Source of the DNA: an uncultured Eubacterium sp.
Lineage (GTDB): Bacteria > Bacillota > Clostridia > Lachnospirales > Lachnospiraceae
NCBI GenBank assembly: GCA_945939115.1
Contig: CAMEVC010000001.1
Span: 62,001-126,000, forward strand
Direction: 5' to 3'
Length of the DNA: 64,000 bases
Shown here: positions 1 through 64,000 of the stretch, in pieces
How the letters are laid out: each line of letters begins with the position of its first letter
Position numbering within the stretch: the first letter of the stretch is position 1
Program-made: the position numbers and the translations under genes
Notes under the pieces: model-generated
The model's database searches: none
What the model was told of the DNA's origin: nothing
Seen by the model: only the letters and a program-made list of their open reading frames with translations

Positions 1-48
1 ATATGTCATGAACGCGAAGTAATTATAATAACATAGAGAGGGATTTTT

Positions 49-2676
49 ATGTCTAATATACAACAGACTAATCCGGTTAATATAGGTATGCTGGCTCATG
101 TTGATGCCGGGAAAACTACGCTCTCTGAGGCAATGCTTTTTAGGGCTGGAAGTATCAGGAAGCTTGGCAGAGTGGATAATCAGGACACATTTCTTGATAC
201 CGGTGATATGGAAAGAGCAAGAGGAATAACCATATTTTCAAAGCAGGCAGCTTATAGCTATAATGGTAGACAGTATACACTCCTTGATACGCCGGGACAT
301 GTGGACTTCTCTGCGGAGACGGAGAGGACACTGTGGGTGTTGGATGTGGCAGTGCTTGTAATAAGTGGTATGGACGGTGTGCAGGGACATACAGAGACAC
401 TTTGGAGTCTGCTTAAGAGACTTGGAATTCCTGTGTTTATATTTGTTAATAAAATGGATCAGCAGGGTACAAGCAGAAGCAGGATTATTGAACAGTTAAA
501 GAACAAGCTTTCCGGGAGTTGTGTGGATTTCAATAATCTGGATTATGAGGAGGCTGCGCTGTGCCAGGAGGAGGCACTTGAGCAGTTCCTTGAGAGTGGC
601 GAAGTGGGTCAAGAGCTTTTAAGCCGCATGATTATGGAACGAAAAATATTTCCAGTGTATTTTGGTTCGGCGCTCAAGGTTGATGGAGTGGACGAACTTA
701 TGGAGGGTATTGATAAGTTTGCAGGAACCCCTGATTATGGTGATATATTTAAGGCAAAGATATATAAGATAACAAGAGACGAAAGAGGAGAACGCCTGAC
801 TCATCTAAAGGTGTGTGGAGGTTTGTTGCGCACAAAGATGCTTATTGGGGATGAGAAGGTCAACCAGATACGCGTCTATGCCGGGGATAAGTTTTCCAGT
901 ATAAATGAAGCTGTTCCGGGAACTGTCTGCGCTGTGACGGGACTTAATGAAACCCGGGCAGGACAGTTTATTGGAGAGGATGGGCAGGACAATATTCCTG
1001 TGCTTGAACCGGTTCTTAATTACAGATTAAATCTCCCGGCAGGAGCTGATCCTGTGGTACTTTTATCAAAACTGCGTATGCTGGAGGAAGAGGAGCCGGA
1101 GCTTCATGTGGAGTGGGATGAGAATTTTAAGGAAATTCATGTGAGCGTTATGGGACCGGTTCTTATAGAGGTTCTGAGCAATATTATAAAGACAAGATTT
1201 GGAGTGGATGTAACATTTGGAGAAGGAAGTATTGTATATAAAGAAACAATTGGAAATAAGGCTTATGGAATAGGGCATTTTGAGCCGCTGAGACATTATG
1301 CAGAGGTGCATCTGCTTCTTGAACCGGGAGAGTCGGGAAGCGGAATGAAGTACCAGTGCCGCTGTAGTGAGGATATATTAGATAAGAATTGGCAGAGACT
1401 TGTATATACACATTTGTGTGAGAAGACACATAGAGGAGTCCTCACAGGTTCAGAACTTACAGATATGGTGATTACACTCGTGGCAGGAAGAGCGCATCCT
1501 AAACACACTGAAGGCGGTGATTTCAGACAGGCTACCTACAGAGCAGTAAGACAGGGGCTTATGCAGGCGGAATCAGTCCTTCTTGAGCCTTTCTATGCAT
1601 TTTCACTTGAGGTCAGAAGAGAGTATGTCGGAAGGGCGATGACAGATTTCGAGCGGATGGGAGCTGCATTTACACTGCAGGATGCAGACGGTGACAATGT
1701 GATAATTACAGGAGAAGGCCCTGTGTCTGTGATTGGTAATTATCAGGCTGAGGTCAACGCTTACACAAAAGGCAGTGGAAGACTGGCACTTCAGATGGCT
1801 GGCTACAGACCATGTCATAATACAGAAGAAGTCCTTGAAAAATACGGTTATGACCCGGAGAGGGACACGAGAAACCCTGCGGATTCAGTGTTCTGTGCCG
1901 GAGGCTCAGGATATGTCGTGCCATGGAATGAGGTGCGTGATCATGCTCATGTTGAGATTGCAGTTTCTGACACAACAGTGGCAGGAGGACAGACAGACAA
2001 GAAAGTTAAGCTCTCTGCAAAGCAGGCTTCAAGAACTGTATCAGATGAGTGGATTGGGACAGATGAGGTCGACAGAATCCTTAATGAGACATATTTTGCC
2101 AACAGCAGAGGTGACAATGAGAGGAGAAAGCTTTCCAAAAGGAAGGCAGATTCCGCAACGGGGAAATATGTGGCAGGTGGAGTGAGCAGAATATCTTCAG
2201 TTAAGAATCCGCCAAAATCACCGTCTTACGACCCGGCTAAGATGAGTTACCTGCTTGTTGACGGATATAATATAATTCACGCATTTAAGGAGCTGTCAGA
2301 GTTAGCAGAGATTAATCTTGACAGCGCAAGGGGGAGGCTTATAGATATTCTGTGCAATTATCAGGCAATGAAGGGTTGTGAGCTGATAGTTGTATTTGAT
2401 GCTTACAGGGTTGCCGGACATGATGAGGAGTTTATGGACTACCACAATATTCATGTGGTGTTTACTAAGACGGCAGAAACTGCGGATCATTATATAGAAA
2501 AATTTGCACATGAGAATGGAAAGAAATATAATGTCACGGTGGCAACCTCCGACGGAGTTGAGCAGGTCATAATCAGAGGACAGGGATGTCTTCTTATATC
2601 TGCAAGAGAATTCGAGAAAGAGATTGCTGCAATGGAGGAGTATATACGGGAGAGTTATCTTAATAAATCATACTAA
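49..2676 (+). CDS. TetM-like translation GTPase fused to C-terminal NYN (YacP/Rae1-like) nuclease domain
   Basis: 875-residue fusion. The N-terminal ~650 residues follow the EF-G/ribosomal-protection-protein plan: G1 AHVDAGKTT (residues 16-24), G2 GITI, G3 DTPGH (~79-83), G4 NKMD (~134), then EF-G domains II-V. After a polar linker (~660-730) comes a NYN/PIN-like domain (~735-865) beginning LVDGYNIIHAF, with conserved acidic positions in FDAY, TADHYIE and SDG, as in YacP/Rae1, which in Bacillus cleaves mRNA in the ribosomal A site. Inference: a translation factor that binds the ribosome and delivers an endonuclease there. The ~640-residue Tet proteins lack this tail, so tetracycline resistance should not be assumed. 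RBS GAGAGGGA lies just upstream of the ATG; the next gene follows after 14 nt, so they are probably cotranscribed. Confidence 0.85.
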   Translation: MSNIQQTNPVNIGMLAHVDAGKTTLSEAMLFRAGSIRKLGRVDNQDTFLDTGDMERARGITIFSKQAAYSYNGRQYTLLDTPGHVDFSAETERTLWVLDVAVLVISGMDGVQGHTETLWSLLKRLGIPVFIFVNKMDQQGTSRSRIIEQLKNKLSGSCVDFNNLDYEEAALCQEEALEQFLESGEVGQELLSRMIMERKIFPVYFGSALKVDGVDELMEGIDKFAGTPDYGDIFKAKIYKITRDERGERLTHLKVCGGLLRTKMLIGDEKVNQIRVYAGDKFSSINEAVPGTVCAVTGLNETRAGQFIGEDGQDNIPVLEPVLNYRLNLPAGADPVVLLSKLRMLEEEEPELHVEWDENFKEIHVSVMGPVLIEVLSNIIKTRFGVDVTFGEGSIVYKETIGNKAYGIGHFEPLRHYAEVHLLLEPGESGSGMKYQCRCSEDILDKNWQRLVYTHLCEKTHRGVLTGSELTDMVITLVAGRAHPKHTEGGDFRQATYRAVRQGLMQAESVLLEPFYAFSLEVRREYVGRAMTDFERMGAAFTLQDADGDNVIITGEGPVSVIGNYQAEVNAYTKGSGRLALQMAGYRPCHNTEEVLEKYGYDPERDTRNPADSVFCAGGSGYVVPWNEVRDHAHVEIAVSDTTVAGGQTDKKVKLSAKQASRTVSDEWIGTDEVDRILNETYFANSRGDNERRKLSKRKADSATGKYVAGGVSRISSVKNPPKSPSYDPAKMSYLLVDGYNIIHAFKELSELAEINLDSARGRLIDILCNYQAMKGCELIVVFDAYRVAGHDEEFMDYHNIHVVFTKTAETADHYIEKFAHENGKKYNVTVATSDGVEQVIIRGQGCLLISAREFEKEIAAMEEYIRESYLNKSY

Positions 2677-2690
2677 AAGGGAGGCATATT

Positions 2691-4121
2691 ATGCGTACTT
2701 TATGGGTTGTTGGTGATTCAACACTTAGTTCATTTGATGACAAATACTACTATCCAAGATATGGATATGGAACAAGATTGTCCTGCTATCTTAATGATAA
2801 GGTTAATGTTGAAAATCTTGCGCTATCAGGGCGTAGCAGCTTAAGCTTTACAAGAGAAGAGAATTATCAGAAGCTTATTTCTGGTATGAAGGAGGGGGAT
2901 TTCCTTATAATAGGATTCGGACATAATGACGAGAAGACAGAAGCAGACCGTTATACATGTCCTGTTGGCAGTAAGGATGATTATGGTACTTTTGCAGAAT
3001 CACTTTATACAAAATATATTAAACCGGCACAGGCAGCAGGCTGTACTCCGATACTCTGCACGCCTATTGTAAGAAGGACTGCAACAGGTGAGTGGACAAA
3101 GCAGGAACTTCACATTACTGCGGATACGGCCCAGTTTAAAGGTGGCGATTACGCACAGGCAGTAAGGGAACTGGCAGCGCAGCTTGGACTGGTATGTGTT
3201 GATATGACTTTAAAAACAAAGGAACTTTATGACAGAATGGGGTGTGAAGAGACAGTTTATCTTCATGCATGGCCTTCTGATAAAAGTATTAGCGTAGATA
3301 ATACCCATACCAATATATGGGGTGCGAGAGTTAATGCTTTTTTAGTGATGGAGGAACTTGAGAAAGCTGGAATATCAGGGCTTTCTGAGAATATAGTTAA
3401 CATAAGGGCAGATGAGCCGCTTCCTGATAAGAACCGTTATCTTGAGAAAAATGCAGCGTATAAACCGGTTGTTTTTAGCGATGAGTTAGATGATAGTAAG
3501 TATTTTAAAGATGCCTGTGGATTTAAGGGGACTGTTTTCGGTGATATATCATATTTGCCGGGGGAATGTGACCATTATGTGTTAGAGGAAGTAACGGATG
3601 GAATTCACATTGCTGTAAGAGGCAATGACGGTAAAATCTCTAGTGTAACGGATGGAATTGCCATGTATTACAAAAAGATTCCTGTTGATGTTAATTTTAC
3701 CCTTAAGGCTAAGATGAGAATAAATGATTATTTCTATAACAATCAGGTTTCCTTTGGACTGATGGTGAGGGATGATATCTATATTGACAGAAAAATGCCG
3801 GATGTGCTGGGAGATTATGTTGCTGCTGCGCCGCTTAATCTTACACATAAGGAATTGGCATGGAGCTGTTTCGCAAGAAAGAATAATGCACTTATGCAGG
3901 GGTCTACGGTGGGGAGAGAGTTAAAACCGGGAGATGTTATTGATGTGGAGATTTCTTCTAATTCCGATGGATATGCGGTAAAATTAGGAGATTCTCCGAT
4001 GCTTACAGGTGGCTTTGATTTCAAACTGACAGCCGTTGACCCGAAGCATGTGTATGCAGGCTTCTTTGTAGCACGAAATGCAGATGTCACATTTACAGAT
4101 ATAGAATATACTGAGAATTAA
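2691..4121 (+). CDS. SGNH/GDSL hydrolase, rhamnogalacturonan acetylesterase-like, with C-terminal beta-sandwich
   Basis: 476 residues. Block I is GDST (catalytic Ser in VVGDSTLSSF, residues ~7-16), block II has the oxyanion Gly in LALSGRSS, block III GFGHNDE, and block V supplies Asp/His in DNTHTNIWGA (~203-212). This arrangement matches the CE12-type rhamnogalacturonan/pectin acetylesterases. Residues ~255-476 form an extra all-beta region resembling a LamG/concanavalin-type sandwich, perhaps a carbohydrate-binding module. There is no signal peptide or membrane segment, so it should act in the cytoplasm on imported oligosaccharides (inference). RBS AAAGGGAGG precedes the ATG. The TAA stop is inside the left arm of the giant palindrome that follows. 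Confidence 0.75.
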   Translation: MRTLWVVGDSTLSSFDDKYYYPRYGYGTRLSCYLNDKVNVENLALSGRSSLSFTREENYQKLISGMKEGDFLIIGFGHNDEKTEADRYTCPVGSKDDYGTFAESLYTKYIKPAQAAGCTPILCTPIVRRTATGEWTKQELHITADTAQFKGGDYAQAVRELAAQLGLVCVDMTLKTKELYDRMGCEETVYLHAWPSDKSISVDNTHTNIWGARVNAFLVMEELEKAGISGLSENIVNIRADEPLPDKNRYLEKNAAYKPVVFSDELDDSKYFKDACGFKGTVFGDISYLPGECDHYVLEEVTDGIHIAVRGNDGKISSVTDGIAMYYKKIPVDVNFTLKAKMRINDYFYNNQVSFGLMVRDDIYIDRKMPDVLGDYVAAAPLNLTHKELAWSCFARKNNALMQGSTVGRELKPGDVIDVEISSNSDGYAVKLGDSPMLTGGFDFKLTAVDPKHVYAGFFVARNADVTFTDIEYTEN

Positions 4122-4424
4122 TCCGGATTTCGGGTTTTATATTTTCAACTTCGCTATGTTAACGCTTTTGCTACATCACCCATACAGTCCAATTTCATGA
4201 TGACTACACCTAGTGGGAGTAAAAGCCGTTATCTGCATAGGTTATTACAGTGCAGAAAATCAACGCGCTACGCTTGAACGCGATTTTCTGCACTGCCCTT
4301 TTACAGATAGCGGCTTTAACTCCCACACGGTTCGTCATAAATCGAGCCGGACTGTATGGGCAATGCATCAAAAGCATTTATATATCTAAATGATAAATAA
4401 TAAAACCCGAAATCCGGATTAATT
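4116..4424. repeat. Giant imperfect palindrome (309 bp), possible structured RNA or MITE-like element
   Basis: The whole interval between the SGNH gene and the next CDS folds back on itself. Exact 25-nt outer arms are 4116-4140 and 4400-4424. Further paired blocks are 4164-4170/4369-4375, 4179-4190/4349-4360 (12 nt exact), 4213-4220/4319-4326 (8 nt exact), 4224-4235/4304-4315 (one U.G wobble) and 4248-4261/4282-4295 (14 nt exact). The tip contains CGCG on both sides of a short loop. No ORF or U-run terminator is present. A TTAA occurs at both outer ends, which could be a target duplication or part of the arms. Function unknown. Confidence 0.85.
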
Positions 4425-4528
4425 AATATAATTTTCATGTATGAATATATTTAAAAGCGTATGGAAAAATGTTACAATCTAATTAAGAAATATCGTGAAA
4501 TAGCGTTATCGCGGAAATGAGGCATAAT

Positions 4529-6142
4529 ATGAGAATTACATTTTTAGGTGCAGATCATGAAGTAACGGGAAGCTGCCATTTTCTACAGGCTGCCGGACTG
4601 AATATTCTTGTGGATTGTGGCATGGAGCAGGGTAATGATGTGTATGAGAATCAGGAACTGCCTATACCGGCTTCTGAGGTGGACTGTATATTGCTTACCC
4701 ACGCCCATATTGATCATTCGGGACTTATCCCGCTTATGTATGTGAATGGTTTCAGGGGAACTGTTTATGCAACAACAGCAACTACACAGTTGTGTGAGAT
4801 AATGTTAAAAGACAGTGCCCATATCCAGATGTTTGAGGCCGAATGGAGGAACAGAAAGGCAGCACGTTCAGGAGGAAAGTTAAAGGAATTTGTACCTCTC
4901 TATGATATGGATGCGGCTGTCAATGTATGTAAACAGTTTGTCGGATGTGATTACGATACGGTTATCAATGTGTCAGAGGGAGTGAGAATTAGATTTACTG
5001 ATGTGGGGCATCTGCTGGGGTCAGCGAGTATTGAGATATGGATAGATGAACAGACATCGGAAGGCGTAGTATCTAAGAAGATTGTCTTCTCAGGTGATAT
5101 CGGGAATATTAATAAACCTATTATTAAAGATCCTAAGCATATTAAAGATGCAGACTATGTTGTTATGGAATCAACATATGGTAACAGAAGCCACGGCGGA
5201 ACGCCTGATTATGTGAAGGATCTGGCTGATATTTTCAAGCGTACATTTGACAGAGGCGGCAATGTTGTTATTCCTTCATTTGCGGTAGGAAGAACTCAGG
5301 AGCTTCTTTATATTATCAGAAAGATTAAGGAACAAAAGCTTATTGATAGAGATTTCACTGTATATATGGATAGTCCTCTTGCTATTGAAGCAACTAACAT
5401 ATTCATTAAGAATGTGGAGAGCTGTTTTGATGAAGAAGCGGTGGAACTTGTAAGACGGGGAATCAATCCGCTGACATTTCCGGGGCTTAAGTATGCAACT
5501 ACAGGAGATGAATCCAAGATGATTAATTTTGACCCGGAGCCGAAGGTCATAATATCTTCATCAGGTATGTGCGAGGCGGGAAGAATCAGACATCATCTTA
5601 AACACAATCTCTGGAGGCCGGAGAGTACGATTGTCTTTGTAGGATATCAGGCTGTAGGAACTACAGGAAGAATTATTGTAGACGGTGCGGAAGAAATCAA
5701 GCTTTTCGGTGAGCCTATACAGATTAAGGCGGAGATAGTACAGCTTCAAGGCTCAAGCGGACACGCAGATAAGGAAGGATTACTTAACTGGATTAACGCA
5801 TTTGATAAGAAACCGGACAGGGTGTTTGTAGTTCATGGCGAGGACAGTGTATGTGACGAATTTACCGCATGTCTGAGGGATGAATATGGATATAATGCAA
5901 TAGCACCTTATACGGGAGCAAGTTATGACCTTGTTGCCGGCAGAGTAATAACTGAGGGTATAAGAGAGAAGAAGACCAGAAGAACAACTACAACGCAGCG
6001 TAACAGAACTGTATTTGACAGGCTGGTTGCTGCAGGAAAACGTCTCATGACGGTTATAACACACAATGAGGGTGGAGCGAATAAAGATTTGGCTAAGTTT
6101 ACAGACCAGATTAATGCATTATGCGATAAATGGGACAGATAA
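4529..6142 (+). CDS. MBL-fold beta-CASP metallo-hydrolase, RNA-processing type
   Basis: 537 residues from the preferred ATG (4529), which has GAGG six bases upstream; an in-frame ATG at 4517 lacks a good site. The metallo-beta-lactamase core has LTHAHIDHSG (the HxHxDH zinc motif), VGHLLGSA and SGDIG. The beta-CASP insert follows (GGNVVIPSFAVGRTQE), and a C-terminal RMMBL region with GSSGHADKEG and VFVVHGED. This is the architecture of CPSF73/Ysh1-like bacterial RNases (metal-dependent RNA endo- or exonucleases). A basic segment near residue ~480 (KKTRRTTTTQRNR) may aid RNA binding. It is followed after 19 nt by the lipid kinase gene. Confidence 0.85.
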   Translation: MRITFLGADHEVTGSCHFLQAAGLNILVDCGMEQGNDVYENQELPIPASEVDCILLTHAHIDHSGLIPLMYVNGFRGTVYATTATTQLCEIMLKDSAHIQMFEAEWRNRKAARSGGKLKEFVPLYDMDAAVNVCKQFVGCDYDTVINVSEGVRIRFTDVGHLLGSASIEIWIDEQTSEGVVSKKIVFSGDIGNINKPIIKDPKHIKDADYVVMESTYGNRSHGGTPDYVKDLADIFKRTFDRGGNVVIPSFAVGRTQELLYIIRKIKEQKLIDRDFTVYMDSPLAIEATNIFIKNVESCFDEEAVELVRRGINPLTFPGLKYATTGDESKMINFDPEPKVIISSSGMCEAGRIRHHLKHNLWRPESTIVFVGYQAVGTTGRIIVDGAEEIKLFGEPIQIKAEIVQLQGSSGHADKEGLLNWINAFDKKPDRVFVVHGEDSVCDEFTACLRDEYGYNAIAPYTGASYDLVAGRVITEGIREKKTRRTTTTQRNRTVFDRLVAAGKRLMTVITHNEGGANKDLAKFTDQINALCDKWDR

Positions 6143-6161
6143 TGCAGAATAGGAGAAATGT

Positions 6162-7073
6162 ATGAAGAAAATGCTATTTGTTTTTAACCCTAACTCGGGT
6201 AAGGCTCAGATAAAGAACCAGCTTATGAAGATTATTCAGGTGTTTTCTGATTCGGGATATGAAGTTACAGTATATCCAACTAAAGCGCCGATGGATGGAT
6301 ATCAGCATATTGTTGACAGTGAGGGAAGATATGACGTGATAGCATGCAGCGGAGGAGACGGTACTCTTAACGAAACAGTTGCTGCAATTCTTAAGTACAG
6401 TGGCAATAAGCCGCCTATTGGTTATATTCCAAGCGGAACCACGAATGATTTTGCGGCAAGTCTTGGAATACCGCGTAATATGGTGAAAGCAGCAGCATAT
6501 ATTGCTGACGGAGAACTGTTCCCATGTGATGTTGGTATGATGAATGACCAGCGCTCTTTTAATTATGTTGCCGCATTTGGTGCATTTACAAGGGTTTCTT
6601 ACGGTACGCCGCAGAATCTGAAGAATGTATTTGGGCATCAGGCATATGTTCTGGAAGCGGTAAAGAGTCTGTCTACACTTAAACCGGAGTACATGAGGGT
6701 ATATTCAGATGAGATTGAGACTGAGGGGAATTTTGTCTATGGAATGATAAGTAACACCAATTCTGTTGGTGGTATCAAGAACCTTACGGGTAATGATGTT
6801 GATTTACAGGATGGTTTATTTGAAGTGACTCTTATCAGAGAACTTAACAATCCGCTGGCAGTTCAGTCGCTTATCAATGCATTTCTTACAAAGGACTTGA
6901 GCAAATGCGACTGGGTGTGTACATGGAAAACCAAGAAAGTAAGATTTGAGTCACCACAGCCGGTGTCGTGGACTCTTGATGGAGAGTTTGGCGGGGAACA
7001 TAAAGATATCAGCTTTTCAGTAAAAGAAAAGGCTGTAGAGTTCCTTATACGAGGCATATCAGAGCAAAATTAA
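6162..7073 (+). CDS. Diacylglycerol/lipid kinase family protein (DagK/YegS type)
   Basis: 303 residues. The N-terminus MLFVFNPNSGKAQ is the nucleotide-binding start of this family, and SGGDGTLNE (~66-74) is the diagnostic GGDGT loop. PSGTTNDFA (~97-105) is the second conserved catalytic-domain motif. The C-terminal half is the usual beta-rich domain, ending with DGE before the last strand. These soluble kinases phosphorylate diacylglycerol or related lipids using ATP, recycling diacylglycerol from phospholipid turnover. Whether this one uses diacylglycerol or another lipid cannot be read. RBS AGGAGA precedes the start; the gene is probably cotranscribed with the beta-CASP gene. Confidence 0.85.
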   Translation: MKKMLFVFNPNSGKAQIKNQLMKIIQVFSDSGYEVTVYPTKAPMDGYQHIVDSEGRYDVIACSGGDGTLNETVAAILKYSGNKPPIGYIPSGTTNDFAASLGIPRNMVKAAAYIADGELFPCDVGMMNDQRSFNYVAAFGAFTRVSYGTPQNLKNVFGHQAYVLEAVKSLSTLKPEYMRVYSDEIETEGNFVYGMISNTNSVGGIKNLTGNDVDLQDGLFEVTLIRELNNPLAVQSLINAFLTKDLSKCDWVCTWKTKKVRFESPQPVSWTLDGEFGGEHKDISFSVKEKAVEFLIRGISEQN

Positions 7074-7104
7074 TAACCTTAGATAATAATGTATTAATAA
7101 TATA

Positions 7105-7160
7105 AAGTGACAGAATGGGTATATATCAATATATCTGATTTGTCACTTTATTTTTTTATT
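7105..7160 (+). terminator. Intrinsic terminator after the lipid kinase gene
   Basis: AAAGTGACA (from ~7106) pairs with TGTCACTTT (ends ~7150), with a second AT-rich stem (ATATAT/ATATAT) inside the loop, followed by a long T-run. Confidence 0.75.
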
Positions 7161-7308
7161 TTTTTAAGGGAATACATTGAAAAACACACACAATTCCCAC
7201 ACAATTTATTTTTTGCGGCTAAAAATAAAATATAACCCCAGATAGAAAATTTGAAATACAGCTTATAAATGTGTGAAAAACTATTAAAATCTAAAATAAT
7301 TTTTATTA

Positions 7309-7358
7309 TAGTCTGACAATAACAGAATAAAATGATTAATTGACAAATAGTCTGACAA
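7309..7358 (+). promoter_or_regulatory. Two direct repeats TAGTCTGACAA upstream of gltB
   Basis: Identical 11-mers at 7309-7319 and 7348-7358, 39 bp apart (near four helical turns), just upstream of the gltB -35 box. They are candidate sites for an activator of glutamate synthase. The rest of 7161-7374 is AT-rich with no ORF. Confidence 0.45.
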
Positions 7359-7374
7359 CTCAATCAAAAAAATG

Positions 7375-7403
7375 TTTACATTGCAAAAAAATTGGAGTAT
7401 ATT
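7375..7403 (+). promoter_or_regulatory. Sigma-A promoter of gltBD
   Basis: TTTACA (7375-7380), 17-nt spacer, TATATT (7398-7403). Transcription would start near 7410, which rules out translation starts upstream of that point. Confidence 0.7.
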
Positions 7404-7448
7404 TTGTCTAAGCAAAGCTTTAGAATATACGAAAGGATGATTAGACTT

Positions 7449-10400
7449 ATGGAAAATCAAATCAAAAAGCCCGGTCTTTATAATTCTGAATTTGAACATG
7501 ATGCCTGTGGTATCGGAGCAATCGTAAGTATTAACGGTATCAAGACTCACCAGACAGTTTCAGATGCTTTAAGTATTGTAGAGAATCTTGAACACAGAGC
7601 TGGTAAGGATGCAGAAGGCAAGACTGGTGATGGTGTTGGTATTCTTCTTCAGATATCACACAAGTTCTTTAAGAAAGCCGTTAAACCATTAGGAATTGAA
7701 CTCGGAGGCGAGCGTGACTATGGTATTGGTATGTTCTTCTTCCCACAGGACGAATTAGCGCGTAACAGAGCTAAGAAAATGTTTGAGATTATTGTAGAGA
7801 AAGAAGGACTTGAATTCTTAGGATGGAGAGATGTTCCAACATTTCCTAATGTCCTTGGTAAGAAAGCTGTTGACTGTATGCCTTATATCATGCAGGGATT
7901 TGTTAAGAGACCTGACAATACTGCAAAGGGTATTGAGTTTGATAGAAGGCTTTATGTTGCAAGAAGAGTATTTGAACAGACAGCAGAAGACACTACTTAT
8001 GTATGTTCACTTTCAAGCAGAACAATCGTGTATAAAGGAATGTTTCTTGTAGGACAGCTTCGTCAGTTCTTTGGTGACCTTGAGGATGCCGATTATGAGT
8101 CAGCTATCGCACTTGTACATTCAAGATTCTCAACTAACACTAATCCGAGCTGGGAGAGAGCTCATCCTAACAGATTTATGGTACATAACGGAGAGATTAA
8201 TACTATAAAAGGTAATGCCGACAGAATGCTTGCAAGAGAGGAGACAATGACTTCTCCATATCTTGAGGATGAAATGTCTAAGATAACACCAGTTGTTAAC
8301 ACAAGCGGTTCTGACTCAGCTATGCTCGATAATACACTTGAATTCTTTGTGATGAATGGTATGCCTCTTCCATTGGCAGTTATGATTACAATTCCTGAGC
8401 CTTGGATTAACAATGACGCAATGGCACAGGAGAAGAAGGATTTCTATCAGTATTATGCAACAATGATGGAGCCATGGGATGGTCCGGCTTCTATCGCATT
8501 TACAGATGGTGATTACTTTGGAGCAGTGCTTGACCGTAACGGACTTCGTCCTTCAAGATACTATATTACTAATGATGGATATCTTATTCTCTCATCTGAG
8601 GTTGGAGCACTTCCGATACCGGAGAGCAGAATTAAGATAAAGGACAGATTAAGACCTGGCAAAATGCTTCTTATTGATACAGTTAAGGGCGAACTTATAG
8701 ATGATGACAGGCTTAAGGAAGAGTATGCAACTAAGAATCCATATGGAGAATGGCTTGACAGCAATCTTATACAGTTGAAGGACCTTAAGATTCCTAACAA
8801 GAAGGTTCCTGTACATACTAAAGAAGAGAGAGCCAGACTTCAGAAGGCATTTGGTTATACATATGAGGATTTCAAGACATCTATTCTGCCTATGGCTCTT
8901 AATGGAACAGAACAGACAGGCGCAATGGGTATAGATACTCCTCTTGCTGTACTTTCTAATAAGCATCAGCCATTATTCAACTATTTTAAGCAGTTGTTTG
9001 CACAGGTTACAAACCCACCTATAGATTCAATCAGGGAGAAGGTTGTAACATCAACAACAGTATATCTTGGAACAGAGGGTAACATTCTTGAGGAGAAAGC
9101 TGAGAACTGTAAGCAGTTAAGAATAAATGATCCTATTCTTACTAATACAGATTTACTTAAGATTAAGAATATGAATGTGGAAGGTTTCAAGGTAGAGACT
9201 ATTCCTATCATATATTATAAGAACACTTCACTGGAGAAGGCTATTGACCACCTCTTTGTAGAAGTAGACAGAGCTCACAGAGAAGGAGCTAACATTATAA
9301 TTCTCTCAGACAGAGGTGTAGATGAGAACCATGTAGCGATTCCTTCTTTACTTGCAGTTGCAGCATTACAGCAGTATCTTGTACAGACCAAGAAGAGAAC
9401 AAGTATGGCTGTTATTCTTGAGAGTGGAGAGCCAAGAGATGTTCATCATTTTGCAACCCTTCTCGGATATGGTGCTTCAGCAATCAATCCATATCTGGCT
9501 CAGGAGAGTATTCAGGAACTTATTGATCTTAATATGCTTGACAAGGATTACTATGCTGCAGTTAATGATTATAATAAGGCAATTATATCAGGAATTGTTA
9601 AGATAGCTGCTAAGATGGGTATTTCGACAATACAGTCATATCAGGGTGCTAAGATATTTGAGGCGATTGGTATCAATTCAGATGTCATCAATAAGTATTT
9701 CAAGGGTACTGTATCAAGAATTGAAGGTATCTCACTTAAGGATATTCAGGAGGATGTTGAGACACTCCATTCTAAGGCCTTTGATCCTCTTGGACTTTCA
9801 ACAGACACAACGCTTGACAGTTCGGGAGCACATAAGATGAGAAGCGGCAAGGAGGAGCATCTGTATAATCCACAGACAATACATTTGCTGCAGCTTGCTA
9901 CAAGAACAGGTGATTATAAGACCTTCAAGGAATACACAGCTCTTGTTAATAAAGAAGAAGGTGTAAAGAATTTAAGGGGTCTTATGAATATAAAGTTCCC
10001 TAAGAAGGGAGTAAGCATCAATGAAGTCGAAAGCGTTGATTCAATTGTGCGAAGATTTAAGACCGGAGCCATGTCTTACGGTTCTATTTCAAGAGAAGCA
10101 CATGAGACCATGGCAATAGCTATGAATATGCTTCACGGTAAGTCTAATTCAGGTGAAGGTGGCGAGGATATTGACAGACTTAAGGTTGGGCCTGACGGAC
10201 TTAACAGATGTTCGGCTATCAAACAGGTTGCTTCCGGAAGATTTGGCGTAACCTCAAGATATCTTGTGAGTGCTAAGGAAATTCAGATTAAGATGGCACA
10301 GGGAGCTAAGCCGGGTGAAGGTGGACATCTTCCTGGAAAGAAGGTATATCCTTGGATTGCCAAGACAAGACTTTCAACTCCTGGTGTTGCTCTGATTTCA

Positions 10401-11987
10401 CCACCACCACATCATGATATATACTCAATAGAGGATTTGGCACAGCTTATATATGACCTTAAGAATGCCAATAAAGATGCAAGAATATCAGTTAAGCTTG
10501 TGTCTGAGGCAGGTGTTGGTACAGTTGCTTCCGGTGTTGCTAAGGCTGGTGCACAGGTAATTCTTATCTCAGGTTATGACGGTGGAACAGGAGCTGCTCC
10601 AAGAAGTTCAATACACAATGCAGGACTTCCTTGGGAATTAGGACTTGCAGAGGCACACCAGACACTTACAATGAACGGGCTTCGTAATAAAGTCATCATT
10701 GAGACAGATGGTAAGCTTATGAGCGGAAGAGATGTAGCTATTGCAGCAATGCTTGGTGCAGAGGAATTTGGATTTGCAACTGCTCCTCTTGTAACAATGG
10801 GATGTGTTATGATGAGGGTATGTAACCTCGATACATGTCCGGTTGGTGTGGCAACACAGAATCCGGAACTTCGTAAGAGATTCACAGGAAAGCCTGAGTA
10901 TATTGTTAACTTCATGAGATTTATTGCACAGGAACTGCGTGAGATTATGGCAGACTTAGGAATCAGAACTGTGGATGAGCTTGTTGGAAGAACTGACCTT
11001 CTTGAGCAGAAGGATGCTCTTAAGAGCGGACGTTCATCAGAGGTTGACCTTTCACAGATTCTCGATAACCCTTATGTTAAGCAGACTAAGATACATTATG
11101 ATAAGAAAAATGTATTTGACTTCGAACTTGAGAAGACAGTAGATGAAAGAGTCCTTCTTAAGAAATTTGAGTCAGCTATGGAAACAGGACAGAAGAGAAG
11201 TCTTGAAATTGATGTACAAAATACAGACAGGGCGCTTGGTACACTGTTTGGAGCAGAGATTACAAGAAGATTTGATGACAAGCTGGATGAGGATACATTT
11301 ACAGTAAAATGTAATGGTGCAGGTGGACAGAGCTTTGGTGCATTTATACCAAAGGGACTTACACTTGAGCTTGTGGGAGACAGTAATGATTACTTCGGTA
11401 AGGGCCTTTCAGGTGGAAAGCTTATTGTTTATCCGCCAACAGGAAGTACATATAAGGAAGATGAGAACATCATTATTGGTAATGTTGCATTATATGGTGC
11501 CACAAGTGGAAAAGCATTTATTAATGGTGTTGCCGGTGAGCGTTTCTGCGTAAGAAATTCCGGAGCTACAGCAGTAGTAGAGGGAACCGGTGACCACGGC
11601 TGCGAATATATGACAGGCGGTACAGTTGTTGTCTTAGGTAAGACTGGCAAGAACTTTGCAGCCGGTATGAGCGGTGGAGTAGCTTATGTTCTCGATGAGG
11701 ATACAAGCCTTTATAAGAGGGTTAATAAGCAGCTCGTTTCCATGGAATCAGTATCTAACAAATATGACGTGCTTGAATTAAAGCAGCTTATCACAGAGCA
11801 TGTTGCTTACACTAATTCAAAGAAGGGTAAGGAAATTCTTGATAACTTTGGAGATTATCTTCCGAAATTCAAGAAGATTATGCCTCATGATTATAAAAAG
11901 ATGCTCAATATGATAGTCCAGATGGAAGAAAAGGGACTTAGCAGCGAACAGGCACAGATAGAAGCATTCTATGCGGCAACAAAGTAG
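7449..11987 (+). CDS. gltB: Glutamate synthase large subunit
   Basis: 1512 residues. It transfers the glutamine amide to 2-oxoglutarate, giving two glutamates. The ATG at 7449 is chosen because the open frame to 7392 overlaps the promoter and the in-frame ATG at 7437 abuts the AAAGG. From this start, HDACGIGA puts the class II amidotransferase nucleophile at Cys20, so a 19-residue propeptide must be removed, as known for GltB. The order is amidotransferase (~20-420), central domain, FMN-binding synthase domain (~830-1200) with CVMMRVCNLDTC (~1119-1130) for the [3Fe-4S] cluster, and a C-terminal GXGXG beta-helix (~1270-1460). gltD follows after 38 nt. Confidence 0.97.
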   Translation: MENQIKKPGLYNSEFEHDACGIGAIVSINGIKTHQTVSDALSIVENLEHRAGKDAEGKTGDGVGILLQISHKFFKKAVKPLGIELGGERDYGIGMFFFPQDELARNRAKKMFEIIVEKEGLEFLGWRDVPTFPNVLGKKAVDCMPYIMQGFVKRPDNTAKGIEFDRRLYVARRVFEQTAEDTTYVCSLSSRTIVYKGMFLVGQLRQFFGDLEDADYESAIALVHSRFSTNTNPSWERAHPNRFMVHNGEINTIKGNADRMLAREETMTSPYLEDEMSKITPVVNTSGSDSAMLDNTLEFFVMNGMPLPLAVMITIPEPWINNDAMAQEKKDFYQYYATMMEPWDGPASIAFTDGDYFGAVLDRNGLRPSRYYITNDGYLILSSEVGALPIPESRIKIKDRLRPGKMLLIDTVKGELIDDDRLKEEYATKNPYGEWLDSNLIQLKDLKIPNKKVPVHTKEERARLQKAFGYTYEDFKTSILPMALNGTEQTGAMGIDTPLAVLSNKHQPLFNYFKQLFAQVTNPPIDSIREKVVTSTTVYLGTEGNILEEKAENCKQLRINDPILTNTDLLKIKNMNVEGFKVETIPIIYYKNTSLEKAIDHLFVEVDRAHREGANIIILSDRGVDENHVAIPSLLAVAALQQYLVQTKKRTSMAVILESGEPRDVHHFATLLGYGASAINPYLAQESIQELIDLNMLDKDYYAAVNDYNKAIISGIVKIAAKMGISTIQSYQGAKIFEAIGINSDVINKYFKGTVSRIEGISLKDIQEDVETLHSKAFDPLGLSTDTTLDSSGAHKMRSGKEEHLYNPQTIHLLQLATRTGDYKTFKEYTALVNKEEGVKNLRGLMNIKFPKKGVSINEVESVDSIVRRFKTGAMSYGSISREAHETMAIAMNMLHGKSNSGEGGEDIDRLKVGPDGLNRCSAIKQVASGRFGVTSRYLVSAKEIQIKMAQGAKPGEGGHLPGKKVYPWIAKTRLSTPGVALISPPPHHDIYSIEDLAQLIYDLKNANKDARISVKLVSEAGVGTVASGVAKAGAQVILISGYDGGTGAAPRSSIHNAGLPWELGLAEAHQTLTMNGLRNKVIIETDGKLMSGRDVAIAAMLGAEEFGFATAPLVTMGCVMMRVCNLDTCPVGVATQNPELRKRFTGKPEYIVNFMRFIAQELREIMADLGIRTVDELVGRTDLLEQKDALKSGRSSEVDLSQILDNPYVKQTKIHYDKKNVFDFELEKTVDERVLLKKFESAMETGQKRSLEIDVQNTDRALGTLFGAEITRRFDDKLDEDTFTVKCNGAGGQSFGAFIPKGLTLELVGDSNDYFGKGLSGGKLIVYPPTGSTYKEDENIIIGNVALYGATSGKAFINGVAGERFCVRNSGATAVVEGTGDHGCEYMTGGTVVVLGKTGKNFAAGMSGGVAYVLDEDTSLYKRVNKQLVSMESVSNKYDVLELKQLITEHVAYTNSKKGKEILDNFGDYLPKFKKIMPHDYKKMLNMIVQMEEKGLSSEQAQIEAFYAATK

Positions 11988-12025
11988 GGTGCTTGTGACA
12001 AAGATATACACGAAAGGAGCTAACC

Positions 12026-13510
12026 ATGGGAAAACCAACAGGATTTTTAGACTATGAACGTGTTGAAGCTAGAGCAGCTTCACCTAAAGAAAGAATAAAG
12101 AATTTTAATGAGTTCCATACACCTCTTTCAGAGGAGGAGCAGAGAAAACAGAGCGCCCGTTGTATGGATTGTGGAGTTCCATTCTGTCAGTCAGGAATGA
12201 CTATAAAGGGAATGACAAGTGGGTGCCCTCTTAATAATTTAATACCTGAATGGAACGATCTTTTATATACAGGTAACTGGGAGCAGGCATATAACAGACT
12301 TCATAAGACGAGTAATTTTCCGGAATTCACAAGCCGCGTATGTCCGGCATTGTGTGAGAAAGCATGTACCTGCGGTCTTGACGGCAAGGCTGTATGTACT
12401 AAGGAAAATGAGATGGCAATAATCGAATATGCATATGCACACGGTTATGCCAAGGCTAATCCGCCTAAGTTAAGAACAAAGAAGAGAATAGCTGTTGTAG
12501 GTTCCGGCCCGGCAGGACTTGCAGTTGCTGACCAGCTCAACCAGAGAGGCCACAGCGTGACTGTTTATGAGAGAGCAGACAGAATTGGTGGCCTGTTAAG
12601 ATATGGAATACCTAATATGAAGCTTGAAAAGCACATTATTGACAGAAAGCTTGATATTATGAAGGAAGAGGGTATTGAATTTGTTGTCAATGCCAATGTG
12701 GGTGAGAATATTAAGGCTAAAAAGCTGATTGCGGATTATGATGCCGTTGTTCTTGCGTGTGGAGCAGCTAATCCAAGAGATATTAACGCTCCTGGGAGAG
12801 ATGCAAAGGGAATTTATTTCGCAGTAGATTTCCTTACAGCGACAACAAAGAGTCTTCTTGATTCAGACCTTAAGGATGGCAAATACATTTCTGCAAAGGA
12901 TAAGAATGTAATTGTAATTGGCGGCGGTGACACTGGAAATGACTGTGTAGGAACATGTATAAGACATGGATGTAAGTCAATTACCCAGCTTGAGATGATG
13001 CCTAAGGCTCCGGATGAGAGAGCTGAAAATAATCCTTGGCCACAGTGGCCGTTAGTCTGCAAGACAGATTACGGTCAGGAAGAGGCTATTGCTGTATTTG
13101 GTCATGACCCAAGAATATATACAACCACAGTTAAAGAGTTCAAGAAGGATAAGAAGGGCAATTTATCAAGTGTTGTTACAATCCAGCTTGAGTCAAAGAC
13201 TGATGAGAAAACAGGAAGAAAAATGATGGTTCCTGTGGAGGGAACAGAGAAAGAACTTCCTTGTGAACTTGTACTTATTGCAGCAGGATTCTTAGGCTCA
13301 CAGAAATATGTTACGGATGCATTCGGAGTTGAGCTTACAGAGAGAACAAATGTTAAGACGGCTCCTGATGGATTTGCAACAAGCGTTCCGGGAGTATTTA
13401 CAGCAGGAGATATGCACACAGGCCAGTCGCTTGTTGTTAAGGCAATAAGACAGGGAAGAGACTGCGCAAGAGAGGTGGATTACTATCTCATGGGATATAC
13501 CAATCTCTAA
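12026..13510 (+). CDS. gltD: Glutamate synthase small subunit (NAD(P)H)
   Basis: 494 residues. The N-terminal Cys-rich region (CMDCGVPFCQ, CPALCEKACTCG) holds the [4Fe-4S] clusters. The FAD-binding Rossmann motif GSGPAGLAVADQL is at ~155-167, and the NAD(P)H-binding motif GGGDTGNDC is at ~299-307. The C-terminal FAD contact is TAGDMHTGQSLV. It feeds electrons from NAD(P)H to GltB. RBS AAAGGAG precedes the start. It shares the gltB transcript and ends at a strong terminator. Confidence 0.97.
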   Translation: MGKPTGFLDYERVEARAASPKERIKNFNEFHTPLSEEEQRKQSARCMDCGVPFCQSGMTIKGMTSGCPLNNLIPEWNDLLYTGNWEQAYNRLHKTSNFPEFTSRVCPALCEKACTCGLDGKAVCTKENEMAIIEYAYAHGYAKANPPKLRTKKRIAVVGSGPAGLAVADQLNQRGHSVTVYERADRIGGLLRYGIPNMKLEKHIIDRKLDIMKEEGIEFVVNANVGENIKAKKLIADYDAVVLACGAANPRDINAPGRDAKGIYFAVDFLTATTKSLLDSDLKDGKYISAKDKNVIVIGGGDTGNDCVGTCIRHGCKSITQLEMMPKAPDERAENNPWPQWPLVCKTDYGQEEAIAVFGHDPRIYTTTVKEFKKDKKGNLSSVVTIQLESKTDEKTGRKMMVPVEGTEKELPCELVLIAAGFLGSQKYVTDAFGVELTERTNVKTAPDGFATSVPGVFTAGDMHTGQSLVVKAIRQGRDCAREVDYYLMGYTNL

Positions 13511-13546
13511 TTAACAGGCAGATATTATGTGATATCAGGTATCCGG

Positions 13547-13590
13547 CAGCCGGACAGACTATTTATTATAGTGTTGTCCGGCTGTTTTTT
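13547..13590 (+). terminator. Intrinsic terminator of gltBD
   Basis: Stem CAGCCGGACAG (from 13547) with TTGTCCGGCTG (to 13584), followed by TTTTTT. Confidence 0.9.
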
Positions 13591-13663
13591 GATGTTGTTT
13601 TGCAGACATTAACGTAGTATTATAAAAAGGCATGAGAAAACTTTATTCATACTGGGGGGATAT

Positions 13664-14803
13664 ATGAATAAGAGGAAAGAAACTAAGGAATTTAACCGCA
13701 GGTTATCTGAACATAATATGAAAAGAGCAATAAAATCATCCCGTATTATGGCGATTGTGATACCGGTAATCTTGGCAGCCGGATGCCTGTCAAGATGGGA
13801 TAACCAGTCTCTTAAAATATTTTTCATAATTGGCTCGGTGTTTTTTGAGATTGTGCAGATAATATATGCTGTTATTTTGAAGGTTCAGTATATTAAGGAT
13901 GAGTTTGACATTTTTCCTAAACTATATCTTTCGTATTATGCTGTCACAATTGTATTTATGATGCTTGGAGCGGGATGTGATATAGAAGGCTTTGGAAGTG
14001 AACTGTTTTATTTTGTAGCCTGTATGTATCTTGTTTTTGTACCCATACTGAATAACATGGAGAGATTATTCTTTGTGGCAGGACAGACAGTAATAATGCT
14101 TTCTATGTTGCTTGGATTCAGGATTAATCTGAGGTGTCTTATTGATGTGTGCATTATCCAGATTGGAACGATAATTGTATCGGGATATCAGCATGGTATG
14201 GCAGTCAGAATTCAGCGTATGAGTATGAAATTAAAGAGAAAGACAGATACATCAGAACATGATGCCCTGACAGGGCTTTTTAACCGTAGGGGACTCGAGT
14301 CCCGCATTGAGGCAATCTGGCCTTTCTGTGAGAGAAACAAAATTCCGGTAGGTGTGCTTGCATTAGACATAGATTATTTTAAGAAATATAATGACGCATT
14401 AGGTCATCCTCAAGGAGACGAATGTTTAAGACAGGTAGCCGGTGTTCTGCGTAATTCTGCACAGAGAAGTACGGACATTGTCACAAGAACAGGCGGTGAG
14501 GAGTTCCTGATATTTGTTCAGGATATTGATGACGAGAAACTGGTTTCACTTGCCATGAAGATAAGAAACAATCTGGAAGAAAAAGCTATTCCTCAGGCGT
14601 ATTTTGGAGTGTCGAGGTTTGTTACAGTAAGTATAGGTGTTGCAAGCTTTATTCCCTCATATAACAAGAATTTTAAAAAGCTTTATGATGAGGCAGATAA
14701 AGCTCTCTATCAGGCAAAACACAACGGAAGAAACTGTATTGTTTATAAGGGAAGTGTATATGGAAGAATAAGAAACGGAGCCACTAAAGTATCAACGGTG
14801 TAG
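13664..14803 (+). CDS. Membrane-anchored GGDEF diguanylate cyclase
   Basis: 379 residues. The N-terminal ~190 residues contain about six hydrophobic segments (first near IMAIVIPVILAAGC). The GGDEF domain follows (~200-370), opening with DALTGLFNRRG. The active site is GGEEF (~277-281), an active variant in known cyclases. RSTD (~268-271) sits five residues before it, matching the RxxD inhibitory c-di-GMP site, so product inhibition is expected. It makes c-di-GMP from two GTP at the inner face of the membrane. It is transcribed alone between the gltD terminator and the next promoter. Confidence 0.88.
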   Translation: MNKRKETKEFNRRLSEHNMKRAIKSSRIMAIVIPVILAAGCLSRWDNQSLKIFFIIGSVFFEIVQIIYAVILKVQYIKDEFDIFPKLYLSYYAVTIVFMMLGAGCDIEGFGSELFYFVACMYLVFVPILNNMERLFFVAGQTVIMLSMLLGFRINLRCLIDVCIIQIGTIIVSGYQHGMAVRIQRMSMKLKRKTDTSEHDALTGLFNRRGLESRIEAIWPFCERNKIPVGVLALDIDYFKKYNDALGHPQGDECLRQVAGVLRNSAQRSTDIVTRTGGEEFLIFVQDIDDEKLVSLAMKIRNNLEEKAIPQAYFGVSRFVTVSIGVASFIPSYNKNFKKLYDEADKALYQAKHNGRNCIVYKGSVYGRIRNGATKVSTV

Positions 14804-14823
14804 TTCATATGTAACATATCCGG

Positions 14824-14852
14824 TTGTTTTTGTAATACTTTTGGTGTATAGT
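14824..14852 (+). promoter_or_regulatory. Promoter of the HPr-like gene
   Basis: TTGTTT (14824-14829), 17-nt spacer, TATAGT (14847-14852). Confidence 0.5.
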
Positions 14853-14900
14853 AATATCTGTCAGGGGAAAGTACACAATGATAAAACGGGAGGAAGAAAT

Positions 14901-15137
14901 ATGTTGACAGTAACTATACTTTTGGATTCTGTGGAGAAGGTTCAGAGGTTTGTAAGTACTATAAGCAAGTATTCATGCGGGTTTGACGTTGAATCTGGGT
15001 ACAGCTGTGTTGATGGAAAGTCATTGGTGGGATTATTTAGTCTTGATATCAGCAAGCCTTTGCAGCTTACAATCACTGATGGGAATGGAGAGATTGAGGA
15101 TGTGTTAAGAGACATCAATGAATTTATGGAATATTAG
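14901..15137 (+). CDS. HPr-like (Crh-like) protein without the phosphoryl-accepting histidine
   Basis: 78 residues, from the ATG with GGGAGG eight bases upstream; a longer open frame from 14841 overlaps the promoter. The length and fold pattern match HPr of the PTS. GKSLVGLFSL (39-48) aligns with the Ser46 region of HPr, so Ser41 may be the regulatory site. Aligning the conserved SKY places Ser10 where the catalytic His15 should be, so PTS phosphotransfer is not expected. By analogy with Bacillus Crh, a purely regulatory role is possible (inference). No PTS genes are nearby. It could also be a diverged HPr of unrelated function. Confidence 0.6.
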   Translation: MLTVTILLDSVEKVQRFVSTISKYSCGFDVESGYSCVDGKSLVGLFSLDISKPLQLTITDGNGEIEDVLRDINEFMEY

Positions 15138-15158
15138 GTTATATATAGATTATTACAG

Positions 15159-15189
15159 GGGTTATCCGGACTGGAAGCCCCTTTTTTTA
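15159..15189 (+). terminator. Probable intrinsic terminator after the HPr-like gene
   Basis: GGGG and CCCC enclose a partly paired 16-nt interior, followed by TTTTTTT. Confidence 0.6.
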
Positions 15190-15228
15190 TAAATGCAGAG
15201 TAACATTTTACAGAAGCTGGAGGAGAAT

Positions 15229-16242
15229 ATGTTTAAGAAAGTAATTGCTGTTATACTTATGTTGTCAATGATATGCAGCTTGGCAGGATGCACATCTGGT
15301 AGAAGAGAAAATGCAGAGAATGATAGTAAAGTAGCTGAGGAGAAAACTACGATTAGAATTGGCGCCATGTCTGGCCCTACAGCTATGGGAATGGTAAAGC
15401 TAAAGAAGGATTCTGAGCTGGGAAATACTGCAAACAATTATGAGTTTCAGGATTTTGCCACAGAGGCATCAGCATTTGTAACTCCACTGGCAACAGGTGA
15501 GGTTGATATTGCCGCTGTTCCATCTAATCTTGCGGCTAATATATATAATAAGACAGAGGGAAAGGTTTGTGTTGTCGCTGTAGGTGTTCTTGGGGTGCTT
15601 AATCTTGTTGAGAGGGGTAATACAGTTAAGACGATAAATGACCTCAGGGGTAAGACAATCTATGCAACTGGAATGGGAGCTGTTCCGGAATATACCATAA
15701 GATATATTTTATCAGAAAATAGTATTGATGCGGATAAGGATGTGACAATCCAGTGGTGCTCTGATACCACGGAAGCACTTTCTAAGCTGAAATCAGAGGA
15801 TGGAGCAATTGCAGTGCTTCCACAGCCTTTTGTAACTGCTGCAAGTGCGCAGATAAAAGATTTGAGAGTTGTATGTGATCTTAATGAGGCATGGGAGGAA
15901 ATTGATAAAACGTCGGATATTGTCACCGGCGTTATTGTTGTAAGAAAAGAATTCGCTGAGAGATATCCGAAGCAGCTTGAACAATTTATAGAGGAGTACA
16001 GACAGAGTGTTGAATACACATCAAAGGATGTTGAAGGGGCATCACAGCTTATCGCTGAATATGGAGTGGTTGCATCGGCGTCTGTTGCACAGAAAGCACT
16101 GCCTAAGTGCCACATTGTGTGCTATACAGGTCTTGAGATGAAGAACTCGCTGGAGGGATTTTTAAAAGTACTTTATGACCAGAACCCTAAGTCAGTTGGT
16201 GGAAAGATGCCGGGAGAAGATTTTTATTATGAGTACAAATAA
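15229..16242 (+). CDS. ABC transporter substrate-binding lipoprotein, NMT1/SsuA-like
   Basis: 337 residues from the ATG at 15229, which has GGAGG five bases upstream. The N-terminus has a hydrophobic signal and the lipobox LAGC (Cys ~22), so it is lipid-anchored outside the cell. The fold pattern is the periplasmic-binding-protein type II class of sulfonate/nitrate/thiamine-precursor importers (RIGAMSGPTAMGM, GEVDIAAVPSNLAAN, DLRGKTIYATG). The ligand cannot be predicted. The permease start lies inside its 3' end. No ATPase gene is linked. Confidence 0.82.
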   Translation: MFKKVIAVILMLSMICSLAGCTSGRRENAENDSKVAEEKTTIRIGAMSGPTAMGMVKLKKDSELGNTANNYEFQDFATEASAFVTPLATGEVDIAAVPSNLAANIYNKTEGKVCVVAVGVLGVLNLVERGNTVKTINDLRGKTIYATGMGAVPEYTIRYILSENSIDADKDVTIQWCSDTTEALSKLKSEDGAIAVLPQPFVTAASAQIKDLRVVCDLNEAWEEIDKTSDIVTGVIVVRKEFAERYPKQLEQFIEEYRQSVEYTSKDVEGASQLIAEYGVVASASVAQKALPKCHIVCYTGLEMKNSLEGFLKVLYDQNPKSVGGKMPGEDFYYEYK

Positions 16243-16996
16243 TAAAACCGATAAGAACAGAATTAATAAATATATATGGAGGGCATTGGCTGTGGTTATT
16301 GCCCTCAGTGTGTGGGAGATAGCTGCCGTGAAGATTGGACAGAGCATATTGCTTGTGGGACCGGTTGAGGTACTTATGCGTTTTCCTGTAATATGGGCAG
16401 AACCGGGGTTTGCTGATACAATATGGTTTACTATGTCTCATATTATCATAGGTTATTTCACAGGTGCATTGGCTGGGATTATACTGGCGGCAGCGGCCCA
16501 TCAATGGAAGGCAGTGGAATATCTGCTCTGGCCATGGATGATGACAATAAAGTCAGTACCTGTGGCTTCTTTCGTGGTGATTTGCCTTGTGTGGTTTACG
16601 GCCAGAAATCTTTCGGTGTTTATCTCGTTTTTAATAGTAGTGCCTGTTATATACCAGAATACACTTACGGGACTTGAAAGTAAGGATAAAGAACTGGAGG
16701 AGATGGCAGATAGTTTTCATATTACGTTTTTTAGAAGACTTAGGCACATAACACTTCCTCAGCTTGCACCATATCTAGTGTCAGCGGGAAAAGTCACAGC
16801 AGGGATGGCATGGAAAGCCGGTGTGGCAGCAGAGATAATCGGCATGCCACAAGGCTCCATAGGACAAATGCTGTATATGTCTAAAATATATCTTGACACT
16901 TCCGCTCTTCTTGCGTGGACAGTAATCATTGTTGTTCTGAGCGTACTATTTGAGAAAATGGTTGTGTTTGGATTAAAATTATTACTTGTGCATTGA
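16229..16996 (+). CDS. ABC transporter permease, SsuC/TauC type
   Basis: 255 residues from the ATG at 16229, overlapping the lipoprotein gene by 14 nt and pointing to translational coupling; the longer frame from 16175 has no sensible RBS. It has about six membrane segments and the EAA loop (EMADSFHITFFRRLRH, ~154-169) that docks the ATPase. It is the channel of the importer whose binding protein lies upstream. The ATPase must be encoded elsewhere. The last 15 nt overlap the 3' end of the convergent hydrogenase gene. Confidence 0.85.
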   Translation: MSTNNKTDKNRINKYIWRALAVVIALSVWEIAAVKIGQSILLVGPVEVLMRFPVIWAEPGFADTIWFTMSHIIIGYFTGALAGIILAAAAHQWKAVEYLLWPWMMTIKSVPVASFVVICLVWFTARNLSVFISFLIVVPVIYQNTLTGLESKDKELEEMADSFHITFFRRLRHITLPQLAPYLVSAGKVTAGMAWKAGVAAEIIGMPQGSIGQMLYMSKIYLDTSALLAWTVIIVVLSVLFEKMVVFGLKLLLVH

Positions 16997-18451
16997 AAAT
17001 GCGCTGAGATCATAATTGCTAAGATTCTCAGATACATTTCTGTTATCTGCTTCTGAGAGAAGCTTGTCTCTGTCCTTTGCAACAAGGGCAGGATTCTTGC
17101 CGCTGCGGTGACGGCTTGGACCGCCTACACAGCCTCCTTCGCATATCATACCTTCAATGAAATCTGCAGAAAGCTTACCTGCTTTAAGAAGAGTAAGAGC
17201 TTTCTTACACTCTATTGCACCGGAACATTTTTCAATATTGAAGTCTTCCGGATTAGCTCCGGCCTCACGCATACATTGTTCAACTGCAGCAGTAACACCG
17301 CCACCGTTGCCAAAACGTTTTCCATATATACTTGCCTGCTGGTCTGAATTATCTTCCGGTTCAAGTGTTACTGCCTTGGCTCTCAACATGGCTCTGAATT
17401 CACCGATTGTGAGAACATAATCTGCATTACCCTGTCCTTTGTATTCTTCCTTCTCACTTTTTTTGGCTATACATGGTCCGATAAATACAGTTATGGCTTC
17501 AGGGTCCTGGGACTTAATAAGCCTTGATACACCAAACATAGGTGAAATTGTGGTTGAAATATGTTCTGTAAGTTCAGGGTACTGAGTCTTAATAAGGCTT
17601 ACAAATGCAGGGCAGCATGAGGTTGTAAGCTTCTTACCCTCACGTGCAGCCTCAAGCCATTCAGCAGCTTCAGCGTTGGCGGTTAAGTCTCCGCCGAGAC
17701 CAACCTCATACATATCAGCAAAACCCAGCTTTTTGCAGGCTGTACGAATGCTGCTCATCGTTATGGAATCACCGAACTGTCCTTCAACAGCAGGTGCGAC
17801 CATGGCTATGACTTTCTTTCCGGAAATAATATTCTTGATTATATCTACAATGTCTGATTTAGAACCGATGGCACCAAATGGACAAGCATGAATACACTGT
17901 CCGCAGTGGATACATTTGTCCTCATCAATAACACAGAAACCGTTATCATCCATGGTTATAGCATTGGCAGGACATATTTTCTTGCAAGGTCTGATAAGGT
18001 CAGCAATGGCATTGTATGGACATGCCTTGGCACACATACCGCATTCTTTGCACTTGTCAGGGTCTATGTATGCCCTGTCACGGGTCATGCTTACGGCTCC
18101 GAACTTACATGCCTGCTGACAGGCTTTCATCATACATTTTCTGCAGTTGTCTGTGACTATGTAGTGCGAGAGTGAACAGTCGGCACAGGCTGCCTCAATG
18201 ACCTGAATGACATTGTGGGAACCGGGTTTGTCACTCTCCGTAGGACATTTACCCTCTGCAAGTCTTATTCTCTGACGCACTATCTCACGCTCCTTGTATA
18301 CACAGCAGCGAAACTTTGCTTTAGGACCCGGAAACATTCTGTATACGAGTTCATCCTTCTCCTCATCGAATTTACCTGCATAGGCAAGCTTTGCAACCTC
18401 GTAGAGTATTTCGTGTTTTATGTTTAGTATTGTAGCATCATTAGAAAGCAT
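16982..18451 (-). CDS. Monomeric [FeFe]-hydrogenase, group B-like
   Basis: 489 residues from the ATG at 18451, with GGAGGA upstream; an ATG at 18469 is upstream of that RBS. The N-terminal half has many Cys motifs, including ferredoxin-like CKECGMCAKACP (134-145) and CIHCGQCIHACP (180-191), and an extra set near 91-115. The H-cluster motifs are TSCCPAF (277-283), GPCIAKKSE (325-333) and EGMICEGGCVGG (433-444). The second motif has Gly where classic group A enzymes have Met. It reduces protons or oxidises H2 using ferredoxin electrons, or could sense H2. No maturation genes (hydE/F/G) are in the window. Confidence 0.85.
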   Translation of the reverse strand: MLSNDATILNIKHEILYEVAKLAYAGKFDEEKDELVYRMFPGPKAKFRCCVYKEREIVRQRIRLAEGKCPTESDKPGSHNVIQVIEAACADCSLSHYIVTDNCRKCMMKACQQACKFGAVSMTRDRAYIDPDKCKECGMCAKACPYNAIADLIRPCKKICPANAITMDDNGFCVIDEDKCIHCGQCIHACPFGAIGSKSDIVDIIKNIISGKKVIAMVAPAVEGQFGDSITMSSIRTACKKLGFADMYEVGLGGDLTANAEAAEWLEAAREGKKLTTSCCPAFVSLIKTQYPELTEHISTTISPMFGVSRLIKSQDPEAITVFIGPCIAKKSEKEEYKGQGNADYVLTIGEFRAMLRAKAVTLEPEDNSDQQASIYGKRFGNGGGVTAAVEQCMREAGANPEDFNIEKCSGAIECKKALTLLKAGKLSADFIEGMICEGGCVGGPSRHRSGKNPALVAKDRDKLLSEADNRNVSENLSNYDLSAFSMHK

Positions 18452-18487
18452 GATTTTTCCTCCGTTCATAGATTGATAAATAATTAA

Positions 18488-18508
18488 CTGTTACATTTAA
18501 TATAACAG
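18488..18508. promoter_or_regulatory. 21-bp near-perfect palindrome in the hydrogenase-floA divergent region
   Basis: CTGTTACATT and AATATAACAG surround one central base, with one mismatch between arms. It lies 37 bp upstream of the hydrogenase start, where a dimeric regulator would block transcription. The half-site spacing differs from the clostridial Rex consensus. Confidence 0.5.
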
Positions 18509-18598
18509 ATTAATAAAAATGATTCTATATAAATGTAGAAAAAAAATAATTGATGTGTAATAATATATTTGAATATCAAACATAAAGGGGGATAATAT

Positions 18599-19552
18599 AT
18601 GTTATCTTACATTCCAATTATTCCAATCATCATTGTTGTACTTTTAATATTATTATTTACATTTGTACCAATGAGATTGTGGATTACAGCATTAGCATCA
18701 GGAAGCCATGTGGGTATAGGTACTCTTATCGGTATGAGACTTAGGAAGGTACCGCCAGCAAGAATAGTTCTTCCTCTTATTCAGGCCAGAAAGGCCGGAT
18801 TACAGCTTAACACTAATCAGCTTGAGTCACATTATATGGCAGGTGGTCATGTGGACGCAGTTGTAAATGCACTTATTGCATCAAGCAGAGCCGGTATGAA
18901 TATTCCTTTTGAGATGGCAGCTGCCATTGACCTTGCAGGAAGAGATGTACTTGAGGCTGTAAGAATGAGTGTTAATCCTAAGGTTATCGAAACACCTAAT
19001 ATTTCAGCTGTTGCCAAGGATGGTATCGAGCTTTTAGTTAAGGCGAGAGTAACCGTTAGAACTAATATTAACCAGTTAGTTGGTGGTGCCGGAGAAGCTA
19101 CAGTAATAGCCAGAGTTGGTGAGGGTATTGTAACAACAGTTGGTTCAGCAGATTCTCACAAGAGCGTACTTGAGAATCCGGATTCTATTTCTAAGGCTAT
19201 TCTTCAGAAGGGTCTTGATATAGGAACAGCATTCCAGATTCTCTCTATTGATATTGCTGATGTAGATATCGGTAGAAATATTGGAGCACATTTACAGAGT
19301 CTTCAGGCAGAGGCTGATAAGAATATTGCTCAGGCAAAGGCAGAAGAGAGACGTGCAGCAGCCGTAGCTCTTGAGCAGGAGATGAAAGCAAGCGTAGTTG
19401 CAGCAGAGGCAGAGGTTCCTAAGGCACTGGCTGAGGCGTTAAGATCAGGAAGAATGGGCTTCAAGGATTATTATGACCTCCAGAATCTTAAGGCAGACAC
19501 CAATATGAGACAGTCAATAGCCGGAGAGTCAGAGAAACCATCAACCATATAA
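18599..19552 (+). CDS. floA: Flotillin-like membrane scaffold protein FloA
   Basis: 317 residues, close to Bacillus FloA (331). An N-terminal hydrophobic hairpin (~4-26) anchors it. An SPFH core follows (~30-200: [28 protein letters not shown]). A charged, Ala/Glu-rich coiled coil (~230-290, [17 protein letters not shown]) drives oligomerisation. FloA organises functional membrane microdomains and influences membrane fluidity, secretion and signalling. RBS AAAGGGGG precedes the ATG. The next gene, a small membrane protein, starts after 30 nt and may be a partner. Confidence 0.93.
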
Positions 19553-19582
19553 TACAAATACATAATCAGAAAGCAGGATTAT

Positions 19583-20191
19583 ATGTCATTAATATGGATT
19601 TTAGTATTTATTTTTATAATTATATACAATGTTAAACGAGCTAAAAACATTCAGGCCAAAAGCAGGGAAAACTATGAGAGAAACCAGAATGTCCACGCCA
19701 GTCAGTATAAACAGACACAGCAGGGGTATTCAGGCGGTTCTGCGGGCTCTTTGCAAAGAGGTGTTAACCTGGGCGGGAATGTGCAGAATAATTCGTATGA
19801 GCCTGTCTACAGCAGTACGGAATCGAAGATGAGCAGCAGTGATATGGAACTTCTGAAAAGTAAGATTCGCAGAAGAAATAATTTCAATAACCCTGTTCCA
19901 CCTGCTTTCAATCCACCGCCGCAACCAGACTACGGTACCGGAGCTATGCAGACTCTGAATAAGGAGGAATTTCATGCTCCCGTTATGCAGGCTGGAAGTA
20001 CTGGAACTTATTCAGACATGGCAGGCGGTCAGACTTTTTCACATTATGACTGTGGACACGAATATAATGATGAGATTGTTCCGGAAAAACAGCAACAGAA
20101 AAAGGGGATGTTCTCTGGAATGAAATTTGATAAGAATGAGATGCAGAAAGCATTTGTGATGCAGGAAATATTAAAGCGAAAAGAGATTTAA
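19583..20191 (+). CDS. Unknown single-span membrane protein downstream of floA
   Basis: 202 residues. One N-terminal membrane helix (LIWILVFIFIIIYNV, ~3-17) is followed by a long polar, low-complexity tail rich in Gln, Ser, Asn and Pro (for example NPVPPAFNPPPQP). The C-terminal ~30 residues are charged. No domain is recognised. Close spacing after floA and before a shared terminator suggests one operon and a role at the FloA-containing membrane, perhaps as a FloA partner (inference only). Confidence 0.7.
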   Translation: MSLIWILVFIFIIIYNVKRAKNIQAKSRENYERNQNVHASQYKQTQQGYSGGSAGSLQRGVNLGGNVQNNSYEPVYSSTESKMSSSDMELLKSKIRRRNNFNNPVPPAFNPPPQPDYGTGAMQTLNKEEFHAPVMQAGSTGTYSDMAGGQTFSHYDCGHEYNDEIVPEKQQQKKGMFSGMKFDKNEMQKAFVMQEILKRKEI

Positions 20192-20240
20192 CAGGGTTTT
20201 AAACATTTTTGAAATTGTTGAAAGCTGTAATAGACGGAAA

Positions 20241-20275
20241 AGCCGCTTAGTTTGTCAAAACTAAGCGGCTTTTTT
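20241..20275 (+). terminator. Intrinsic terminator of the floA operon
   Basis: Perfect stem AGCCGCTTAGTTT / AAACTAAGCGGCT with a 4-nt loop, followed by TTTTT. Confidence 0.95.
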
Positions 20276-20392
20276 GCATAGTAATGAGCCATTTTTCGGT
20301 AATAAAAATTTTAAAATTTTTTAAAAAATAAAAAACCTAATAACAGAGATGGTTGTTATTTATATCAGAAAGATAAAAAAGGAGGAACTATT

Positions 20393-20683
20393 ATGAGTTT
20401 ATTTAATCGAAGTGGAAATATGTCAGAAGCTAATTTCTTTAATTACATAACAAGTTACTGCGAAATGGAAAAGTTAGTACATAAAAGAAATAAAATGCTC
20501 GGAAATGTTTCGGAAATCATTGAGGAAAAGTTAAAAAATCCGCCTGATCCGTATGCGGGTCATTTGACAAAAGTTTCTTATGTAAAAGGAATTGAAGCTG
20601 AATGTGCCAGAGATATGGCAAAAGTTGGATTAGGGAAAGCGGGTGACTGGTTAAAGGAGAAGAAAGAGCAGCATGACAAATAG
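20393..20683 (+). CDS. Small hypothetical protein
   Basis: 96 residues, preceded by AAAGGAGGAAC, a near-ideal RBS. It is hydrophilic, Lys/Glu-rich and probably helical, with two Cys and no membrane segment or known motif. It is followed closely by a second small ORF and the sigma factor gene, so it may be part of that operon and have a regulatory role (inference). Confidence 0.6.
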   Translation: MSLFNRSGNMSEANFFNYITSYCEMEKLVHKRNKMLGNVSEIIEEKLKNPPDPYAGHLTKVSYVKGIEAECARDMAKVGLGKAGDWLKEKKEQHDK

Positions 20684-20713
20684 GAGCGAAAAAGGAGAAT
20701 AAAGTGATGGCCT

Positions 20714-20890
20714 ATGGTAACTTTAAAAAAAATAATGTATGATGTGAATAATGATAATAAAATGTCAGAGGAAAAACGTAAACGAATATGGAATAGTATT
20801 TTAAGAGCCATATTCGAATGGAAGAAAGACAGAACGCAAGCAACAGGAGATATTACAGACAAAGGAGATAACGATAATGGCAGTAAGTAA
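20714..20890 (+). CDS. Possible small ORF overlapping the sigma factor start, with an A8 tract
   Basis: 58 codons, basic at the start and acidic at the end. Its last codons overlap the ATG of the sigma gene in another frame, a typical arrangement for translational coupling. The obvious RBS (AAGGAG, 20691-20696) fits an ATG at 20707 in a different frame, which reads only 11 codons before stopping. Both frames pass a run of eight A (20725-20732), so frameshifting there could join them. It may equally be non-coding. Confidence 0.35.
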   Translation: MVTLKKIMYDVNNDNKMSEEKRKRIWNSILRAIFEWKKDRTQATGDITDKGDNDNGSK

Positions 20891-22427
20891 CGAAGATATA
20901 AGATTGGCTCAGAATGGCGATGCAGATGCATTTTCAAGAGTATATAATGCAACTATTAAAACAGCATATTTCGTGGCGAAGAGAATTCTTGTTGATGAAA
21001 GTGAAGAGGCAGTTGAGGATGTTCTTCAGGATTCCTATGTTGCCATATATACCAATATAAATACATTTTCAACAGGAAATTTTCAAGGATGGGTTGACGT
21101 AATTGTAGCAAACAGGGCAAAGAATTATCTTAAGAAAAAGAAGCCAATGCTTTTCTCGCAGATGGAATCAGAGGATGAAGATGCACCAGAGCTGCAGTTT
21201 GAAGATGAGAATATAGAGTTTCGTCCTGATGAGCAGATGGATTATTCAGAAACCAAGCGCCTTGTTATGGAGATAATCGACGGCCTTTCTGAGGAACAGC
21301 GAACAGCAGTGGTGCTTTATTACTTTGATGAAATGAGTGTGAAGGATATTGCTGCAGCATGTGAATGTTCAGAAAATACTATCAAAAGCCGTCTGAATTA
21401 TGCGAGAAAGAATATAAAAGAGAAGGTGGAAGAGCTTGAGAAGAAGGGTACAAAGCTTTACTGCTTTCCACTTATTCCGTTCTTATACTGGCTGCTTAAG
21501 GAAGAGTTTAGGGCAACAACGGTATCGGCTGCTGTTCTTAATAATACGGGTGCAGCGGTTATGGCAAAAAGCGGTTCTGTTATGGCAAAAAGCGGTGCGG
21601 TTTCTGTGCAGAAAGTAGGATTGTCTATTGGTGCCAAAATTCTGATAGGCGTAGCCGGAGCTGCAATAATATCAGGGGCGGCTATTGGTGGATTTGCATT
21701 GTTCAATAATCAGGACAAAGATGATATTGCAATTGAGATGAATATTGATGAGAAAAGTGCGGATTTGTCTGACAAAAATTTAAATTCTGATTCAGATAAG
21801 GCATCAACAAGTGCGATTGATGAAACATCAAAGACTTCTTATGAAGTTAAGACTATATCAAAGAGCAACGGAACTCAGTATTCATATGAATATGTTCAGA
21901 TTGAGGGCTGGAATAATTCAAGACTTGAACAATGGAACAAGTTACTCACTCCGAATTTTGATACTCAGAATATAAGTTCTTCCAGATATAAGGCGACCAT
22001 ACTTGTTCAGAATGAGAATCTGTTATCTGTTAAGATAAGTGGTTCGGAAATGTACACAGGTGCAATGCATCCAATGAGTTATGTGCAAATATATAATATT
22101 AATATGCAGACAGGCGAAGAGTATAATCTCAAGGAACTCGTCGATATAGATGCATACTGTGAGAAGGTTGCGAGCGGAGATTATACGACAGACTTTAAGG
22201 GTGGAGTGCATGACAATGTATTAGATGAAATATATCAGTGTAACTCTTATGCAGTAACAGGTAAAACTACAACTGCAGAAAAAATAAAAGCTATTATTGA
22301 AGAATATAATCTGAGTGAAACAAATTTCTGGTCAGCGCATGATGGTCAGGTGGATATGTATTTTCTGGTCACCCATGCAGCGGGAGATATGTCATGCATT
22401 TCAGTTAATGGCGCAATTAAAAAATAA
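20877..22427 (+). CDS. ECF sigma factor fused to a transmembrane segment and RsiV-like (DUF3298-type) external domain
   Basis: 516 residues. Residues 1-190 are a sigma-70 family ECF factor: region 2 (~10-90, with EEAVEDVLQDSYVA) and region 4 (~125-185, with SVKDIAAACECSENTIKSRL). A linker contains the repeat MAKSG twice (~223-235). One membrane helix follows (~252-276, Ala/Gly/Ile-rich). The remaining ~240 residues lie outside; YTGAMHPMSY and TGEEYNLKELV resemble the DUF3298 sensor part of RsiV-type anti-sigma factors. The gene thus seems to join a sigma factor and an RsiV-like receptor in one chain. Release by proteolysis would be needed for free action (inference). Confidence 0.8.
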   Translation: MAVSNEDIRLAQNGDADAFSRVYNATIKTAYFVAKRILVDESEEAVEDVLQDSYVAIYTNINTFSTGNFQGWVDVIVANRAKNYLKKKKPMLFSQMESEDEDAPELQFEDENIEFRPDEQMDYSETKRLVMEIIDGLSEEQRTAVVLYYFDEMSVKDIAAACECSENTIKSRLNYARKNIKEKVEELEKKGTKLYCFPLIPFLYWLLKEEFRATTVSAAVLNNTGAAVMAKSGSVMAKSGAVSVQKVGLSIGAKILIGVAGAAIISGAAIGGFALFNNQDKDDIAIEMNIDEKSADLSDKNLNSDSDKASTSAIDETSKTSYEVKTISKSNGTQYSYEYVQIEGWNNSRLEQWNKLLTPNFDTQNISSSRYKATILVQNENLLSVKISGSEMYTGAMHPMSYVQIYNINMQTGEEYNLKELVDIDAYCEKVASGDYTTDFKGGVHDNVLDEIYQCNSYAVTGKTTTAEKIKAIIEEYNLSETNFWSAHDGQVDMYFLVTHAAGDMSCISVNGAIKK

Positions 22428-22469
22428 TTTTGATAAATTCACAGAAGAATTTATACGAAACCGGAATTT

Positions 22470-22781
22470 GTGGAGGACAAATTGAACTTAGAACTAATTA
22501 AATTAAATCCAGATAACAAAGATAGAAAATACTTCGAGAGGATAAACGATGAAGCATTTCCGCCTTCAGAAAGGATGAGCTTTGGCGAAATTTTTGATTT
22601 CGCATCAGATACAGATACGGATGTACTTGGAATATATGATGATAGAAATCCTGTGGGTTTTGCAGTTCTTTTTCAATTGCGTCATAATAAGTTCAATTTG
22701 GTCATTCTGACAAAAATGACGAAATTGAACTTGATTATGACGAAGTTGAGATATATAATTCAATTAAGTCAAAATAAATAA
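22470..22781 (+). pseudogene. Truncated GNAT acetyltransferase remnant
   Basis: The first ~70 residues read like the start of a GNAT N-acetyltransferase (INDEAFPPSERMSFGE, DTDVLGIYDDRNPVGFAVL). The frame then enters AT-rich repeat sequence and stops, lacking the acetyl-CoA binding loop. The start is GTG (22470) or TTG (22482, better placed after GGAGG). The missing 3' part coincides with the left edge of the restriction island, suggesting that insertion or deletion removed it. Confidence 0.65.
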
Positions 22782-22790
22782 AATGACGAA
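22691..22790. promoter_or_regulatory. Inverted repeat and ATGACGAA repeats at the island's left edge
   Basis: A 16-bp inverted repeat (22691-22706 / 22715-22730, one mismatch) is followed by direct copies of ATGACGAA at 22716, 22737 and 22783; an inverted variant is in the left arm. They overlap the fic-hsd promoter, so they look like operator sites for a regulator of this operon. Confidence 0.55.
22731..22759 (+). promoter_or_regulatory. Promoter of the fic-hsdMSR operon
   Basis: TTGATT (22731-22736), 17-nt spacer, TATAAT (22754-22759); one ATGACGAA repeat lies inside the spacer. Confidence 0.7.
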
Positions 22791-22816
22791 GTAAGATTTA
22801 AAAAGAGGTAATTGGA

Positions 22817-23878
22817 ATGAGACAATTCGATTACGCAGAAAAATGGAAAAAATTGCTTACGCCAGAAATTGTGCGCTATCTTACAACTATCCATGAATAC
22901 AAAGGTGAACAGCGATTAATTGCTGAACGCCATGCTGATGTATTGGAAAGTCTTGTTGAGGTGGCTAAGATTCAAAGTACAGAGAGCTCTAATAAAATTG
23001 AGGGTATATATACTTCTGATGATCGTTTAAAAAAGATTGTTTTGGATAAGACAATGCCAAAGACAAGAAATGAGCGTGAGATTGCAGGATATAGGGATGT
23101 ACTTAACACAATACACGAGAATTTCACTCACATTCCAATCCGTGACACATTCATATTACAACTTCATAGAGATTTGTATAAATTTGAGAATGCCTCTAAT
23201 GGAGGCAGATTTAAGACTGCTGACAATATAATTGAGGAAGAAGATGCATGTGGTAATAAGCTTGTTAGATTCAGACCTTTACCTGCATGGGAGACTCCTG
23301 AAGCAATTATAAGCCTGTGCACTGCCTACAATGAGATGATTAACAGAAACGAAGCAGATCCACTTTTAATCATACCAATGTTTATCATTGATTTTTTGTG
23401 CATTCATCCATTTAATGATGGAAATGGAAGAATGAGCAGATTGTTGACTTTATTATTGCTATATCAGAATGACTATATTGTTGGTAAATATATTAGTTTG
23501 GAAAAACTGATAGAGCGAACAAAAGACAGTTATTATGATGCTCTTCAGGAAAGTTCCAAAGGGTGGATGGAAGAAGAGAATGACTATGAGCCTTTTGTAA
23601 AATATATTCTTGGAATTATTACGGCTGCATACAGAGAATTCTTTGATAGAGCACAAATTGTAGAAGAAAAGAAGGTGCCTAAACCAGATAGGATTGAGGA
23701 ACTGATAAAGAATCATTTGGGTACAATAACTAAGGCTGAGATTGTTGATGCCACACCGGGAATAAGTACAACGACGGTACAGAGAACATTAACGGATTTG
23801 GTTAAGGCAGAAAAGATAATAAAGATTGGAAATGGTCGTTATACAAAGTATAAATGGAACTGGGAAAAGGAGAAATAG
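22817..23878 (+). CDS. Fic-domain protein (AMP-transferase type) with C-terminal winged helix
   Basis: 353 residues. The Fic core motif HPFNDGNGR (196-204) is complete, so AMP (or another nucleotide group) transfer to a target hydroxyl is expected. An inhibitory helix motif SNKIEG (58-63) precedes it, the class II arrangement in which Glu62 blocks the active site. The C-terminal ~70 residues look like a winged helix (TKAEIVDATPGISTTTVQRT), possibly DNA-binding and autoregulatory. It is the first gene of the hsd operon: hsdM starts 3 nt after its stop. Its target is unknown; it may regulate the restriction system or act as a defence toxin (inference). Confidence 0.88.
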   Translation: MRQFDYAEKWKKLLTPEIVRYLTTIHEYKGEQRLIAERHADVLESLVEVAKIQSTESSNKIEGIYTSDDRLKKIVLDKTMPKTRNEREIAGYRDVLNTIHENFTHIPIRDTFILQLHRDLYKFENASNGGRFKTADNIIEEEDACGNKLVRFRPLPAWETPEAIISLCTAYNEMINRNEADPLLIIPMFIIDFLCIHPFNDGNGRMSRLLTLLLLYQNDYIVGKYISLEKLIERTKDSYYDALQESSKGWMEEENDYEPFVKYILGIITAAYREFFDRAQIVEEKKVPKPDRIEELIKNHLGTITKAEIVDATPGISTTTVQRTLTDLVKAEKIIKIGNGRYTKYKWNWEKEK

Positions 23879-23881
23879 AAA

Positions 23882-25384
23882 ATGATTACGGGAGAATTAA
23901 AAAATAGAATTGATAGCTTATGGGAGATTTTCTGGACCGGCGGTCTTACAAATCCTTTAGATGTTATTGAGCAGATGACATATCTTATGTTTATTCATGA
24001 TTTAGATGTGTCTGATAATACACATGCAAAGGAAAGTGCTATGCTTGGTCTTCCTTACGAAAGTGTATTTGCAAAGGAAGTGAAAATCGGTGAGAGAACT
24101 ATTGATGGAACTCAGCTTAAGTGGTCCGTTTTTAGGGACTATCCAGCTGATAGAATGTATTCTGTAGTGCAAGAAATGGTATTCCCATTTATTAAGAATC
24201 TTCATGCAAATAAAGATAGTGCATTTTCCAAATATATGGATGATGCAATTTTCAAGCTTCCTACACCTTTAATGCTTTCTAAGGTTGTGGATGCAATGGA
24301 TGATTTATACACACAGATGGCAAAGCTAAATGATTCAGATGCTAGAGGAGATGTGTATGAGTACCTACTTTCAAAACTTGCAACTGCAGGTGTAAATGGC
24401 CAGTTTAGAACACCTCGTCATATTATTAAGATGATGGTGGAACTTATGGATCCTAAGGCTGATGATGTTATCTGTGATCCAAGCTGTGGTACAGCTGGGT
24501 TCCTAGTAGAATCAGGAGAGTATCTGTGGGCTAATAAGAAAGATGAAATTTTCTACGACAAGCAGAAGAAAGACCATTTCATGAATCACATGTTCCACGG
24601 TTTTGATATGGATAGAACGATGCTTCGTATTGGTGCTATGAACATGATGAATCATAGAGTAGAAAGTCCATTTATCGAATACAGAGACAGTTTGTCCGAT
24701 CAGAATCCGGATAAGGATAAATATTCATTAATCCTTGCAAATCCACCTTTCAAGGGAAGTCTTGATGCGGATATCGTATCTGCAGATTTGCTCAAAGTGT
24801 GTAATACAAAGAAGACAGAACTTCTTTTCTTAGCATTATTTGTTCGTATGCTTAAAGTTGGTGGTAGATGTGCTTGTATCGTTCCTGATGGAGTATTATT
24901 TGGTTCTTCTAAGGCTCATAAGGACATTCGAAAAGAATTGATTGAGAATCAGAGATTAGAAGCTGTTATCTCAATGCCGTCAGGTGTGTTTAAGCCATAT
25001 GCCGGAGTATCTACAGGAATTCTTATCTTTACTAAAACTAATTACGGTGGAACTGATAATGTGTGGTTCTATGATATGCAGGCAGATGGATTTAGCTTAG
25101 ATGATAAGCGTTCTCCTGTGACTGAAAATGATATTCCGGATATTATTGAAAGATTCCGTAATCGTGATGCTGAGGCAGATAGAAAGCGTACAGACAAGTC
25201 CTTCATGGTTCCTAAAAAGGAAATTGAAGATAATGATTATGATCTCAGTATTAACAAGTACAAAGAGGTTGAGTATGTAGCTGTTGAGTATCCGCCTACA
25301 TCTGAGATTATGGCTAATATCCGTGAGATTGAGGTGGAGATTGGAAAAGAGATGGAAGAACTGGAGAAGTTATTGAATTTGTAA
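23882..25384 (+). CDS. hsdM: Type I restriction-modification DNA methyltransferase subunit
   Basis: 500 residues. An N-terminal helical domain (~1-150) precedes an N6-adenine methyltransferase. The SAM-binding motif I is DPSCGTAGF (~199-207) and the catalytic motif IV is NPPF (~287-290). With HsdS it methylates adenines at the recognition site, and with HsdR it forms the restriction complex. No frameshift or missing motif is seen, so modification is probably active. It lies between fic and hsdS. Confidence 0.95.
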   Translation: MITGELKNRIDSLWEIFWTGGLTNPLDVIEQMTYLMFIHDLDVSDNTHAKESAMLGLPYESVFAKEVKIGERTIDGTQLKWSVFRDYPADRMYSVVQEMVFPFIKNLHANKDSAFSKYMDDAIFKLPTPLMLSKVVDAMDDLYTQMAKLNDSDARGDVYEYLLSKLATAGVNGQFRTPRHIIKMMVELMDPKADDVICDPSCGTAGFLVESGEYLWANKKDEIFYDKQKKDHFMNHMFHGFDMDRTMLRIGAMNMMNHRVESPFIEYRDSLSDQNPDKDKYSLILANPPFKGSLDADIVSADLLKVCNTKKTELLFLALFVRMLKVGGRCACIVPDGVLFGSSKAHKDIRKELIENQRLEAVISMPSGVFKPYAGVSTGILIFTKTNYGGTDNVWFYDMQADGFSLDDKRSPVTENDIPDIIERFRNRDAEADRKRTDKSFMVPKKEIEDNDYDLSINKYKEVEYVAVEYPPTSEIMANIREIEVEIGKEMEELEKLLNL

Positions 25385-25432
25385 GGAAGGATACGCAGAT
25401 CTGATAAATTCGGATTTGTAGGGATGATGTAG

Positions 25433-26593
25433 ATGGCAAAATTAATAGATATAACAGGAAAAGCCTTATCTGGAGAATGGGGAACAGAAGATGAGTCTGG
25501 AGATGGTATTCCAGTTCTGAGAACAACCAATTTTACCAATGAAGGTGTGGTTAACTACAATGATGTGGTTACTAGAACAATTACAAAGAAAAATATAGAT
25601 GAAAAGTTTCTTCGTAGGGGTGATATTATCATCGAAAAGTCAGGTGGAAGTGATAAGTTTCCAGTAGGACGCGTTATTTATTTTGATGGTGATGAGAATA
25701 CATATCTTTTTAATAATTTTACTGGATTGCTTCGAGTTAAAGACCAAGATGTATGGTATCCAAGATATATATTCTATTCTTTGTTTGCAAATTATAAGCG
25801 TGGTGGCACCAGGGCGTTTGAAAATAAAACTACAGGGCTTCATAATTTGAAGACAGATGATTATGTTTCTAGATATGAAGTTGCTGAAACTGATAAGGCT
25901 GAACAAATATCTATTTGTGAAAAGCTTGATAAGCTATATGGAATTATAAAGTCTAGAGAAAAAGAGCTTCAGCTATTAGACGACCTCATCAAAGCCCGAT
26001 TTGTCGAGATGTTTGGAACTCCATACGGAAATGAAAAAGGTTTTCCTTTACTGACAGTAGATGATGTTATCGAATTTACAGGTGGTGCTCAACCAGATAA
26101 AAAGTATTTTGAATATGAGCCTACCGAAGATAATATAAGACTTATTCAGATTAGGGATTATAAGACTGATAATTACATTACCTATATTCCAAAGTCTATG
26201 GCAAAGCGTTTTTGTGATGCTGATGATATTATGATTGGAAGATATGGACCTCCTATTTTTCAGATACTTAAAGGGATTGAGGGTTCCTATAATGTCGCTC
26301 TTATGAAAGCAACTCCGAAGATGGGAAATAAGGAGTTTATTCGCTATTTCTTAAAGCAAGAGTGTTTGTTTAATTATTTGGATGGTTTGTCGCAGAGAAC
26401 CGCAGGACAGAGTGGAATTGAGATGCCAGCACTAAAAGCATATCCTTTTCCTTATCCGCCAATGGAGCTCCAAAACCAGTTCTCCGATTTTGTCAACCAA
26501 GTCGACAAATCAAAATTTGGTGATTGCTTGACAATTTTTTTGATACTTCATAAATTAATCATAGATTACTATTTAGAAATTCAGATTATATAA
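25433..26593 (+). CDS. hsdS: Type I restriction specificity subunit, 3' end altered
   Basis: 386 residues. The first target recognition domain (~1-150) is followed by a conserved helical spacer (~155-200: ICEKLDKLYGIIKSREKELQ), a second recognition domain (~205-345), and the start of a second conserved helix (ELQNQFSDFVNQVDKSKF). There the usual sequence of the long coiled-coil helix is replaced by about 22 unrelated hydrophobic residues to the stop. This may be a frameshift, recombination scar or a natural short variant. It sets the DNA sequence recognised by the HsdM/HsdR complex. RBS TAGGG precedes the ATG. Confidence 0.87.
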   Translation: MAKLIDITGKALSGEWGTEDESGDGIPVLRTTNFTNEGVVNYNDVVTRTITKKNIDEKFLRRGDIIIEKSGGSDKFPVGRVIYFDGDENTYLFNNFTGLLRVKDQDVWYPRYIFYSLFANYKRGGTRAFENKTTGLHNLKTDDYVSRYEVAETDKAEQISICEKLDKLYGIIKSREKELQLLDDLIKARFVEMFGTPYGNEKGFPLLTVDDVIEFTGGAQPDKKYFEYEPTEDNIRLIQIRDYKTDNYITYIPKSMAKRFCDADDIMIGRYGPPIFQILKGIEGSYNVALMKATPKMGNKEFIRYFLKQECLFNYLDGLSQRTAGQSGIEMPALKAYPFPYPPMELQNQFSDFVNQVDKSKFGDCLTIFLILHKLIIDYYLEIQII

Positions 26594-26604
26594 GGAGGTT
26601 ACCG

Positions 26605-29600
26605 ATGACCAACTTTGATTTTTTGAAAAAAGAACCAAAATTCAATAGTTTTTCGGATGTAGCAGTAGCTGCAGAGAAAATCCTTAAGATTGATATGGAA
26701 TCCAGTGTGATTAACTGTCGTCGTGCCATGGAATTTGCAATTAAGTGGATGTATTCTGTGGACAAGTCGTTGGAGATGCCATATCAGGATAATCTTGTAA
26801 GCCTTATGAGCACAGAGGACTTCCATGATCTTGTGGATGACGCTTTGTGGAAACGTCTGGATTTGATTCGAAAGATTGGGAATAGAGCTGCACATAATGG
26901 CAGAAAGATTACAGAGGATGAGGCGATTCTTTGTTTACAGAACCTATTTATCTTTATGGATTATGTGTCATATTGCTATTCTGATTTCTATGAAGAGAGA
27001 CAATATGATGTAAATCTGTTGAACGAAACTCATGAAGAGTCTGATGTGGTTAAATCTTCAGATGACGATGTGGATTTACAGGCGTTAATCGCTGAGAATA
27101 AAGCACTTAAGGAAGAACTGACTGCTAAGCGTGACAAACAACAGCAGACTTATGTTCCAAAGCCTCTAGATTTATCTGAGTATAAGACAAGAAAAATCTA
27201 TATTGATTCTATGCTGTTGGATGCTGGCTGGACGGAAGGAAAAGACTGGATTAATGAAGTGGAACTTCCAGGGATGCCTAACAAATCCGAAGTGGGATAT
27301 GCAGACTATGTTCTTTACGATGATATGCAAAGACCTCTTGCAGTTGTTGAAGCTAAGAGAACTTGTGTGGATGTTGCAAAGGGCAGACAACAGGCAAAAC
27401 TCTATGCTGATTTATTAGAAGCAAAATATAAGAGAAGGCCAGTGGTATTTCTAACCAATGGTTTTGAAACGAGAATTATAGACAATCAGTACCCGGAGAG
27501 AAAGGTTGCAGTTATTTATTCGAAGAGAGATTTGGAAAAGCTTTTTAATCTTCAGACAATGAAGACAAGCCTTAAGCACATCTCTGTAGATAAAAATATT
27601 GCGGGTCGTTATTATCAGGAAGGCGCAATTAAGGCGGTATGCGATGCATTTGACAATCGTAACCGTAGAAAGGCGCTGCTTGTAATGGCTACTGGTTCCG
27701 GCAAAACAAGAACTGTAATTGCATTATGCAAGGTTCTTTTGGATGCTGGATGGGTAAAAAATATATTGTTCTTAGCGGACCGTAATTCGCTGGTCACACA
27801 GGCAAAAAGAAACTTTGTAAATCTTTTGCCTGATTTGTCATGCTCAAATCTTGTAGAGGAGAAGGATAATTACACAGCACACTGTATTTTCTCTACATAT
27901 CAGACCATGATGAACTGTATTGATTCGGTTAAAGATGATAATGGAAAGTTATTTACTTGTGGACATTTTGATCTTGTAATCTGTGATGAGGCACATAGAT
28001 CGATTTACAACAAGTATAGAGATATATTTAATTACTTTGATGCTCCATTGGTAGGTCTTACAGCAACTCCTAAAGATGAGATTGATAAGAACACTTATGG
28101 AATATTTGATTTGGAAAATGGTGTGCCTACATATGGATATGAGCTTGCTCAGGCTGTAAAGGATGGTTATCTTGTAGACTTTACAACGGTTGAAACAAAG
28201 CTGAAATTCATTGAAGAAGGTATCGTTTATGATGAACTGTCGGAAGAAGACAAGGCAGCTTATGAAGAGACCTTTGAATTTGAAGATGGTGAATTACCGG
28301 AAAGAATTAATTCATCTGCTTTAAATACATGGATATTCAACGAGGATACCATTAAGCAGGTGCTTCATGTGCTTATGAAGGACGGTCTTAAGGTGGACTA
28401 TGGTCAGAAAATCGGTAAGACAATTATCTTTGCAAAGAATCATGACCATGCGGAGAAAATACTGGAAGTATTTAATAAGCAGTATCCGGAGCTTAGTAAG
28501 AATGGACAGCCTTTTGCAAAGGTAATTGATAACTATATGACATATGCTCAGAGTGCAATTGATGAATTTTCTGATCCAAAGAAAATGCCTCAGATTGCAA
28601 TCTCTGTAGATATGCTTGATACAGGAATTGATGTTCCGGAAGTATTGAACCTTGTATTTTTTAAGAAGGTTATGAGTAAAGCAAAGTTCTGGCAGATGAT
28701 CGGTCGTGGTACCAGACTGTGTCCCGGACTTATGGATGGAGAAGATAAGGGCAAGTTCTACATCTTTGATTACTGCGGAAATTTTGAATTCTTCCGTATG
28801 AACCAAGGAAGACCTACAGCAAATATGATTGCTTTACAGGGAGCAATTTTCTCCCTTAAATTTGAAATTGCATATAAGCTTCAGAGTATTGAATATCAGG
28901 TGGATAGACTTATTTCATATAGAAATAAGCTTGTTGAAATGATGACAGGCAAAGTGCGGGAACTGAATCGTGATAACTTTGCAGTGAGACAACATTTGAA
29001 GTATGTAGATATATATTCTGCTCCACAAAACTACCAATCAATCACATTTGAAGATACATTGATGGTACGTGAAGAATTAGCACCTTTAATTATGCCGGAT
29101 GGAGATGAAGCAAGCGCAGTTCGTTTCGATGCTTTGATGTATGGAATGGAATTAGCATATCTAGCGGGTAAGGGATATGGTCGTCATAGAAGTGACCTTT
29201 TCAGAAAGGTTGAAGGTATTGCAAGTGTAGCAAATATTCCTGAGATTCAGGCACAGTCGGAACTTATCAATAAGATTCTTCATACAGACTATGTAGATAA
29301 TGCCGGAATTGATGAATTTGAGCATATCAGAGTGAGCCTTCGTAATTTGATGAAGTATTTACCTATAGGAATCATTAAGTATGATACAGATTTTACAGAT
29401 GAAATCTTGTCTACAGAGTGGAATGATTCTGAACTTGAAAATGATGAGCTGAAGAATTACAAGGCTAAAGCTGAATTCTATGTTCGTCAACATGAGGACA
29501 ATATAGCAATTGCAAAGCTTAAGACAAATCAGCCTCTTACAGAGGTGGATATAGAAAGTCTGGAGCAGATTCTTTGGAAAGAGGTTGGCTCTAAGGATGA

Positions 29601-29910
29601 CTATGAAAAAGAATATGGTCATAAGCCTTTGGGCGAGTTTGTTCGTGAGATTGTAGGACTTGATATGAATGCTGCAAAGGAAGCATTCTCAGAGTTCTTG
29701 AACGATACAAATCTTGATAGCAGACAGATTTACTTTGTGAATCAGATAGTTGAGTACATTGTACACAACGGAATGATGAAGGATTTGTCTGTGCTTCAGG
29801 AGTCACCATTTACTGATAAAGGAAGTGTGGTAGAGATATTTACTGACCTGTCAGTATGGATGGGAATTAGAAAGGTTATTGACCAGATTAATGCTAATGC
29901 GGCAGCGTAA
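26605..29910 (+). CDS. hsdR: Type I restriction endonuclease/translocase subunit
   Basis: 1101 residues. A DUF4145-like N-terminal region (~5-125) is followed by the HSDR_N nuclease domain (~190-320; D in YADYVLY and VVEAKR give the PD-ExK site). A superfamily 2 helicase motor follows, with Walker A ATGSGKT (~361-367), DEAH (~460-463), LTATP and the motif VI region QMIGRGTRL (~696-704). A C-terminal helical region contacts the methylase. It cuts unmodified DNA at a distance after ATP-driven translocation. It starts 11 nt after hsdS with RBS AAGGAGG and is intact. Confidence 0.95.
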   Translation: MTNFDFLKKEPKFNSFSDVAVAAEKILKIDMESSVINCRRAMEFAIKWMYSVDKSLEMPYQDNLVSLMSTEDFHDLVDDALWKRLDLIRKIGNRAAHNGRKITEDEAILCLQNLFIFMDYVSYCYSDFYEERQYDVNLLNETHEESDVVKSSDDDVDLQALIAENKALKEELTAKRDKQQQTYVPKPLDLSEYKTRKIYIDSMLLDAGWTEGKDWINEVELPGMPNKSEVGYADYVLYDDMQRPLAVVEAKRTCVDVAKGRQQAKLYADLLEAKYKRRPVVFLTNGFETRIIDNQYPERKVAVIYSKRDLEKLFNLQTMKTSLKHISVDKNIAGRYYQEGAIKAVCDAFDNRNRRKALLVMATGSGKTRTVIALCKVLLDAGWVKNILFLADRNSLVTQAKRNFVNLLPDLSCSNLVEEKDNYTAHCIFSTYQTMMNCIDSVKDDNGKLFTCGHFDLVICDEAHRSIYNKYRDIFNYFDAPLVGLTATPKDEIDKNTYGIFDLENGVPTYGYELAQAVKDGYLVDFTTVETKLKFIEEGIVYDELSEEDKAAYEETFEFEDGELPERINSSALNTWIFNEDTIKQVLHVLMKDGLKVDYGQKIGKTIIFAKNHDHAEKILEVFNKQYPELSKNGQPFAKVIDNYMTYAQSAIDEFSDPKKMPQIAISVDMLDTGIDVPEVLNLVFFKKVMSKAKFWQMIGRGTRLCPGLMDGEDKGKFYIFDYCGNFEFFRMNQGRPTANMIALQGAIFSLKFEIAYKLQSIEYQVDRLISYRNKLVEMMTGKVRELNRDNFAVRQHLKYVDIYSAPQNYQSITFEDTLMVREELAPLIMPDGDEASAVRFDALMYGMELAYLAGKGYGRHRSDLFRKVEGIASVANIPEIQAQSELINKILHTDYVDNAGIDEFEHIRVSLRNLMKYLPIGIIKYDTDFTDEILSTEWNDSELENDELKNYKAKAEFYVRQHEDNIAIAKLKTNQPLTEVDIESLEQILWKEVGSKDDYEKEYGHKPLGEFVREIVGLDMNAAKEAFSEFLNDTNLDSRQIYFVNQIVEYIVHNGMMKDLSVLQESPFTDKGSVVEIFTDLSVWMGIRKVIDQINANAAA

Positions 29911-29930
29911 CTATTGGATGAATTGAGAAA

Positions 29931-29958
29931 TGGGAAGCCTCTAAATCAAGGCTTCCCA
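29931..29958. terminator. Hairpin between hsdR and tRNA-Leu
   Basis: TGGGAAGCCT pairs with AGGCTTCCCA around an 8-nt loop. It probably ends both hsdR and the minus-strand tRNA; the T-run is weak on both sides. Confidence 0.6.
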
Positions 29959-29971
29959 ACTCTTGAACTAA

Positions 29972-30054
29972 TGCGGAAGATGGGACTTGAACCCACACGT
30001 GGTAACCCACACAAGAATCTGAATCTTGCTCGTCTGCCATTCCGACACTTCCGC
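29972..30054 (-). tRNA. tRNA-Leu (anticodon CAG)
   Basis: 83-nt cloverleaf on the minus strand: acceptor GCGGAAG / CTTCCGC with discriminator A, D-arm GGAATGGCAGAC, anticodon stem CAAGA/TCTTG around TTCAGAT (CAG, decodes CUG), a long variable arm, and T-arm GTGGGTTCAAGTCCCAT. The long variable arm supports a leucine tRNA. Confidence 0.95.
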
Positions 30055-30104
30055 CTGTTGTAATAGTAAGTTGCACAATCGACATAAGTTACGCAACATT
30101 AGAT

Positions 30105-30133
30105 ATTTTATAGGAGAAATAAAAATGTGTCAA
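30105..30133 (-). promoter_or_regulatory. Promoter of tRNA-Leu (CAG)
   Basis: On the minus strand: TTGACA (30133-30128), 17-nt spacer, TAAAAT (30110-30105). Confidence 0.65.
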
Positions 30134-30233
30134 TATGAACAGGAAAAAAACTGTATTAAATTTATTAAAAAGAAAAAGTCTGGGCAAAGATTGACATAGT
30201 TTTAAAAAAGTTTGAAAAAAGTCAAAAAAGTTG

Positions 30234-30262
30234 TTGACAACATTTCAAATGAATGATAATAT
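30234..30262 (+). promoter_or_regulatory. Promoter of tRNA-Leu (AAG)
   Basis: TTGACA (30234-30239), 17-nt spacer, TAATAT (30257-30262), 34 bp before the mature tRNA. The rest of 30055-30295 is AT-rich and holds no ORF. Confidence 0.8.
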
Positions 30263-30295
30263 AAGCAAGTCGTCAGCGAACGGCACACGATAAAC

Positions 30296-30380
30296 GCAGT
30301 CGTGGCGGAATTGGCATACGCGCTAGACTAAGGATCTAGTCCATATTGCTTGGGTGCGGGTTCAAGTCCCGCCGACTGCA
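30296..30380 (+). tRNA. tRNA-Leu (anticodon AAG)
   Basis: 85-nt cloverleaf: acceptor GCAGTCG / CGACTGC with discriminator A, D-arm GGAATTGGCATACGC, anticodon stem CTAGA/TCTAG around CTAAGGA (AAG, decodes CUU/CUC), long variable arm, T-arm GCGGGTTCAAGTCCCGC. No CCA is encoded. Confidence 0.95.
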
Positions 30381-30389
30381 CTGAGACAG

Positions 30390-30416
30390 GCACCGAGATA
30401 ATCTCGGTGCTTTTTT
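30390..30416 (+). terminator. Intrinsic terminator of tRNA-Leu (AAG)
   Basis: GCACCGAG/CTCGGTGC stem with a short AT loop, followed by TTTTTT. Confidence 0.92.
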
Positions 30417-30482
30417 CATATCAAGGAGATTTGAACCCCATGGGAGGGCTAGTATTTTTCTTTAGAAAAACAGGAGGCTTAT

Positions 30483-31289
30483 ATGAAGACAGCGTTAACA
30501 ATTGCAGGGAGTGACTGCAGCGGTGGAGCAGGAATACAGGCGGATTTAAAAACATTTGCGGCTCACAAGGTGTATGGAATGTCGGCTATAACAGCATTAA
30601 CTGCACAGAATACAATGGGAGTATCAGCAATCAGTGAGTCAGCGCCGGATTTTTTAAATGCACAGCTCAAGGCTGTATTTACAGATATAGTTCCGGATGC
30701 CGTAAAGATTGGAATGGTTTCCTCAAAACTGCTGATTGAAGTTATAGCAGAGGCTCTTAATGTTTATCAGGCAAAAAATATTGTGCTTGACCCGGTAATG
30801 GTTTCTACCAGTGGAAGCAGGCTTATAGAAGATGATGCGGCCAAGATGCTGATGGATAAGCTCATGGTTATTGCGGATATTATAACACCTAATATTCCGG
30901 AGACAGAGGTTATAACAGGAATGAGGGTATCAGATGCACAGTCTATGGAGAGTGCTGCAATAAAGATGTATCAGGATATAAAGAATAAGGGTGGACACGC
31001 CGCTGTTCTTGTCAAGGGAGGCCATTCGGTTCATACAGCCAGTGACTGCCTGTGCATAGATGGGGAGATTCATTGGTTAAGGGCGGAGAGAATAGACAAT
31101 CCAAACACCCATGGTACCGGTTGTACATTATCGTCAGCAATTGCAGCTAATCTTGCTCTGGGATGCGATATTAAGGAGAGTGTGCGCGCTGCAAAGGAGT
31201 ATCTCACAGGAGCATTAAAGGCGGGGCTTGACCTTGGAAAAGGAAGCGGTCCCCTCGACCACACATACTGGCTTACAATTAACCGATAA
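30483..31289 (+). CDS. thiD: Hydroxymethylpyrimidine/phosphomethylpyrimidine kinase
   Basis: 268 residues. IAGSDCSGGAGIQADLKTF (~7-25) is the substrate-binding start of ThiD, DPVMVSTSG (~100-108) is family-specific, and GTGCTLSSAIAA (~214-225) is the ribokinase-type ATP/anion-hole motif. It phosphorylates HMP and HMP-P in thiamine pyrimidine synthesis. It is alone: no other thi genes are nearby and no TPP riboswitch is seen upstream, so salvage is likely. RBS AGGAGG is within ACAGGAGGCTT. Confidence 0.92.
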   Translation: MKTALTIAGSDCSGGAGIQADLKTFAAHKVYGMSAITALTAQNTMGVSAISESAPDFLNAQLKAVFTDIVPDAVKIGMVSSKLLIEVIAEALNVYQAKNIVLDPVMVSTSGSRLIEDDAAKMLMDKLMVIADIITPNIPETEVITGMRVSDAQSMESAAIKMYQDIKNKGGHAAVLVKGGHSVHTASDCLCIDGEIHWLRAERIDNPNTHGTGCTLSSAIAANLALGCDIKESVRAAKEYLTGALKAGLDLGKGSGPLDHTYWLTINR

Positions 31290-31306
31290 TAATACAGGAG
31301 AGAATT

Positions 31307-32278
31307 ATGGATAGTTTTATATATAGTCTCAATGCAACGGTACCTATATTTCTGGTTATGATTGTTGGATGGATAATAAAGAGACTTGGTGTAATCGATG
31401 ATCATTTTGTAAATGTGGCAAATAAATATGTGTTCAGGGTTGCCCTTCCGGTACTAGTGTTTAAAGATCTGGCGGCAGCAGATTTTAAATCACAGTTTGA
31501 CGTGAAGTTTGTACTGTACTGCATGATAGTTACAACAATAATGTTCAGCGTTATATGGATACTGACTGAGATATTTATGAAGGATGACACCGAAAAGGGT
31601 GCCTTTGTTCAGGCTTCTTTCAGGAGCAGTGCGGCAATACTTGGAATGGCATTTATCCAGAATATGTATCAGAGTACAGGTATGGCACCGCTTATGATTG
31701 TGGCAGCCGTGCCTCTGTTCAATATATTTTCTGTCATTGTACTTACATTCAAGGCACATCCGGAATGTCATGGAAAAGCTGTAAGTGATTCAGTGGATAA
31801 GAAAGAAAATATCAAGAAAGCCTGTGTTAATATTGCTACTAATCCGATTATAATAGGAATACTGCTTGGACTTGTATCATCTCTTATCGGAATTAATTAT
31901 CCTCCAATAATCAGTAAGACTGTTATGAATATAGCACAGACAGCTACCCCGGTGGCTCTTATATGTATTGGTGCAGGATTTGAGGGCAGAAAGGCTGTTA
32001 AGAAGGTTAAACCTACAGTTATTGCCACATTTATTAAGCTTGTTCTGCTGGCAGCAATATTTCTTCCTGTGGCAGTCAGAATGGGATTCAGGAATCAGGA
32101 GCTGATGGCAATCCTTATAATGCTTGCCTCCCCTTCAACAGTTACGTGTTATGTAATGGCTAAAGGTATGGATAACGATGATGTTCTGTCTTCAAGCATA
32201 GTTGTGCTCACAACATTATTGTCAAGCATTACACTTACTGCATGGATTTTTATTTTAAGGAATTTTGGATTTATTTAG
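31307..32278 (+). CDS. AEC (auxin efflux carrier) family transporter
   Basis: 323 residues with about ten membrane segments. The N-terminus (ATVPIFLVMIVGWIIKRLGVI) and FRVALPVLVFKDLA are typical of the AEC family, as is the C-terminal half with MLASPSTVTCYVMA. Members carry organic acids such as malate or malonate, or other anions; the substrate here is unknown. It lies 17 nt after thiD with RBS AGGAGAG, so cotranscription is likely, although a shared function with thiamine is unproven. Confidence 0.88.
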   Translation: MDSFIYSLNATVPIFLVMIVGWIIKRLGVIDDHFVNVANKYVFRVALPVLVFKDLAAADFKSQFDVKFVLYCMIVTTIMFSVIWILTEIFMKDDTEKGAFVQASFRSSAAILGMAFIQNMYQSTGMAPLMIVAAVPLFNIFSVIVLTFKAHPECHGKAVSDSVDKKENIKKACVNIATNPIIIGILLGLVSSLIGINYPPIISKTVMNIAQTATPVALICIGAGFEGRKAVKKVKPTVIATFIKLVLLAAIFLPVAVRMGFRNQELMAILIMLASPSTVTCYVMAKGMDNDDVLSSSIVVLTTLLSSITLTAWIFILRNFGFI

Positions 32279-32360
32279 AGTGTTTTTATTTGCAGATACA
32301 TGGTATACTAATTGCTGTTGATTGTATTATATTACACAGAGAAAGGCGTGGTTTATAAAT

Positions 32361-33881
32361 ATGGCGAAGAATATCAAAAAAGCAGTCCTGTTATTGGCTG
32401 TGTTATCTGTGGTTGTGGGAATGTTCACGGCCTGCAGCACAGATAAGAAAGAGGATGGACGGACAACATTTACTGTGGGGTTTGATGCGGAATTCCCACC
32501 ATATGGATATAAGGATGATAATGGTGAGTATGTGGGCTTTGACCTGGATTTGGCAGAAGAGGTATGTAAGCGCAATGGCTGGAATCTGGTAAAACAGCCT
32601 ATTGACTGGGATTCTAAGGATATGGAACTCAACTCGGGTTCTATTGACTGTATATGGAACGGTTTTACTCTCAATGGAAGAGAGCATGATTATACATGGT
32701 CAAAGGCCTATGTAGATAATTCTCAGGTAGTTATTGTAAAGTCAGACTCAGGTATTAAGAAATTATCTGATCTTAAGGGGAAAGTTGTTATAGTTCAGGC
32801 GGATTCCTCAGCTCTGGCAGCTCTTACAGGAGAGGATGCAACAGAGGAGAATCTTGAGCTTGCTGCAGGGTTTAAGTCACTTGTACAGGTATCGGACTAC
32901 AATTCAGCCTTTATGAATCTGGAATCAGGTTCAGCAGATGCTGTATGTATGGATATGGGTGTTGCCAAGTTCCAGCTTGAGCAGAGAGGGAATAAGTTCG
33001 CAATGCTTGATGAGACAGTCTCTTCTGAGCAGTATGGAATAGGATTCAAGCTTGGCAATACACAGTTAAGAGATGAAGTACAGACAAGCCTTAATGATAT
33101 GCTTGCTGATGGCACATTTGATAAAATTGCAGACAAATGGGGTCTTACCGACAGCGTGTGTCTTGGCGAGGAGGGTACAGACAGTGCTTATCTTCTTGAT
33201 GGCACGGATGTTAAGAAAGAATCCTTTGGAGAAAAGCTTGTTGATATTGTTAAGCAGCTTGCGTCAGGTATGCTGTCAACTCTTGCAATATTCTTCCTGA
33301 CACTGATATTCTCTATGCCTCTTGGATTACTGGTGTGCTACATAAGAAAGTCAAGAATTGGAATTATAAGATGGCTCGCCAGAATATATATTTCAATTAT
33401 GAGAGGAACCCCTCTTATGCTTCAGCTTCTTGTGGTGTTCTTCGGACCATATTATCTGTTTGGAATTAAGGTTACGGCTACATACAGATTCTATGCGGTA
33501 ATCATAGGATTTGCACTTAATTACGCAGCATATTTTGCAGAGATATACAGAGCAGGAATTGAGAGCATTCCAAAGGGACAGTACGAGGCAGCAGCAGTTC
33601 TTGGATATTCAAGGATTCAGACCTTCTGGAAAATAATCTTTCCACAGATGGTCAAGAGAGTGCTTCCTCCGGTAACTAACGAGGTTATAACCCTTGTAAA
33701 GGATACATCACTTGCCTTTGCACTTGCATATACAGAAATGTTTACGCTTGCAAAACAGGTTGCAGCTTCAATGGCCAGCATTATGCCATTGTTTATAGCA
33801 GGTCTGTTCTATTATATATTTAACTTCGTTGTTGCGATGGTAATGGAGCAGATTGAGAAAAGAATGCAGTATTTTGATTAA
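32361..33881 (+). CDS. Polar amino acid ABC transporter, fused binding lipoprotein and permease
   Basis: 506 residues from the ATG at 32361. A signal peptide with lipobox FTAC (~22) is followed by a type II binding domain (~35-275: TFTVGFDAEFPPYGYKDD, GYVGFDLDLAEEV-like). A permease domain of the HisM/GlnP family follows (~300-500), with the EAA loop YEAAAVLGYSRIQTFWKI. The binding domain is thus tethered directly to its channel. With the adjacent ATPase it forms a polar amino acid importer. Specificity is not deducible. RBS is weak (AAAGGCG). Confidence 0.9.
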   Translation: MAKNIKKAVLLLAVLSVVVGMFTACSTDKKEDGRTTFTVGFDAEFPPYGYKDDNGEYVGFDLDLAEEVCKRNGWNLVKQPIDWDSKDMELNSGSIDCIWNGFTLNGREHDYTWSKAYVDNSQVVIVKSDSGIKKLSDLKGKVVIVQADSSALAALTGEDATEENLELAAGFKSLVQVSDYNSAFMNLESGSADAVCMDMGVAKFQLEQRGNKFAMLDETVSSEQYGIGFKLGNTQLRDEVQTSLNDMLADGTFDKIADKWGLTDSVCLGEEGTDSAYLLDGTDVKKESFGEKLVDIVKQLASGMLSTLAIFFLTLIFSMPLGLLVCYIRKSRIGIIRWLARIYISIMRGTPLMLQLLVVFFGPYYLFGIKVTATYRFYAVIIGFALNYAAYFAEIYRAGIESIPKGQYEAAAVLGYSRIQTFWKIIFPQMVKRVLPPVTNEVITLVKDTSLAFALAYTEMFTLAKQVAASMASIMPLFIAGLFYYIFNFVVAMVMEQIEKRMQYFD

Positions 33882-33895
33882 GGAGGACTTTTGAA

Positions 33896-34657
33896 ATGGA
33901 GAAATTATTAGAGATAACACATTTGAAGAAATCCTTTGGTGATACTGAGGTGCTTAAGGATATATCAATGGAGGTTACAAAAGGGGAGGTTGTTGCTATT
34001 CTTGGACCTTCCGGTTCAGGTAAATCCACACTTTTAAGATGTGCCACACTTCTTGAAACTATGGATGCCGGAACACTTAAATTAGGTGGAAATGTTGCCT
34101 GTGAGGATGTAGAGGGTGTTTCTGTATATAAGAGTAAGAAAGAGCTTAAAGAGATAAAGAATACATTTGGGCTTGTGTTCCAGAACTTCAATCTGTTCCC
34201 ACATTACACCGTTATGAAAAATGTGACAGATGCCCCGGTTTCTGTTCAGAAGAGAGACAGAAAAGAAGTGGAAGAGGAGGCCGGAATACTCCTTAAGAAG
34301 GTGGGGCTTGAGGGAAAGGAAGCAAGTTACCCATGTCAGTTATCAGGCGGTCAGCAGCAAAGAGTGGCAATAGCGAGAGCGCTTGCAATGAACCCGGAGA
34401 TGTTGTTTTTTGATGAACCGACATCTGCGCTGGACCCGGAGATTACAGCAGGAATTCTTAAGGTTTTAAGACAGCTTGCGGATGAGAAGATGACCATGAT
34501 AATTGTCACTCATGAGATAGCGTTTGCGAGAAAAGTTGCAGACAGAGTAATATTTATGGATGGCGGAGTGATTGTTGAACAGGGAAGACCGGAAGATGTA
34601 ATTGACAATCCAAGCAATGAAAGAACCAGAGCATTCCTTCAGAAGATGGAGAAATAG
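33896..34657 (+). CDS. Polar amino acid ABC transporter ATPase (GlnQ type)
   Basis: 253 residues. Walker A GPSGSGKST (~39-47), Q-loop in FGLVFQNFNLFPH, signature LSGGQQQRVAIARAL and Walker B MLFFDEPTSALDPE are all intact, as is the switch His in IVTHE. It drives the fused binding-protein/permease encoded 14 nt upstream. RBS AAGGAGG precedes the ATG. Confidence 0.95.
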   Translation: MEKLLEITHLKKSFGDTEVLKDISMEVTKGEVVAILGPSGSGKSTLLRCATLLETMDAGTLKLGGNVACEDVEGVSVYKSKKELKEIKNTFGLVFQNFNLFPHYTVMKNVTDAPVSVQKRDRKEVEEEAGILLKKVGLEGKEASYPCQLSGGQQQRVAIARALAMNPEMLFFDEPTSALDPEITAGILKVLRQLADEKMTMIIVTHEIAFARKVADRVIFMDGGVIVEQGRPEDVIDNPSNERTRAFLQKMEK

Positions 34658-34693
34658 CTGAATACAATACAATAAACCGGATATAATCAGTAA

Positions 34694-34725
34694 AGGGAAG
34701 TCTTTTGTTAAAGGGCTTCCTTTTT
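34694..34725 (+). terminator. Intrinsic terminator between the amino acid importer and enolase
   Basis: GGAAG and CTTCC enclose a partly paired AT-rich interior; TTTTT follows. Confidence 0.75.
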
Positions 34726-34763
34726 GCTTGCAGAAACAAGAAAGCAGAAATAAGGAGGATTAT

Positions 34764-36074
34764 ATGTCAGTTTATCTTGAGATTGAAAAGGTCATTGGAA
34801 GAGAGATTATGGATTCAAGAGGCAATCCTACGGTTGAGGCAGAGGTTCATCTTGTTGACGGAACAGTGGGGAGAGGTGCAGCACCTTCAGGAGCATCTAC
34901 AGGAGAATTTGAAGCGCTGGAATTGAGAGATAAGGATAAGTCAAGATACCTTGGAAAGGGCGTTTTAAAGGCTGTAAAGAACATTAATACAGTGTTAAAT
35001 GATGTTCTGACAGGAATTGACGCGTCTGATATATATGCGGTAGACGCTGCCATGATTGAGGCTGATGGTACAAGGGATAAATCTAAGATTGGAGCAAATG
35101 CTATTCTTGCAGTTTCCATCGCGGCAGCAAGGGCAGCAGCCATATCGCTTGATATTCCGCTTTACAGATTCTTAGGCGGAGTGTCCGGAAACAGGCTTCC
35201 GGTTCCGATGATGAACATAATAAACGGGGGCGCACATTCCAAAAATTCAATAGATTTTCAGGAATTCATGATTTTACCGGTAGGAGCTTGCTGCTTTAAG
35301 GAAGCTCTACGTATGGGAACAGAAGTATATCACAGCCTGAAAAATGTGCTGGAAGAAAGAGGATTGTCAACGGCAGTAGGTGACGAGGGAGGCTTTGCAC
35401 CTGATGTAGATAATCTGGAGGCTGTACTTGACCTTCTGGTGGAAGCGGTGGAAGATGCCGGTTATAAGTGTGGTAAGGATATCTGTTTCGCATTGGACGT
35501 GGCTGCAAGTGAGTGGAAGAGCAAGGAGGGAAAAGGACGATATCATCTTCCGAAATCCGGAAAAGATTACAACACGGAGGAATTGATTGAAATATATCGT
35601 AAATTAATTGAGAAATATCCGGTAGTATCCATTGAAGACCCGCTGGATGAGGAGGACTGGGAAGGCTGGAAGAAGATTACAGAAGAACTGGGGAATAAGG
35701 TACAGCTTGTTGGCGATGATTTGTTTGTAACAAATACACAGCGGTTATCAAGGGGAATAAAAGAAGGATGCGGCAATTCTATTCTTATTAAGCTTAATCA
35801 GATTGGTTCTGTATCTGAGACATTAGAGGCTGTAGGTATGGCTCATAAAGCAGGATTCAGCGCCATTGCCTCACATCGTTCAGGGGAGACAGAGGACACC
35901 ACTATTGCAGACCTTGCAGTTGCACTTAACACCTGTCAGATTAAGACTGGCGCACCATGCAGAAGCGAGAGAGTGGCAAAATATAACCAGCTTCTCCGCA
36001 TTGAGGAGGAACTTGGCAATGCGGCTGTATATCCGGGAATAAAAGCATTCATGGACACTTTTATGAAAAGATAA
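34764..36074 (+). CDS. eno: Enolase
   Basis: 436 residues from the ATG at 34764, which is set by AAGGAGG; the open frame to 34728 runs through the terminator. It has [12 protein letters not shown] (~16-27), [14 protein letters not shown], the metal ligands in [19 protein letters not shown] and GDDLFVTN, and the signature [14 protein letters not shown] with the catalytic Lys; [10 protein letters not shown] supplies substrate contacts. It interconverts 2-phosphoglycerate and phosphoenolpyruvate in glycolysis. Unlike in many Firmicutes, it is not next to other glycolytic genes here. Confidence 0.97.
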
Positions 36075-36163
36075 TTATTAAATAAAACATTTGATTGAAA
36101 AAAAGTTCATTAAGCCTTATATTTGGTATAATTGAGAAAATAATTGTACAGAAAGGCAAGAAA

Positions 36164-37039
36164 ATGATTAAGAAATTAGGAAGAAATGAGCATTGCTGGT
36201 GTGGAAGCGGAAGAAAATATAAGGCATGTCATGAGGCATTTGATGATAAGTTAAAATACCTTGAGGATATTGGACATATTGTTCCAGACAGGAAGATTAT
36301 AAAAACACCGGAGCAGATAGAGAAGATAAAGGAGAGTGCCAAGATAAATGTGGCGTGTCTTGATGCAGTTGCCGAAGCAATTCATGAGGGTATGAATACA
36401 GCCGAGATAGATAAGATTGTGTACGATGTGACTACTGATATGGGTGGAATTCCTGCGCCACTTAATTATGAGGGATACCCGTTCAGCGTGTGTACATCAG
36501 TTAATGAGCAGGTGTGTCATGGATTTCCATCTAAGGATGTCATCCTTAAGTCAGGAGATATCGTCAATGTTGACTGTTCAACAATTCTTAATGGATATTT
36601 TTCTGACTCGTCAAGAATGTTCTGTATAGGAGATGTAAAGCCTGAGGTGAAAAAGCTTGTGGATGTCACAAAGGAGTGTGTAGAACTTGGGCTTGCCGAG
36701 GTTAAACCATGGGGATTCTTAGGAGATATGGGTCAGGCTGTCCATGACCACGCCTATGCTAACGGATATACTGTTGTAAGAGAAATCGGAGGTCATGGTA
36801 TCGGACTTCAATTTCATGAGGACCCTTGGGTTGGATACAACACCAGAAGGGGAACCGACATGGTTATGGCTCCAGGAATGATGTTTACGATTGAACCTAT
36901 GGTAAATATGGGCAAAGTAAATGTTGTGACTAACGAAAAGAATGGCTGGGAGGTTTCTACAGCCGACGGACTTCCGTCAGCACAGTGGGAAATACAGGTG
37001 CTTGTCACAGAGGACGGACACGAAGTCATAAGCTGGTAA
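36164..37039 (+). CDS. map: Methionine aminopeptidase type I with N-terminal SEC-C zinc motif
   Basis: 292 residues from the ATG at 36164 (AAAGGC upstream); an upstream frame to 36095 overlaps a -10-like TATAAT and lacks a good RBS. Residues ~5-22 hold a SEC-C zinc motif (HCWCGSGRKYKACH), seen in long MAPs and thought to bind the ribosome or SecB-like partners. The catalytic domain has metal ligands in VNVDCSTILNGYFSDSS and GHGIGLQFHEDP. It removes N-terminal Met from new proteins. It is convergent with the MATE gene. Confidence 0.93.
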   Translation: MIKKLGRNEHCWCGSGRKYKACHEAFDDKLKYLEDIGHIVPDRKIIKTPEQIEKIKESAKINVACLDAVAEAIHEGMNTAEIDKIVYDVTTDMGGIPAPLNYEGYPFSVCTSVNEQVCHGFPSKDVILKSGDIVNVDCSTILNGYFSDSSRMFCIGDVKPEVKKLVDVTKECVELGLAEVKPWGFLGDMGQAVHDHAYANGYTVVREIGGHGIGLQFHEDPWVGYNTRRGTDMVMAPGMMFTIEPMVNMGKVNVVTNEKNGWEVSTADGLPSAQWEIQVLVTEDGHEVISW

Positions 37040-37054
37040 ATAATCATATTGATA

Positions 37055-38380
37055 TCAGATAACACGTTTTTCCGTCCATTTGCCGCGCAGGAATCTTATA
37101 AGGAATGCTGATGAGCGGAAGCCCCAGTCAATAAACATACCGAACCATACGCCTATGACACCAAGACCTAATGTGCCGGCAAGGAAGTAACTGCTTGCAA
37201 CCCTGAATACCCACATTGAGAATATGCTCACTGTCATTGTGTATCTGGCATCTCCTGCAGCACGGAGTGCGTTTGGGAGTGTGAAGCTTAAAGGCCATAT
37301 AAATACCGATACAAGCGAGAAGTAGTGGAGCAGGCTTATACCCGTTGCAGTTGCCTCGGCTGACAGATGGAATAATCCAACTGCCGGATGAGCAATGAGC
37401 GTCATAACAATGTTGGTTGCAAGTATTCCTGCATAGGCAATTTTCAAGAGCTTTCTGCCGTAATATTTAGCTTCATCAGTCTTTTCGGCTCCGATGCATT
37501 GTCCAATTACGGTAATCATTGCCATTCCTATGGCATTACCAGGAATATTGGCAAAGGTTGTAATACTGTTTGCCACAGAGTTTGCAGCAATAGAGGCAGT
37601 TCCAAATGTTGAGACAAGGCTTGAAACAGAGAGCTTGCCTATCTGGAACATTCCATTCTCAAGTCCGCTTGGAAGACCAATGGACAGTATTTTCTTAATA
37701 ATTGATGGACAGGGAAAGAAATCTTTAGAGGAGTTTATTCTTATAGCTGATTCTGTCCTGAACATGAGGGCGATTATAAGGATTGCAGATATTATTCTTG
37801 ATATAAGAGTTGCCAGAGCAACTCCCGCAACACCCATATGAAAGCAGAATATAAACACTGCATTGCAGCAGATATTGATTATATTCATGATAAGACTCGT
37901 GTTCATGCTTATCTTACTGTTTCCTATACTTCTAAAAAGTGCAGCACCGGCATTATACACACCCAGAAAAGGATATGATACCGCTGTGATATAGTAATAA
38001 ATACTTGCACTTGCAAAAACATCTTTCTCAATCTTTCCAAATATAAAATTAATTATTCCATGATTCCATATGAGGGATATACACATTAATAAAAGTGAGA
38101 TGGCGCTCATTATGAATATGAGCTGTCCGGCCGATTTTCTGGACATGTCCGTGTTCCTGCTTCCTAGATACTGGCTGCACACAACGGCACCTCCTGTGGC
38201 GAGAGCCGACAGAATCTGAATTAGCAGGTTACTTATATTATCTACAAGTGCAACGCCCGAAACAGCGGCTTCCCCGGCAATAGATACCATAAATGTATCA
38301 ACAAATCCCACACTAACAGCAAGAAGCTGCTCAAATATTAACGGAATGATAAGTTTCTTTAAATCTTTTGATGAGAACAT
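37055..38380 (-). CDS. MATE family multidrug/metabolite exporter
   Basis: 441 residues with twelve predicted membrane segments in two six-helix halves. The N-terminus (LIIPLIFEQLLAVSVGFVDT) and GNAIGMAMITVIGQCIGA in the second half match the clostridial MATE/MatE group. Such proteins export cationic compounds using Na+ or H+. Its substrate is unknown. RBS AAAGAGG lies upstream on the minus strand. Only 15 bp separate its stop from map. Confidence 0.92.
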   Translation of the reverse strand: MFSSKDLKKLIIPLIFEQLLAVSVGFVDTFMVSIAGEAAVSGVALVDNISNLLIQILSALATGGAVVCSQYLGSRNTDMSRKSAGQLIFIMSAISLLLMCISLIWNHGIINFIFGKIEKDVFASASIYYYITAVSYPFLGVYNAGAALFRSIGNSKISMNTSLIMNIINICCNAVFIFCFHMGVAGVALATLISRIISAILIIALMFRTESAIRINSSKDFFPCPSIIKKILSIGLPSGLENGMFQIGKLSVSSLVSTFGTASIAANSVANSITTFANIPGNAIGMAMITVIGQCIGAEKTDEAKYYGRKLLKIAYAGILATNIVMTLIAHPAVGLFHLSAEATATGISLLHYFSLVSVFIWPLSFTLPNALRAAGDARYTMTVSIFSMWVFRVASSYFLAGTLGLGVIGVWFGMFIDWGFRSSAFLIRFLRGKWTEKRVI

Positions 38381-38499
38381 AATAAACCTCTTTTTGAAAA
38401 TCTCATAATAATATAAAGCAGAATCTTAAGTATATATACAAAAAAGTAGCCTTATTTCGACAATAGTACATAAAAATTGTTTTTTTTTCATCTGATGGA

Positions 38500-38528
38500 T
38501 TGAGATTAATGGGAAAAAGTGGTATAAT
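38500..38528 (+). promoter_or_regulatory. Promoter of the chemoreceptor gene
   Basis: TTGAGA (38500-38505), 17-nt spacer, TATAAT (38523-38528). Confidence 0.75.
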
Positions 38529-38580
38529 TCAAATATATTTTTTCGGTCAATTAAAGATTAATAATTAGGTGGAGGTACAA

Positions 38581-40293
38581 ATGAAAAGAAAAACAAAGGG
38601 TCTGACCATTAACCTTAAAATGATGCTTTTTACAGGCGCTATTACAGTGGTTCTTGTATTCCTGATAGGAGTTGTATCTTATTTTCAGACGAAAATAGGC
38701 GTTGTAAAACTTGGAGTTGAGCAGGCTAAGACAGCGGCAAATGTAGCTGCGTCTTATATAGATGGAGATACAATTGAAAAGATTGAAGATACTACTTCTG
38801 CAATATATGTAAGACAGAGAGGTGCTCTGATAAATGCCAAGGATAAGCTGGGAATAAAGTTTATATACACGCTCACTATAGATGGCAATAAGGTATATTA
38901 TCAGATTGATACAGATGATGTAAATCCCTCTGAAATTGGTCAAGAGTATGAGTATGATTATAATGACCTGAAAACTGTCTTTGAAGGGAATATATATTCA
39001 AATGACTACATAGACCATACAGAGTTTGGGCCTCTTATTACAGCATATGTTCCTGTTAAGAATTCAAAAGGGCAGATTGTTGCAGTTCTCGGTGCAGATT
39101 ATGATGCATCTTCAATAATAAACAGACTTAACAGTATAAGAAACATGATTATTATTGTGGGTGTGGCAGGACTTATACTTGCCCTTGTTATATTACATTT
39201 TGTTATTGACAGAATAGTAAGTAATATCAAGAAGGTTAATGAGAAAGTATACGATCTTGTACATAATGAGGGAGACCTTACACAGACTGTCCAGATTAGG
39301 TCTAAGGATGAAACACAGCTTATGGCGGGAAGTGTTAATGAGCTTTTGTCATATATGCATGAGATTATGTTAAAGATAGCCGGCGATGCAAGTCATCTCA
39401 ACGATACATCTAATTCTGTGGCAACTAATATTGCTGTGGCAAGTGACAGTGTAACAGATGTCTCTGCGACGATGCAGCAGATGAGTGCGGCTATGGAGGA
39501 GACAACAGCATCAATTAACCAGATAAAGGAACAGGTTGCAAGTTGTTACGACAGAATCAACGGTATATCTGATAAGGCAAATGAAGGCAACAAGCTTACA
39601 GAAGATATCAAGACAAGAGCTGAAAAAATGCAGATTTTTGCAGATGAAGCTCAGAAACAGGCTATGGAAAAGTCCCAGATAATGATTAGGGAACTCGATG
39701 AAAGACTTGAGAATTCTAAGTCAGTTAATGATATCAATATGTTGACGGATAATATTATAGAGATAACAGAACAGACTAATCTTCTTGCTCTTAATGCAAG
39801 CATTGAGGCAGCAAGGGCAGGGGAGGCCGGCAAAGGATTTGCAGTTGTCGCCTCAGAGATTAGTAAGCTGGCTTCTGACTCAGCCGCTGCTGCTGATCAG
39901 ATAAGAGTTGTGAGTGAAAAGGTTATCGACGCAGTAAACGGTCTTTCGGCAGAAGCTGAGAAGATGATGAAATTCATGGAGGAGACTGCACTTGACGGAT
40001 ATAATAAAATGCTTGACATGAGTAAGGATTATTATTCTAATGCGGATAATATTAATGATTCAATGAAGCATTTTAAAAACGAATCAGAAGAACTTGGAGC
40101 AGCTATGGAAAGTATTGATTCAGCCGTTAAAGCTGTTAATATTGCAGTAGAAGAGAGCACTGAGGGTATTGTCAACATAACGGATACTGTTACACAGCTA
40201 ACGGGAAATATGGCTGATATTGGTAAGACAGCTCAGGAGAATGAACAGATTGCAGAAAGTCTGAATGAAGAGGTGGGAAGATTTAAATTATAA
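38581..40293 (+). CDS. Methyl-accepting chemotaxis protein
   Basis: 570 residues from the ATG at 38581 (GGAGG five bases upstream; a GTG at 38569 lies in the RBS). A membrane helix (~14-35) is followed by an external sensor region (~36-185; [10 protein letters not shown]-like strand near 170 suggests a Cache fold) and a second helix (~187-211). A HAMP-like stretch follows, then the signalling coiled coil; [21 protein letters not shown] (~396-) is the kinase-contacting tip. It would relay ligand binding to CheA/CheW. No che genes are in the window; the ligand is unknown. Confidence 0.92.
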
Positions 40294-40340
40294 TAACCGA
40301 CAGTATTCAGAGACATTTATTTATTATTTGGAATAAGTGA

Positions 40341-40369
40341 TTGAAAATAGGGCAGGTACATGATATAAT
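40341..40369 (+). promoter_or_regulatory. Promoter of the SCIFF operon
   Basis: TTGAAA (40341-40346), 17-nt spacer, TATAAT (40364-40369). Confidence 0.8.
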
Positions 40370-40403
40370 ACGATATAATTTGAATATTTAAGGAGGTATT
40401 GTC

Positions 40404-40550
40404 GTGAAACACATTAAGACAATCAGCAACCGCGTATTAAAGGATACAATGAAGCATGGCGGATGTGGCGAGTGCCAGACATCATGCCAGTCAGCATGTA
40501 AGACATCTTGCACAGTTGGTAATCAGAGCTGTGAGAATAAGAATAACTAA
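40404..40550 (+). CDS. SCIFF ranthipeptide precursor (six Cys in 48 residues)
   Basis: 48 residues with a GTG start set by a perfect AAGGAGG upstream. The leader is MKHIKTISNRVLKDTMKHGG-like and the core holds Cys 21, 24, 28, 32, 36 and 43. This is the SCIFF family (six cysteines in forty-five residues), found across Clostridia beside a radical SAM maturase that makes thioether links from the Cys residues. The maturase follows 88 nt downstream. The peptide's function is not established. Confidence 0.92.
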   Translation: MKHIKTISNRVLKDTMKHGGCGECQTSCQSACKTSCTVGNQSCENKNN

Positions 40551-40561
40551 TATTTTTAGTA

Positions 40562-40597
40562 AGAGAGTGTCGGACAATTCTACACTCTCTTATTTTT
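40562..40597 (+). terminator. Terminator/attenuator between SCIFF peptide and maturase
   Basis: AGAGAGTGT pairs with ACACTCTCT, followed by a T-rich run (TTATTTTT). Partial readthrough would give more peptide mRNA than maturase mRNA. Confidence 0.8.
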
Positions 40598-40638
40598 GCG
40601 ATTAATAATACATGAATCGCATCTGGAGGCATTTTTAA

Positions 40639-41994
40639 ATGATACATCAATATAAGAATAACGGGTATAACATTGTGCTGGATGTTAACAGCGGTTCCGT
40701 TCATGTAGTTGACGATATCGTATATGATATTATAGAACTTTATGGGAATCATACCCTTGAACAGATTAAGGACTGTCTTAAGGACAGATATTCTAATGAG
40801 GATATAGAAGAGGCCTATGGAGAGATAGGAGAACTTAAGGAAGCAGGGCAGCTTTTCACTGAAGATGTCTATGAACCATACATAGACAAGTTTAAGGACA
40901 GACCAACAGTAGTTAAGGCATTGTGCCTTCACATAGCTCATGACTGTAATCTTGCATGTAAGTATTGCTTCGCGGAAGAGGGTGAATACCACGGAAGAAG
41001 AGCAATGATGAGTTTTGAGGTTGGAAAGAAAGCATTGGATTTTCTTGTTGCCAATTCAGGCTCAAGAAGAAATCTTGAAGTAGATTTCTTTGGCGGTGAG
41101 CCAACCATGAATTTCGAGGTTGTTAAACAGCTTGTCGAATACGGAAGAAGTATAGAGGAGGCTAACAATAAGAAGTTCAGATTCACACTTACAACGAATG
41201 GTATTCTGCTTGACGATGAAATACTTGATTTTGCGAATAAAGAGATGAGCAATATTGTTTTGAGCATAGACGGACGAAAGGAAATTAATGATCTTATGCG
41301 TCCTACAAGGAATAACCATGGAAGCTCATACGATATTATAATGCCTAAGTTTAAAAAGGTAGCAAAGAGCAGAAACCAGATGAATTATTATGTGAGAGGA
41401 ACATTTACACATAATAATCTGGATTTCTCTAATGATGTACTTCATCTTGCTGATGAAGGCTTTGAGCAGATATCTGTGGAACCTGTAGTTGCGCAGCCTT
41501 CTGATTCTTATGCGATAAGAGAAGAAGATTTGCCGGTTATATGTGAACAGTATGATATTCTTGCTAAGGAGATCATTAAGCGAAAGAAAGCAGGCAAAGG
41601 CTTTAATTTCTTCCACTTTATGATAGATATTAATGGTGGACCTTGTGTCGCCAAGAGATTGTCAGGATGTGGTTCGGGATGCGAGTATCTTGCAGTTACA
41701 CCTTGGGGAGATTTCTATCCTTGTCATCAGTTTGTTGGCAATGAAGATTTCTTAATGGGTAATGTTGATGATGGAATCGTGAGAACAGACATCAGAGACA
41801 TGTTTAAGAATAGCAATGTCTATTCTAAAGAGAAGTGTAAGAATTGCTTTGCAAAATTCTATTGCAGTGGAGGATGTGCAGCCAACTCATATAATTTCCA
41901 TGGCAATATTAATGATGCCTATGATGTGGGGTGTGAGATGCAGAAGAAACGAATAGAATGTGCAATAATGATTCGTGCGGCTATGGCCGAATAA
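40639..41994 (+). CDS. SCIFF peptide radical SAM maturase
   Basis: 451 residues. An N-terminal ~90-residue region resembles the PqqD-like recognition element that binds the leader peptide. The radical SAM site is CNLACKYC (Cys 103, 107, 110), and the C-terminal SPASM-type Cys cluster includes CKNCFAKFYCSGGC, which carries additional [4Fe-4S] clusters. The enzyme installs thioether bonds in the upstream SCIFF peptide. It overlaps no other gene and is followed after 23 nt by secDF, as is usual in Clostridia. Confidence 0.93.
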   Translation: MIHQYKNNGYNIVLDVNSGSVHVVDDIVYDIIELYGNHTLEQIKDCLKDRYSNEDIEEAYGEIGELKEAGQLFTEDVYEPYIDKFKDRPTVVKALCLHIAHDCNLACKYCFAEEGEYHGRRAMMSFEVGKKALDFLVANSGSRRNLEVDFFGGEPTMNFEVVKQLVEYGRSIEEANNKKFRFTLTTNGILLDDEILDFANKEMSNIVLSIDGRKEINDLMRPTRNNHGSSYDIIMPKFKKVAKSRNQMNYYVRGTFTHNNLDFSNDVLHLADEGFEQISVEPVVAQPSDSYAIREEDLPVICEQYDILAKEIIKRKKAGKGFNFFHFMIDINGGPCVAKRLSGCGSGCEYLAVTPWGDFYPCHQFVGNEDFLMGNVDDGIVRTDIRDMFKNSNVYSKEKCKNCFAKFYCSGGCAANSYNFHGNINDAYDVGCEMQKKRIECAIMIRAAMAE

Positions 41995-42017
41995 GTTGAA
42001 AGGGAGAGTTTTTTAAA

Positions 42018-44258
42018 ATGAAGTACAGTTTACCTAAGAAGATTATTTATTCAATAATCATCGTTGTTTTAATCGTTGGACTTTCATTGACGGCATTTTT
42101 CGGACTGAATGGTAAAGGATATGGAAGTGCATATGAAATTGATCTTGGTCTAGATCTGGCTGGTGGTGTAAGTATCACATACCAGATTAAAGAGGACAGC
42201 TTCACATCCCAGGATGTGGAAGATACTATCTACAAGCTTCAGAAGCGTGTGGAAGGAAAGAGTACAGAATCTCAGGTTTATAAGGAAGGCGATAACAGAA
42301 TTACAGTTGAGATTCCTGGAGTAACAGATGCCAATGCCATTCTTAAAGAGCTTGGTACACCGGGTTCCCTTGAATTCGTTGATTCTACAGGATATTCTGC
42401 ATTTGCCCAGGGCACTGAATATACACCGCTCCTTACAGGTTCTGATGTAAAGGCTGCACAGGCTTATACAGATACTAACAGTACAGATGATTCACCTTAT
42501 GGGGTACAGCTAACATTTACAGATGAGGGCGCTGATAAGTTCTATGAAGCAACTTCAGCTAATGTTGGAAAGCAGATTTATATTATATATGACGGAGAGG
42601 TTGTGAGTGCTCCTAATGTTAAGACTGCTATTTCAGGAGGAACAGCCAGCATCACGGGAATGGAATCCTTCGACGCAGCAGATAACCTTGCTACATATAT
42701 CAGAGTAGGTTCAATTCCTCTTACACTTGAGGAGGTAAGCTCTAATATCGTTGGAGCCCAGCTCGGACATGCAGCCATTAAGACAAGTCTTATAGCAGCA
42801 GCAATTGGCCTTGCATTACTGTGCATATTTATGATTATAATGTTCAGAATTCCGGGACTTGTTGCAACACTTACTCTTGCAATATATACAACACTTGTAT
42901 TATTCCTTGTAAGTGTGTATGACCTTACGCTTACACTTCCTGGTATCGCCGGTATTATTCTCGGTATCGGTATGGCTGTGGATGGTAATGTTATTATCTA
43001 CACAAGAATCCGTGAGGAAATAGGAGCAGGTAAGTCGGTTGAGAACGCTGTTATGTCAGGTTACAGTAAGGCTACATCTTCTATTGTGGATGGTAATGTG
43101 ACAACTCTTATTGCTGCGTTAGTACTGTTTATTTTCGGTACTGGTCCGGTTAAGGGATTTGCTACAACACTTGCTGTTGGTAATATTGTTTCAATCTTTA
43201 CATCACTTGTTATTACTAAGGTTATTATGAAGCTTATGTATAACTTTGGTATAAGAGATGCCAAGTGGTATGGCAAGAATGTATACAAGAAGACACTCAA
43301 TGTGCTTAGTATTAAGAAGTGGGCAGCAATCGGCTCAGCAGTAGTTATTATAGCAGGATTCATTACTATGGGAGTTCAGGCTGGTATTGGACACAGAGCA
43401 TTGAATTTCAGCCTTGAGTTCGTAGGCGGTTCAACAACAACATTTACATTTGATAAGGAATATACAGCAGAGGAGATAGAGGATAATATTATCCCTGTAA
43501 TAAAGGATGCGGCTGGTATTTCAGAGGTTCAGCAGCAGAGAGTTGCAGATTCTACACAGGTTTCATTCAAGACATCTGACCTTTCACTTGAACAGAGAGA
43601 AGCTATTGAGAATGCTGTTACAGAAAAGTTCCCAATTAAGGATGGTACAATTGTTGAGTCAGATACAATCAGTTCATCAGTTTCAGCTACTGTTAAGCGT
43701 GATGCCATAATGTCAGTTATTCTTGCTACAATATGTATGCTTATATATATCTTTGTAAGATTCCGCGATTTCAGATTTGCCGTTGCTGCTGTACTCGCAC
43801 TTCTGCATGATGTACTCGTTGTACTTGCATTCTATGCATTCACAAGAATTTCTGTTGGAACAACATTTATCGCCTGCATGCTTACAATAGTAGGTTACTC
43901 TATCAATGGAACAATTATTATATTTGACCGAATCAGAGAGCAGTTAAAGACAGCTAACAGTAAGACCAATATTACTGAACTTGTTAATTCATCAATAACA
44001 TGTACATTGTCAAGAACAATTTACACATCAGTGACAACACTTATTATGCTTGCTGCACTTTTTGCGCTTGGTGTTGCTTCTGTTAAGGAGTTCACTCTTC
44101 CTCTTATTGTTGGTATCGTAGTGGGTGCTTACTCATCAATCTGCCTTACAAGTGCAATGTGGTATGTAATGGGTGGCAAGAAGAGAGGTATTGTTGAAGA
44201 AAACAATAAGAAGCTGAAAGAAAAAGAAGAAGTTTTTGAAGACGGTTCACAGGTATAA
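42018..44258 (+). CDS. secDF: Fused preprotein translocase subunits SecD/SecF
   Basis: 746 residues, with twelve expected membrane segments. The SecD half (~1-410) has LGLDLAGGVSITY (D1 motif), the external P1 domain (~45-245), and ILGIGMAVDGNVIIYTRIREE. The SecF half (~430-735) has LEFVGGSTTTF and TIVGYSINGTIIIFDRIREQ. It uses proton or sodium motive force to finish protein export through SecYEG. RBS AAGGGAGAG precedes the ATG. The operon position after the SCIFF maturase is a conserved clostridial arrangement and may or may not reflect a link in peptide export. Confidence 0.95.
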   Translation: MKYSLPKKIIYSIIIVVLIVGLSLTAFFGLNGKGYGSAYEIDLGLDLAGGVSITYQIKEDSFTSQDVEDTIYKLQKRVEGKSTESQVYKEGDNRITVEIPGVTDANAILKELGTPGSLEFVDSTGYSAFAQGTEYTPLLTGSDVKAAQAYTDTNSTDDSPYGVQLTFTDEGADKFYEATSANVGKQIYIIYDGEVVSAPNVKTAISGGTASITGMESFDAADNLATYIRVGSIPLTLEEVSSNIVGAQLGHAAIKTSLIAAAIGLALLCIFMIIMFRIPGLVATLTLAIYTTLVLFLVSVYDLTLTLPGIAGIILGIGMAVDGNVIIYTRIREEIGAGKSVENAVMSGYSKATSSIVDGNVTTLIAALVLFIFGTGPVKGFATTLAVGNIVSIFTSLVITKVIMKLMYNFGIRDAKWYGKNVYKKTLNVLSIKKWAAIGSAVVIIAGFITMGVQAGIGHRALNFSLEFVGGSTTTFTFDKEYTAEEIEDNIIPVIKDAAGISEVQQQRVADSTQVSFKTSDLSLEQREAIENAVTEKFPIKDGTIVESDTISSSVSATVKRDAIMSVILATICMLIYIFVRFRDFRFAVAAVLALLHDVLVVLAFYAFTRISVGTTFIACMLTIVGYSINGTIIIFDRIREQLKTANSKTNITELVNSSITCTLSRTIYTSVTTLIMLAALFALGVASVKEFTLPLIVGIVVGAYSSICLTSAMWYVMGGKKRGIVEENNKKLKEKEEVFEDGSQV

Positions 44259-44288
44259 TTGTCTGACAATCCATGACTTGAAAATGCC

Positions 44289-44316
44289 CTCCCCGCACCT
44301 TGTGTGCGGGGATTTC
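44289..44316 (+). terminator. Hairpin terminator after secDF
   Basis: CCCCGCAC pairs with GTGCGGGG around a 5-nt loop; only a short T-run follows (ATTTCT). Confidence 0.7.
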
Positions 44317-44379
44317 TGCATATTGACAGGATAAAAATTATTAAAGTATAGTTAGTGAAAACAGATAAGGAGACCAGCT

Positions 44380-46095
44380 ATGACAAGCAACTGGAGAGTA
44401 TACGCTAAGAAAGCTGATTTTAAGGCTATTGGAGAAAAGTTCGGAATAGATCAGGTTATGGCACGGATAATCCGCAACAGAGGATTAGTAAATGATGAAC
44501 AGATAGATATGTATCTTAATGGCGGAATTGAGAATATGCATTCACCACATTTGCTCAAGGATGCCGACCGCTGCGTTGATATTCTTATTGATAAGATAGA
44601 CAAAGGAAAGATAATACATATTATTGGAGATTATGACATTGATGGAATATGTTCCACAACTATACTATACAAGGGGCTGATTGCGGCTGGAGCAAAGGTG
44701 GATTATGCAGTTCCTGACAGAATAGCAGACGGGTATGGTATCAATGAGCATCTTATTGATGAGGCGTTTAATGAAGGAGCAGATACAATTATAACCTGTG
44801 ATAATGGAATTGCGGCTATACAACAGATACAGTATGCCAAAAGCAAAGGAATGACTGTGCTTGTGACAGACCATCATGATATTCCTTTTGATTATCAAAA
44901 TGGAGAGAAAACATATAAGGTTCCCCGGGCTGATGTCATAGTTAATCCTAAACAGGCGGATTGTACATATCCATTTGATAAGCTGTGTGGAGCGGGAGTG
45001 GCATTCAAAATAATTAAAATTCTGTATGAGAGATTAAAGCTGAATCCTATCGAGCTTGAAGAGTATGCTGAGCTGATGGCAATTGCAACTATAGGTGATG
45101 TTGTTGACCTTACAGATGAGAACAGGATTATTGTAAAATATGGACTTAAGCATCTGGCAGTGACTTCCAATACAGGAATTCGGGCGCTTATTCAGGCCTG
45201 TGAGCTTGATATTAATAATATTAATGCATATCATATAGGATTTGTCATAGGTCCGTGTCTTAATGCGACAGGGCGTCTTGATTCTGCATCAAGAGCGATA
45301 GAGCTTCTTCTGACGACAGATTATAATGATGCGATGGAAAAAGCCATAATGTTAAGAGAACTTAATATAGAACGTAAGGATATAACAGAGGAATATGCTT
45401 CACTGGCTATTGAGCAGGTGGAGAATACAGCGCTTATGCAGGATAATGTTCTTGTTGTGTATCTACCGGAATGTCATGAGAGTGTGGCTGGAATTATAGC
45501 CGGCAGAGTGAGAGAAAAGTTCTATAAACCATCTATAGTCATAACTAAGGCAGAAGAAGGGGCTAAAGGCTCAGGACGTTCCATTGAGGGTTACAATATG
45601 TTTGAGGAAATCAGCAAATGTGGCAGCCTGCTAAACAAATACGGTGGACATCCAATGGCGGCAGGTATATCTCTTGATATAGATAAGATTGACTCCTTCA
45701 GAAAGGCACTTAATGCAAGTCAGACATTGACAGAAAAGGAACTCACACCAACTATATGGATTGATGTTCCTATGCCTGTAGATTATGTTGATATTAGTCT
45801 TACTAAGCAGTTTGACAAGCTGCAGCCCTTTGGAAAAGGAAATGAAAAGCCTGTATTTGCAGATAGGAATCTGTATGTAAAGGAGTCTGCGCTGATAGGT
45901 AAGAACAGGAATGTGCTTAGGTGCAAGCTTGAAAGTGAGCATGGTAAGCTTGTGACTGCCATAAAGTTTAAGATGGAAGGTCAGGAGATACCTGAAGAAG
46001 GAAGAAAGATATCTATGGTGTATTATCCGGATATTAATGAATATAATGGAATAGTTTCAGTGCAGTTTAGAATTGAAGACTGGAAATATTGTTAA
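44380..46095 (+). CDS. recJ: Single-stranded-DNA-specific exonuclease RecJ
   Basis: 571 residues. DHH-family motifs are present: GDYDIDGICST (~87-97), CDNGIA, TDHHD (~164-168) and AIATIGDVVDL, with the DHHA1 motif GSGRSIEG (~391-398) and KYGGHPMAAG. The C-terminal OB-like domain completes the usual length. RecJ digests single strands 5' to 3' in recombination and mismatch repair. RBS AAGGAG precedes the ATG, and the gene ends at a bidirectional terminator shared with the ClC channel gene. Confidence 0.95.
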   Translation: MTSNWRVYAKKADFKAIGEKFGIDQVMARIIRNRGLVNDEQIDMYLNGGIENMHSPHLLKDADRCVDILIDKIDKGKIIHIIGDYDIDGICSTTILYKGLIAAGAKVDYAVPDRIADGYGINEHLIDEAFNEGADTIITCDNGIAAIQQIQYAKSKGMTVLVTDHHDIPFDYQNGEKTYKVPRADVIVNPKQADCTYPFDKLCGAGVAFKIIKILYERLKLNPIELEEYAELMAIATIGDVVDLTDENRIIVKYGLKHLAVTSNTGIRALIQACELDINNINAYHIGFVIGPCLNATGRLDSASRAIELLLTTDYNDAMEKAIMLRELNIERKDITEEYASLAIEQVENTALMQDNVLVVYLPECHESVAGIIAGRVREKFYKPSIVITKAEEGAKGSGRSIEGYNMFEEISKCGSLLNKYGGHPMAAGISLDIDKIDSFRKALNASQTLTEKELTPTIWIDVPMPVDYVDISLTKQFDKLQPFGKGNEKPVFADRNLYVKESALIGKNRNVLRCKLESEHGKLVTAIKFKMEGQEIPEEGRKISMVYYPDINEYNGIVSVQFRIEDWKYC

Positions 46096-46098
46096 AAG

Positions 46099-46139
46099 AA
46101 CCGGCGGTTCCCTGATAATATCAGTGGGACCGTCGGTTT
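46099..46139. terminator. Bidirectional terminator between recJ and the ClC gene
   Basis: AACCGGCGGTTCC pairs imperfectly with GGGACCGTCGGTT. The ClC stop codon lies in the hairpin loop. Confidence 0.7.
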
Positions 46140-47407
46140 ATGTACTCAGTCTTATACTTAGAGTAAACTATTTTCTGACTGTTATACAGACTGTAATAGC
46201 CGGATAAAAGATAGCTTAATGCGATACATAATATCGCGAATTTCATTGTTGAAGCCCCGAACATCTCAATAGAAATAATTAAAGATGTAAGAGGGCAGTT
46301 TGTGACTCCACAGAATACGCTGACCATGCCACAAGCGGCACATAAGCCTACGGGAAGCCCGAATATTGGAGCCAGAAAGCTGCCTAAGGTTGCCCCGACA
46401 AAAAGTGTGGGAACAATTTCTCCACCTTTAAATCCACCGCCAAGAGTTACAGCAGTAAATATCATCTTGAGCAGAAAAACATACCATGCACAGCTTGTCA
46501 CAAAGCTTTCCGCGATAATATCAGCCCCGGCGCCCAGGTAGTCTGTAGTTCCCAAAATATAGCGCATCGCAATAATAAGCACTCCTGCAATGATAATTCT
46601 TGCATATGTATTGCTGATGTAATCAGTGTATAGTTTAGCAGTCTTGTGCAGGATAACACATAAAAGTATGCTTGCAATTGCAAATATTATGGACATTATT
46701 ATGAATTTGCCTGCATTAATAAAAGTAAATGGGGACACTTCGCTGACAGTGAATCTTGTGGGAGGCAGATTAAATACAGAGGACATTCCCTGTGCAATAA
46801 AAGCTGCCAGCACACATGGAACCAGTGCGGCATAATACATTACACCAACACTTATTACCTCCATAGAAAATACCGCTGCCGCAATAGGAGTACCAAATAA
46901 TGCTGAAAAGCAGGCACTCATGCCGCACATAATCATAATACGTGTGTCCTTCTCATCGAACTTAAACAGCTTGGCAAATGAATTGCCGATGGCACCACCT
47001 ACCTGTAAAGCAGCACCCTCTCTTCCGGCAGAACCGCCACATAAATGTGTCAGCAGTGTGGAAATAATAATGAGCGGGGCTACACGGCCCGGAACTTCAT
47101 CATTAGACTGGATTGCGGTAATTACAAGATTGGTACCCTGATTTCTGTCCTCATTAACCAGCTTATACATAAATACAATTATGATGCCGGCAAGTGGCAG
47201 CCCAAACAGGAGATAAGGATACTCATGGCGCAGTTCTGTCACATATTCCAGTGCTACATGAAAAACAGCTCCGACTGAGCCTATTGCACATCCGCATACA
47301 ACTGAGCATATCAGCCATTTAATAAGTGTGATTACAGCAAGTTTGATCCTCTGTATATACTCAAAAAATGTTTCTTTATCACTATTAAAAAACTCAAAAA
47401 AACCCAT
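46121..47407 (-). CDS. ClC family chloride channel or antiporter
   Basis: 428 residues with many membrane helices. Selectivity motifs are GSAGREGAALQVGG (~118-131; the standard family motif is GxxGREGP) and GGGFKGGEIVP (~315-325). The Pro after GREG is replaced by Ala, a modest deviation. Proteins of this family conduct chloride or exchange chloride or fluoride for protons. The regular CBS domains of some members are absent. It starts 3 nt after the CYTH gene and is cotranscribed with it. Confidence 0.88.
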   Translation of the reverse strand: MGFFEFFNSDKETFFEYIQRIKLAVITLIKWLICSVVCGCAIGSVGAVFHVALEYVTELRHEYPYLLFGLPLAGIIIVFMYKLVNEDRNQGTNLVITAIQSNDEVPGRVAPLIIISTLLTHLCGGSAGREGAALQVGGAIGNSFAKLFKFDEKDTRIMIMCGMSACFSALFGTPIAAAVFSMEVISVGVMYYAALVPCVLAAFIAQGMSSVFNLPPTRFTVSEVSPFTFINAGKFIIMSIIFAIASILLCVILHKTAKLYTDYISNTYARIIIAGVLIIAMRYILGTTDYLGAGADIIAESFVTSCAWYVFLLKMIFTAVTLGGGFKGGEIVPTLFVGATLGSFLAPIFGLPVGLCAACGMVSVFCGVTNCPLTSLIISIEMFGASTMKFAILCIALSYLLSGYYSLYNSQKIVYSKYKTEYINRRSH

Positions 47408-47410
47408 AAC

Positions 47411-47860
47411 CTACAATACCCTCTTACTCATATTACTGTTCTGGTAATAAGAATCACCGGTGACATCCTTTGAAAACCAAGCTGGTGGATTATAATTGTC
47501 AGCCTCTTCCACAGAAGGGAATTCCACCTCTGCAAGAACGGTTCCTAAGAATTTACCCTCAAATATATCAAGTTCAATAGTGTATCCATTACCATCCGGA
47601 ATCTCATAACGCTTTTTTGTAATTATATTGCCGTCAGCCTTGGCGATAAGATGCTCATATGATTCCCGGTTAAGGGGAAGATTGTATTCTTCCCTGACCA
47701 TCAGACCTTTTCCCTTGTATGTTAGGTAGAAGTTGTTGTTGTCTCTTCTTACCCGTACAACAGGGGCAGTATTTAAGTATCCCTGCTCAATGATACGGCA
47801 GGGATAGCTGTCAATATTATCAGGAATATGAGACACAAGATATTTTCGCTCTATTTCCAT
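47411..47860 (-). CDS. CYTH domain protein (triphosphate tunnel metalloenzyme)
   Basis: 149 residues. The N-terminus MEIERKY gives the ExExK motif, and alternating charged strands follow (RVRRDNNNFYLTYKGKG, EIPDGNGYTIELDIFEG, AEVEFPS), forming the eight-stranded tunnel of CYTH enzymes. Known bacterial members are inorganic triphosphatases or adenylate cyclases, and small clostridial ones mainly hydrolyse tripolyphosphate. No cyclase evidence is seen here. RBS GGAGG lies upstream on the minus strand. Confidence 0.88.
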   Translation of the reverse strand: MEIERKYLVSHIPDNIDSYPCRIIEQGYLNTAPVVRVRRDNNNFYLTYKGKGLMVREEYNLPLNRESYEHLIAKADGNIITKKRYEIPDGNGYTIELDIFEGKFLGTVLAEVEFPSVEEADNYNPPAWFSKDVTGDSYYQNSNMSKRVL

Positions 47861-47910
47861 ATATATCCTCCATCTGTCTGTCAGATTATATTATGTCATA
47901 TGTAAAATCA

Positions 47911-47943
47911 GAAAAAAGGCTGCCACATAAGTGACAGCCTTTA
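47911..47943 (-). terminator. Intrinsic terminator of the HU gene
   Basis: On the minus strand AAAGGCTGTCAC pairs with GTGGCAGCCTTT, followed by a T-run (A-run at 47912-47917 on the plus strand). Confidence 0.9.
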
Positions 47944-47959
47944 AAAGTCATCAAAATAA

Positions 47960-48259
47960 TTACTTCTTCTTAGACTTCTTAGCTGGAGTGTTAACAGTAT
48001 CCTTTAAAGCCTTACCAGCCTTGAACTTAGGTGCCTTAGAAGCAGGAATCTTGATAGCAGCTCCTGTCTGTGGGTTCTTACCTGTTCTTGCAGCTCTTTC
48101 AGCAACTTCAAATGTACCGAAACCAACTAACTGGATCTTCTCTCCAGCCTTTAACTGTTCTGCAACAGTGTCTGTGAAAGCCTTGAGAGCCTTCTCTGCA
48201 TCCTTCTTAGAAAGCTCAGCCTTCTCTGCGATAGCAGCAACTAATTCTGACTTATTCAT
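47960..48259 (-). CDS. hup: DNA-binding protein HU
   Basis: 99 residues. [39 protein letters not shown] and [17 protein letters not shown] are the standard HU blocks, including the Pro at the tip of the DNA-binding arms. The tail PAKKSKKK adds positive charge beyond the usual 90 residues. It compacts and bends DNA. RBS AAGGAGG and a strong promoter lie upstream, and a terminator follows. Confidence 0.97.
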
Positions 48260-48307
48260 AATAAAATCGTCCTCCTTAAAAAATTAAGTAATAATAAGTA
48301 TAAATTA

Positions 48308-48336
48308 TTTATACTCCATCATTAACAATTTGTCAA
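48308..48336 (-). promoter_or_regulatory. Promoter of the HU gene
   Basis: On the minus strand: TTGACA (48336-48331), 17-nt spacer, TATAAA (48313-48308). Confidence 0.85.
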
Positions 48337-48389
48337 TAAATAATGGCTCAAAATGGGGATTTTTGGCACTTTTTGTAAAGAAATTATAA

Positions 48390-50309
48390 CTATTCGGCTT
48401 CCATAAGCTCTTCCCAGCGCTCATAAAGAGCGTCTAATTCCTGTTTTAGATTAGTGGATTCGTTGTGCAAATCCATTAACCGTGCGGTATCGCTGCCTAT
48501 AGAAGGGTCTGAATACTCAATGTCGATAGCAGATATACGCTCTTCTATCTGGGCAATGAGTTCCTCAATTTTTTTAATCTCGTTCTTACGTTTTTTAAGA
48601 CGGTTTTGTTCTTCACGAGACTGCTGCCATGACACTTTGGATTCCTTTACGGAAGTTGTGGCGTCAGAATCAGAATCTTTGGCAGGAAATGCATTTGCTG
48701 TAAGTATATCCCTTTTTTCCATATAGTAATCATAATTACCTATATAATTAATGATGTTCTGGTTGGTAAGCTCAAGTATTCTGGTGGCAGTGGCATTGAT
48801 AAAATATCTGTCGTGGGATACATAAAGTACAGTACCTGTGTAGTTGTTTAATGCATTTTCCAGAATCTCTTTTGATACAATGTCAAGGTGGTTAGTAGGC
48901 TCATCTAGTATTAGCAGATTGGCATTGGAAAGCATGAGCTTTGCAAGAGAAACCCGTCCGCGTTCCCCTCCGCTTAAATCCCGGATATACTTGAATACAT
49001 CATCGTTAGTGAAAAGGAATGCTGCAAGAGTGTTTCTTATCTGCGTATTATTAAGGTCTGGATAAGCATCCTGAATCTCTTCAAAAAGAGTTTTGTCCGG
49101 GTCAAGAACATGATGCTCCTGGTCGTAATATCCTATAGATACTTTGGCGCCAAGATAAATACTTCCGGAATCCGGCTGGATTAATCCATTAATAAGCTTT
49201 AGTATAGTAGTCTTGCCAGTGCCATTATTTCCTATAAGGGCAACACGCTCGCCTCTTTTTATCTCGAAATTAATATTATCAAACAGGGTAGTACCATCAA
49301 AGGATTTCGTGAGACCTGTCACTGTAAGAACATCATTGCCGCTTATAACATTAGGCTCAAGTTGAATGTTCATTTTATTGTTAAGTTCAGTCGGTTTATC
49401 AATGACGTCAATTTTATCAAGCATTTTCTCACGGCTTTCTGCACGCTTGATGGATTTCTCGCGGTTAAACTGCTTCAACTTGGCAATAACCTCCTCCTGA
49501 TGCCTGATATCCCTTTGTTGGTTCAAATATTCTTTCAGCTTCATATTGCGAAGTATTGCTTTCTTGGAAGCATAATCAGTATAGTTTCCAGAAAAAACAG
49601 TGCATACACCGTTATCAATCTCTATTATCTTGCTGACAATCTTATCCAGAAAATATCTGTCGTGAGCAACAATAAGGACACTTCCGCTGTAGTTTAACAG
49701 ATAGTTCTCAAGCCAGCTAATAGACTCCATGTCAAGATGGTTGGTCGGCTCATCCAGCAGAATGATATCCGGCTTGGACAGCAGAAGTTTTCCGAGGGAA
49801 ACCCGCGTCTTCTGACCTCCTGATAAAGTGTTGACATGCAGAGAAAAATCTTCCTCAGAAAAGCCAAGACCTTTAAGTACTCCTGTGATTTCACTCCTGT
49901 ATGCATAACCGTTGTTCATCTCGAATTCATGGCATAAGTTCGTATATTTGGTCATGAGGGCTTCAAGTTCATTATCAGTTGCGGTGTTCATAGCAGACTC
50001 AATCCTGCGTAATTCACTCTCCATATCCAGAATATACTGCTTGACAGACAAAAGCTCATCATAAATGCTTCTGTCAGACTGAAGGTCCTGCTGCTGGGCA
50101 AGATATCCCATAGTCTTATCCTTTGCCAGAGTGACAATTCCGGTATCTGCGGATTCATTTCCCGTAATGATTTTAAGAAGAGTAGACTTGCCCGCGCCAT
50201 TGATACCTACAATAGCAGCCTTCTCATGGTCTTCTATATTAAAAGAACAGCTTTTTATAATCACATCTGTTCCATATGCTTTACTTACATTATTACATGA
50301 AAGAATCAT
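48390..50309 (-). CDS. ABC-F family ATPase (translation/ribosome factor)
   Basis: 639 residues with two ABC domains and no membrane segment. Domain 1 has GINGAGKST (~35-43), LSGGQKTRVSLGKLL and DEPTNHLDMES. Domain 2 has GNNGTGKTT, LSGGERGRVSLAKLML and DEPTNHLDIVS. They are joined by the charged P-site tRNA interaction linker (~240-310). The C-terminal ~80 residues are a coiled coil (RLKKRKNEIKKIEE) as in Uup/YdiF. ABC-F proteins act on the ribosome and relieve stalling or protect from antibiotics; the function here is open. RBS AAGGAGG is adjacent to the start. Confidence 0.92.
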   Translation of the reverse strand: MILSCNNVSKAYGTDVIIKSCSFNIEDHEKAAIVGINGAGKSTLLKIITGNESADTGIVTLAKDKTMGYLAQQQDLQSDRSIYDELLSVKQYILDMESELRRIESAMNTATDNELEALMTKYTNLCHEFEMNNGYAYRSEITGVLKGLGFSEEDFSLHVNTLSGGQKTRVSLGKLLLSKPDIILLDEPTNHLDMESISWLENYLLNYSGSVLIVAHDRYFLDKIVSKIIEIDNGVCTVFSGNYTDYASKKAILRNMKLKEYLNQQRDIRHQEEVIAKLKQFNREKSIKRAESREKMLDKIDVIDKPTELNNKMNIQLEPNVISGNDVLTVTGLTKSFDGTTLFDNINFEIKRGERVALIGNNGTGKTTILKLINGLIQPDSGSIYLGAKVSIGYYDQEHHVLDPDKTLFEEIQDAYPDLNNTQIRNTLAAFLFTNDDVFKYIRDLSGGERGRVSLAKLMLSNANLLILDEPTNHLDIVSKEILENALNNYTGTVLYVSHDRYFINATATRILELTNQNIINYIGNYDYYMEKRDILTANAFPAKDSDSDATTSVKESKVSWQQSREEQNRLKKRKNEIKKIEELIAQIEERISAIDIEYSDPSIGSDTARLMDLHNESTNLKQELDALYERWEELMEAE

Positions 50310-50330
50310 AAATCCTCCTTGTTATATGTT

Positions 50331-50640
50331 CAAAGGCAATAGAAGTGTTTATGTCACCGCCGTGTTGCCCCATATATTCGTTTCTGTGGTGCGTGTTGTA
50401 AAGGTTGGAGAAGTGTGAGTTGTACATATCTATTAAGCTGGCTCAGGTACTTTGGAGCCGCCGGCACTTAGCAAACCCTGAGGAGCCTCCTAAGAGGCGA
50501 CTGCAGGGTGCGCTTAGTGTCCGTTGCGAGCGACAAGTAGCGAGAGCGTGCCTGAGACAGCTTGATAGATATGTACAACGACCCTGTTTTCTACTTCCCA
50601 ACAACAGTCAGCACATGAAAAGATTATATATGTACATCCT
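50331..50640. repeat. Second giant imperfect palindrome, possible structured RNA
   Basis: The divergent region folds back on itself. Best arms are 50419-50450 and 50548-50579: 32 nt with three differences, two of which remain G.U pairs in RNA. Inside, CACTTAGC (50465-50472) faces GCTTAGTG (50512-50519), CCCTG (50476-50480) faces CAGGG (50504-50508), and the tip is GCCTC-CTAA-GAGGC (50485-50498). Outer flanks (from ~50360 and to ~50640) pair weakly. Wobble-preserving differences suggest selection at RNA level. It lies outside the helicase transcript, whose promoter is downstream, and could be the leader of the ABC-F gene. Confidence 0.75.
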
Positions 50641-50659
50641 ATAAAAAGCAATTAATACT

Positions 50660-50688
50660 TTGACTTATAGTTTGATGTAATGTAGAAT
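50660..50688 (+). promoter_or_regulatory. Promoter of the DEAD-box helicase operon
   Basis: TTGACT (50660-50665), 17-nt spacer, TAGAAT (50683-50688). Confidence 0.7.
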
Positions 50689-50717
50689 TATAAAGTTATA
50701 GAAATGGAGTATTTACA

Positions 50718-52436
50718 ATGAGATTTGATGAATTAAATATTGACAGCAGAATATTAAGAGCAGTTGAGGATATGGGGTTTGAGGAGACATCTCCGATTCA
50801 GACACAGGCTATTCCGGCAGTGTGCGAGGGAATTGATGTGATTGGACAGGCCCAGACAGGAACAGGCAAGACGGCAGCCTATTCAATTCCCATGCTGCAG
50901 AAGATTAAACCGGATATAAAGAAACCACAGGCAATCGTACTTTGTCCGACAAGAGAGCTTGCAGTTCAGGTGGCTGACGAGATAAGGCGTCTTGCAAAGT
51001 ACATGAGTGATATAAAGGTGCTTCCTGTATATGGCGGACAGGAGATTGTACGTCAGATAAAATCTCTTAAGGCCGGGGTGCAGATAATTGTCGGAACTCC
51101 GGGGCGTGTTATGGATCACATGAGAAGAAAGACAGTGAAATTCGATGAGGTATCCATGGTGATTCTTGATGAGGCAGATGAGATGCTTGATATGGGATTT
51201 CGCGAGGATATGGAGACAATTCTTACAGAAACACCGGACAGCCGACAGACAGTGCTTTTCTCAGCAACTATGCCAAAGCCTATTATGGAGATAGCAAGAA
51301 AGTTCCAGAAGGACGCAAAGCTCATCAAAGTAGTGAGAAAGGAGTTGACGGTTGAGAATATTGACCAGTACTATTATGAGGTAAGACCAAAGAATAAGAC
51401 TGAGATATTGAGCCGTCTGATAGATATATATAATCCTAAACTTTCTGTTGTATTCTGTAATACGAAGAGACAGGTGGATGAGCTTATATCAGAACTTAAG
51501 GGAAGAGGATATTTTGCTGACGGAATCCACGGAGATATGAAACAGCAACAGAGAGACAGAGTTATGGATGACTTCCGCAATGGTAAAACAGAAATCCTTA
51601 TTGCCACAGATGTGGCGGCAAGAGGAATAGATGTTGACGGTGTGGATATTGTATTTAATTATGACCTTCCACAGGATGAGGAATACTATGTCCACAGAAT
51701 AGGAAGAACAGGCAGAGCCGGAAAATCAGGACTAGCACTGTCATTTATCTCAGGAAGGGAAGTATATAAGCTTAAGGATATAGAGAGATACTGTAAGACC
51801 AAAATCCTTGCAAAGCCTGTACCATCTTTGGACGATGTCAAGAATACTAAGATGGATGGTATATTTGATAATATCAGAAAGATGATTGAATCAGATGAGC
51901 ATAGAGCCATGCTTGATATGGTTGAAGAGCATGTCAATCAGGAAGATTACACTTCAATGGATATGGCAGCAGCCCTGCTTAAGATGATTGTTGGTGACAC
52001 TCTTGAAAGAGTTGACGAGATAGAGGATTTCCATTTTGATGAGAATGAGGATACTTCGCGGATGGTAAGACTGTTTATTAATGTAGGTAAAAAGGACAGA
52101 ATTACCCCGGCTAATATTCTTGGAGCAATTGCCGGAGAGTCAGGTATGCCGGGAAGACTGGTGGGAGCCATCGATATGATGGATAACTATACATTTGTTG
52201 ATGTGCCGGCAAAGCATGCGGAGGCAGTGCTGGCTGCGATGAATGACAATGTTCTGATTAAGGGACGAAAGGTCAATGTTGAGAAGGCTAATGTATCTGG
52301 CAAACGCAAGAAGGCAAAAAGCAGCAGAGGTGCTAAAGCAGGGAAAGAAGAAGCCGGAAATTTAAAGAGACAAGGAAAAGTAAAGGACCGCAGGAAGAAA
52401 AGCGGTAAGGTAAGAAAGAATGGAGACAAATATTAA
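50718..52436 (+). CDS. DEAD-box ATP-dependent RNA helicase with DbpA-type RNA-binding domain
   Basis: 572 residues. Q motif region, AQTGTGKT (~45-52), PTRELA, TPGR, DEADEMLDMGF (~151-161), SAT and HRIGRTGRAGK (~331-341) form the complete helicase core. The C-terminal part has a DbpA/CsdA-like RNA-binding fold (~450-520, with VRLFINVGKKD) and a Lys/Arg-rich tail (~525-572). Such CsdA/CshA-type proteins help ribosome assembly and mRNA turnover, especially in the cold. RBS ATGGAG is weak. Its last 17 nt overlap the MetH activation gene. Confidence 0.93.
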   Translation: MRFDELNIDSRILRAVEDMGFEETSPIQTQAIPAVCEGIDVIGQAQTGTGKTAAYSIPMLQKIKPDIKKPQAIVLCPTRELAVQVADEIRRLAKYMSDIKVLPVYGGQEIVRQIKSLKAGVQIIVGTPGRVMDHMRRKTVKFDEVSMVILDEADEMLDMGFREDMETILTETPDSRQTVLFSATMPKPIMEIARKFQKDAKLIKVVRKELTVENIDQYYYEVRPKNKTEILSRLIDIYNPKLSVVFCNTKRQVDELISELKGRGYFADGIHGDMKQQQRDRVMDDFRNGKTEILIATDVAARGIDVDGVDIVFNYDLPQDEEYYVHRIGRTGRAGKSGLALSFISGREVYKLKDIERYCKTKILAKPVPSLDDVKNTKMDGIFDNIRKMIESDEHRAMLDMVEEHVNQEDYTSMDMAAALLKMIVGDTLERVDEIEDFHFDENEDTSRMVRLFINVGKKDRITPANILGAIAGESGMPGRLVGAIDMMDNYTFVDVPAKHAEAVLAAMNDNVLIKGRKVNVEKANVSGKRKKAKSSRGAKAGKEEAGNLKRQGKVKDRRKKSGKVRKNGDKY

Positions 52437-53103
52437 GCTTACCAGTTTGAACAGAAAAGAAGCACTAAGGTACTTAGGATACAGGAACAATGAGCCGGAT
52501 GAAAAAGTTACAGCACTTATGGATGAGTGTGAACAGCTTATAATGAAGACAGCAGTACCAAGATTCATTTACAGAATATTAGGGTTTTCGACTGGAAATG
52601 AAGGCGTTGCATTTGATAATACCAGTCTGGTGCTTCCCGGAGAATCTATTAAGAAACATTTGTACAAATGTGATGCTGCCGTATGTATGGCTGTGACTTT
52701 GTCAGAGGGAATAGACAGGCAGTTACGGGTGCTGCAGTTGTCAGATATGGCTAAGGCGGTAGTGTTTGACAGCATGGCGAGTGTGGCTGTTGAACAGGTC
52801 TGCGATAAGGTGGAAGAACTGTTAAGAGAAGAGTATCCGCAGTATTATCAGACTTTCAGGTTTGGAATAGGGTATGGAGATTTACCAATCCAGATGCAGG
52901 ATGCTTTTCTTAGGGTGGTCGATGCACCAAGAAAGATAGGACTTAATGTTAATTCATCACATATGCTCACTCCGACGAAATCCGTGACGGCTGTCGTAGG
53001 ACTTACCAGAGAGCAGGTGAGCAGGACAAACAGAGGCTGTGCTACATGCAGCATGAATAAGAACTGTGCATACAGAGGAATGGGAGGACATTGCAGTGGC
53101 TGA
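52420..53103 (+). CDS. Methionine synthase activation domain protein, stand-alone
   Basis: 227 residues resembling the C-terminal reactivation domain of MetH: FRFGIGYGDLPIQMQ near the middle, SSHMLTPTKSVTAVVGLT (~192-209) as the SAM-binding stretch, and a C-terminal CATCSMNKNCAYRG Cys motif. In E. coli MetH this domain remethylates inactive cob(II)alamin using SAM and a reductant. Here it is a separate protein, and the MetH core follows with an 8-nt overlap. The extra four-Cys tail might bind metal (inference). Confidence 0.88.
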   Translation: METNIKLTSLNRKEALRYLGYRNNEPDEKVTALMDECEQLIMKTAVPRFIYRILGFSTGNEGVAFDNTSLVLPGESIKKHLYKCDAAVCMAVTLSEGIDRQLRVLQLSDMAKAVVFDSMASVAVEQVCDKVEELLREEYPQYYQTFRFGIGYGDLPIQMQDAFLRVVDAPRKIGLNVNSSHMLTPTKSVTAVVGLTREQVSRTNRGCATCSMNKNCAYRGMGGHCSG

Positions 53104-55501
53104 CAGATTTAGAGAACTCTTAAAAAAGGATTATATTATTTTGGATGGTGCCATGGGTACTATGCTTCAGGCAGCGGGAATGAAGATGGGGGAGACTCCG
53201 GAAATGCTGAATATTACACAGCCGGAGTTATTAGTTTCCATTCATGAACAGTATTTTAATGCCGGCTCGGATGTAGTTTACACCAATACATTTGGAGGTA
53301 ACAGATATAAGCTTGAGGAGTGCGGACACAGCGTGGAGGAGCTTGTGACGGCAGCGGTAATCAATGCCAGAAAAGCCCGTGACAATGTTAAACCAGAGGG
53401 ACTCGTAGCCCTTGATATAGGACCTATAGGACAGCTTCTTGAACCAACGGGAGTGTTGAGCTTTGAGGAGGCATATGATATGTATGCGGAGGTTGTAAGG
53501 GCAGGTGCTGCTGCAGGCGCAGACCTTGTTGTATTTGAGACGATGACAGACCTTCTGGATATCAAAGCAGGTATACTGGCAGCAAAGGAGAACAGTGAAC
53601 TGCCAATAATGGCAACCATGACATTTGAACAGAATATGAGAACCTTTACAGGATGCTCAATATCAGCTATGGCACTTACTCTTACAGGGCTTGGAGCAGA
53701 TGCAATCGGTGTAAACTGTTCACTTGGACCTAAAGAACTCGAGCCGGTTGTGGAGGAACTTTCACGATGGACTAATCTTCCGGTTGTGGTAAAGCCTAAT
53801 GCGGGACTTCCTGATCCGGAAACTAACCAGTATAATGTTACACCGTCACAGTTTGCAGATTTTATGAAAGATTTGCGCAAATATGGCATAAAGGCATTTG
53901 GAGGATGTTGTGGTACTAACCCGGAATTTATCAGGGAATTGTCAGCAATGCTTAAGAGAGAGGGAAATCCTGCGGTATGTGCAAAGCATATACCTGGAGC
54001 AGTGTGCTCAGCTACCAATACGGTAGTTGTGGATGAACCGAGAATAATTGGAGAAAGAATCAATCCTACAGGAAAGAAACTGTTTAAAGAAGCCCTGTTA
54101 AGACATGACATGGATTATATCCTCACTCAGGCTTTAGAGCAGATTTCAGGAGGTGCAGATATTCTTGATGTCAATGTGGGACTTCCGGGAATCGATGAGC
54201 AGGAGATGATGATTGACACTGTGAAATCTCTTCAGGCAGTTGTGGATGTGCCTTTGCAGATAGATTCAACTATTCCTGCTGTTCTAGAGGCTGCACTTCG
54301 TGTATACAATGGAAAACCACTTGTGAATTCAGTTAACGGAGAGGAAGAGTCATTAAATAATGTTCTTCCCCTTGTGAAGAAGTATGGTGCAGGAGTAATA
54401 GGGCTTGCACTTGATAAGGATGGTATTCCTAAAAAGGCGGAGGACAGGGTTGCTATTGCCAGAAAGATTATGGACAGGGCAATGGCAATGGGAATTCCAA
54501 AAGAAGATATTTATATTGACTGCCTCACGCTTACAGCATCGGCTGAGCAGGAGGGAGTAATGGAAACTCTCAAGGCACTTCATACAGTAAAGCATGAACT
54601 TGGCTTAAAGACTGTGCTGGGTGTTTCTAACATTTCTTTCGGACTTCCTAACAGAGTACTTGTTAACCACATTTTCCTCACAATGGCACTGACAAATGGA
54701 TTAGACCTTGCAATTATTAACCCTAATATTCCGGAGATGACGGGTGCGGTAAGAGCGTATAAGCTTCTTGCCAATATAGATAAGAATTCGGTTGACTATA
54801 TTAAGGCTTATGGTGCCATGCCAAATGTAGCTAAGATTGACCCGGTAAAGAAGGAGAAGAACAAGGATGGCAGCTTTACAGGTGACGACCTGTTTTATGC
54901 TGTTGAAAAGGGACTCAAGAATGAGGGAGCCGAGATAACAGAGTCTCTTCTTAAGACAATGGATTCAATGGACATAGTCAATCAGGTGCTTATCCCTGCC
55001 CTTGATAAAATTGGAGCTGAATTTGAGAAGGGAACGCTGTTCCTTCCACAGCTTATTATGTCAGCCGGAGTTGCACAGTCAGCATTTGAGGTGATAAGAA
55101 AGCACATGGTAATGAGTGATGCCGCACCTGTAAGCAAAGGAAAGATTGTAATTGCCACAGTTAAAGGTGATGTCCATGATATTGGAAAGAATATCGTTAA
55201 AGTTCTTCTTGAGAACTATGGATATGAAGTTATTGATCTTGGAAAAGATGTTGAATATCAGGCTGTTGTGGATGCAATAAGAGAAAATGATGTTAAGTTA
55301 TGCGGTCTTTCGGCACTTATGACCACAACGCTTGTCTCAATGAAAGAGACTATTGCTCTGATAAGACAGAATAATCTTGACTGCAAGGTTATGGTTGGGG
55401 GAGCGGTTCTCACTCCTGAATATGCCAAAGAAATAGATGCGGATTATTATGCAAGGGATGCGAAGGAATCAGTTGATATAGCAAAAAGGGTTCTTGGTTA
55501 A
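53096..55501 (+). CDS. metH: Cobalamin-dependent methionine synthase core (no activation domain)
   Basis: 801 residues from a GTG at 53096, chosen for GGGAGG eight bases upstream (another GTG at 53066 has no RBS). The homocysteine-binding domain (~5-300) has LDGAMGTML and the zinc Cys pair in GGCCGTNPEF (~271). The pterin-binding domain (~315-570) has GERINPTGKK. The B12 cap and binding domains (~600-795) carry the cobalt-ligand motif DVHDIGKN (~692-699). The reactivation domain is encoded upstream. It makes methionine from homocysteine and methyl-THF. Confidence 0.93.
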   Translation: MADRFRELLKKDYIILDGAMGTMLQAAGMKMGETPEMLNITQPELLVSIHEQYFNAGSDVVYTNTFGGNRYKLEECGHSVEELVTAAVINARKARDNVKPEGLVALDIGPIGQLLEPTGVLSFEEAYDMYAEVVRAGAAAGADLVVFETMTDLLDIKAGILAAKENSELPIMATMTFEQNMRTFTGCSISAMALTLTGLGADAIGVNCSLGPKELEPVVEELSRWTNLPVVVKPNAGLPDPETNQYNVTPSQFADFMKDLRKYGIKAFGGCCGTNPEFIRELSAMLKREGNPAVCAKHIPGAVCSATNTVVVDEPRIIGERINPTGKKLFKEALLRHDMDYILTQALEQISGGADILDVNVGLPGIDEQEMMIDTVKSLQAVVDVPLQIDSTIPAVLEAALRVYNGKPLVNSVNGEEESLNNVLPLVKKYGAGVIGLALDKDGIPKKAEDRVAIARKIMDRAMAMGIPKEDIYIDCLTLTASAEQEGVMETLKALHTVKHELGLKTVLGVSNISFGLPNRVLVNHIFLTMALTNGLDLAIINPNIPEMTGAVRAYKLLANIDKNSVDYIKAYGAMPNVAKIDPVKKEKNKDGSFTGDDLFYAVEKGLKNEGAEITESLLKTMDSMDIVNQVLIPALDKIGAEFEKGTLFLPQLIMSAGVAQSAFEVIRKHMVMSDAAPVSKGKIVIATVKGDVHDIGKNIVKVLLENYGYEVIDLGKDVEYQAVVDAIRENDVKLCGLSALMTTTLVSMKETIALIRQNNLDCKVMVGGAVLTPEYAKEIDADYYARDAKESVDIAKRVLG

Positions 55502-55505
55502 AATT

Positions 55506-55534
55506 TTGACATATTAACTAAAAATGATTATACT
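55506..55534 (+). promoter_or_regulatory. Promoter of the rex operon
   Basis: TTGACA (55506-55511), 17-nt spacer, TATACT (55529-55534). Confidence 0.85.
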
Positions 55535-55601
55535 ATTTATAAGTTATTTGAATACGAGCATTGTTACAAGATAAGCATTCGTAATCCGGAGGTTTGAAGT
55601 A

Positions 55602-56231
55602 ATGGAAGAAAAGAAGATTTCGTCAGCAGTTATAAGAAGGCTTCCAAGATATTACAGATATCTTGGAGAGTTGATGGAGACTGGTGTACAGAGAATATCA
55701 TCAAAAGAACTGAGCGCCAGAATGAAAGTTACGGCTTCCCAGATAAGGCAGGATCTTAATAATTTCGGTGGGTTCGGACAGCAGGGATATGGTTACAATG
55801 TACAATATCTCTATGAGGAAATTGGCAAGATTCTTGGTATTGACAGGGAGCATAATATGCTTATTATTGGAGCCGGTAATCTTGGAAAGGCAATCATCAA
55901 TTACAGTGATTTTGAGAAGCGTGGATTCATAATTAAAGGCATATTTGATAATAATCCTAAGCTTAAGGAAACTAAGATTCGTGATATAGAAGTTAGGATG
56001 ATGGATGAACTGACAGATTTTATAAGAGAGAATGCGATAGAGATTGTGGCACTTACAATACCTAAGGAGGCAGCGAAGCAGATTGCCAGGGTTGTTGCAG
56101 ACGCAGGGGTCAAGGCTATCTGGAATTTCGCCCACACAGACCTCAATCTGCCTGATGATGTTATCGTGGAGAATGTACATTTGTCGGAAAGCCTTATGAG
56201 ACTTTCATATACTATTGCAAATAGAAATTAA
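55602..56231 (+). CDS. rex: Redox-sensing transcriptional repressor Rex
   Basis: 209 residues. The N-terminal winged helix (~15-80) has SSKELSARMKVTASQIRQDL and FGGFGQQGYGYNV. The C-terminal Rossmann domain has IIGAGNLGKAI (~88-98), FDNNPK, and the conserved LTIPKEAA region. Rex senses NADH/NAD+ and represses fermentation and hydrogen-related genes. RBS GGAGG precedes the ATG. The likely targets in the window include the hydrogenase, but no good Rex site was found there. Confidence 0.95.
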   Translation: MEEKKISSAVIRRLPRYYRYLGELMETGVQRISSKELSARMKVTASQIRQDLNNFGGFGQQGYGYNVQYLYEEIGKILGIDREHNMLIIGAGNLGKAIINYSDFEKRGFIIKGIFDNNPKLKETKIRDIEVRMMDELTDFIRENAIEIVALTIPKEAAKQIARVVADAGVKAIWNFAHTDLNLPDDVIVENVHLSESLMRLSYTIANRN

Positions 56232-56253
56232 CAGTCAGTTTCAGGAGGAGGCT

Positions 56254-56853
56254 ATGGCAGAACTTGATATAGAGAAGCTGAAGGGTTGTGCGGCCATTAA
56301 GCAGATACCTATTCTTACTCTGGATGAGAGATGGTATCACCTTATTACAGACAAGTTAAAGACCGATGAGATTCGTTATTGGGAAAAGGAACTTAATGAC
56401 CTGTTAAAGAAACAGGGACAGATTAATAATGATATCAAAGAGGTTAAGAAGATTAAGTCCCAGCTTATCAAGGATGTTGTTGATAATATGCAGGATGAGG
56501 ATGCTGATCCTAAGAAGACTAAGGTTATGGAGCAGAACCAGAGACTTATACAGGAAGCCAAGGACAAGATTAATAACCTTGAAGATGAGGCACTTGATAT
56601 TCCAAGAGCTATTGTAAATGCTAATGAGCATCTGATGATAGAGACGGTGAAAGTGTGTTATGACAAGATTAATAATAACAAGGAAGACCTTGAGGTGCTT
56701 GAAAAATGGATTAATGCCACAAGAGTGAAATTAAAGAAGAATATACTTATCAAACAGGACAAGGAAGAAGTTAATAACCGTATGTATACTGCAATGCATG
56801 ACATATTAGGCCCGGATGTCATGAAGGAGCTTGACAGGGTTAATGAGGAATAG
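56254..56853 (+). CDS. Unknown coiled-coil protein between rex and nnr
   Basis: 199 residues from the ATG at 56254 (GGAGGAGG upstream). No domain is recognised. It is hydrophilic, with two strongly charged helical stretches (~50-110 and ~115-170) predicted to form coiled coils, and a conserved-looking aromatic patch DERWYHL near residue 30. It has no signal or membrane segment, so it should be cytosolic. It overlaps neither neighbour but sits in an operon with rex and nnr. Confidence 0.8.
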   Translation: MAELDIEKLKGCAAIKQIPILTLDERWYHLITDKLKTDEIRYWEKELNDLLKKQGQINNDIKEVKKIKSQLIKDVVDNMQDEDADPKKTKVMEQNQRLIQEAKDKINNLEDEALDIPRAIVNANEHLMIETVKVCYDKINNNKEDLEVLEKWINATRVKLKKNILIKQDKEEVNNRMYTAMHDILGPDVMKELDRVNEE

Positions 56854-56857
56854 AAAT

Positions 56858-58393
56858 ATGAAGTATTTGGTTGATTCACATACAATGAAAGCAGTCGATA
56901 ACTGTTCAATACATGAATCAGGAATTCCCTCAGTGGTGCTTATGGAAAGAGCAGCACTGGGGGTTTCAGCATTTTTACTGAGCCTGATAGAAAAGAATAC
57001 AACTGCACAGCGAAGAGTTCCTGAAGTTGTCTGTGTGTGTGGGAGCGGCAATAATGGCGCAGACGGACTCGCAGTGGCAAGACAGCTTAATGAAAATGGA
57101 ATAAATGTAACTGTTGTTCTTACAGGGACATCAGAAGGGACTGAGGAGTACAGGCTTCAATATAATATTTTGCGCAATCTTGGGATTAAGATTGTAAATT
57201 TTGATGGCGGTTTCGATTTTTCTGAATATGATTATATTGTAGATGCAATATTTGGTATTGGGCTCTCCAGAGAAGTGACAGGAAGATATGAAAGTATAAT
57301 TAACTCAGTAAACGCTGCTAAGGAGAATAATGGGGCAGTTGTTGTCTCAGTGGATATACCATCGGGTATCAGCGCGGATGACGGACATATATCAGGGTGT
57401 GCAGTGAGAGCAGATTACACAGTGACATTTGGATATAATAAGCTGGGAATCATCTTTTATCCAGGTGCGTCATACAGTGGTGATGTGACAGTCGTGAATG
57501 CAGGATTTGTGCCAGAAAAACTGCTGACAGAAAGAGTTGCTGGCTTTAAAGATGTGTTCACATTTACAGATGAAGACATAAAAAGGCTGATTATAAGGAG
57601 AGAGGATTCTAACAAAGGGACTTATGGCAAAGCACTCATCATCGCTGGCTCTAAGAGTATTGGAGGTGCGGCAGTTCTGGCAGCAGATGCAGCTTACCGA
57701 TGTGGAGCCGGACTTGTAAAAGTGTTTACGCATGAAGATAACAGGACGGCGCTCATAAGCAGTATCCCTGAATGCCTTATATCAACTTATGGGGATAATG
57801 ATACATTTTCACAAGAACTCTCCGTGAATCTCTCGTGGGCAAAAAGTATCGCTGTAGGGCCGGGCATTTCTCTTGATGACAGGGCGGCTTCAATGGTCGC
57901 AGATGTACTTGGAATGACAGATAAGATAAGAGTTTTTGATGCGGATGCTCTTAACATAATTGCAAGGGACAAGATTGTACTAGATGGTAAAATGGATGGG
58001 GGTATTATAATTACTCCGCATTTGCTTGAGATGGCGAGACTGACCGGGAAAACAGTAGATGATATTAAGAATAATCTTATCGAAACGGCAGCCAGGTATG
58101 CAAAGGCTCATGGATGCATATGTGTCCTTAAGGATGCCAGAACTGTAGTGACTGATGGCATGAAGGTGTATGTCAATACATCGGGTAATAATGGGATGTC
58201 TACAGGAGGTTCGGGAGATGTACTAACAGGAATTATAGTCGGATTGACAGCGCAGGGAATTGACGCATTTGATGCGGCTTGTCTTGGTGTATATGTACAT
58301 GGAAGAGCAGGAGATGTGGCGGCAGACATGAAAGGATATGCGGGAATGACTGCATCAGACATTGTGTCAGGTATAGCATATGCTTTAAGGTGA
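56858..58393 (+). CDS. nnr: Bifunctional NAD(P)H-hydrate repair enzyme (epimerase + dehydratase)
   Basis: 511 residues from the ATG at 56858 (GAGG upstream). The N-terminal YjeF_N epimerase (~1-215) has GSGNNGADGLAVAR and VSVDIPSGISADDG. The C-terminal YjeF_C dehydratase (~225-510, ribokinase fold) has LIIAGSKSIGGAA, DADALN and GGSGDVLTGIIVG. It repairs hydrated NADH/NADPH. Being with rex, whose ligand is NADH, it forms a small pyridine-nucleotide operon. The stop is followed by a 107-nt gap before mazF. Confidence 0.93.
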   Translation: MKYLVDSHTMKAVDNCSIHESGIPSVVLMERAALGVSAFLLSLIEKNTTAQRRVPEVVCVCGSGNNGADGLAVARQLNENGINVTVVLTGTSEGTEEYRLQYNILRNLGIKIVNFDGGFDFSEYDYIVDAIFGIGLSREVTGRYESIINSVNAAKENNGAVVVSVDIPSGISADDGHISGCAVRADYTVTFGYNKLGIIFYPGASYSGDVTVVNAGFVPEKLLTERVAGFKDVFTFTDEDIKRLIIRREDSNKGTYGKALIIAGSKSIGGAAVLAADAAYRCGAGLVKVFTHEDNRTALISSIPECLISTYGDNDTFSQELSVNLSWAKSIAVGPGISLDDRAASMVADVLGMTDKIRVFDADALNIIARDKIVLDGKMDGGIIITPHLLEMARLTGKTVDDIKNNLIETAARYAKAHGCICVLKDARTVVTDGMKVYVNTSGNNGMSTGGSGDVLTGIIVGLTAQGIDAFDAACLGVYVHGRAGDVAADMKGYAGMTASDIVSGIAYALR

Positions 58394-58469
58394 TTAAGCA
58401 TAACAAATAATACTCGGATTATTATAAAAGATAAAAGATAACTGAATACACACTTAAAAGCGGGCAATA

Positions 58470-58500
58470 CTAATGCCATAAAGAAAATCAGCATTAGGAG
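58470..58500 (+). promoter_or_regulatory. Hairpin that could hide the mazF ribosome-binding site
   Basis: CTAATGC (58470-58476) pairs with GCATTAG (58491-58497), and the RBS TTAGGAG overlaps the right arm. Confidence 0.5.
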
Positions 58501-58510
58501 TGTGACAGTT

Positions 58511-58864
58511 GTGGTAATAAAAAGAGGAGATATTTTCTATGCAGATTTAAGGCCGGTGGTCGGTTCTGAACAAGGGGGAATCAGGCCTGTGCTAATTATA
58601 CAGAATGATACAGGCAATAAGCACAGCCCAACAGTTATATGTGCGGCTATTACAAGCCAGATGCATAAGAGTAAGCTTCCGACTCATGTAGAGCTGGATT
58701 CATCAAGGTATGACCTTGTAAAGGATTCTGTTATTTTACTTGAACAGTTGAGAACAATTGATAAGAGAAGACTTAAGGATAAAGTGTGTCATCTTGACAA
58801 CGACATAATAGGACAGGTGAATAAGGCACTATCCGTAAGTCTTGAGATGAATGAGACGAATTGA
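58511..58864 (+). CDS. MazF/PemK-type endoribonuclease toxin, no adjacent antitoxin
   Basis: 117 residues from a GTG at 58511, ten bases after AGGAG; a GTG at 58502 is too close to the RBS. The start [18 protein letters not shown] and [15 protein letters not shown] are those of Bacillus EndoA/MazF, which cleaves mRNA at short single-stranded sites (UACAU in Bacillus). [16 protein letters not shown] and [13 protein letters not shown] complete the domain. No antitoxin ORF fits in the 107-nt upstream gap. It is followed by the CBS protein gene. Confidence 0.9.
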
Positions 58865-58871
58865 GAGCCGA

Positions 58872-58901
58872 TTGACGGTGGGGATAGAACTGTGGTATAG
58901 T
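58872..58901 (+). promoter_or_regulatory. Possible promoter before the CBS protein gene
   Basis: TTGACG (58872-58877), 18-nt spacer, TATAGT (58896-58901). Confidence 0.55.
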
Positions 58902-58951
58902 AGAAGAGATTTATTTTATTAATTATTAACTCGTGATTTTGGAGGAATATT

Positions 58952-59827
58952 ATGAACGACGGCCATCCCGCGGATGGGAAAGAAAAGAAGTTTTCGTCTT
59001 TCTTTAAGAAGTTAGGAAGAGCGAAACGCGAAGAAGATGTAACAGAAGAGATAATGGATATGGTCAACGAGAGCCATGAACAGGGCGTGCTTGAAGAGAA
59101 TGAAGCTGAGATGATTGGCAACATTTTTGAGTTTGGAGAAAAGCAGGTGTCCGATGTTATGACTCACAGAAACAGCATTGTGGCACTAGATGACGGGATA
59201 ACAGTCAGAGAAGCCTTTGACAGGGTTATGGAGGAGAATTATTCAAGATACCCTGTATATAATGGGGATATTGATAATATTACAGGCGTTTTACATATCC
59301 GTGATTTACTTAAAGCATATGTAGAGGAGAGCAACCAGAACAGGACGCTTGGGGAAGTTGGAGAAGATATTTTATTTAAACCATACTGTATTCCTGAGAC
59401 AAGGAATATAAGTCCGCTTTTTCGCCAGATGCAGTCAGATAAGATTCATATGGCTATAGTTGTAGATGAGTATGGTCAGACGGCAGGAATCGTTACAATG
59501 GAGGATATTCTTGAGGAGATAGTTGGTAATATCCTTGATGAGTACGATGAGGAAGAAGAACAGATTGTAACCGACGCAGACGGTTCTTATATAATAGAAG
59601 GTCAGGCTGATCTTGAAGATGTTGAAGCTAAGCTTGGAATCACATTTGAAGCTGAAGATATTGATACTCTCAGTGGATTTATGATTTATATGTTTGGCAG
59701 AATACCTGATGACGGGGAGAGCTTTGATGTTGAGTACAAAGGGTTTATATTCAGAACTCTTGAGGTACGAAACAGAATCATACTCAAGGTGAAAGTTGAT
59801 AAAGCTGTTCAGGATGAATCATGCTAA
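58952..59827 (+). CDS. CBS-pair protein of the CorC/HlyC family, soluble
   Basis: 291 residues. The N-terminal ~60 residues are charged (EEIMDMVNESHEQGVLEENE). Two CBS repeats follow (VMTHRNSIVALDD near 70; MAIVVDEYGQTAGIVTMEDILEE near 165-190) and a CorC_HlyC domain at the C-terminus (~215-285). The DUF21 membrane domain of long family members is missing, so it is cytosolic. It probably senses adenosine ligands or Mg2+ to influence transport (inference). RBS GGAGG precedes the ATG. Confidence 0.9.
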   Translation: MNDGHPADGKEKKFSSFFKKLGRAKREEDVTEEIMDMVNESHEQGVLEENEAEMIGNIFEFGEKQVSDVMTHRNSIVALDDGITVREAFDRVMEENYSRYPVYNGDIDNITGVLHIRDLLKAYVEESNQNRTLGEVGEDILFKPYCIPETRNISPLFRQMQSDKIHMAIVVDEYGQTAGIVTMEDILEEIVGNILDEYDEEEEQIVTDADGSYIIEGQADLEDVEAKLGITFEAEDIDTLSGFMIYMFGRIPDDGESFDVEYKGFIFRTLEVRNRIILKVKVDKAVQDESC

Positions 59828-59858
59828 AGAATAGCGCTGTACTTAGAATGGGGGTTTT

Positions 59859-61664
59859 ATGCGCAAGTACGAACTGAATACTTCATACGAAGCAAATATG
59901 CCTAATGAAATAGGGTTTACATTAGACAGCAAATACGATGTCAGAATCGGAGACGAAAGATTCTATAATCTTATGGGTGAAACTATATTTACGGCATTTA
60001 ACGGTCTTGTTTATCCTGATGATGTATCTGTATTTGAGGATTTTGCTGACTCCGGTATGGAAAAGCAGTATTGTGTGGTAAGGTGTCTTATCAAGAACGG
60101 AACATACAGATGGATGCTTCTTATCAAGAAGAGAATTTATCAGGTCGGAACGGAGAAGATGACAGAATTTGCTGCGCAGGACATCATAGTTGTCTCTAAT
60201 GATTTCGGCATATATTTCCGTGGCGTGAGAAAATACAGGTCAATACTCAATGTTATTGATGAGAAGATATTTGAGTATGATGCTGATAAGAAGATGTTAA
60301 CAATATACTGTTACAGAAATAATAAGTCAGAATTGTTTGAACGTGTTAAGCTTGATGAGTGGCAGGAGGAATCCATAAGAAAAGGTTATGTGACAGGTGA
60401 TGATATCACACAGTTCAAGGCTTTATGCACTAACATTGAAAGCGGAGTGTCAAGTTTTGCAATAAAGTTCAGCTCATCCATTATGTCTAAGGGTGGAAGA
60501 GTGGATAATCTTCTGTTTAAGGGACAGACAATATATGGTGAGGACAACAGGGATGTTGTTGGAATAATATGTGAGCCGGACAGAAGAATAAGGACTGTTC
60601 AGGAGAACACAGATGCTGATGAGGCAAAGATGGATTCAGCAACCGGAATATACAATAAGAAGACTGTCACTGATATGATTACAGAAGATATTAAGAATCA
60701 GGTGGCATCAGGTAAAGAAAGAAATATGTACCTGATAGTTCTCGATATTGATAATTTCAAGAGTGTTAATGACAGCTATGGACATTATTTCGGTGATGAG
60801 GTAATTAAAGCATTTGCAGATGCTCTGAGCCATGCTGTCGGAGACAGAGGTATCGTCGGAAGAATTGGCGGAGATGAATTTATGGCTCTGGTGAGTGATA
60901 TTTCTGTTGAGGAATTAAGGATAATGTTGAAATCCATGAGAAAGGGACTCAAGTTATCTCTTGCACAGAAGCAGCCTGAGTATATGTTCTCTACTTCTAT
61001 TGGAATATCACAGTATGGTAAGGATGGTTCGGAATTCGAGACGTTATTCAAGATAGCTGATGCGGCTTTGTATATTGCCAAGGAAAAGGGCAAAGACAGA
61101 TACATAATATATGATTATGACAAGCACGGTGATGTTCTTGCTGACATGAAGCACAGTGTAACCATTGGCAATGAAATAATGAAACCGATGGCAAAGTATG
61201 AGCTTGCTACTAAGATAGTGGTTGATGCTAATTTGGGAAGAATATCTGTTATGGATACTTTGTTTGAGATAATGGATAAGCTTAATATACATGGTATAAG
61301 TATTTTCACAGGAGAGAATATGGAGTGTATATACAGTACAGGCCATTATAAGAAGAAGGTTAAGAATGCATCATATGTGTACGCTGATAATTATGACAAG
61401 CATTTTGATGAATATGGTGTTTACATAGTGAACAATCTGGCATCGCTCACACTTAATTATCCGGAAGTGTTCAAGTTATTAGGCAGTAACAATATATGTT
61501 CATGTATACAGATAAAGCTGCCTGACAGCAAAGGACAGGAATATATGTTCCAGTTCGATATATTTGGAACTAACAGGAGAAAGTGGAGTGATGTTGATGT
61601 CGCAATGCTTAGAATGGTGGCTGTCGGTATGGTAAATGCTATAAGTGAACGATTGACAGATTAA
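59859..61664 (+). CDS. GGDEF diguanylate cyclase with N-terminal PAS-like and C-terminal GAF-like regions
   Basis: 601 residues, no membrane segment. The N-terminal ~240 residues hold PAS-like sensor regions (strands such as YRWMLLIKKRIYQ). The GGDEF domain (~270-425) starts with DSATGIYNKKT and has the active-site GGDEF (~336-340). The RxxD inhibitory site five residues before is not conserved (GDRG), so product inhibition is probably absent. The C-terminal ~170 residues look GAF-like. The second cyclase in the window, this one is cytosolic. Confidence 0.85.
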   Translation: MRKYELNTSYEANMPNEIGFTLDSKYDVRIGDERFYNLMGETIFTAFNGLVYPDDVSVFEDFADSGMEKQYCVVRCLIKNGTYRWMLLIKKRIYQVGTEKMTEFAAQDIIVVSNDFGIYFRGVRKYRSILNVIDEKIFEYDADKKMLTIYCYRNNKSELFERVKLDEWQEESIRKGYVTGDDITQFKALCTNIESGVSSFAIKFSSSIMSKGGRVDNLLFKGQTIYGEDNRDVVGIICEPDRRIRTVQENTDADEAKMDSATGIYNKKTVTDMITEDIKNQVASGKERNMYLIVLDIDNFKSVNDSYGHYFGDEVIKAFADALSHAVGDRGIVGRIGGDEFMALVSDISVEELRIMLKSMRKGLKLSLAQKQPEYMFSTSIGISQYGKDGSEFETLFKIADAALYIAKEKGKDRYIIYDYDKHGDVLADMKHSVTIGNEIMKPMAKYELATKIVVDANLGRISVMDTLFEIMDKLNIHGISIFTGENMECIYSTGHYKKKVKNASYVYADNYDKHFDEYGVYIVNNLASLTLNYPEVFKLLGSNNICSCIQIKLPDSKGQEYMFQFDIFGTNRRKWSDVDVAMLRMVAVGMVNAISERLTD

Positions 61665-61680
61665 TGTTGTGTGCTATAAT
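61653..61680 (+). promoter_or_regulatory. Promoter of ilvN-ilvC
   Basis: TTGACA (61653-61658), 16-nt spacer, TATAAT (61675-61680). The -35 box lies in the last codons of the cyclase gene. The leader is too short for a T-box. Confidence 0.8.
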
Positions 61681-61737
61681 TAATTGGCAAATAAAAGCAT
61701 TTTGCACATGAATCAGATTATTTAGGAGTGTTATTAT

Positions 61738-62235
61738 ATGAGAAGAGCAGTTTTTTCTATTCTCGTAGGTAATTCAGCCGGGGTACTCAGCAGGGTAGCC
61801 GGAATGTTCAGCCGTAGAGGATATAACATAGATAGTCTTACTGTAGGTGAAACTCTTAATCCTGAGTTATCACGTATGACCATTGCGGTTACAGGTGAGG
61901 ATGATGTACTGGAACAGATTGAGAAGCAGCTTAATAAGCTTATTGATGTTAAAGAGATAGTTGAGTTGCCGGCACATGAGTCTGTATGCAGAGAACTTGT
62001 CATGATAAAGGTTGAATGTGGTCCGGAAAAAAGACAGCAGGTATCATCAATTGCAGATATTTTCCGCGCTAATATAGTAGATGTATCTAAGGAATCCATG
62101 ATAATCGCTCTTACAGGAAGTCTTAGTAAGATGGATGCTTTTATTGGGCTACTTGAGGATTTCAACATAACAGAGGTTGCCAGAACAGGTATTACAGGAC
62201 TTGCAAGAGGCAGCGCAGACATGAAAAAGATGTAA
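61738..62235 (+). CDS. ilvN: Acetolactate synthase small (regulatory) subunit
   Basis: 165 residues. The N-terminal ACT domain (FSILVGNSAGVLSRVAGMF, RGYNIDSLTVG) binds branched-chain amino acids and gives feedback control, and the C-terminal domain (~80-165) completes the usual length. It regulates the large subunit IlvB, whose gene is not in the window. RBS TAGGAG precedes the ATG. It is cotranscribed with ilvC. Confidence 0.95.
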   Translation: MRRAVFSILVGNSAGVLSRVAGMFSRRGYNIDSLTVGETLNPELSRMTIAVTGEDDVLEQIEKQLNKLIDVKEIVELPAHESVCRELVMIKVECGPEKRQQVSSIADIFRANIVDVSKESMIIALTGSLSKMDAFIGLLEDFNITEVARTGITGLARGSADMKKM

Positions 62236-62294
62236 TATTTCATTGAGCACATCAATGAACTTTTACAATATAAAACACATTTATATGGAGGTAG

Positions 62295-63326
<1,032 letters not shown>

Positions 63327-63344
63327 TCTTATCAGTGATATACT

Positions 63345-63375
63345 AAAGGCTGTCGCTTACGCGGCAGCCTTTTTT
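63345..63375 (+). terminator. Intrinsic terminator of ilvNC
   Basis: AGGCTGTCGC pairs with GCGGCAGCCT around TTAC, with an A-run before and TTTTTT after, so it may also end the minus-strand operon. Confidence 0.93.
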
Positions 63376-63383
63376 ACGCTCGA

Positions 63384-63530
63384 TTATTCATTTGTATTGT
63401 TGTTTTGTTTCTCTAATTCTTCCATATGTTCATCGTATTTCTTCTTGTATAAATACTGCGTTCTTTTGAACTGTAATCCTATTATTAAAGTTACAAGAAT
63501 AATAGCAACAATATTGATTAGCATTTTCAT
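63384..63530 (-). CDS. Small single-span membrane protein
   Basis: 48 residues. One membrane helix (~4-19, INIVAIILVTLIIGL) is followed by a basic patch (KRTQYLYKKKY) and an acidic Gln/Asn tail. The start is 4 nt after the stop of the upstream gene, with AGGGA before it, so translation is coupled. Function unknown. Confidence 0.6.
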   Translation of the reverse strand: MKMLINIVAIILVTLIIGLQFKRTQYLYKKKYDEHMEELEKQNNNTNE

Positions 63531-63534
63531 GGTA

Positions 63535-64000
63535 TTATTTTCCCTTCCTTCTATGTGAAGAGCGTCTCTTTCTTGATTGTATTAATGTGTAGTATCTGTT
63601 GATTAAAAATACTACAAGCAGAATAATGAATGCAATGGCTACAACTACAACTACTGATGACTTTTCGCGCTTCGAGCTTTTTTCTTTAGCGCTGCGGCTT
63701 TGCTCCTCAGCAATGCTCTGTTCCTCTGCAACAGAGGCAGCAATAGAACTCTCTATAGATTCCTTTTCAGCAGCTTCTCTTGCAAGTCGTTCCTGTTCTT
63801 CGTAGGTGGTAATATTTTCTAACATATCATTGCCTGTGTCATTGCCAACGAGGGTTCTGTACAGTCCGAAATCAGCACAACTGTATTCGTAATCATCAGA
63901 AACATAAAACCAGCACCACTGCTGAGAAACATGCTGCTTATAGGCTTCTGAGGCAATTTCAATAGCAGTACGGTTTCCCATATTTGCAAGGGGAACACGT
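63535..64000 (-). CDS. Membrane protein, 5' part outside the window
   Basis: The frame stays open to the window edge. An ATG at 63981 has no RBS and is preceded in frame by residues that look coding, so the gene probably starts beyond 64000. The visible ~155 residues contain a Trp/Tyr/Cys-rich end of a domain, then an Ala/Glu/Ser coiled stretch (~60-105), a membrane helix (VVVVVAIAFIILLVVFLI) and a basic tail (RKRRSSHRRKGK). No family is recognised. Confidence 0.65.
   Translation of the reverse strand, partial: RVPLANMGNRTAIEIASEAYKQHVSQQWCWFYVSDDYEYSCADFGLYRTLVGNDTGNDMLENITTYEEQERLAREAAEKESIESSIAASVAEEQSIAEEQSRSAKEKSSKREKSSVVVVVAIAFIILLVVFLINRYYTLIQSRKRRSSHRRKGK

Follow-up and report, generated by a model that had tools for sequence, protein, structure and literature searches.

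A translational GTPase fused to a Rae1-type nuclease and its replacement of stand-alone rae1 in clostridial genomes

In the clostridial genomes compared here, a Rae1-type nuclease domain fused to a translational GTPase and the stand-alone rae1 gene nearly exclude each other. The replacement of stand-alone rae1 by the fusion is well supported and is the strongest new fact of this work. The fusion from which we started is encoded at positions 49..2676 of a stretch of 64,000 nt from an uncultured Eubacterium sp. (Lachnospiraceae), which is called the window below. Based on our observations, the fusion is probably the functional successor of Rae1/YacP in the window's lineage, acting as a GTPase-delivered, ribosome-dependent mRNA endonuclease.

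The fusion as such was already known. Atkinson et al. 2015 (PMC4342817) devote two sentences to it: in ten Clostridiales species a YacP-like NYN RNase domain was acquired by Tet proteins, and the authors suggested a new antibiotic-resistance mechanism; a replacement of rae1 is not mentioned in these two sentences. The domain combination is like that of the window's protein, and the Tet-NYN fusions described there very probably belong to the same protein family. A search of titles and abstracts revealed no other paper on the fusion; an earlier mention is possible, most likely in Condon et al. 2018 on the distribution of Rae1. So far as this search shows, the fusion has been reported since 2015 and is yet uncharacterised, and what we add is evidence on its role.

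Domain architecture of the fusion protein

The fusion gene comprises the following features:

49..2676, plus strand: whole fusion ORF, 875 aa, ATG start, one unbroken frame
76..720, plus strand: G domain, residues 10-224, with the motifs AHVDAGKT, RGITI, DTPGH, NKMD and GSAL (Pfam GTP_EFTU, 1.5e-52)
748..1221, plus strand: EF-G-like domains II and III, residues 234-391 (EF-G_D2, 234-306, and EFG_III, 320-391, above cut-off)
1228..1569, plus strand: domain IV, residues 394-507 (EFG_IV, 3.1e-13)
1495..1521, plus strand: domain IV tip loop HPKHTEGGD, residues 483-491, aligned to SPVST of Tet(W)-like proteins
1576..1821, plus strand: domain V, residues 510-591 (EFG_C, 1.3e-15)
1822..1956, plus strand: extension after domain V with SVFCAGGSGYVVPW, residues 592-636 (alignment)
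1957..2241, plus strand: linker, residues 637-731, for the most part disordered in the AlphaFold2 model (pLDDT); helix predicted at 671-681
2251..2664, plus strand: NYN_YacP/Rae1-type nuclease domain, residues 735-872 (Pfam, 3.8e-49), with the acidic residues D738, D784, D813, E817 and D835

All six Pfam domains of the window protein exceed their curated cut-offs, the NYN_YacP domain with 167.3 bits against a gathering score of 24.6. The G motifs and the five domains typical of EF-G-type proteins are all present, and the five G-domain motifs are invariant or nearly so in 23 aligned fusions. Thus, the intact TetM/EF-G-like GTPase described in an earlier note on this DNA was recovered by Pfam domain search at residues 10-591. 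A segment like the extension after domain V forms the end of four of the five unfused GTPases compared.

An AlphaFold2 model of the window protein, for which 23 fused sequences served as input, has a mean pLDDT of 74.7 and a pTM of 0.57. Its pLDDT is below 50 at residues 639-726, where short helices are predicted at 657-660, 671-681 and 690-696. The linker has a median length of 92 aa (range 76-266) in the 104 parsable of 105 fusions, and 65 of these 104 show a loose helix pattern in it. When the whole model was compared by Foldseek (1922 matches), the best 50 matches contained EF-G-type chains and neither an NYN nor a TetM chain. The nuclease identity of the C-terminal domain rests on sequence, not on Foldseek.

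Fused frames of about 850-1040 aa recur among relatives, and a complete fused frame is present at 77 of 80 named loci, the other three being cut or without the search motif. These named loci are the best 80 of 597 loci encoding some relative, fused or not. The fusion is therefore no accident of assembly or frame. In the window's genus, short fused frames were found at contig ends (G006, G007) and at frame breaks (G017 and one of the two places in G018).

Distribution of fused and stand-alone nuclease genes

The window genome contains exactly one NYN_YacP domain, which is the fused one. Among 137 genomes at least 90% complete that were drawn from the order, 48 have the fused form only, 72 the stand-alone form only, two have both and 15 neither, so that an NYN domain is present in 122. 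In this sample every open frame longer than 300 aa was counted as fused, including some that are broken or limited by their contig (G135, G074, G149). A match to the fusion's GTPase family is present in each of the 50 genomes with a fused NYN domain, that of G074 being weak (38% over query residues 126-391). The 15 genomes with neither form include G117, whose GTPase lies at the end of a contig and which lacks an NYN match. Fisher's exact test gives p = 4e-21 for the exclusion, a value that overstates it since genomes are not independent samples.

A second sample of 146 genomes at least 95% complete, drawn from the class and sharing at least eight genomes with the first, comprises 55 fused, 44 stand-alone and 47 with neither form, while none has both. 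Here the threshold for a fused call was 290 aa, and short frames occur in G308, G313, G216 and G312. At seven of seven fetched loci of fused genomes found only in this sample, GTPase and NYN domain lie in one frame; the remaining class-only fused calls are based on frame length. A second NYN match of G282 was an Lrp-type regulator and was removed from the count.

The two forms can alternate between close relatives. One genus contains both a fused (G171) and a stand-alone representative (G176), and likewise within one genus G197 and G282 are fused and G223 is stand-alone. Both genes are present in G149 and G167, congeners of the fusion carrier G085 with an estimated contamination of 5% and 6%, respectively. 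Their sigH proteins are 83% (G149) and 91% (G167) identical to that of G085 and their rlmB proteins 67% and 77%, which argues against foreign contigs. In the window's own genus, the NYN domain was found in 12 of 13 genomes at least 90% complete. At the thresholds applied, both the NYN domain and the GTPase are absent from G012, a 99% complete genome of this genus. This genome and the 15 of 137 and 47 of 146 genomes with neither form indicate that the function is dispensable.

The old rae1 site between rlmB and sigH

In B. subtilis the annotated gene order is cysS-mrnC-rlmB-rae1-sigH. Of 18 stand-alone rae1 loci that were fetched, 13 have both rlmB and sigH adjacent, four have one of them and one has neither. 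This sole exception (L094, G123:C1:393000-397000) belongs to a genome of the window's family which has an unfused GTPase. We viewed the same site in five genomes with the fusion (G000, G056, G085, G149 and G167). In the window genome (L066), rlmB (592-1344) is followed by sigH (1360-1998) with no gene between them. Two fusion carriers retain a wreck of rae1 at this position: in G056 a start-side piece is followed by an out-of-frame tail-side piece, and in G085 there are stop codons and a stretch is missing. G167 and G149 have the fusion plus an intact-looking rae1 at the rlmB-sigH site.

The old neighbourhood bears on an older view, credited in Atkinson et al. 2015 (PMC4342817) to Anantharaman and Aravind 2006, by which the NYN domain serves in rRNA or tRNA maturation. 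In line with it, rlmB is an rRNA methylase gene, and mutations in yacO (rlmB) and rae1 act in one pathway according to the part of PMC6613710 that deals with them. However, PMC12320835 and PMC6613710 present Rae1 as an endonuclease acting on mRNA in the A site, and we regard a maturation function of the fused domain as hardly probable at all.

The nuclease domain

The NYN part of the fusion matches the solved B. subtilis YacP 5mq8 with 1.6e-24 in a sequence search. Residues D738, D784, D813, E817 and D835 of the window protein correspond to D7, D53, D81, E85 and D104 of B. subtilis Rae1. The earlier note had named loss of the acidic residues in orthologs as evidence against its reading; all five are present in each of the 129 fused domains compared (126 by counting, three without the DGYN motif by eye). 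This set consists of 52 domains from our genome samples and 77 from the named loci (best 80 of 597), two sources that overlap in part (L126/G019, L173/G031); the broken frames L018, L019, L027, L028, L029 and L040 and three of the 80 named loci were left out. Seven of eight pairs yielded dN/dS estimates, which were 0.021-0.119 for the NYN part and 0.052-0.102 for the GTPase part, with synonymous sites near or beyond saturation in several pairs. The NYN part is under strong purifying selection.

The earlier note had also described the NYN domain as complete. The domain is real, spanning residues 735-872 with all five acidic residues, but it is without the last approximately 30 residues of Rae1. 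This C-terminal segment, which stand-alone Rae1 of B. subtilis requires, holds R166 (B. subtilis numbering), and R166P is among the suppressor mutations which the authors of PMC6613710, in the part concerned with them, read as loss of YacO or Rae1 activity. Fifty-two of the 129 fused domains, the window's included, end more than 20 positions short of the profile end, as compared to none of 17 stand-alone sequences, on which the profile was built and which all reach its end by construction. Since 48 of the 129 still reach to within six positions of the end, tail loss is no rule. It may be that the tail is needed less when the GTPase takes the nuclease to the ribosome.

Taken together with the genomic data, the fusion resembles Rae1/YacP of B. 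subtilis (PDB 5mq8/5mq9) in NYN family and in the five acidic residues, and it stands in genomes mostly without rae1. It differs in being joined to a GTPase, in its location away from rlmB-sigH and in the tail, which is largely gone in the window and 51 other fused domains.

Recoding at stop codons within NYN matches (G010, G015, G061, G097 and others) was considered and dropped. The internal stops, viewed directly for G010, G015 and G061, were read as normal stops in the tail region of the model. An NYN domain 66% identical to that of the window is encoded in a "Bacteriophage sp." record from human faeces (H23, MT835514.1:17382-17798), which may be a mislabelled bacterial contig.

The GTPase part compared with Tet proteins and EF-G

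The tip loops of Tet proteins displace the drug, as stated in Atkinson et al. 2015 (PMC4342817). The best NCBIfam match of the window protein is tet_protect, with 409.5 bits (curated cut-off 775); for the TetM/W/O/S model and a further Tet model the scores are 287.2 (cut-off 1100) and 243.4 (cut-off 1420). By sequence, the closest solved structures are TetO and TetM. At the tip of domain IV, all 77 full-length fusions among the named loci (best 80 of 597) show the pattern H-x-[KR]-H-T-x-G-G-D, and SPVST is found in none of them, while both Tet(W)-like proteins compared have it. SPVST comprises the tip-loop letters which we take to matter in tetracycline ribosomal protection. L114, which is outside the 77, deviates from the pattern and reads KHTSPND in the alignment. 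Judged by the scores and the tip sequence, the label "ribosomal-protection-type", which the earlier note had given to the fused GTPase, misleads.

The fusion is like TetM, TetO and Tet(W) in its five-domain EF-G-like architecture and its intact G domain, and its identity to the two Tet(W)-like rows compared is approximately 30%. It differs from them in scoring below the curated Tet cut-offs, in falling into a separate clade (see below), in the other domain IV tip, and in having an extra C-terminal segment plus the nuclease. With EF-G it shares the domain order, and H483 of the window protein aligns with the histidine of EF-G GSYH. However, the genome has a separate EF-G, which reaches 1148.8 bits, while the fusion reaches only 142.7 and 102.6 in two pieces. 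Besides these two, the window genome has three further translational-GTPase-like frames, which from size and rank we read as RF3, TypA and LepA.

These data can be set against the suggestion of Atkinson et al. 2015 (PMC4342817, the sentences on the fusion) that the protein serves antibiotic resistance, with the GTPase dislodging tetracycline and the RNase adding a second mechanism. Resistance would fit the best NCBIfam match, the closest solved structures and the annotation of one fused record (H2) as TetM/TetW/TetO/TetS family, but the scores lie far under the cut-offs and the SPVST tip is absent. Moreover, Tet(W)-like proteins of approximately 640 aa, which are 32-33% identical to the query, coexist with the fusion in G017, G026, G035, G061, G138 and G171. 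The presence of the NYN domain in nearly all genomes of the window's genus also speaks against resistance, as does the rarity of the protein on plasmids: among 72,556 plasmid records, only two cover 80% or more of the window protein, with approximately 50% identity and on replicons of 518 and 252 kb. We consider resistance very unlikely.

Unfused GTPases of the fusion's family are present on plasmids of Ligilactobacillus salivarius. The records H2-H5 and H7-H12 are annotated as TetM/TetW/TetO/TetS family tetracycline resistance proteins, H2 being fused and the rest unfused (L. salivarius), and the records H1 and H6 as translation factor GTPase family protein. Such annotations are a possible source of false resistance calls. 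Caution is advisable, since what is probably a housekeeping factor can end up being counted as tetracycline resistance; of the two fused plasmid records, one carries this annotation.

Ancestry and spread

A quick tree of the GTPase part (68 rows, SH-aLRT support only; broken frames and matches of fewer than 450 residues were left out) places all 51 fused rows on one branch with 99% SH-aLRT. The only row labelled unfused on this branch (L056) comes from G006 and is truncated by its contig. Next outside the branch is the unfused GTPase of G091, with the other unfused GTPases and the Tet(W)-like outgroup further out. Fused rows of the families f2 (in part), f21 and f24 nest beside G022 of the window's family (f1), on branches with 95-99% support, which suggests gene transfer between families. 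The tree of the NYN domain (69 rows) has little resolution. It needs two label changes, one of them forced by well-supported (starred) branches, and thus a single fusion event is not shown by the NYN domain.

The named relatives (best 80 of 597 loci) include Anaerostipes butyraticus, a Roseburia MAG, Clostridium punense, Desulfosporosinus acididurans and Fusibacter sp. 3D3, and thereby show a wide spread in Clostridia. Together with the class sample, they show that the fusion reaches beyond Lachnospiraceae, which the earlier note had chosen as the scope for comparison.

It is conceivable that GTPase and nuclease have separate jobs at the ribosome and were fused only for co-expression or stoichiometry, without gating. 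The long linker, predicted to be mostly disordered, would be compatible with such an arrangement. An unfused GTPase and a stand-alone NYN gene occur together in 16 genomes of the order sample, but this co-occurrence is no evidence, since NYN is present in 122 of the 137. Against it stands that L056, the sole row of the fused clade lacking NYN, is truncated by its contig. The loss of the Rae1 tail in 52 of the 129 fused domains looks as if the GTPase took over a task of the tail. On balance, we find mere tethering rather unlikely.

Upstream element and neighbouring genes

One further feature lies at the start of the gene:

L002:7969-8042 (3' arm at window positions 20..42, 5' arm before the window), plus strand: inverted repeat of approximately 24 bp over the ribosome-binding site of the fusion

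The region has a fold z-score of -8.4 (L002:7940-8075). Behind the repeat there is a T run; the left arm has -10-like hexamers, and the loop contains a 9-codon reading frame. Among 22 upstream stretches, a like element was seen by eye in L022, L032 and L033 and not in L014 and L030. From its sequence, the repeat is probably the terminator of the upstream operon, overlapping a promoter.

Directly upstream, before the window (L002:705-7932), there is a run of polyamine-type genes, which, judged by eye from their sequences, would encode a PLP decarboxylase, a spermidine synthase-like protein, carboxynorspermidine enzymes, an agmatine deiminase and a carbamoylputrescine amidase. As functional partners these genes were rejected, being present at only four to seven loci. 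When the neighbours at 100 loci were clustered, 98 of which were in the fusion's own cluster, no conserved operon partner emerged: the most widespread neighbour family was present at 16 loci at most and consists of mixed ABC transporters at varying distances and on varying strands. A link to bmrCD, which is reportedly a target of Rae1, was dropped for this reason. Two genes downstream of the fusion (window 4517-6142), a 541-aa frame resembles by eye a metallo-beta-lactamase/beta-CASP RNase. Genes for tmRNA and MutS2 are present in the window genome.

Proposed role

The earlier note had proposed that one factor both recognises a ribosome state and cleaves the mRNA. The data lend indirect support to the ribosome-dependent cutting of mRNA, since the fusion replaces rae1; recognition and cutting by one factor would be a further step. 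We infer that the GTPase delivers the nuclease and that GTP gates this delivery. According to our proposal, a translational GTPase of the EF-G/Tet superfamily, rather than a drug-resistance protein, would have gained a Rae1 nuclease at its C-terminus, whereupon stand-alone rae1 would have become redundant and been lost.

Ribosome binding, cleavage and the order of events may be pictured as follows. The GTP-bound factor would bind to ribosomes with an open A site, which are paused or stalled, and its EF-G-like domain IV would reach the decoding centre. The GTPase would thus bring the nuclease to the factor-binding site. Since GTPase and Rae1 cannot both fill the A site, a hand-over must be assumed, for which GTP hydrolysis would be the natural trigger. 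After hydrolysis and release, the flexible linker of approximately 90 residues would let the nuclease enter the vacated A site, where it would cut the mRNA in the manner of Rae1, and the shortened message would be left to tmRNA and decay.

Going further, it is tempting to speculate that the fusion is a GTP-gated rescue factor that inspects and then cuts: in a large part of Clostridia, the GTPase would survey ribosomes and hand those with a stalled, empty A site to the tethered Rae1 nuclease, and the gene would have spread between families by transfer, displacing the resident rae1. This extended version is possible, and we advance it only tentatively.

The fusion is of interest for several reasons. 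Only a small number of bacterial enzymes are known to cleave mRNA in the A site of the ribosome; the 2025 review PMC12320835 lists Rae1 and the RelE toxin family and describes this list as incomplete. How Rae1 is directed to particular ribosomes is poorly defined. That Rae1 is naturally fused to a translational GTPase, and that many lineages have lost the free enzyme, suggests a partner activity, and the fusion offers one protein for structural work.
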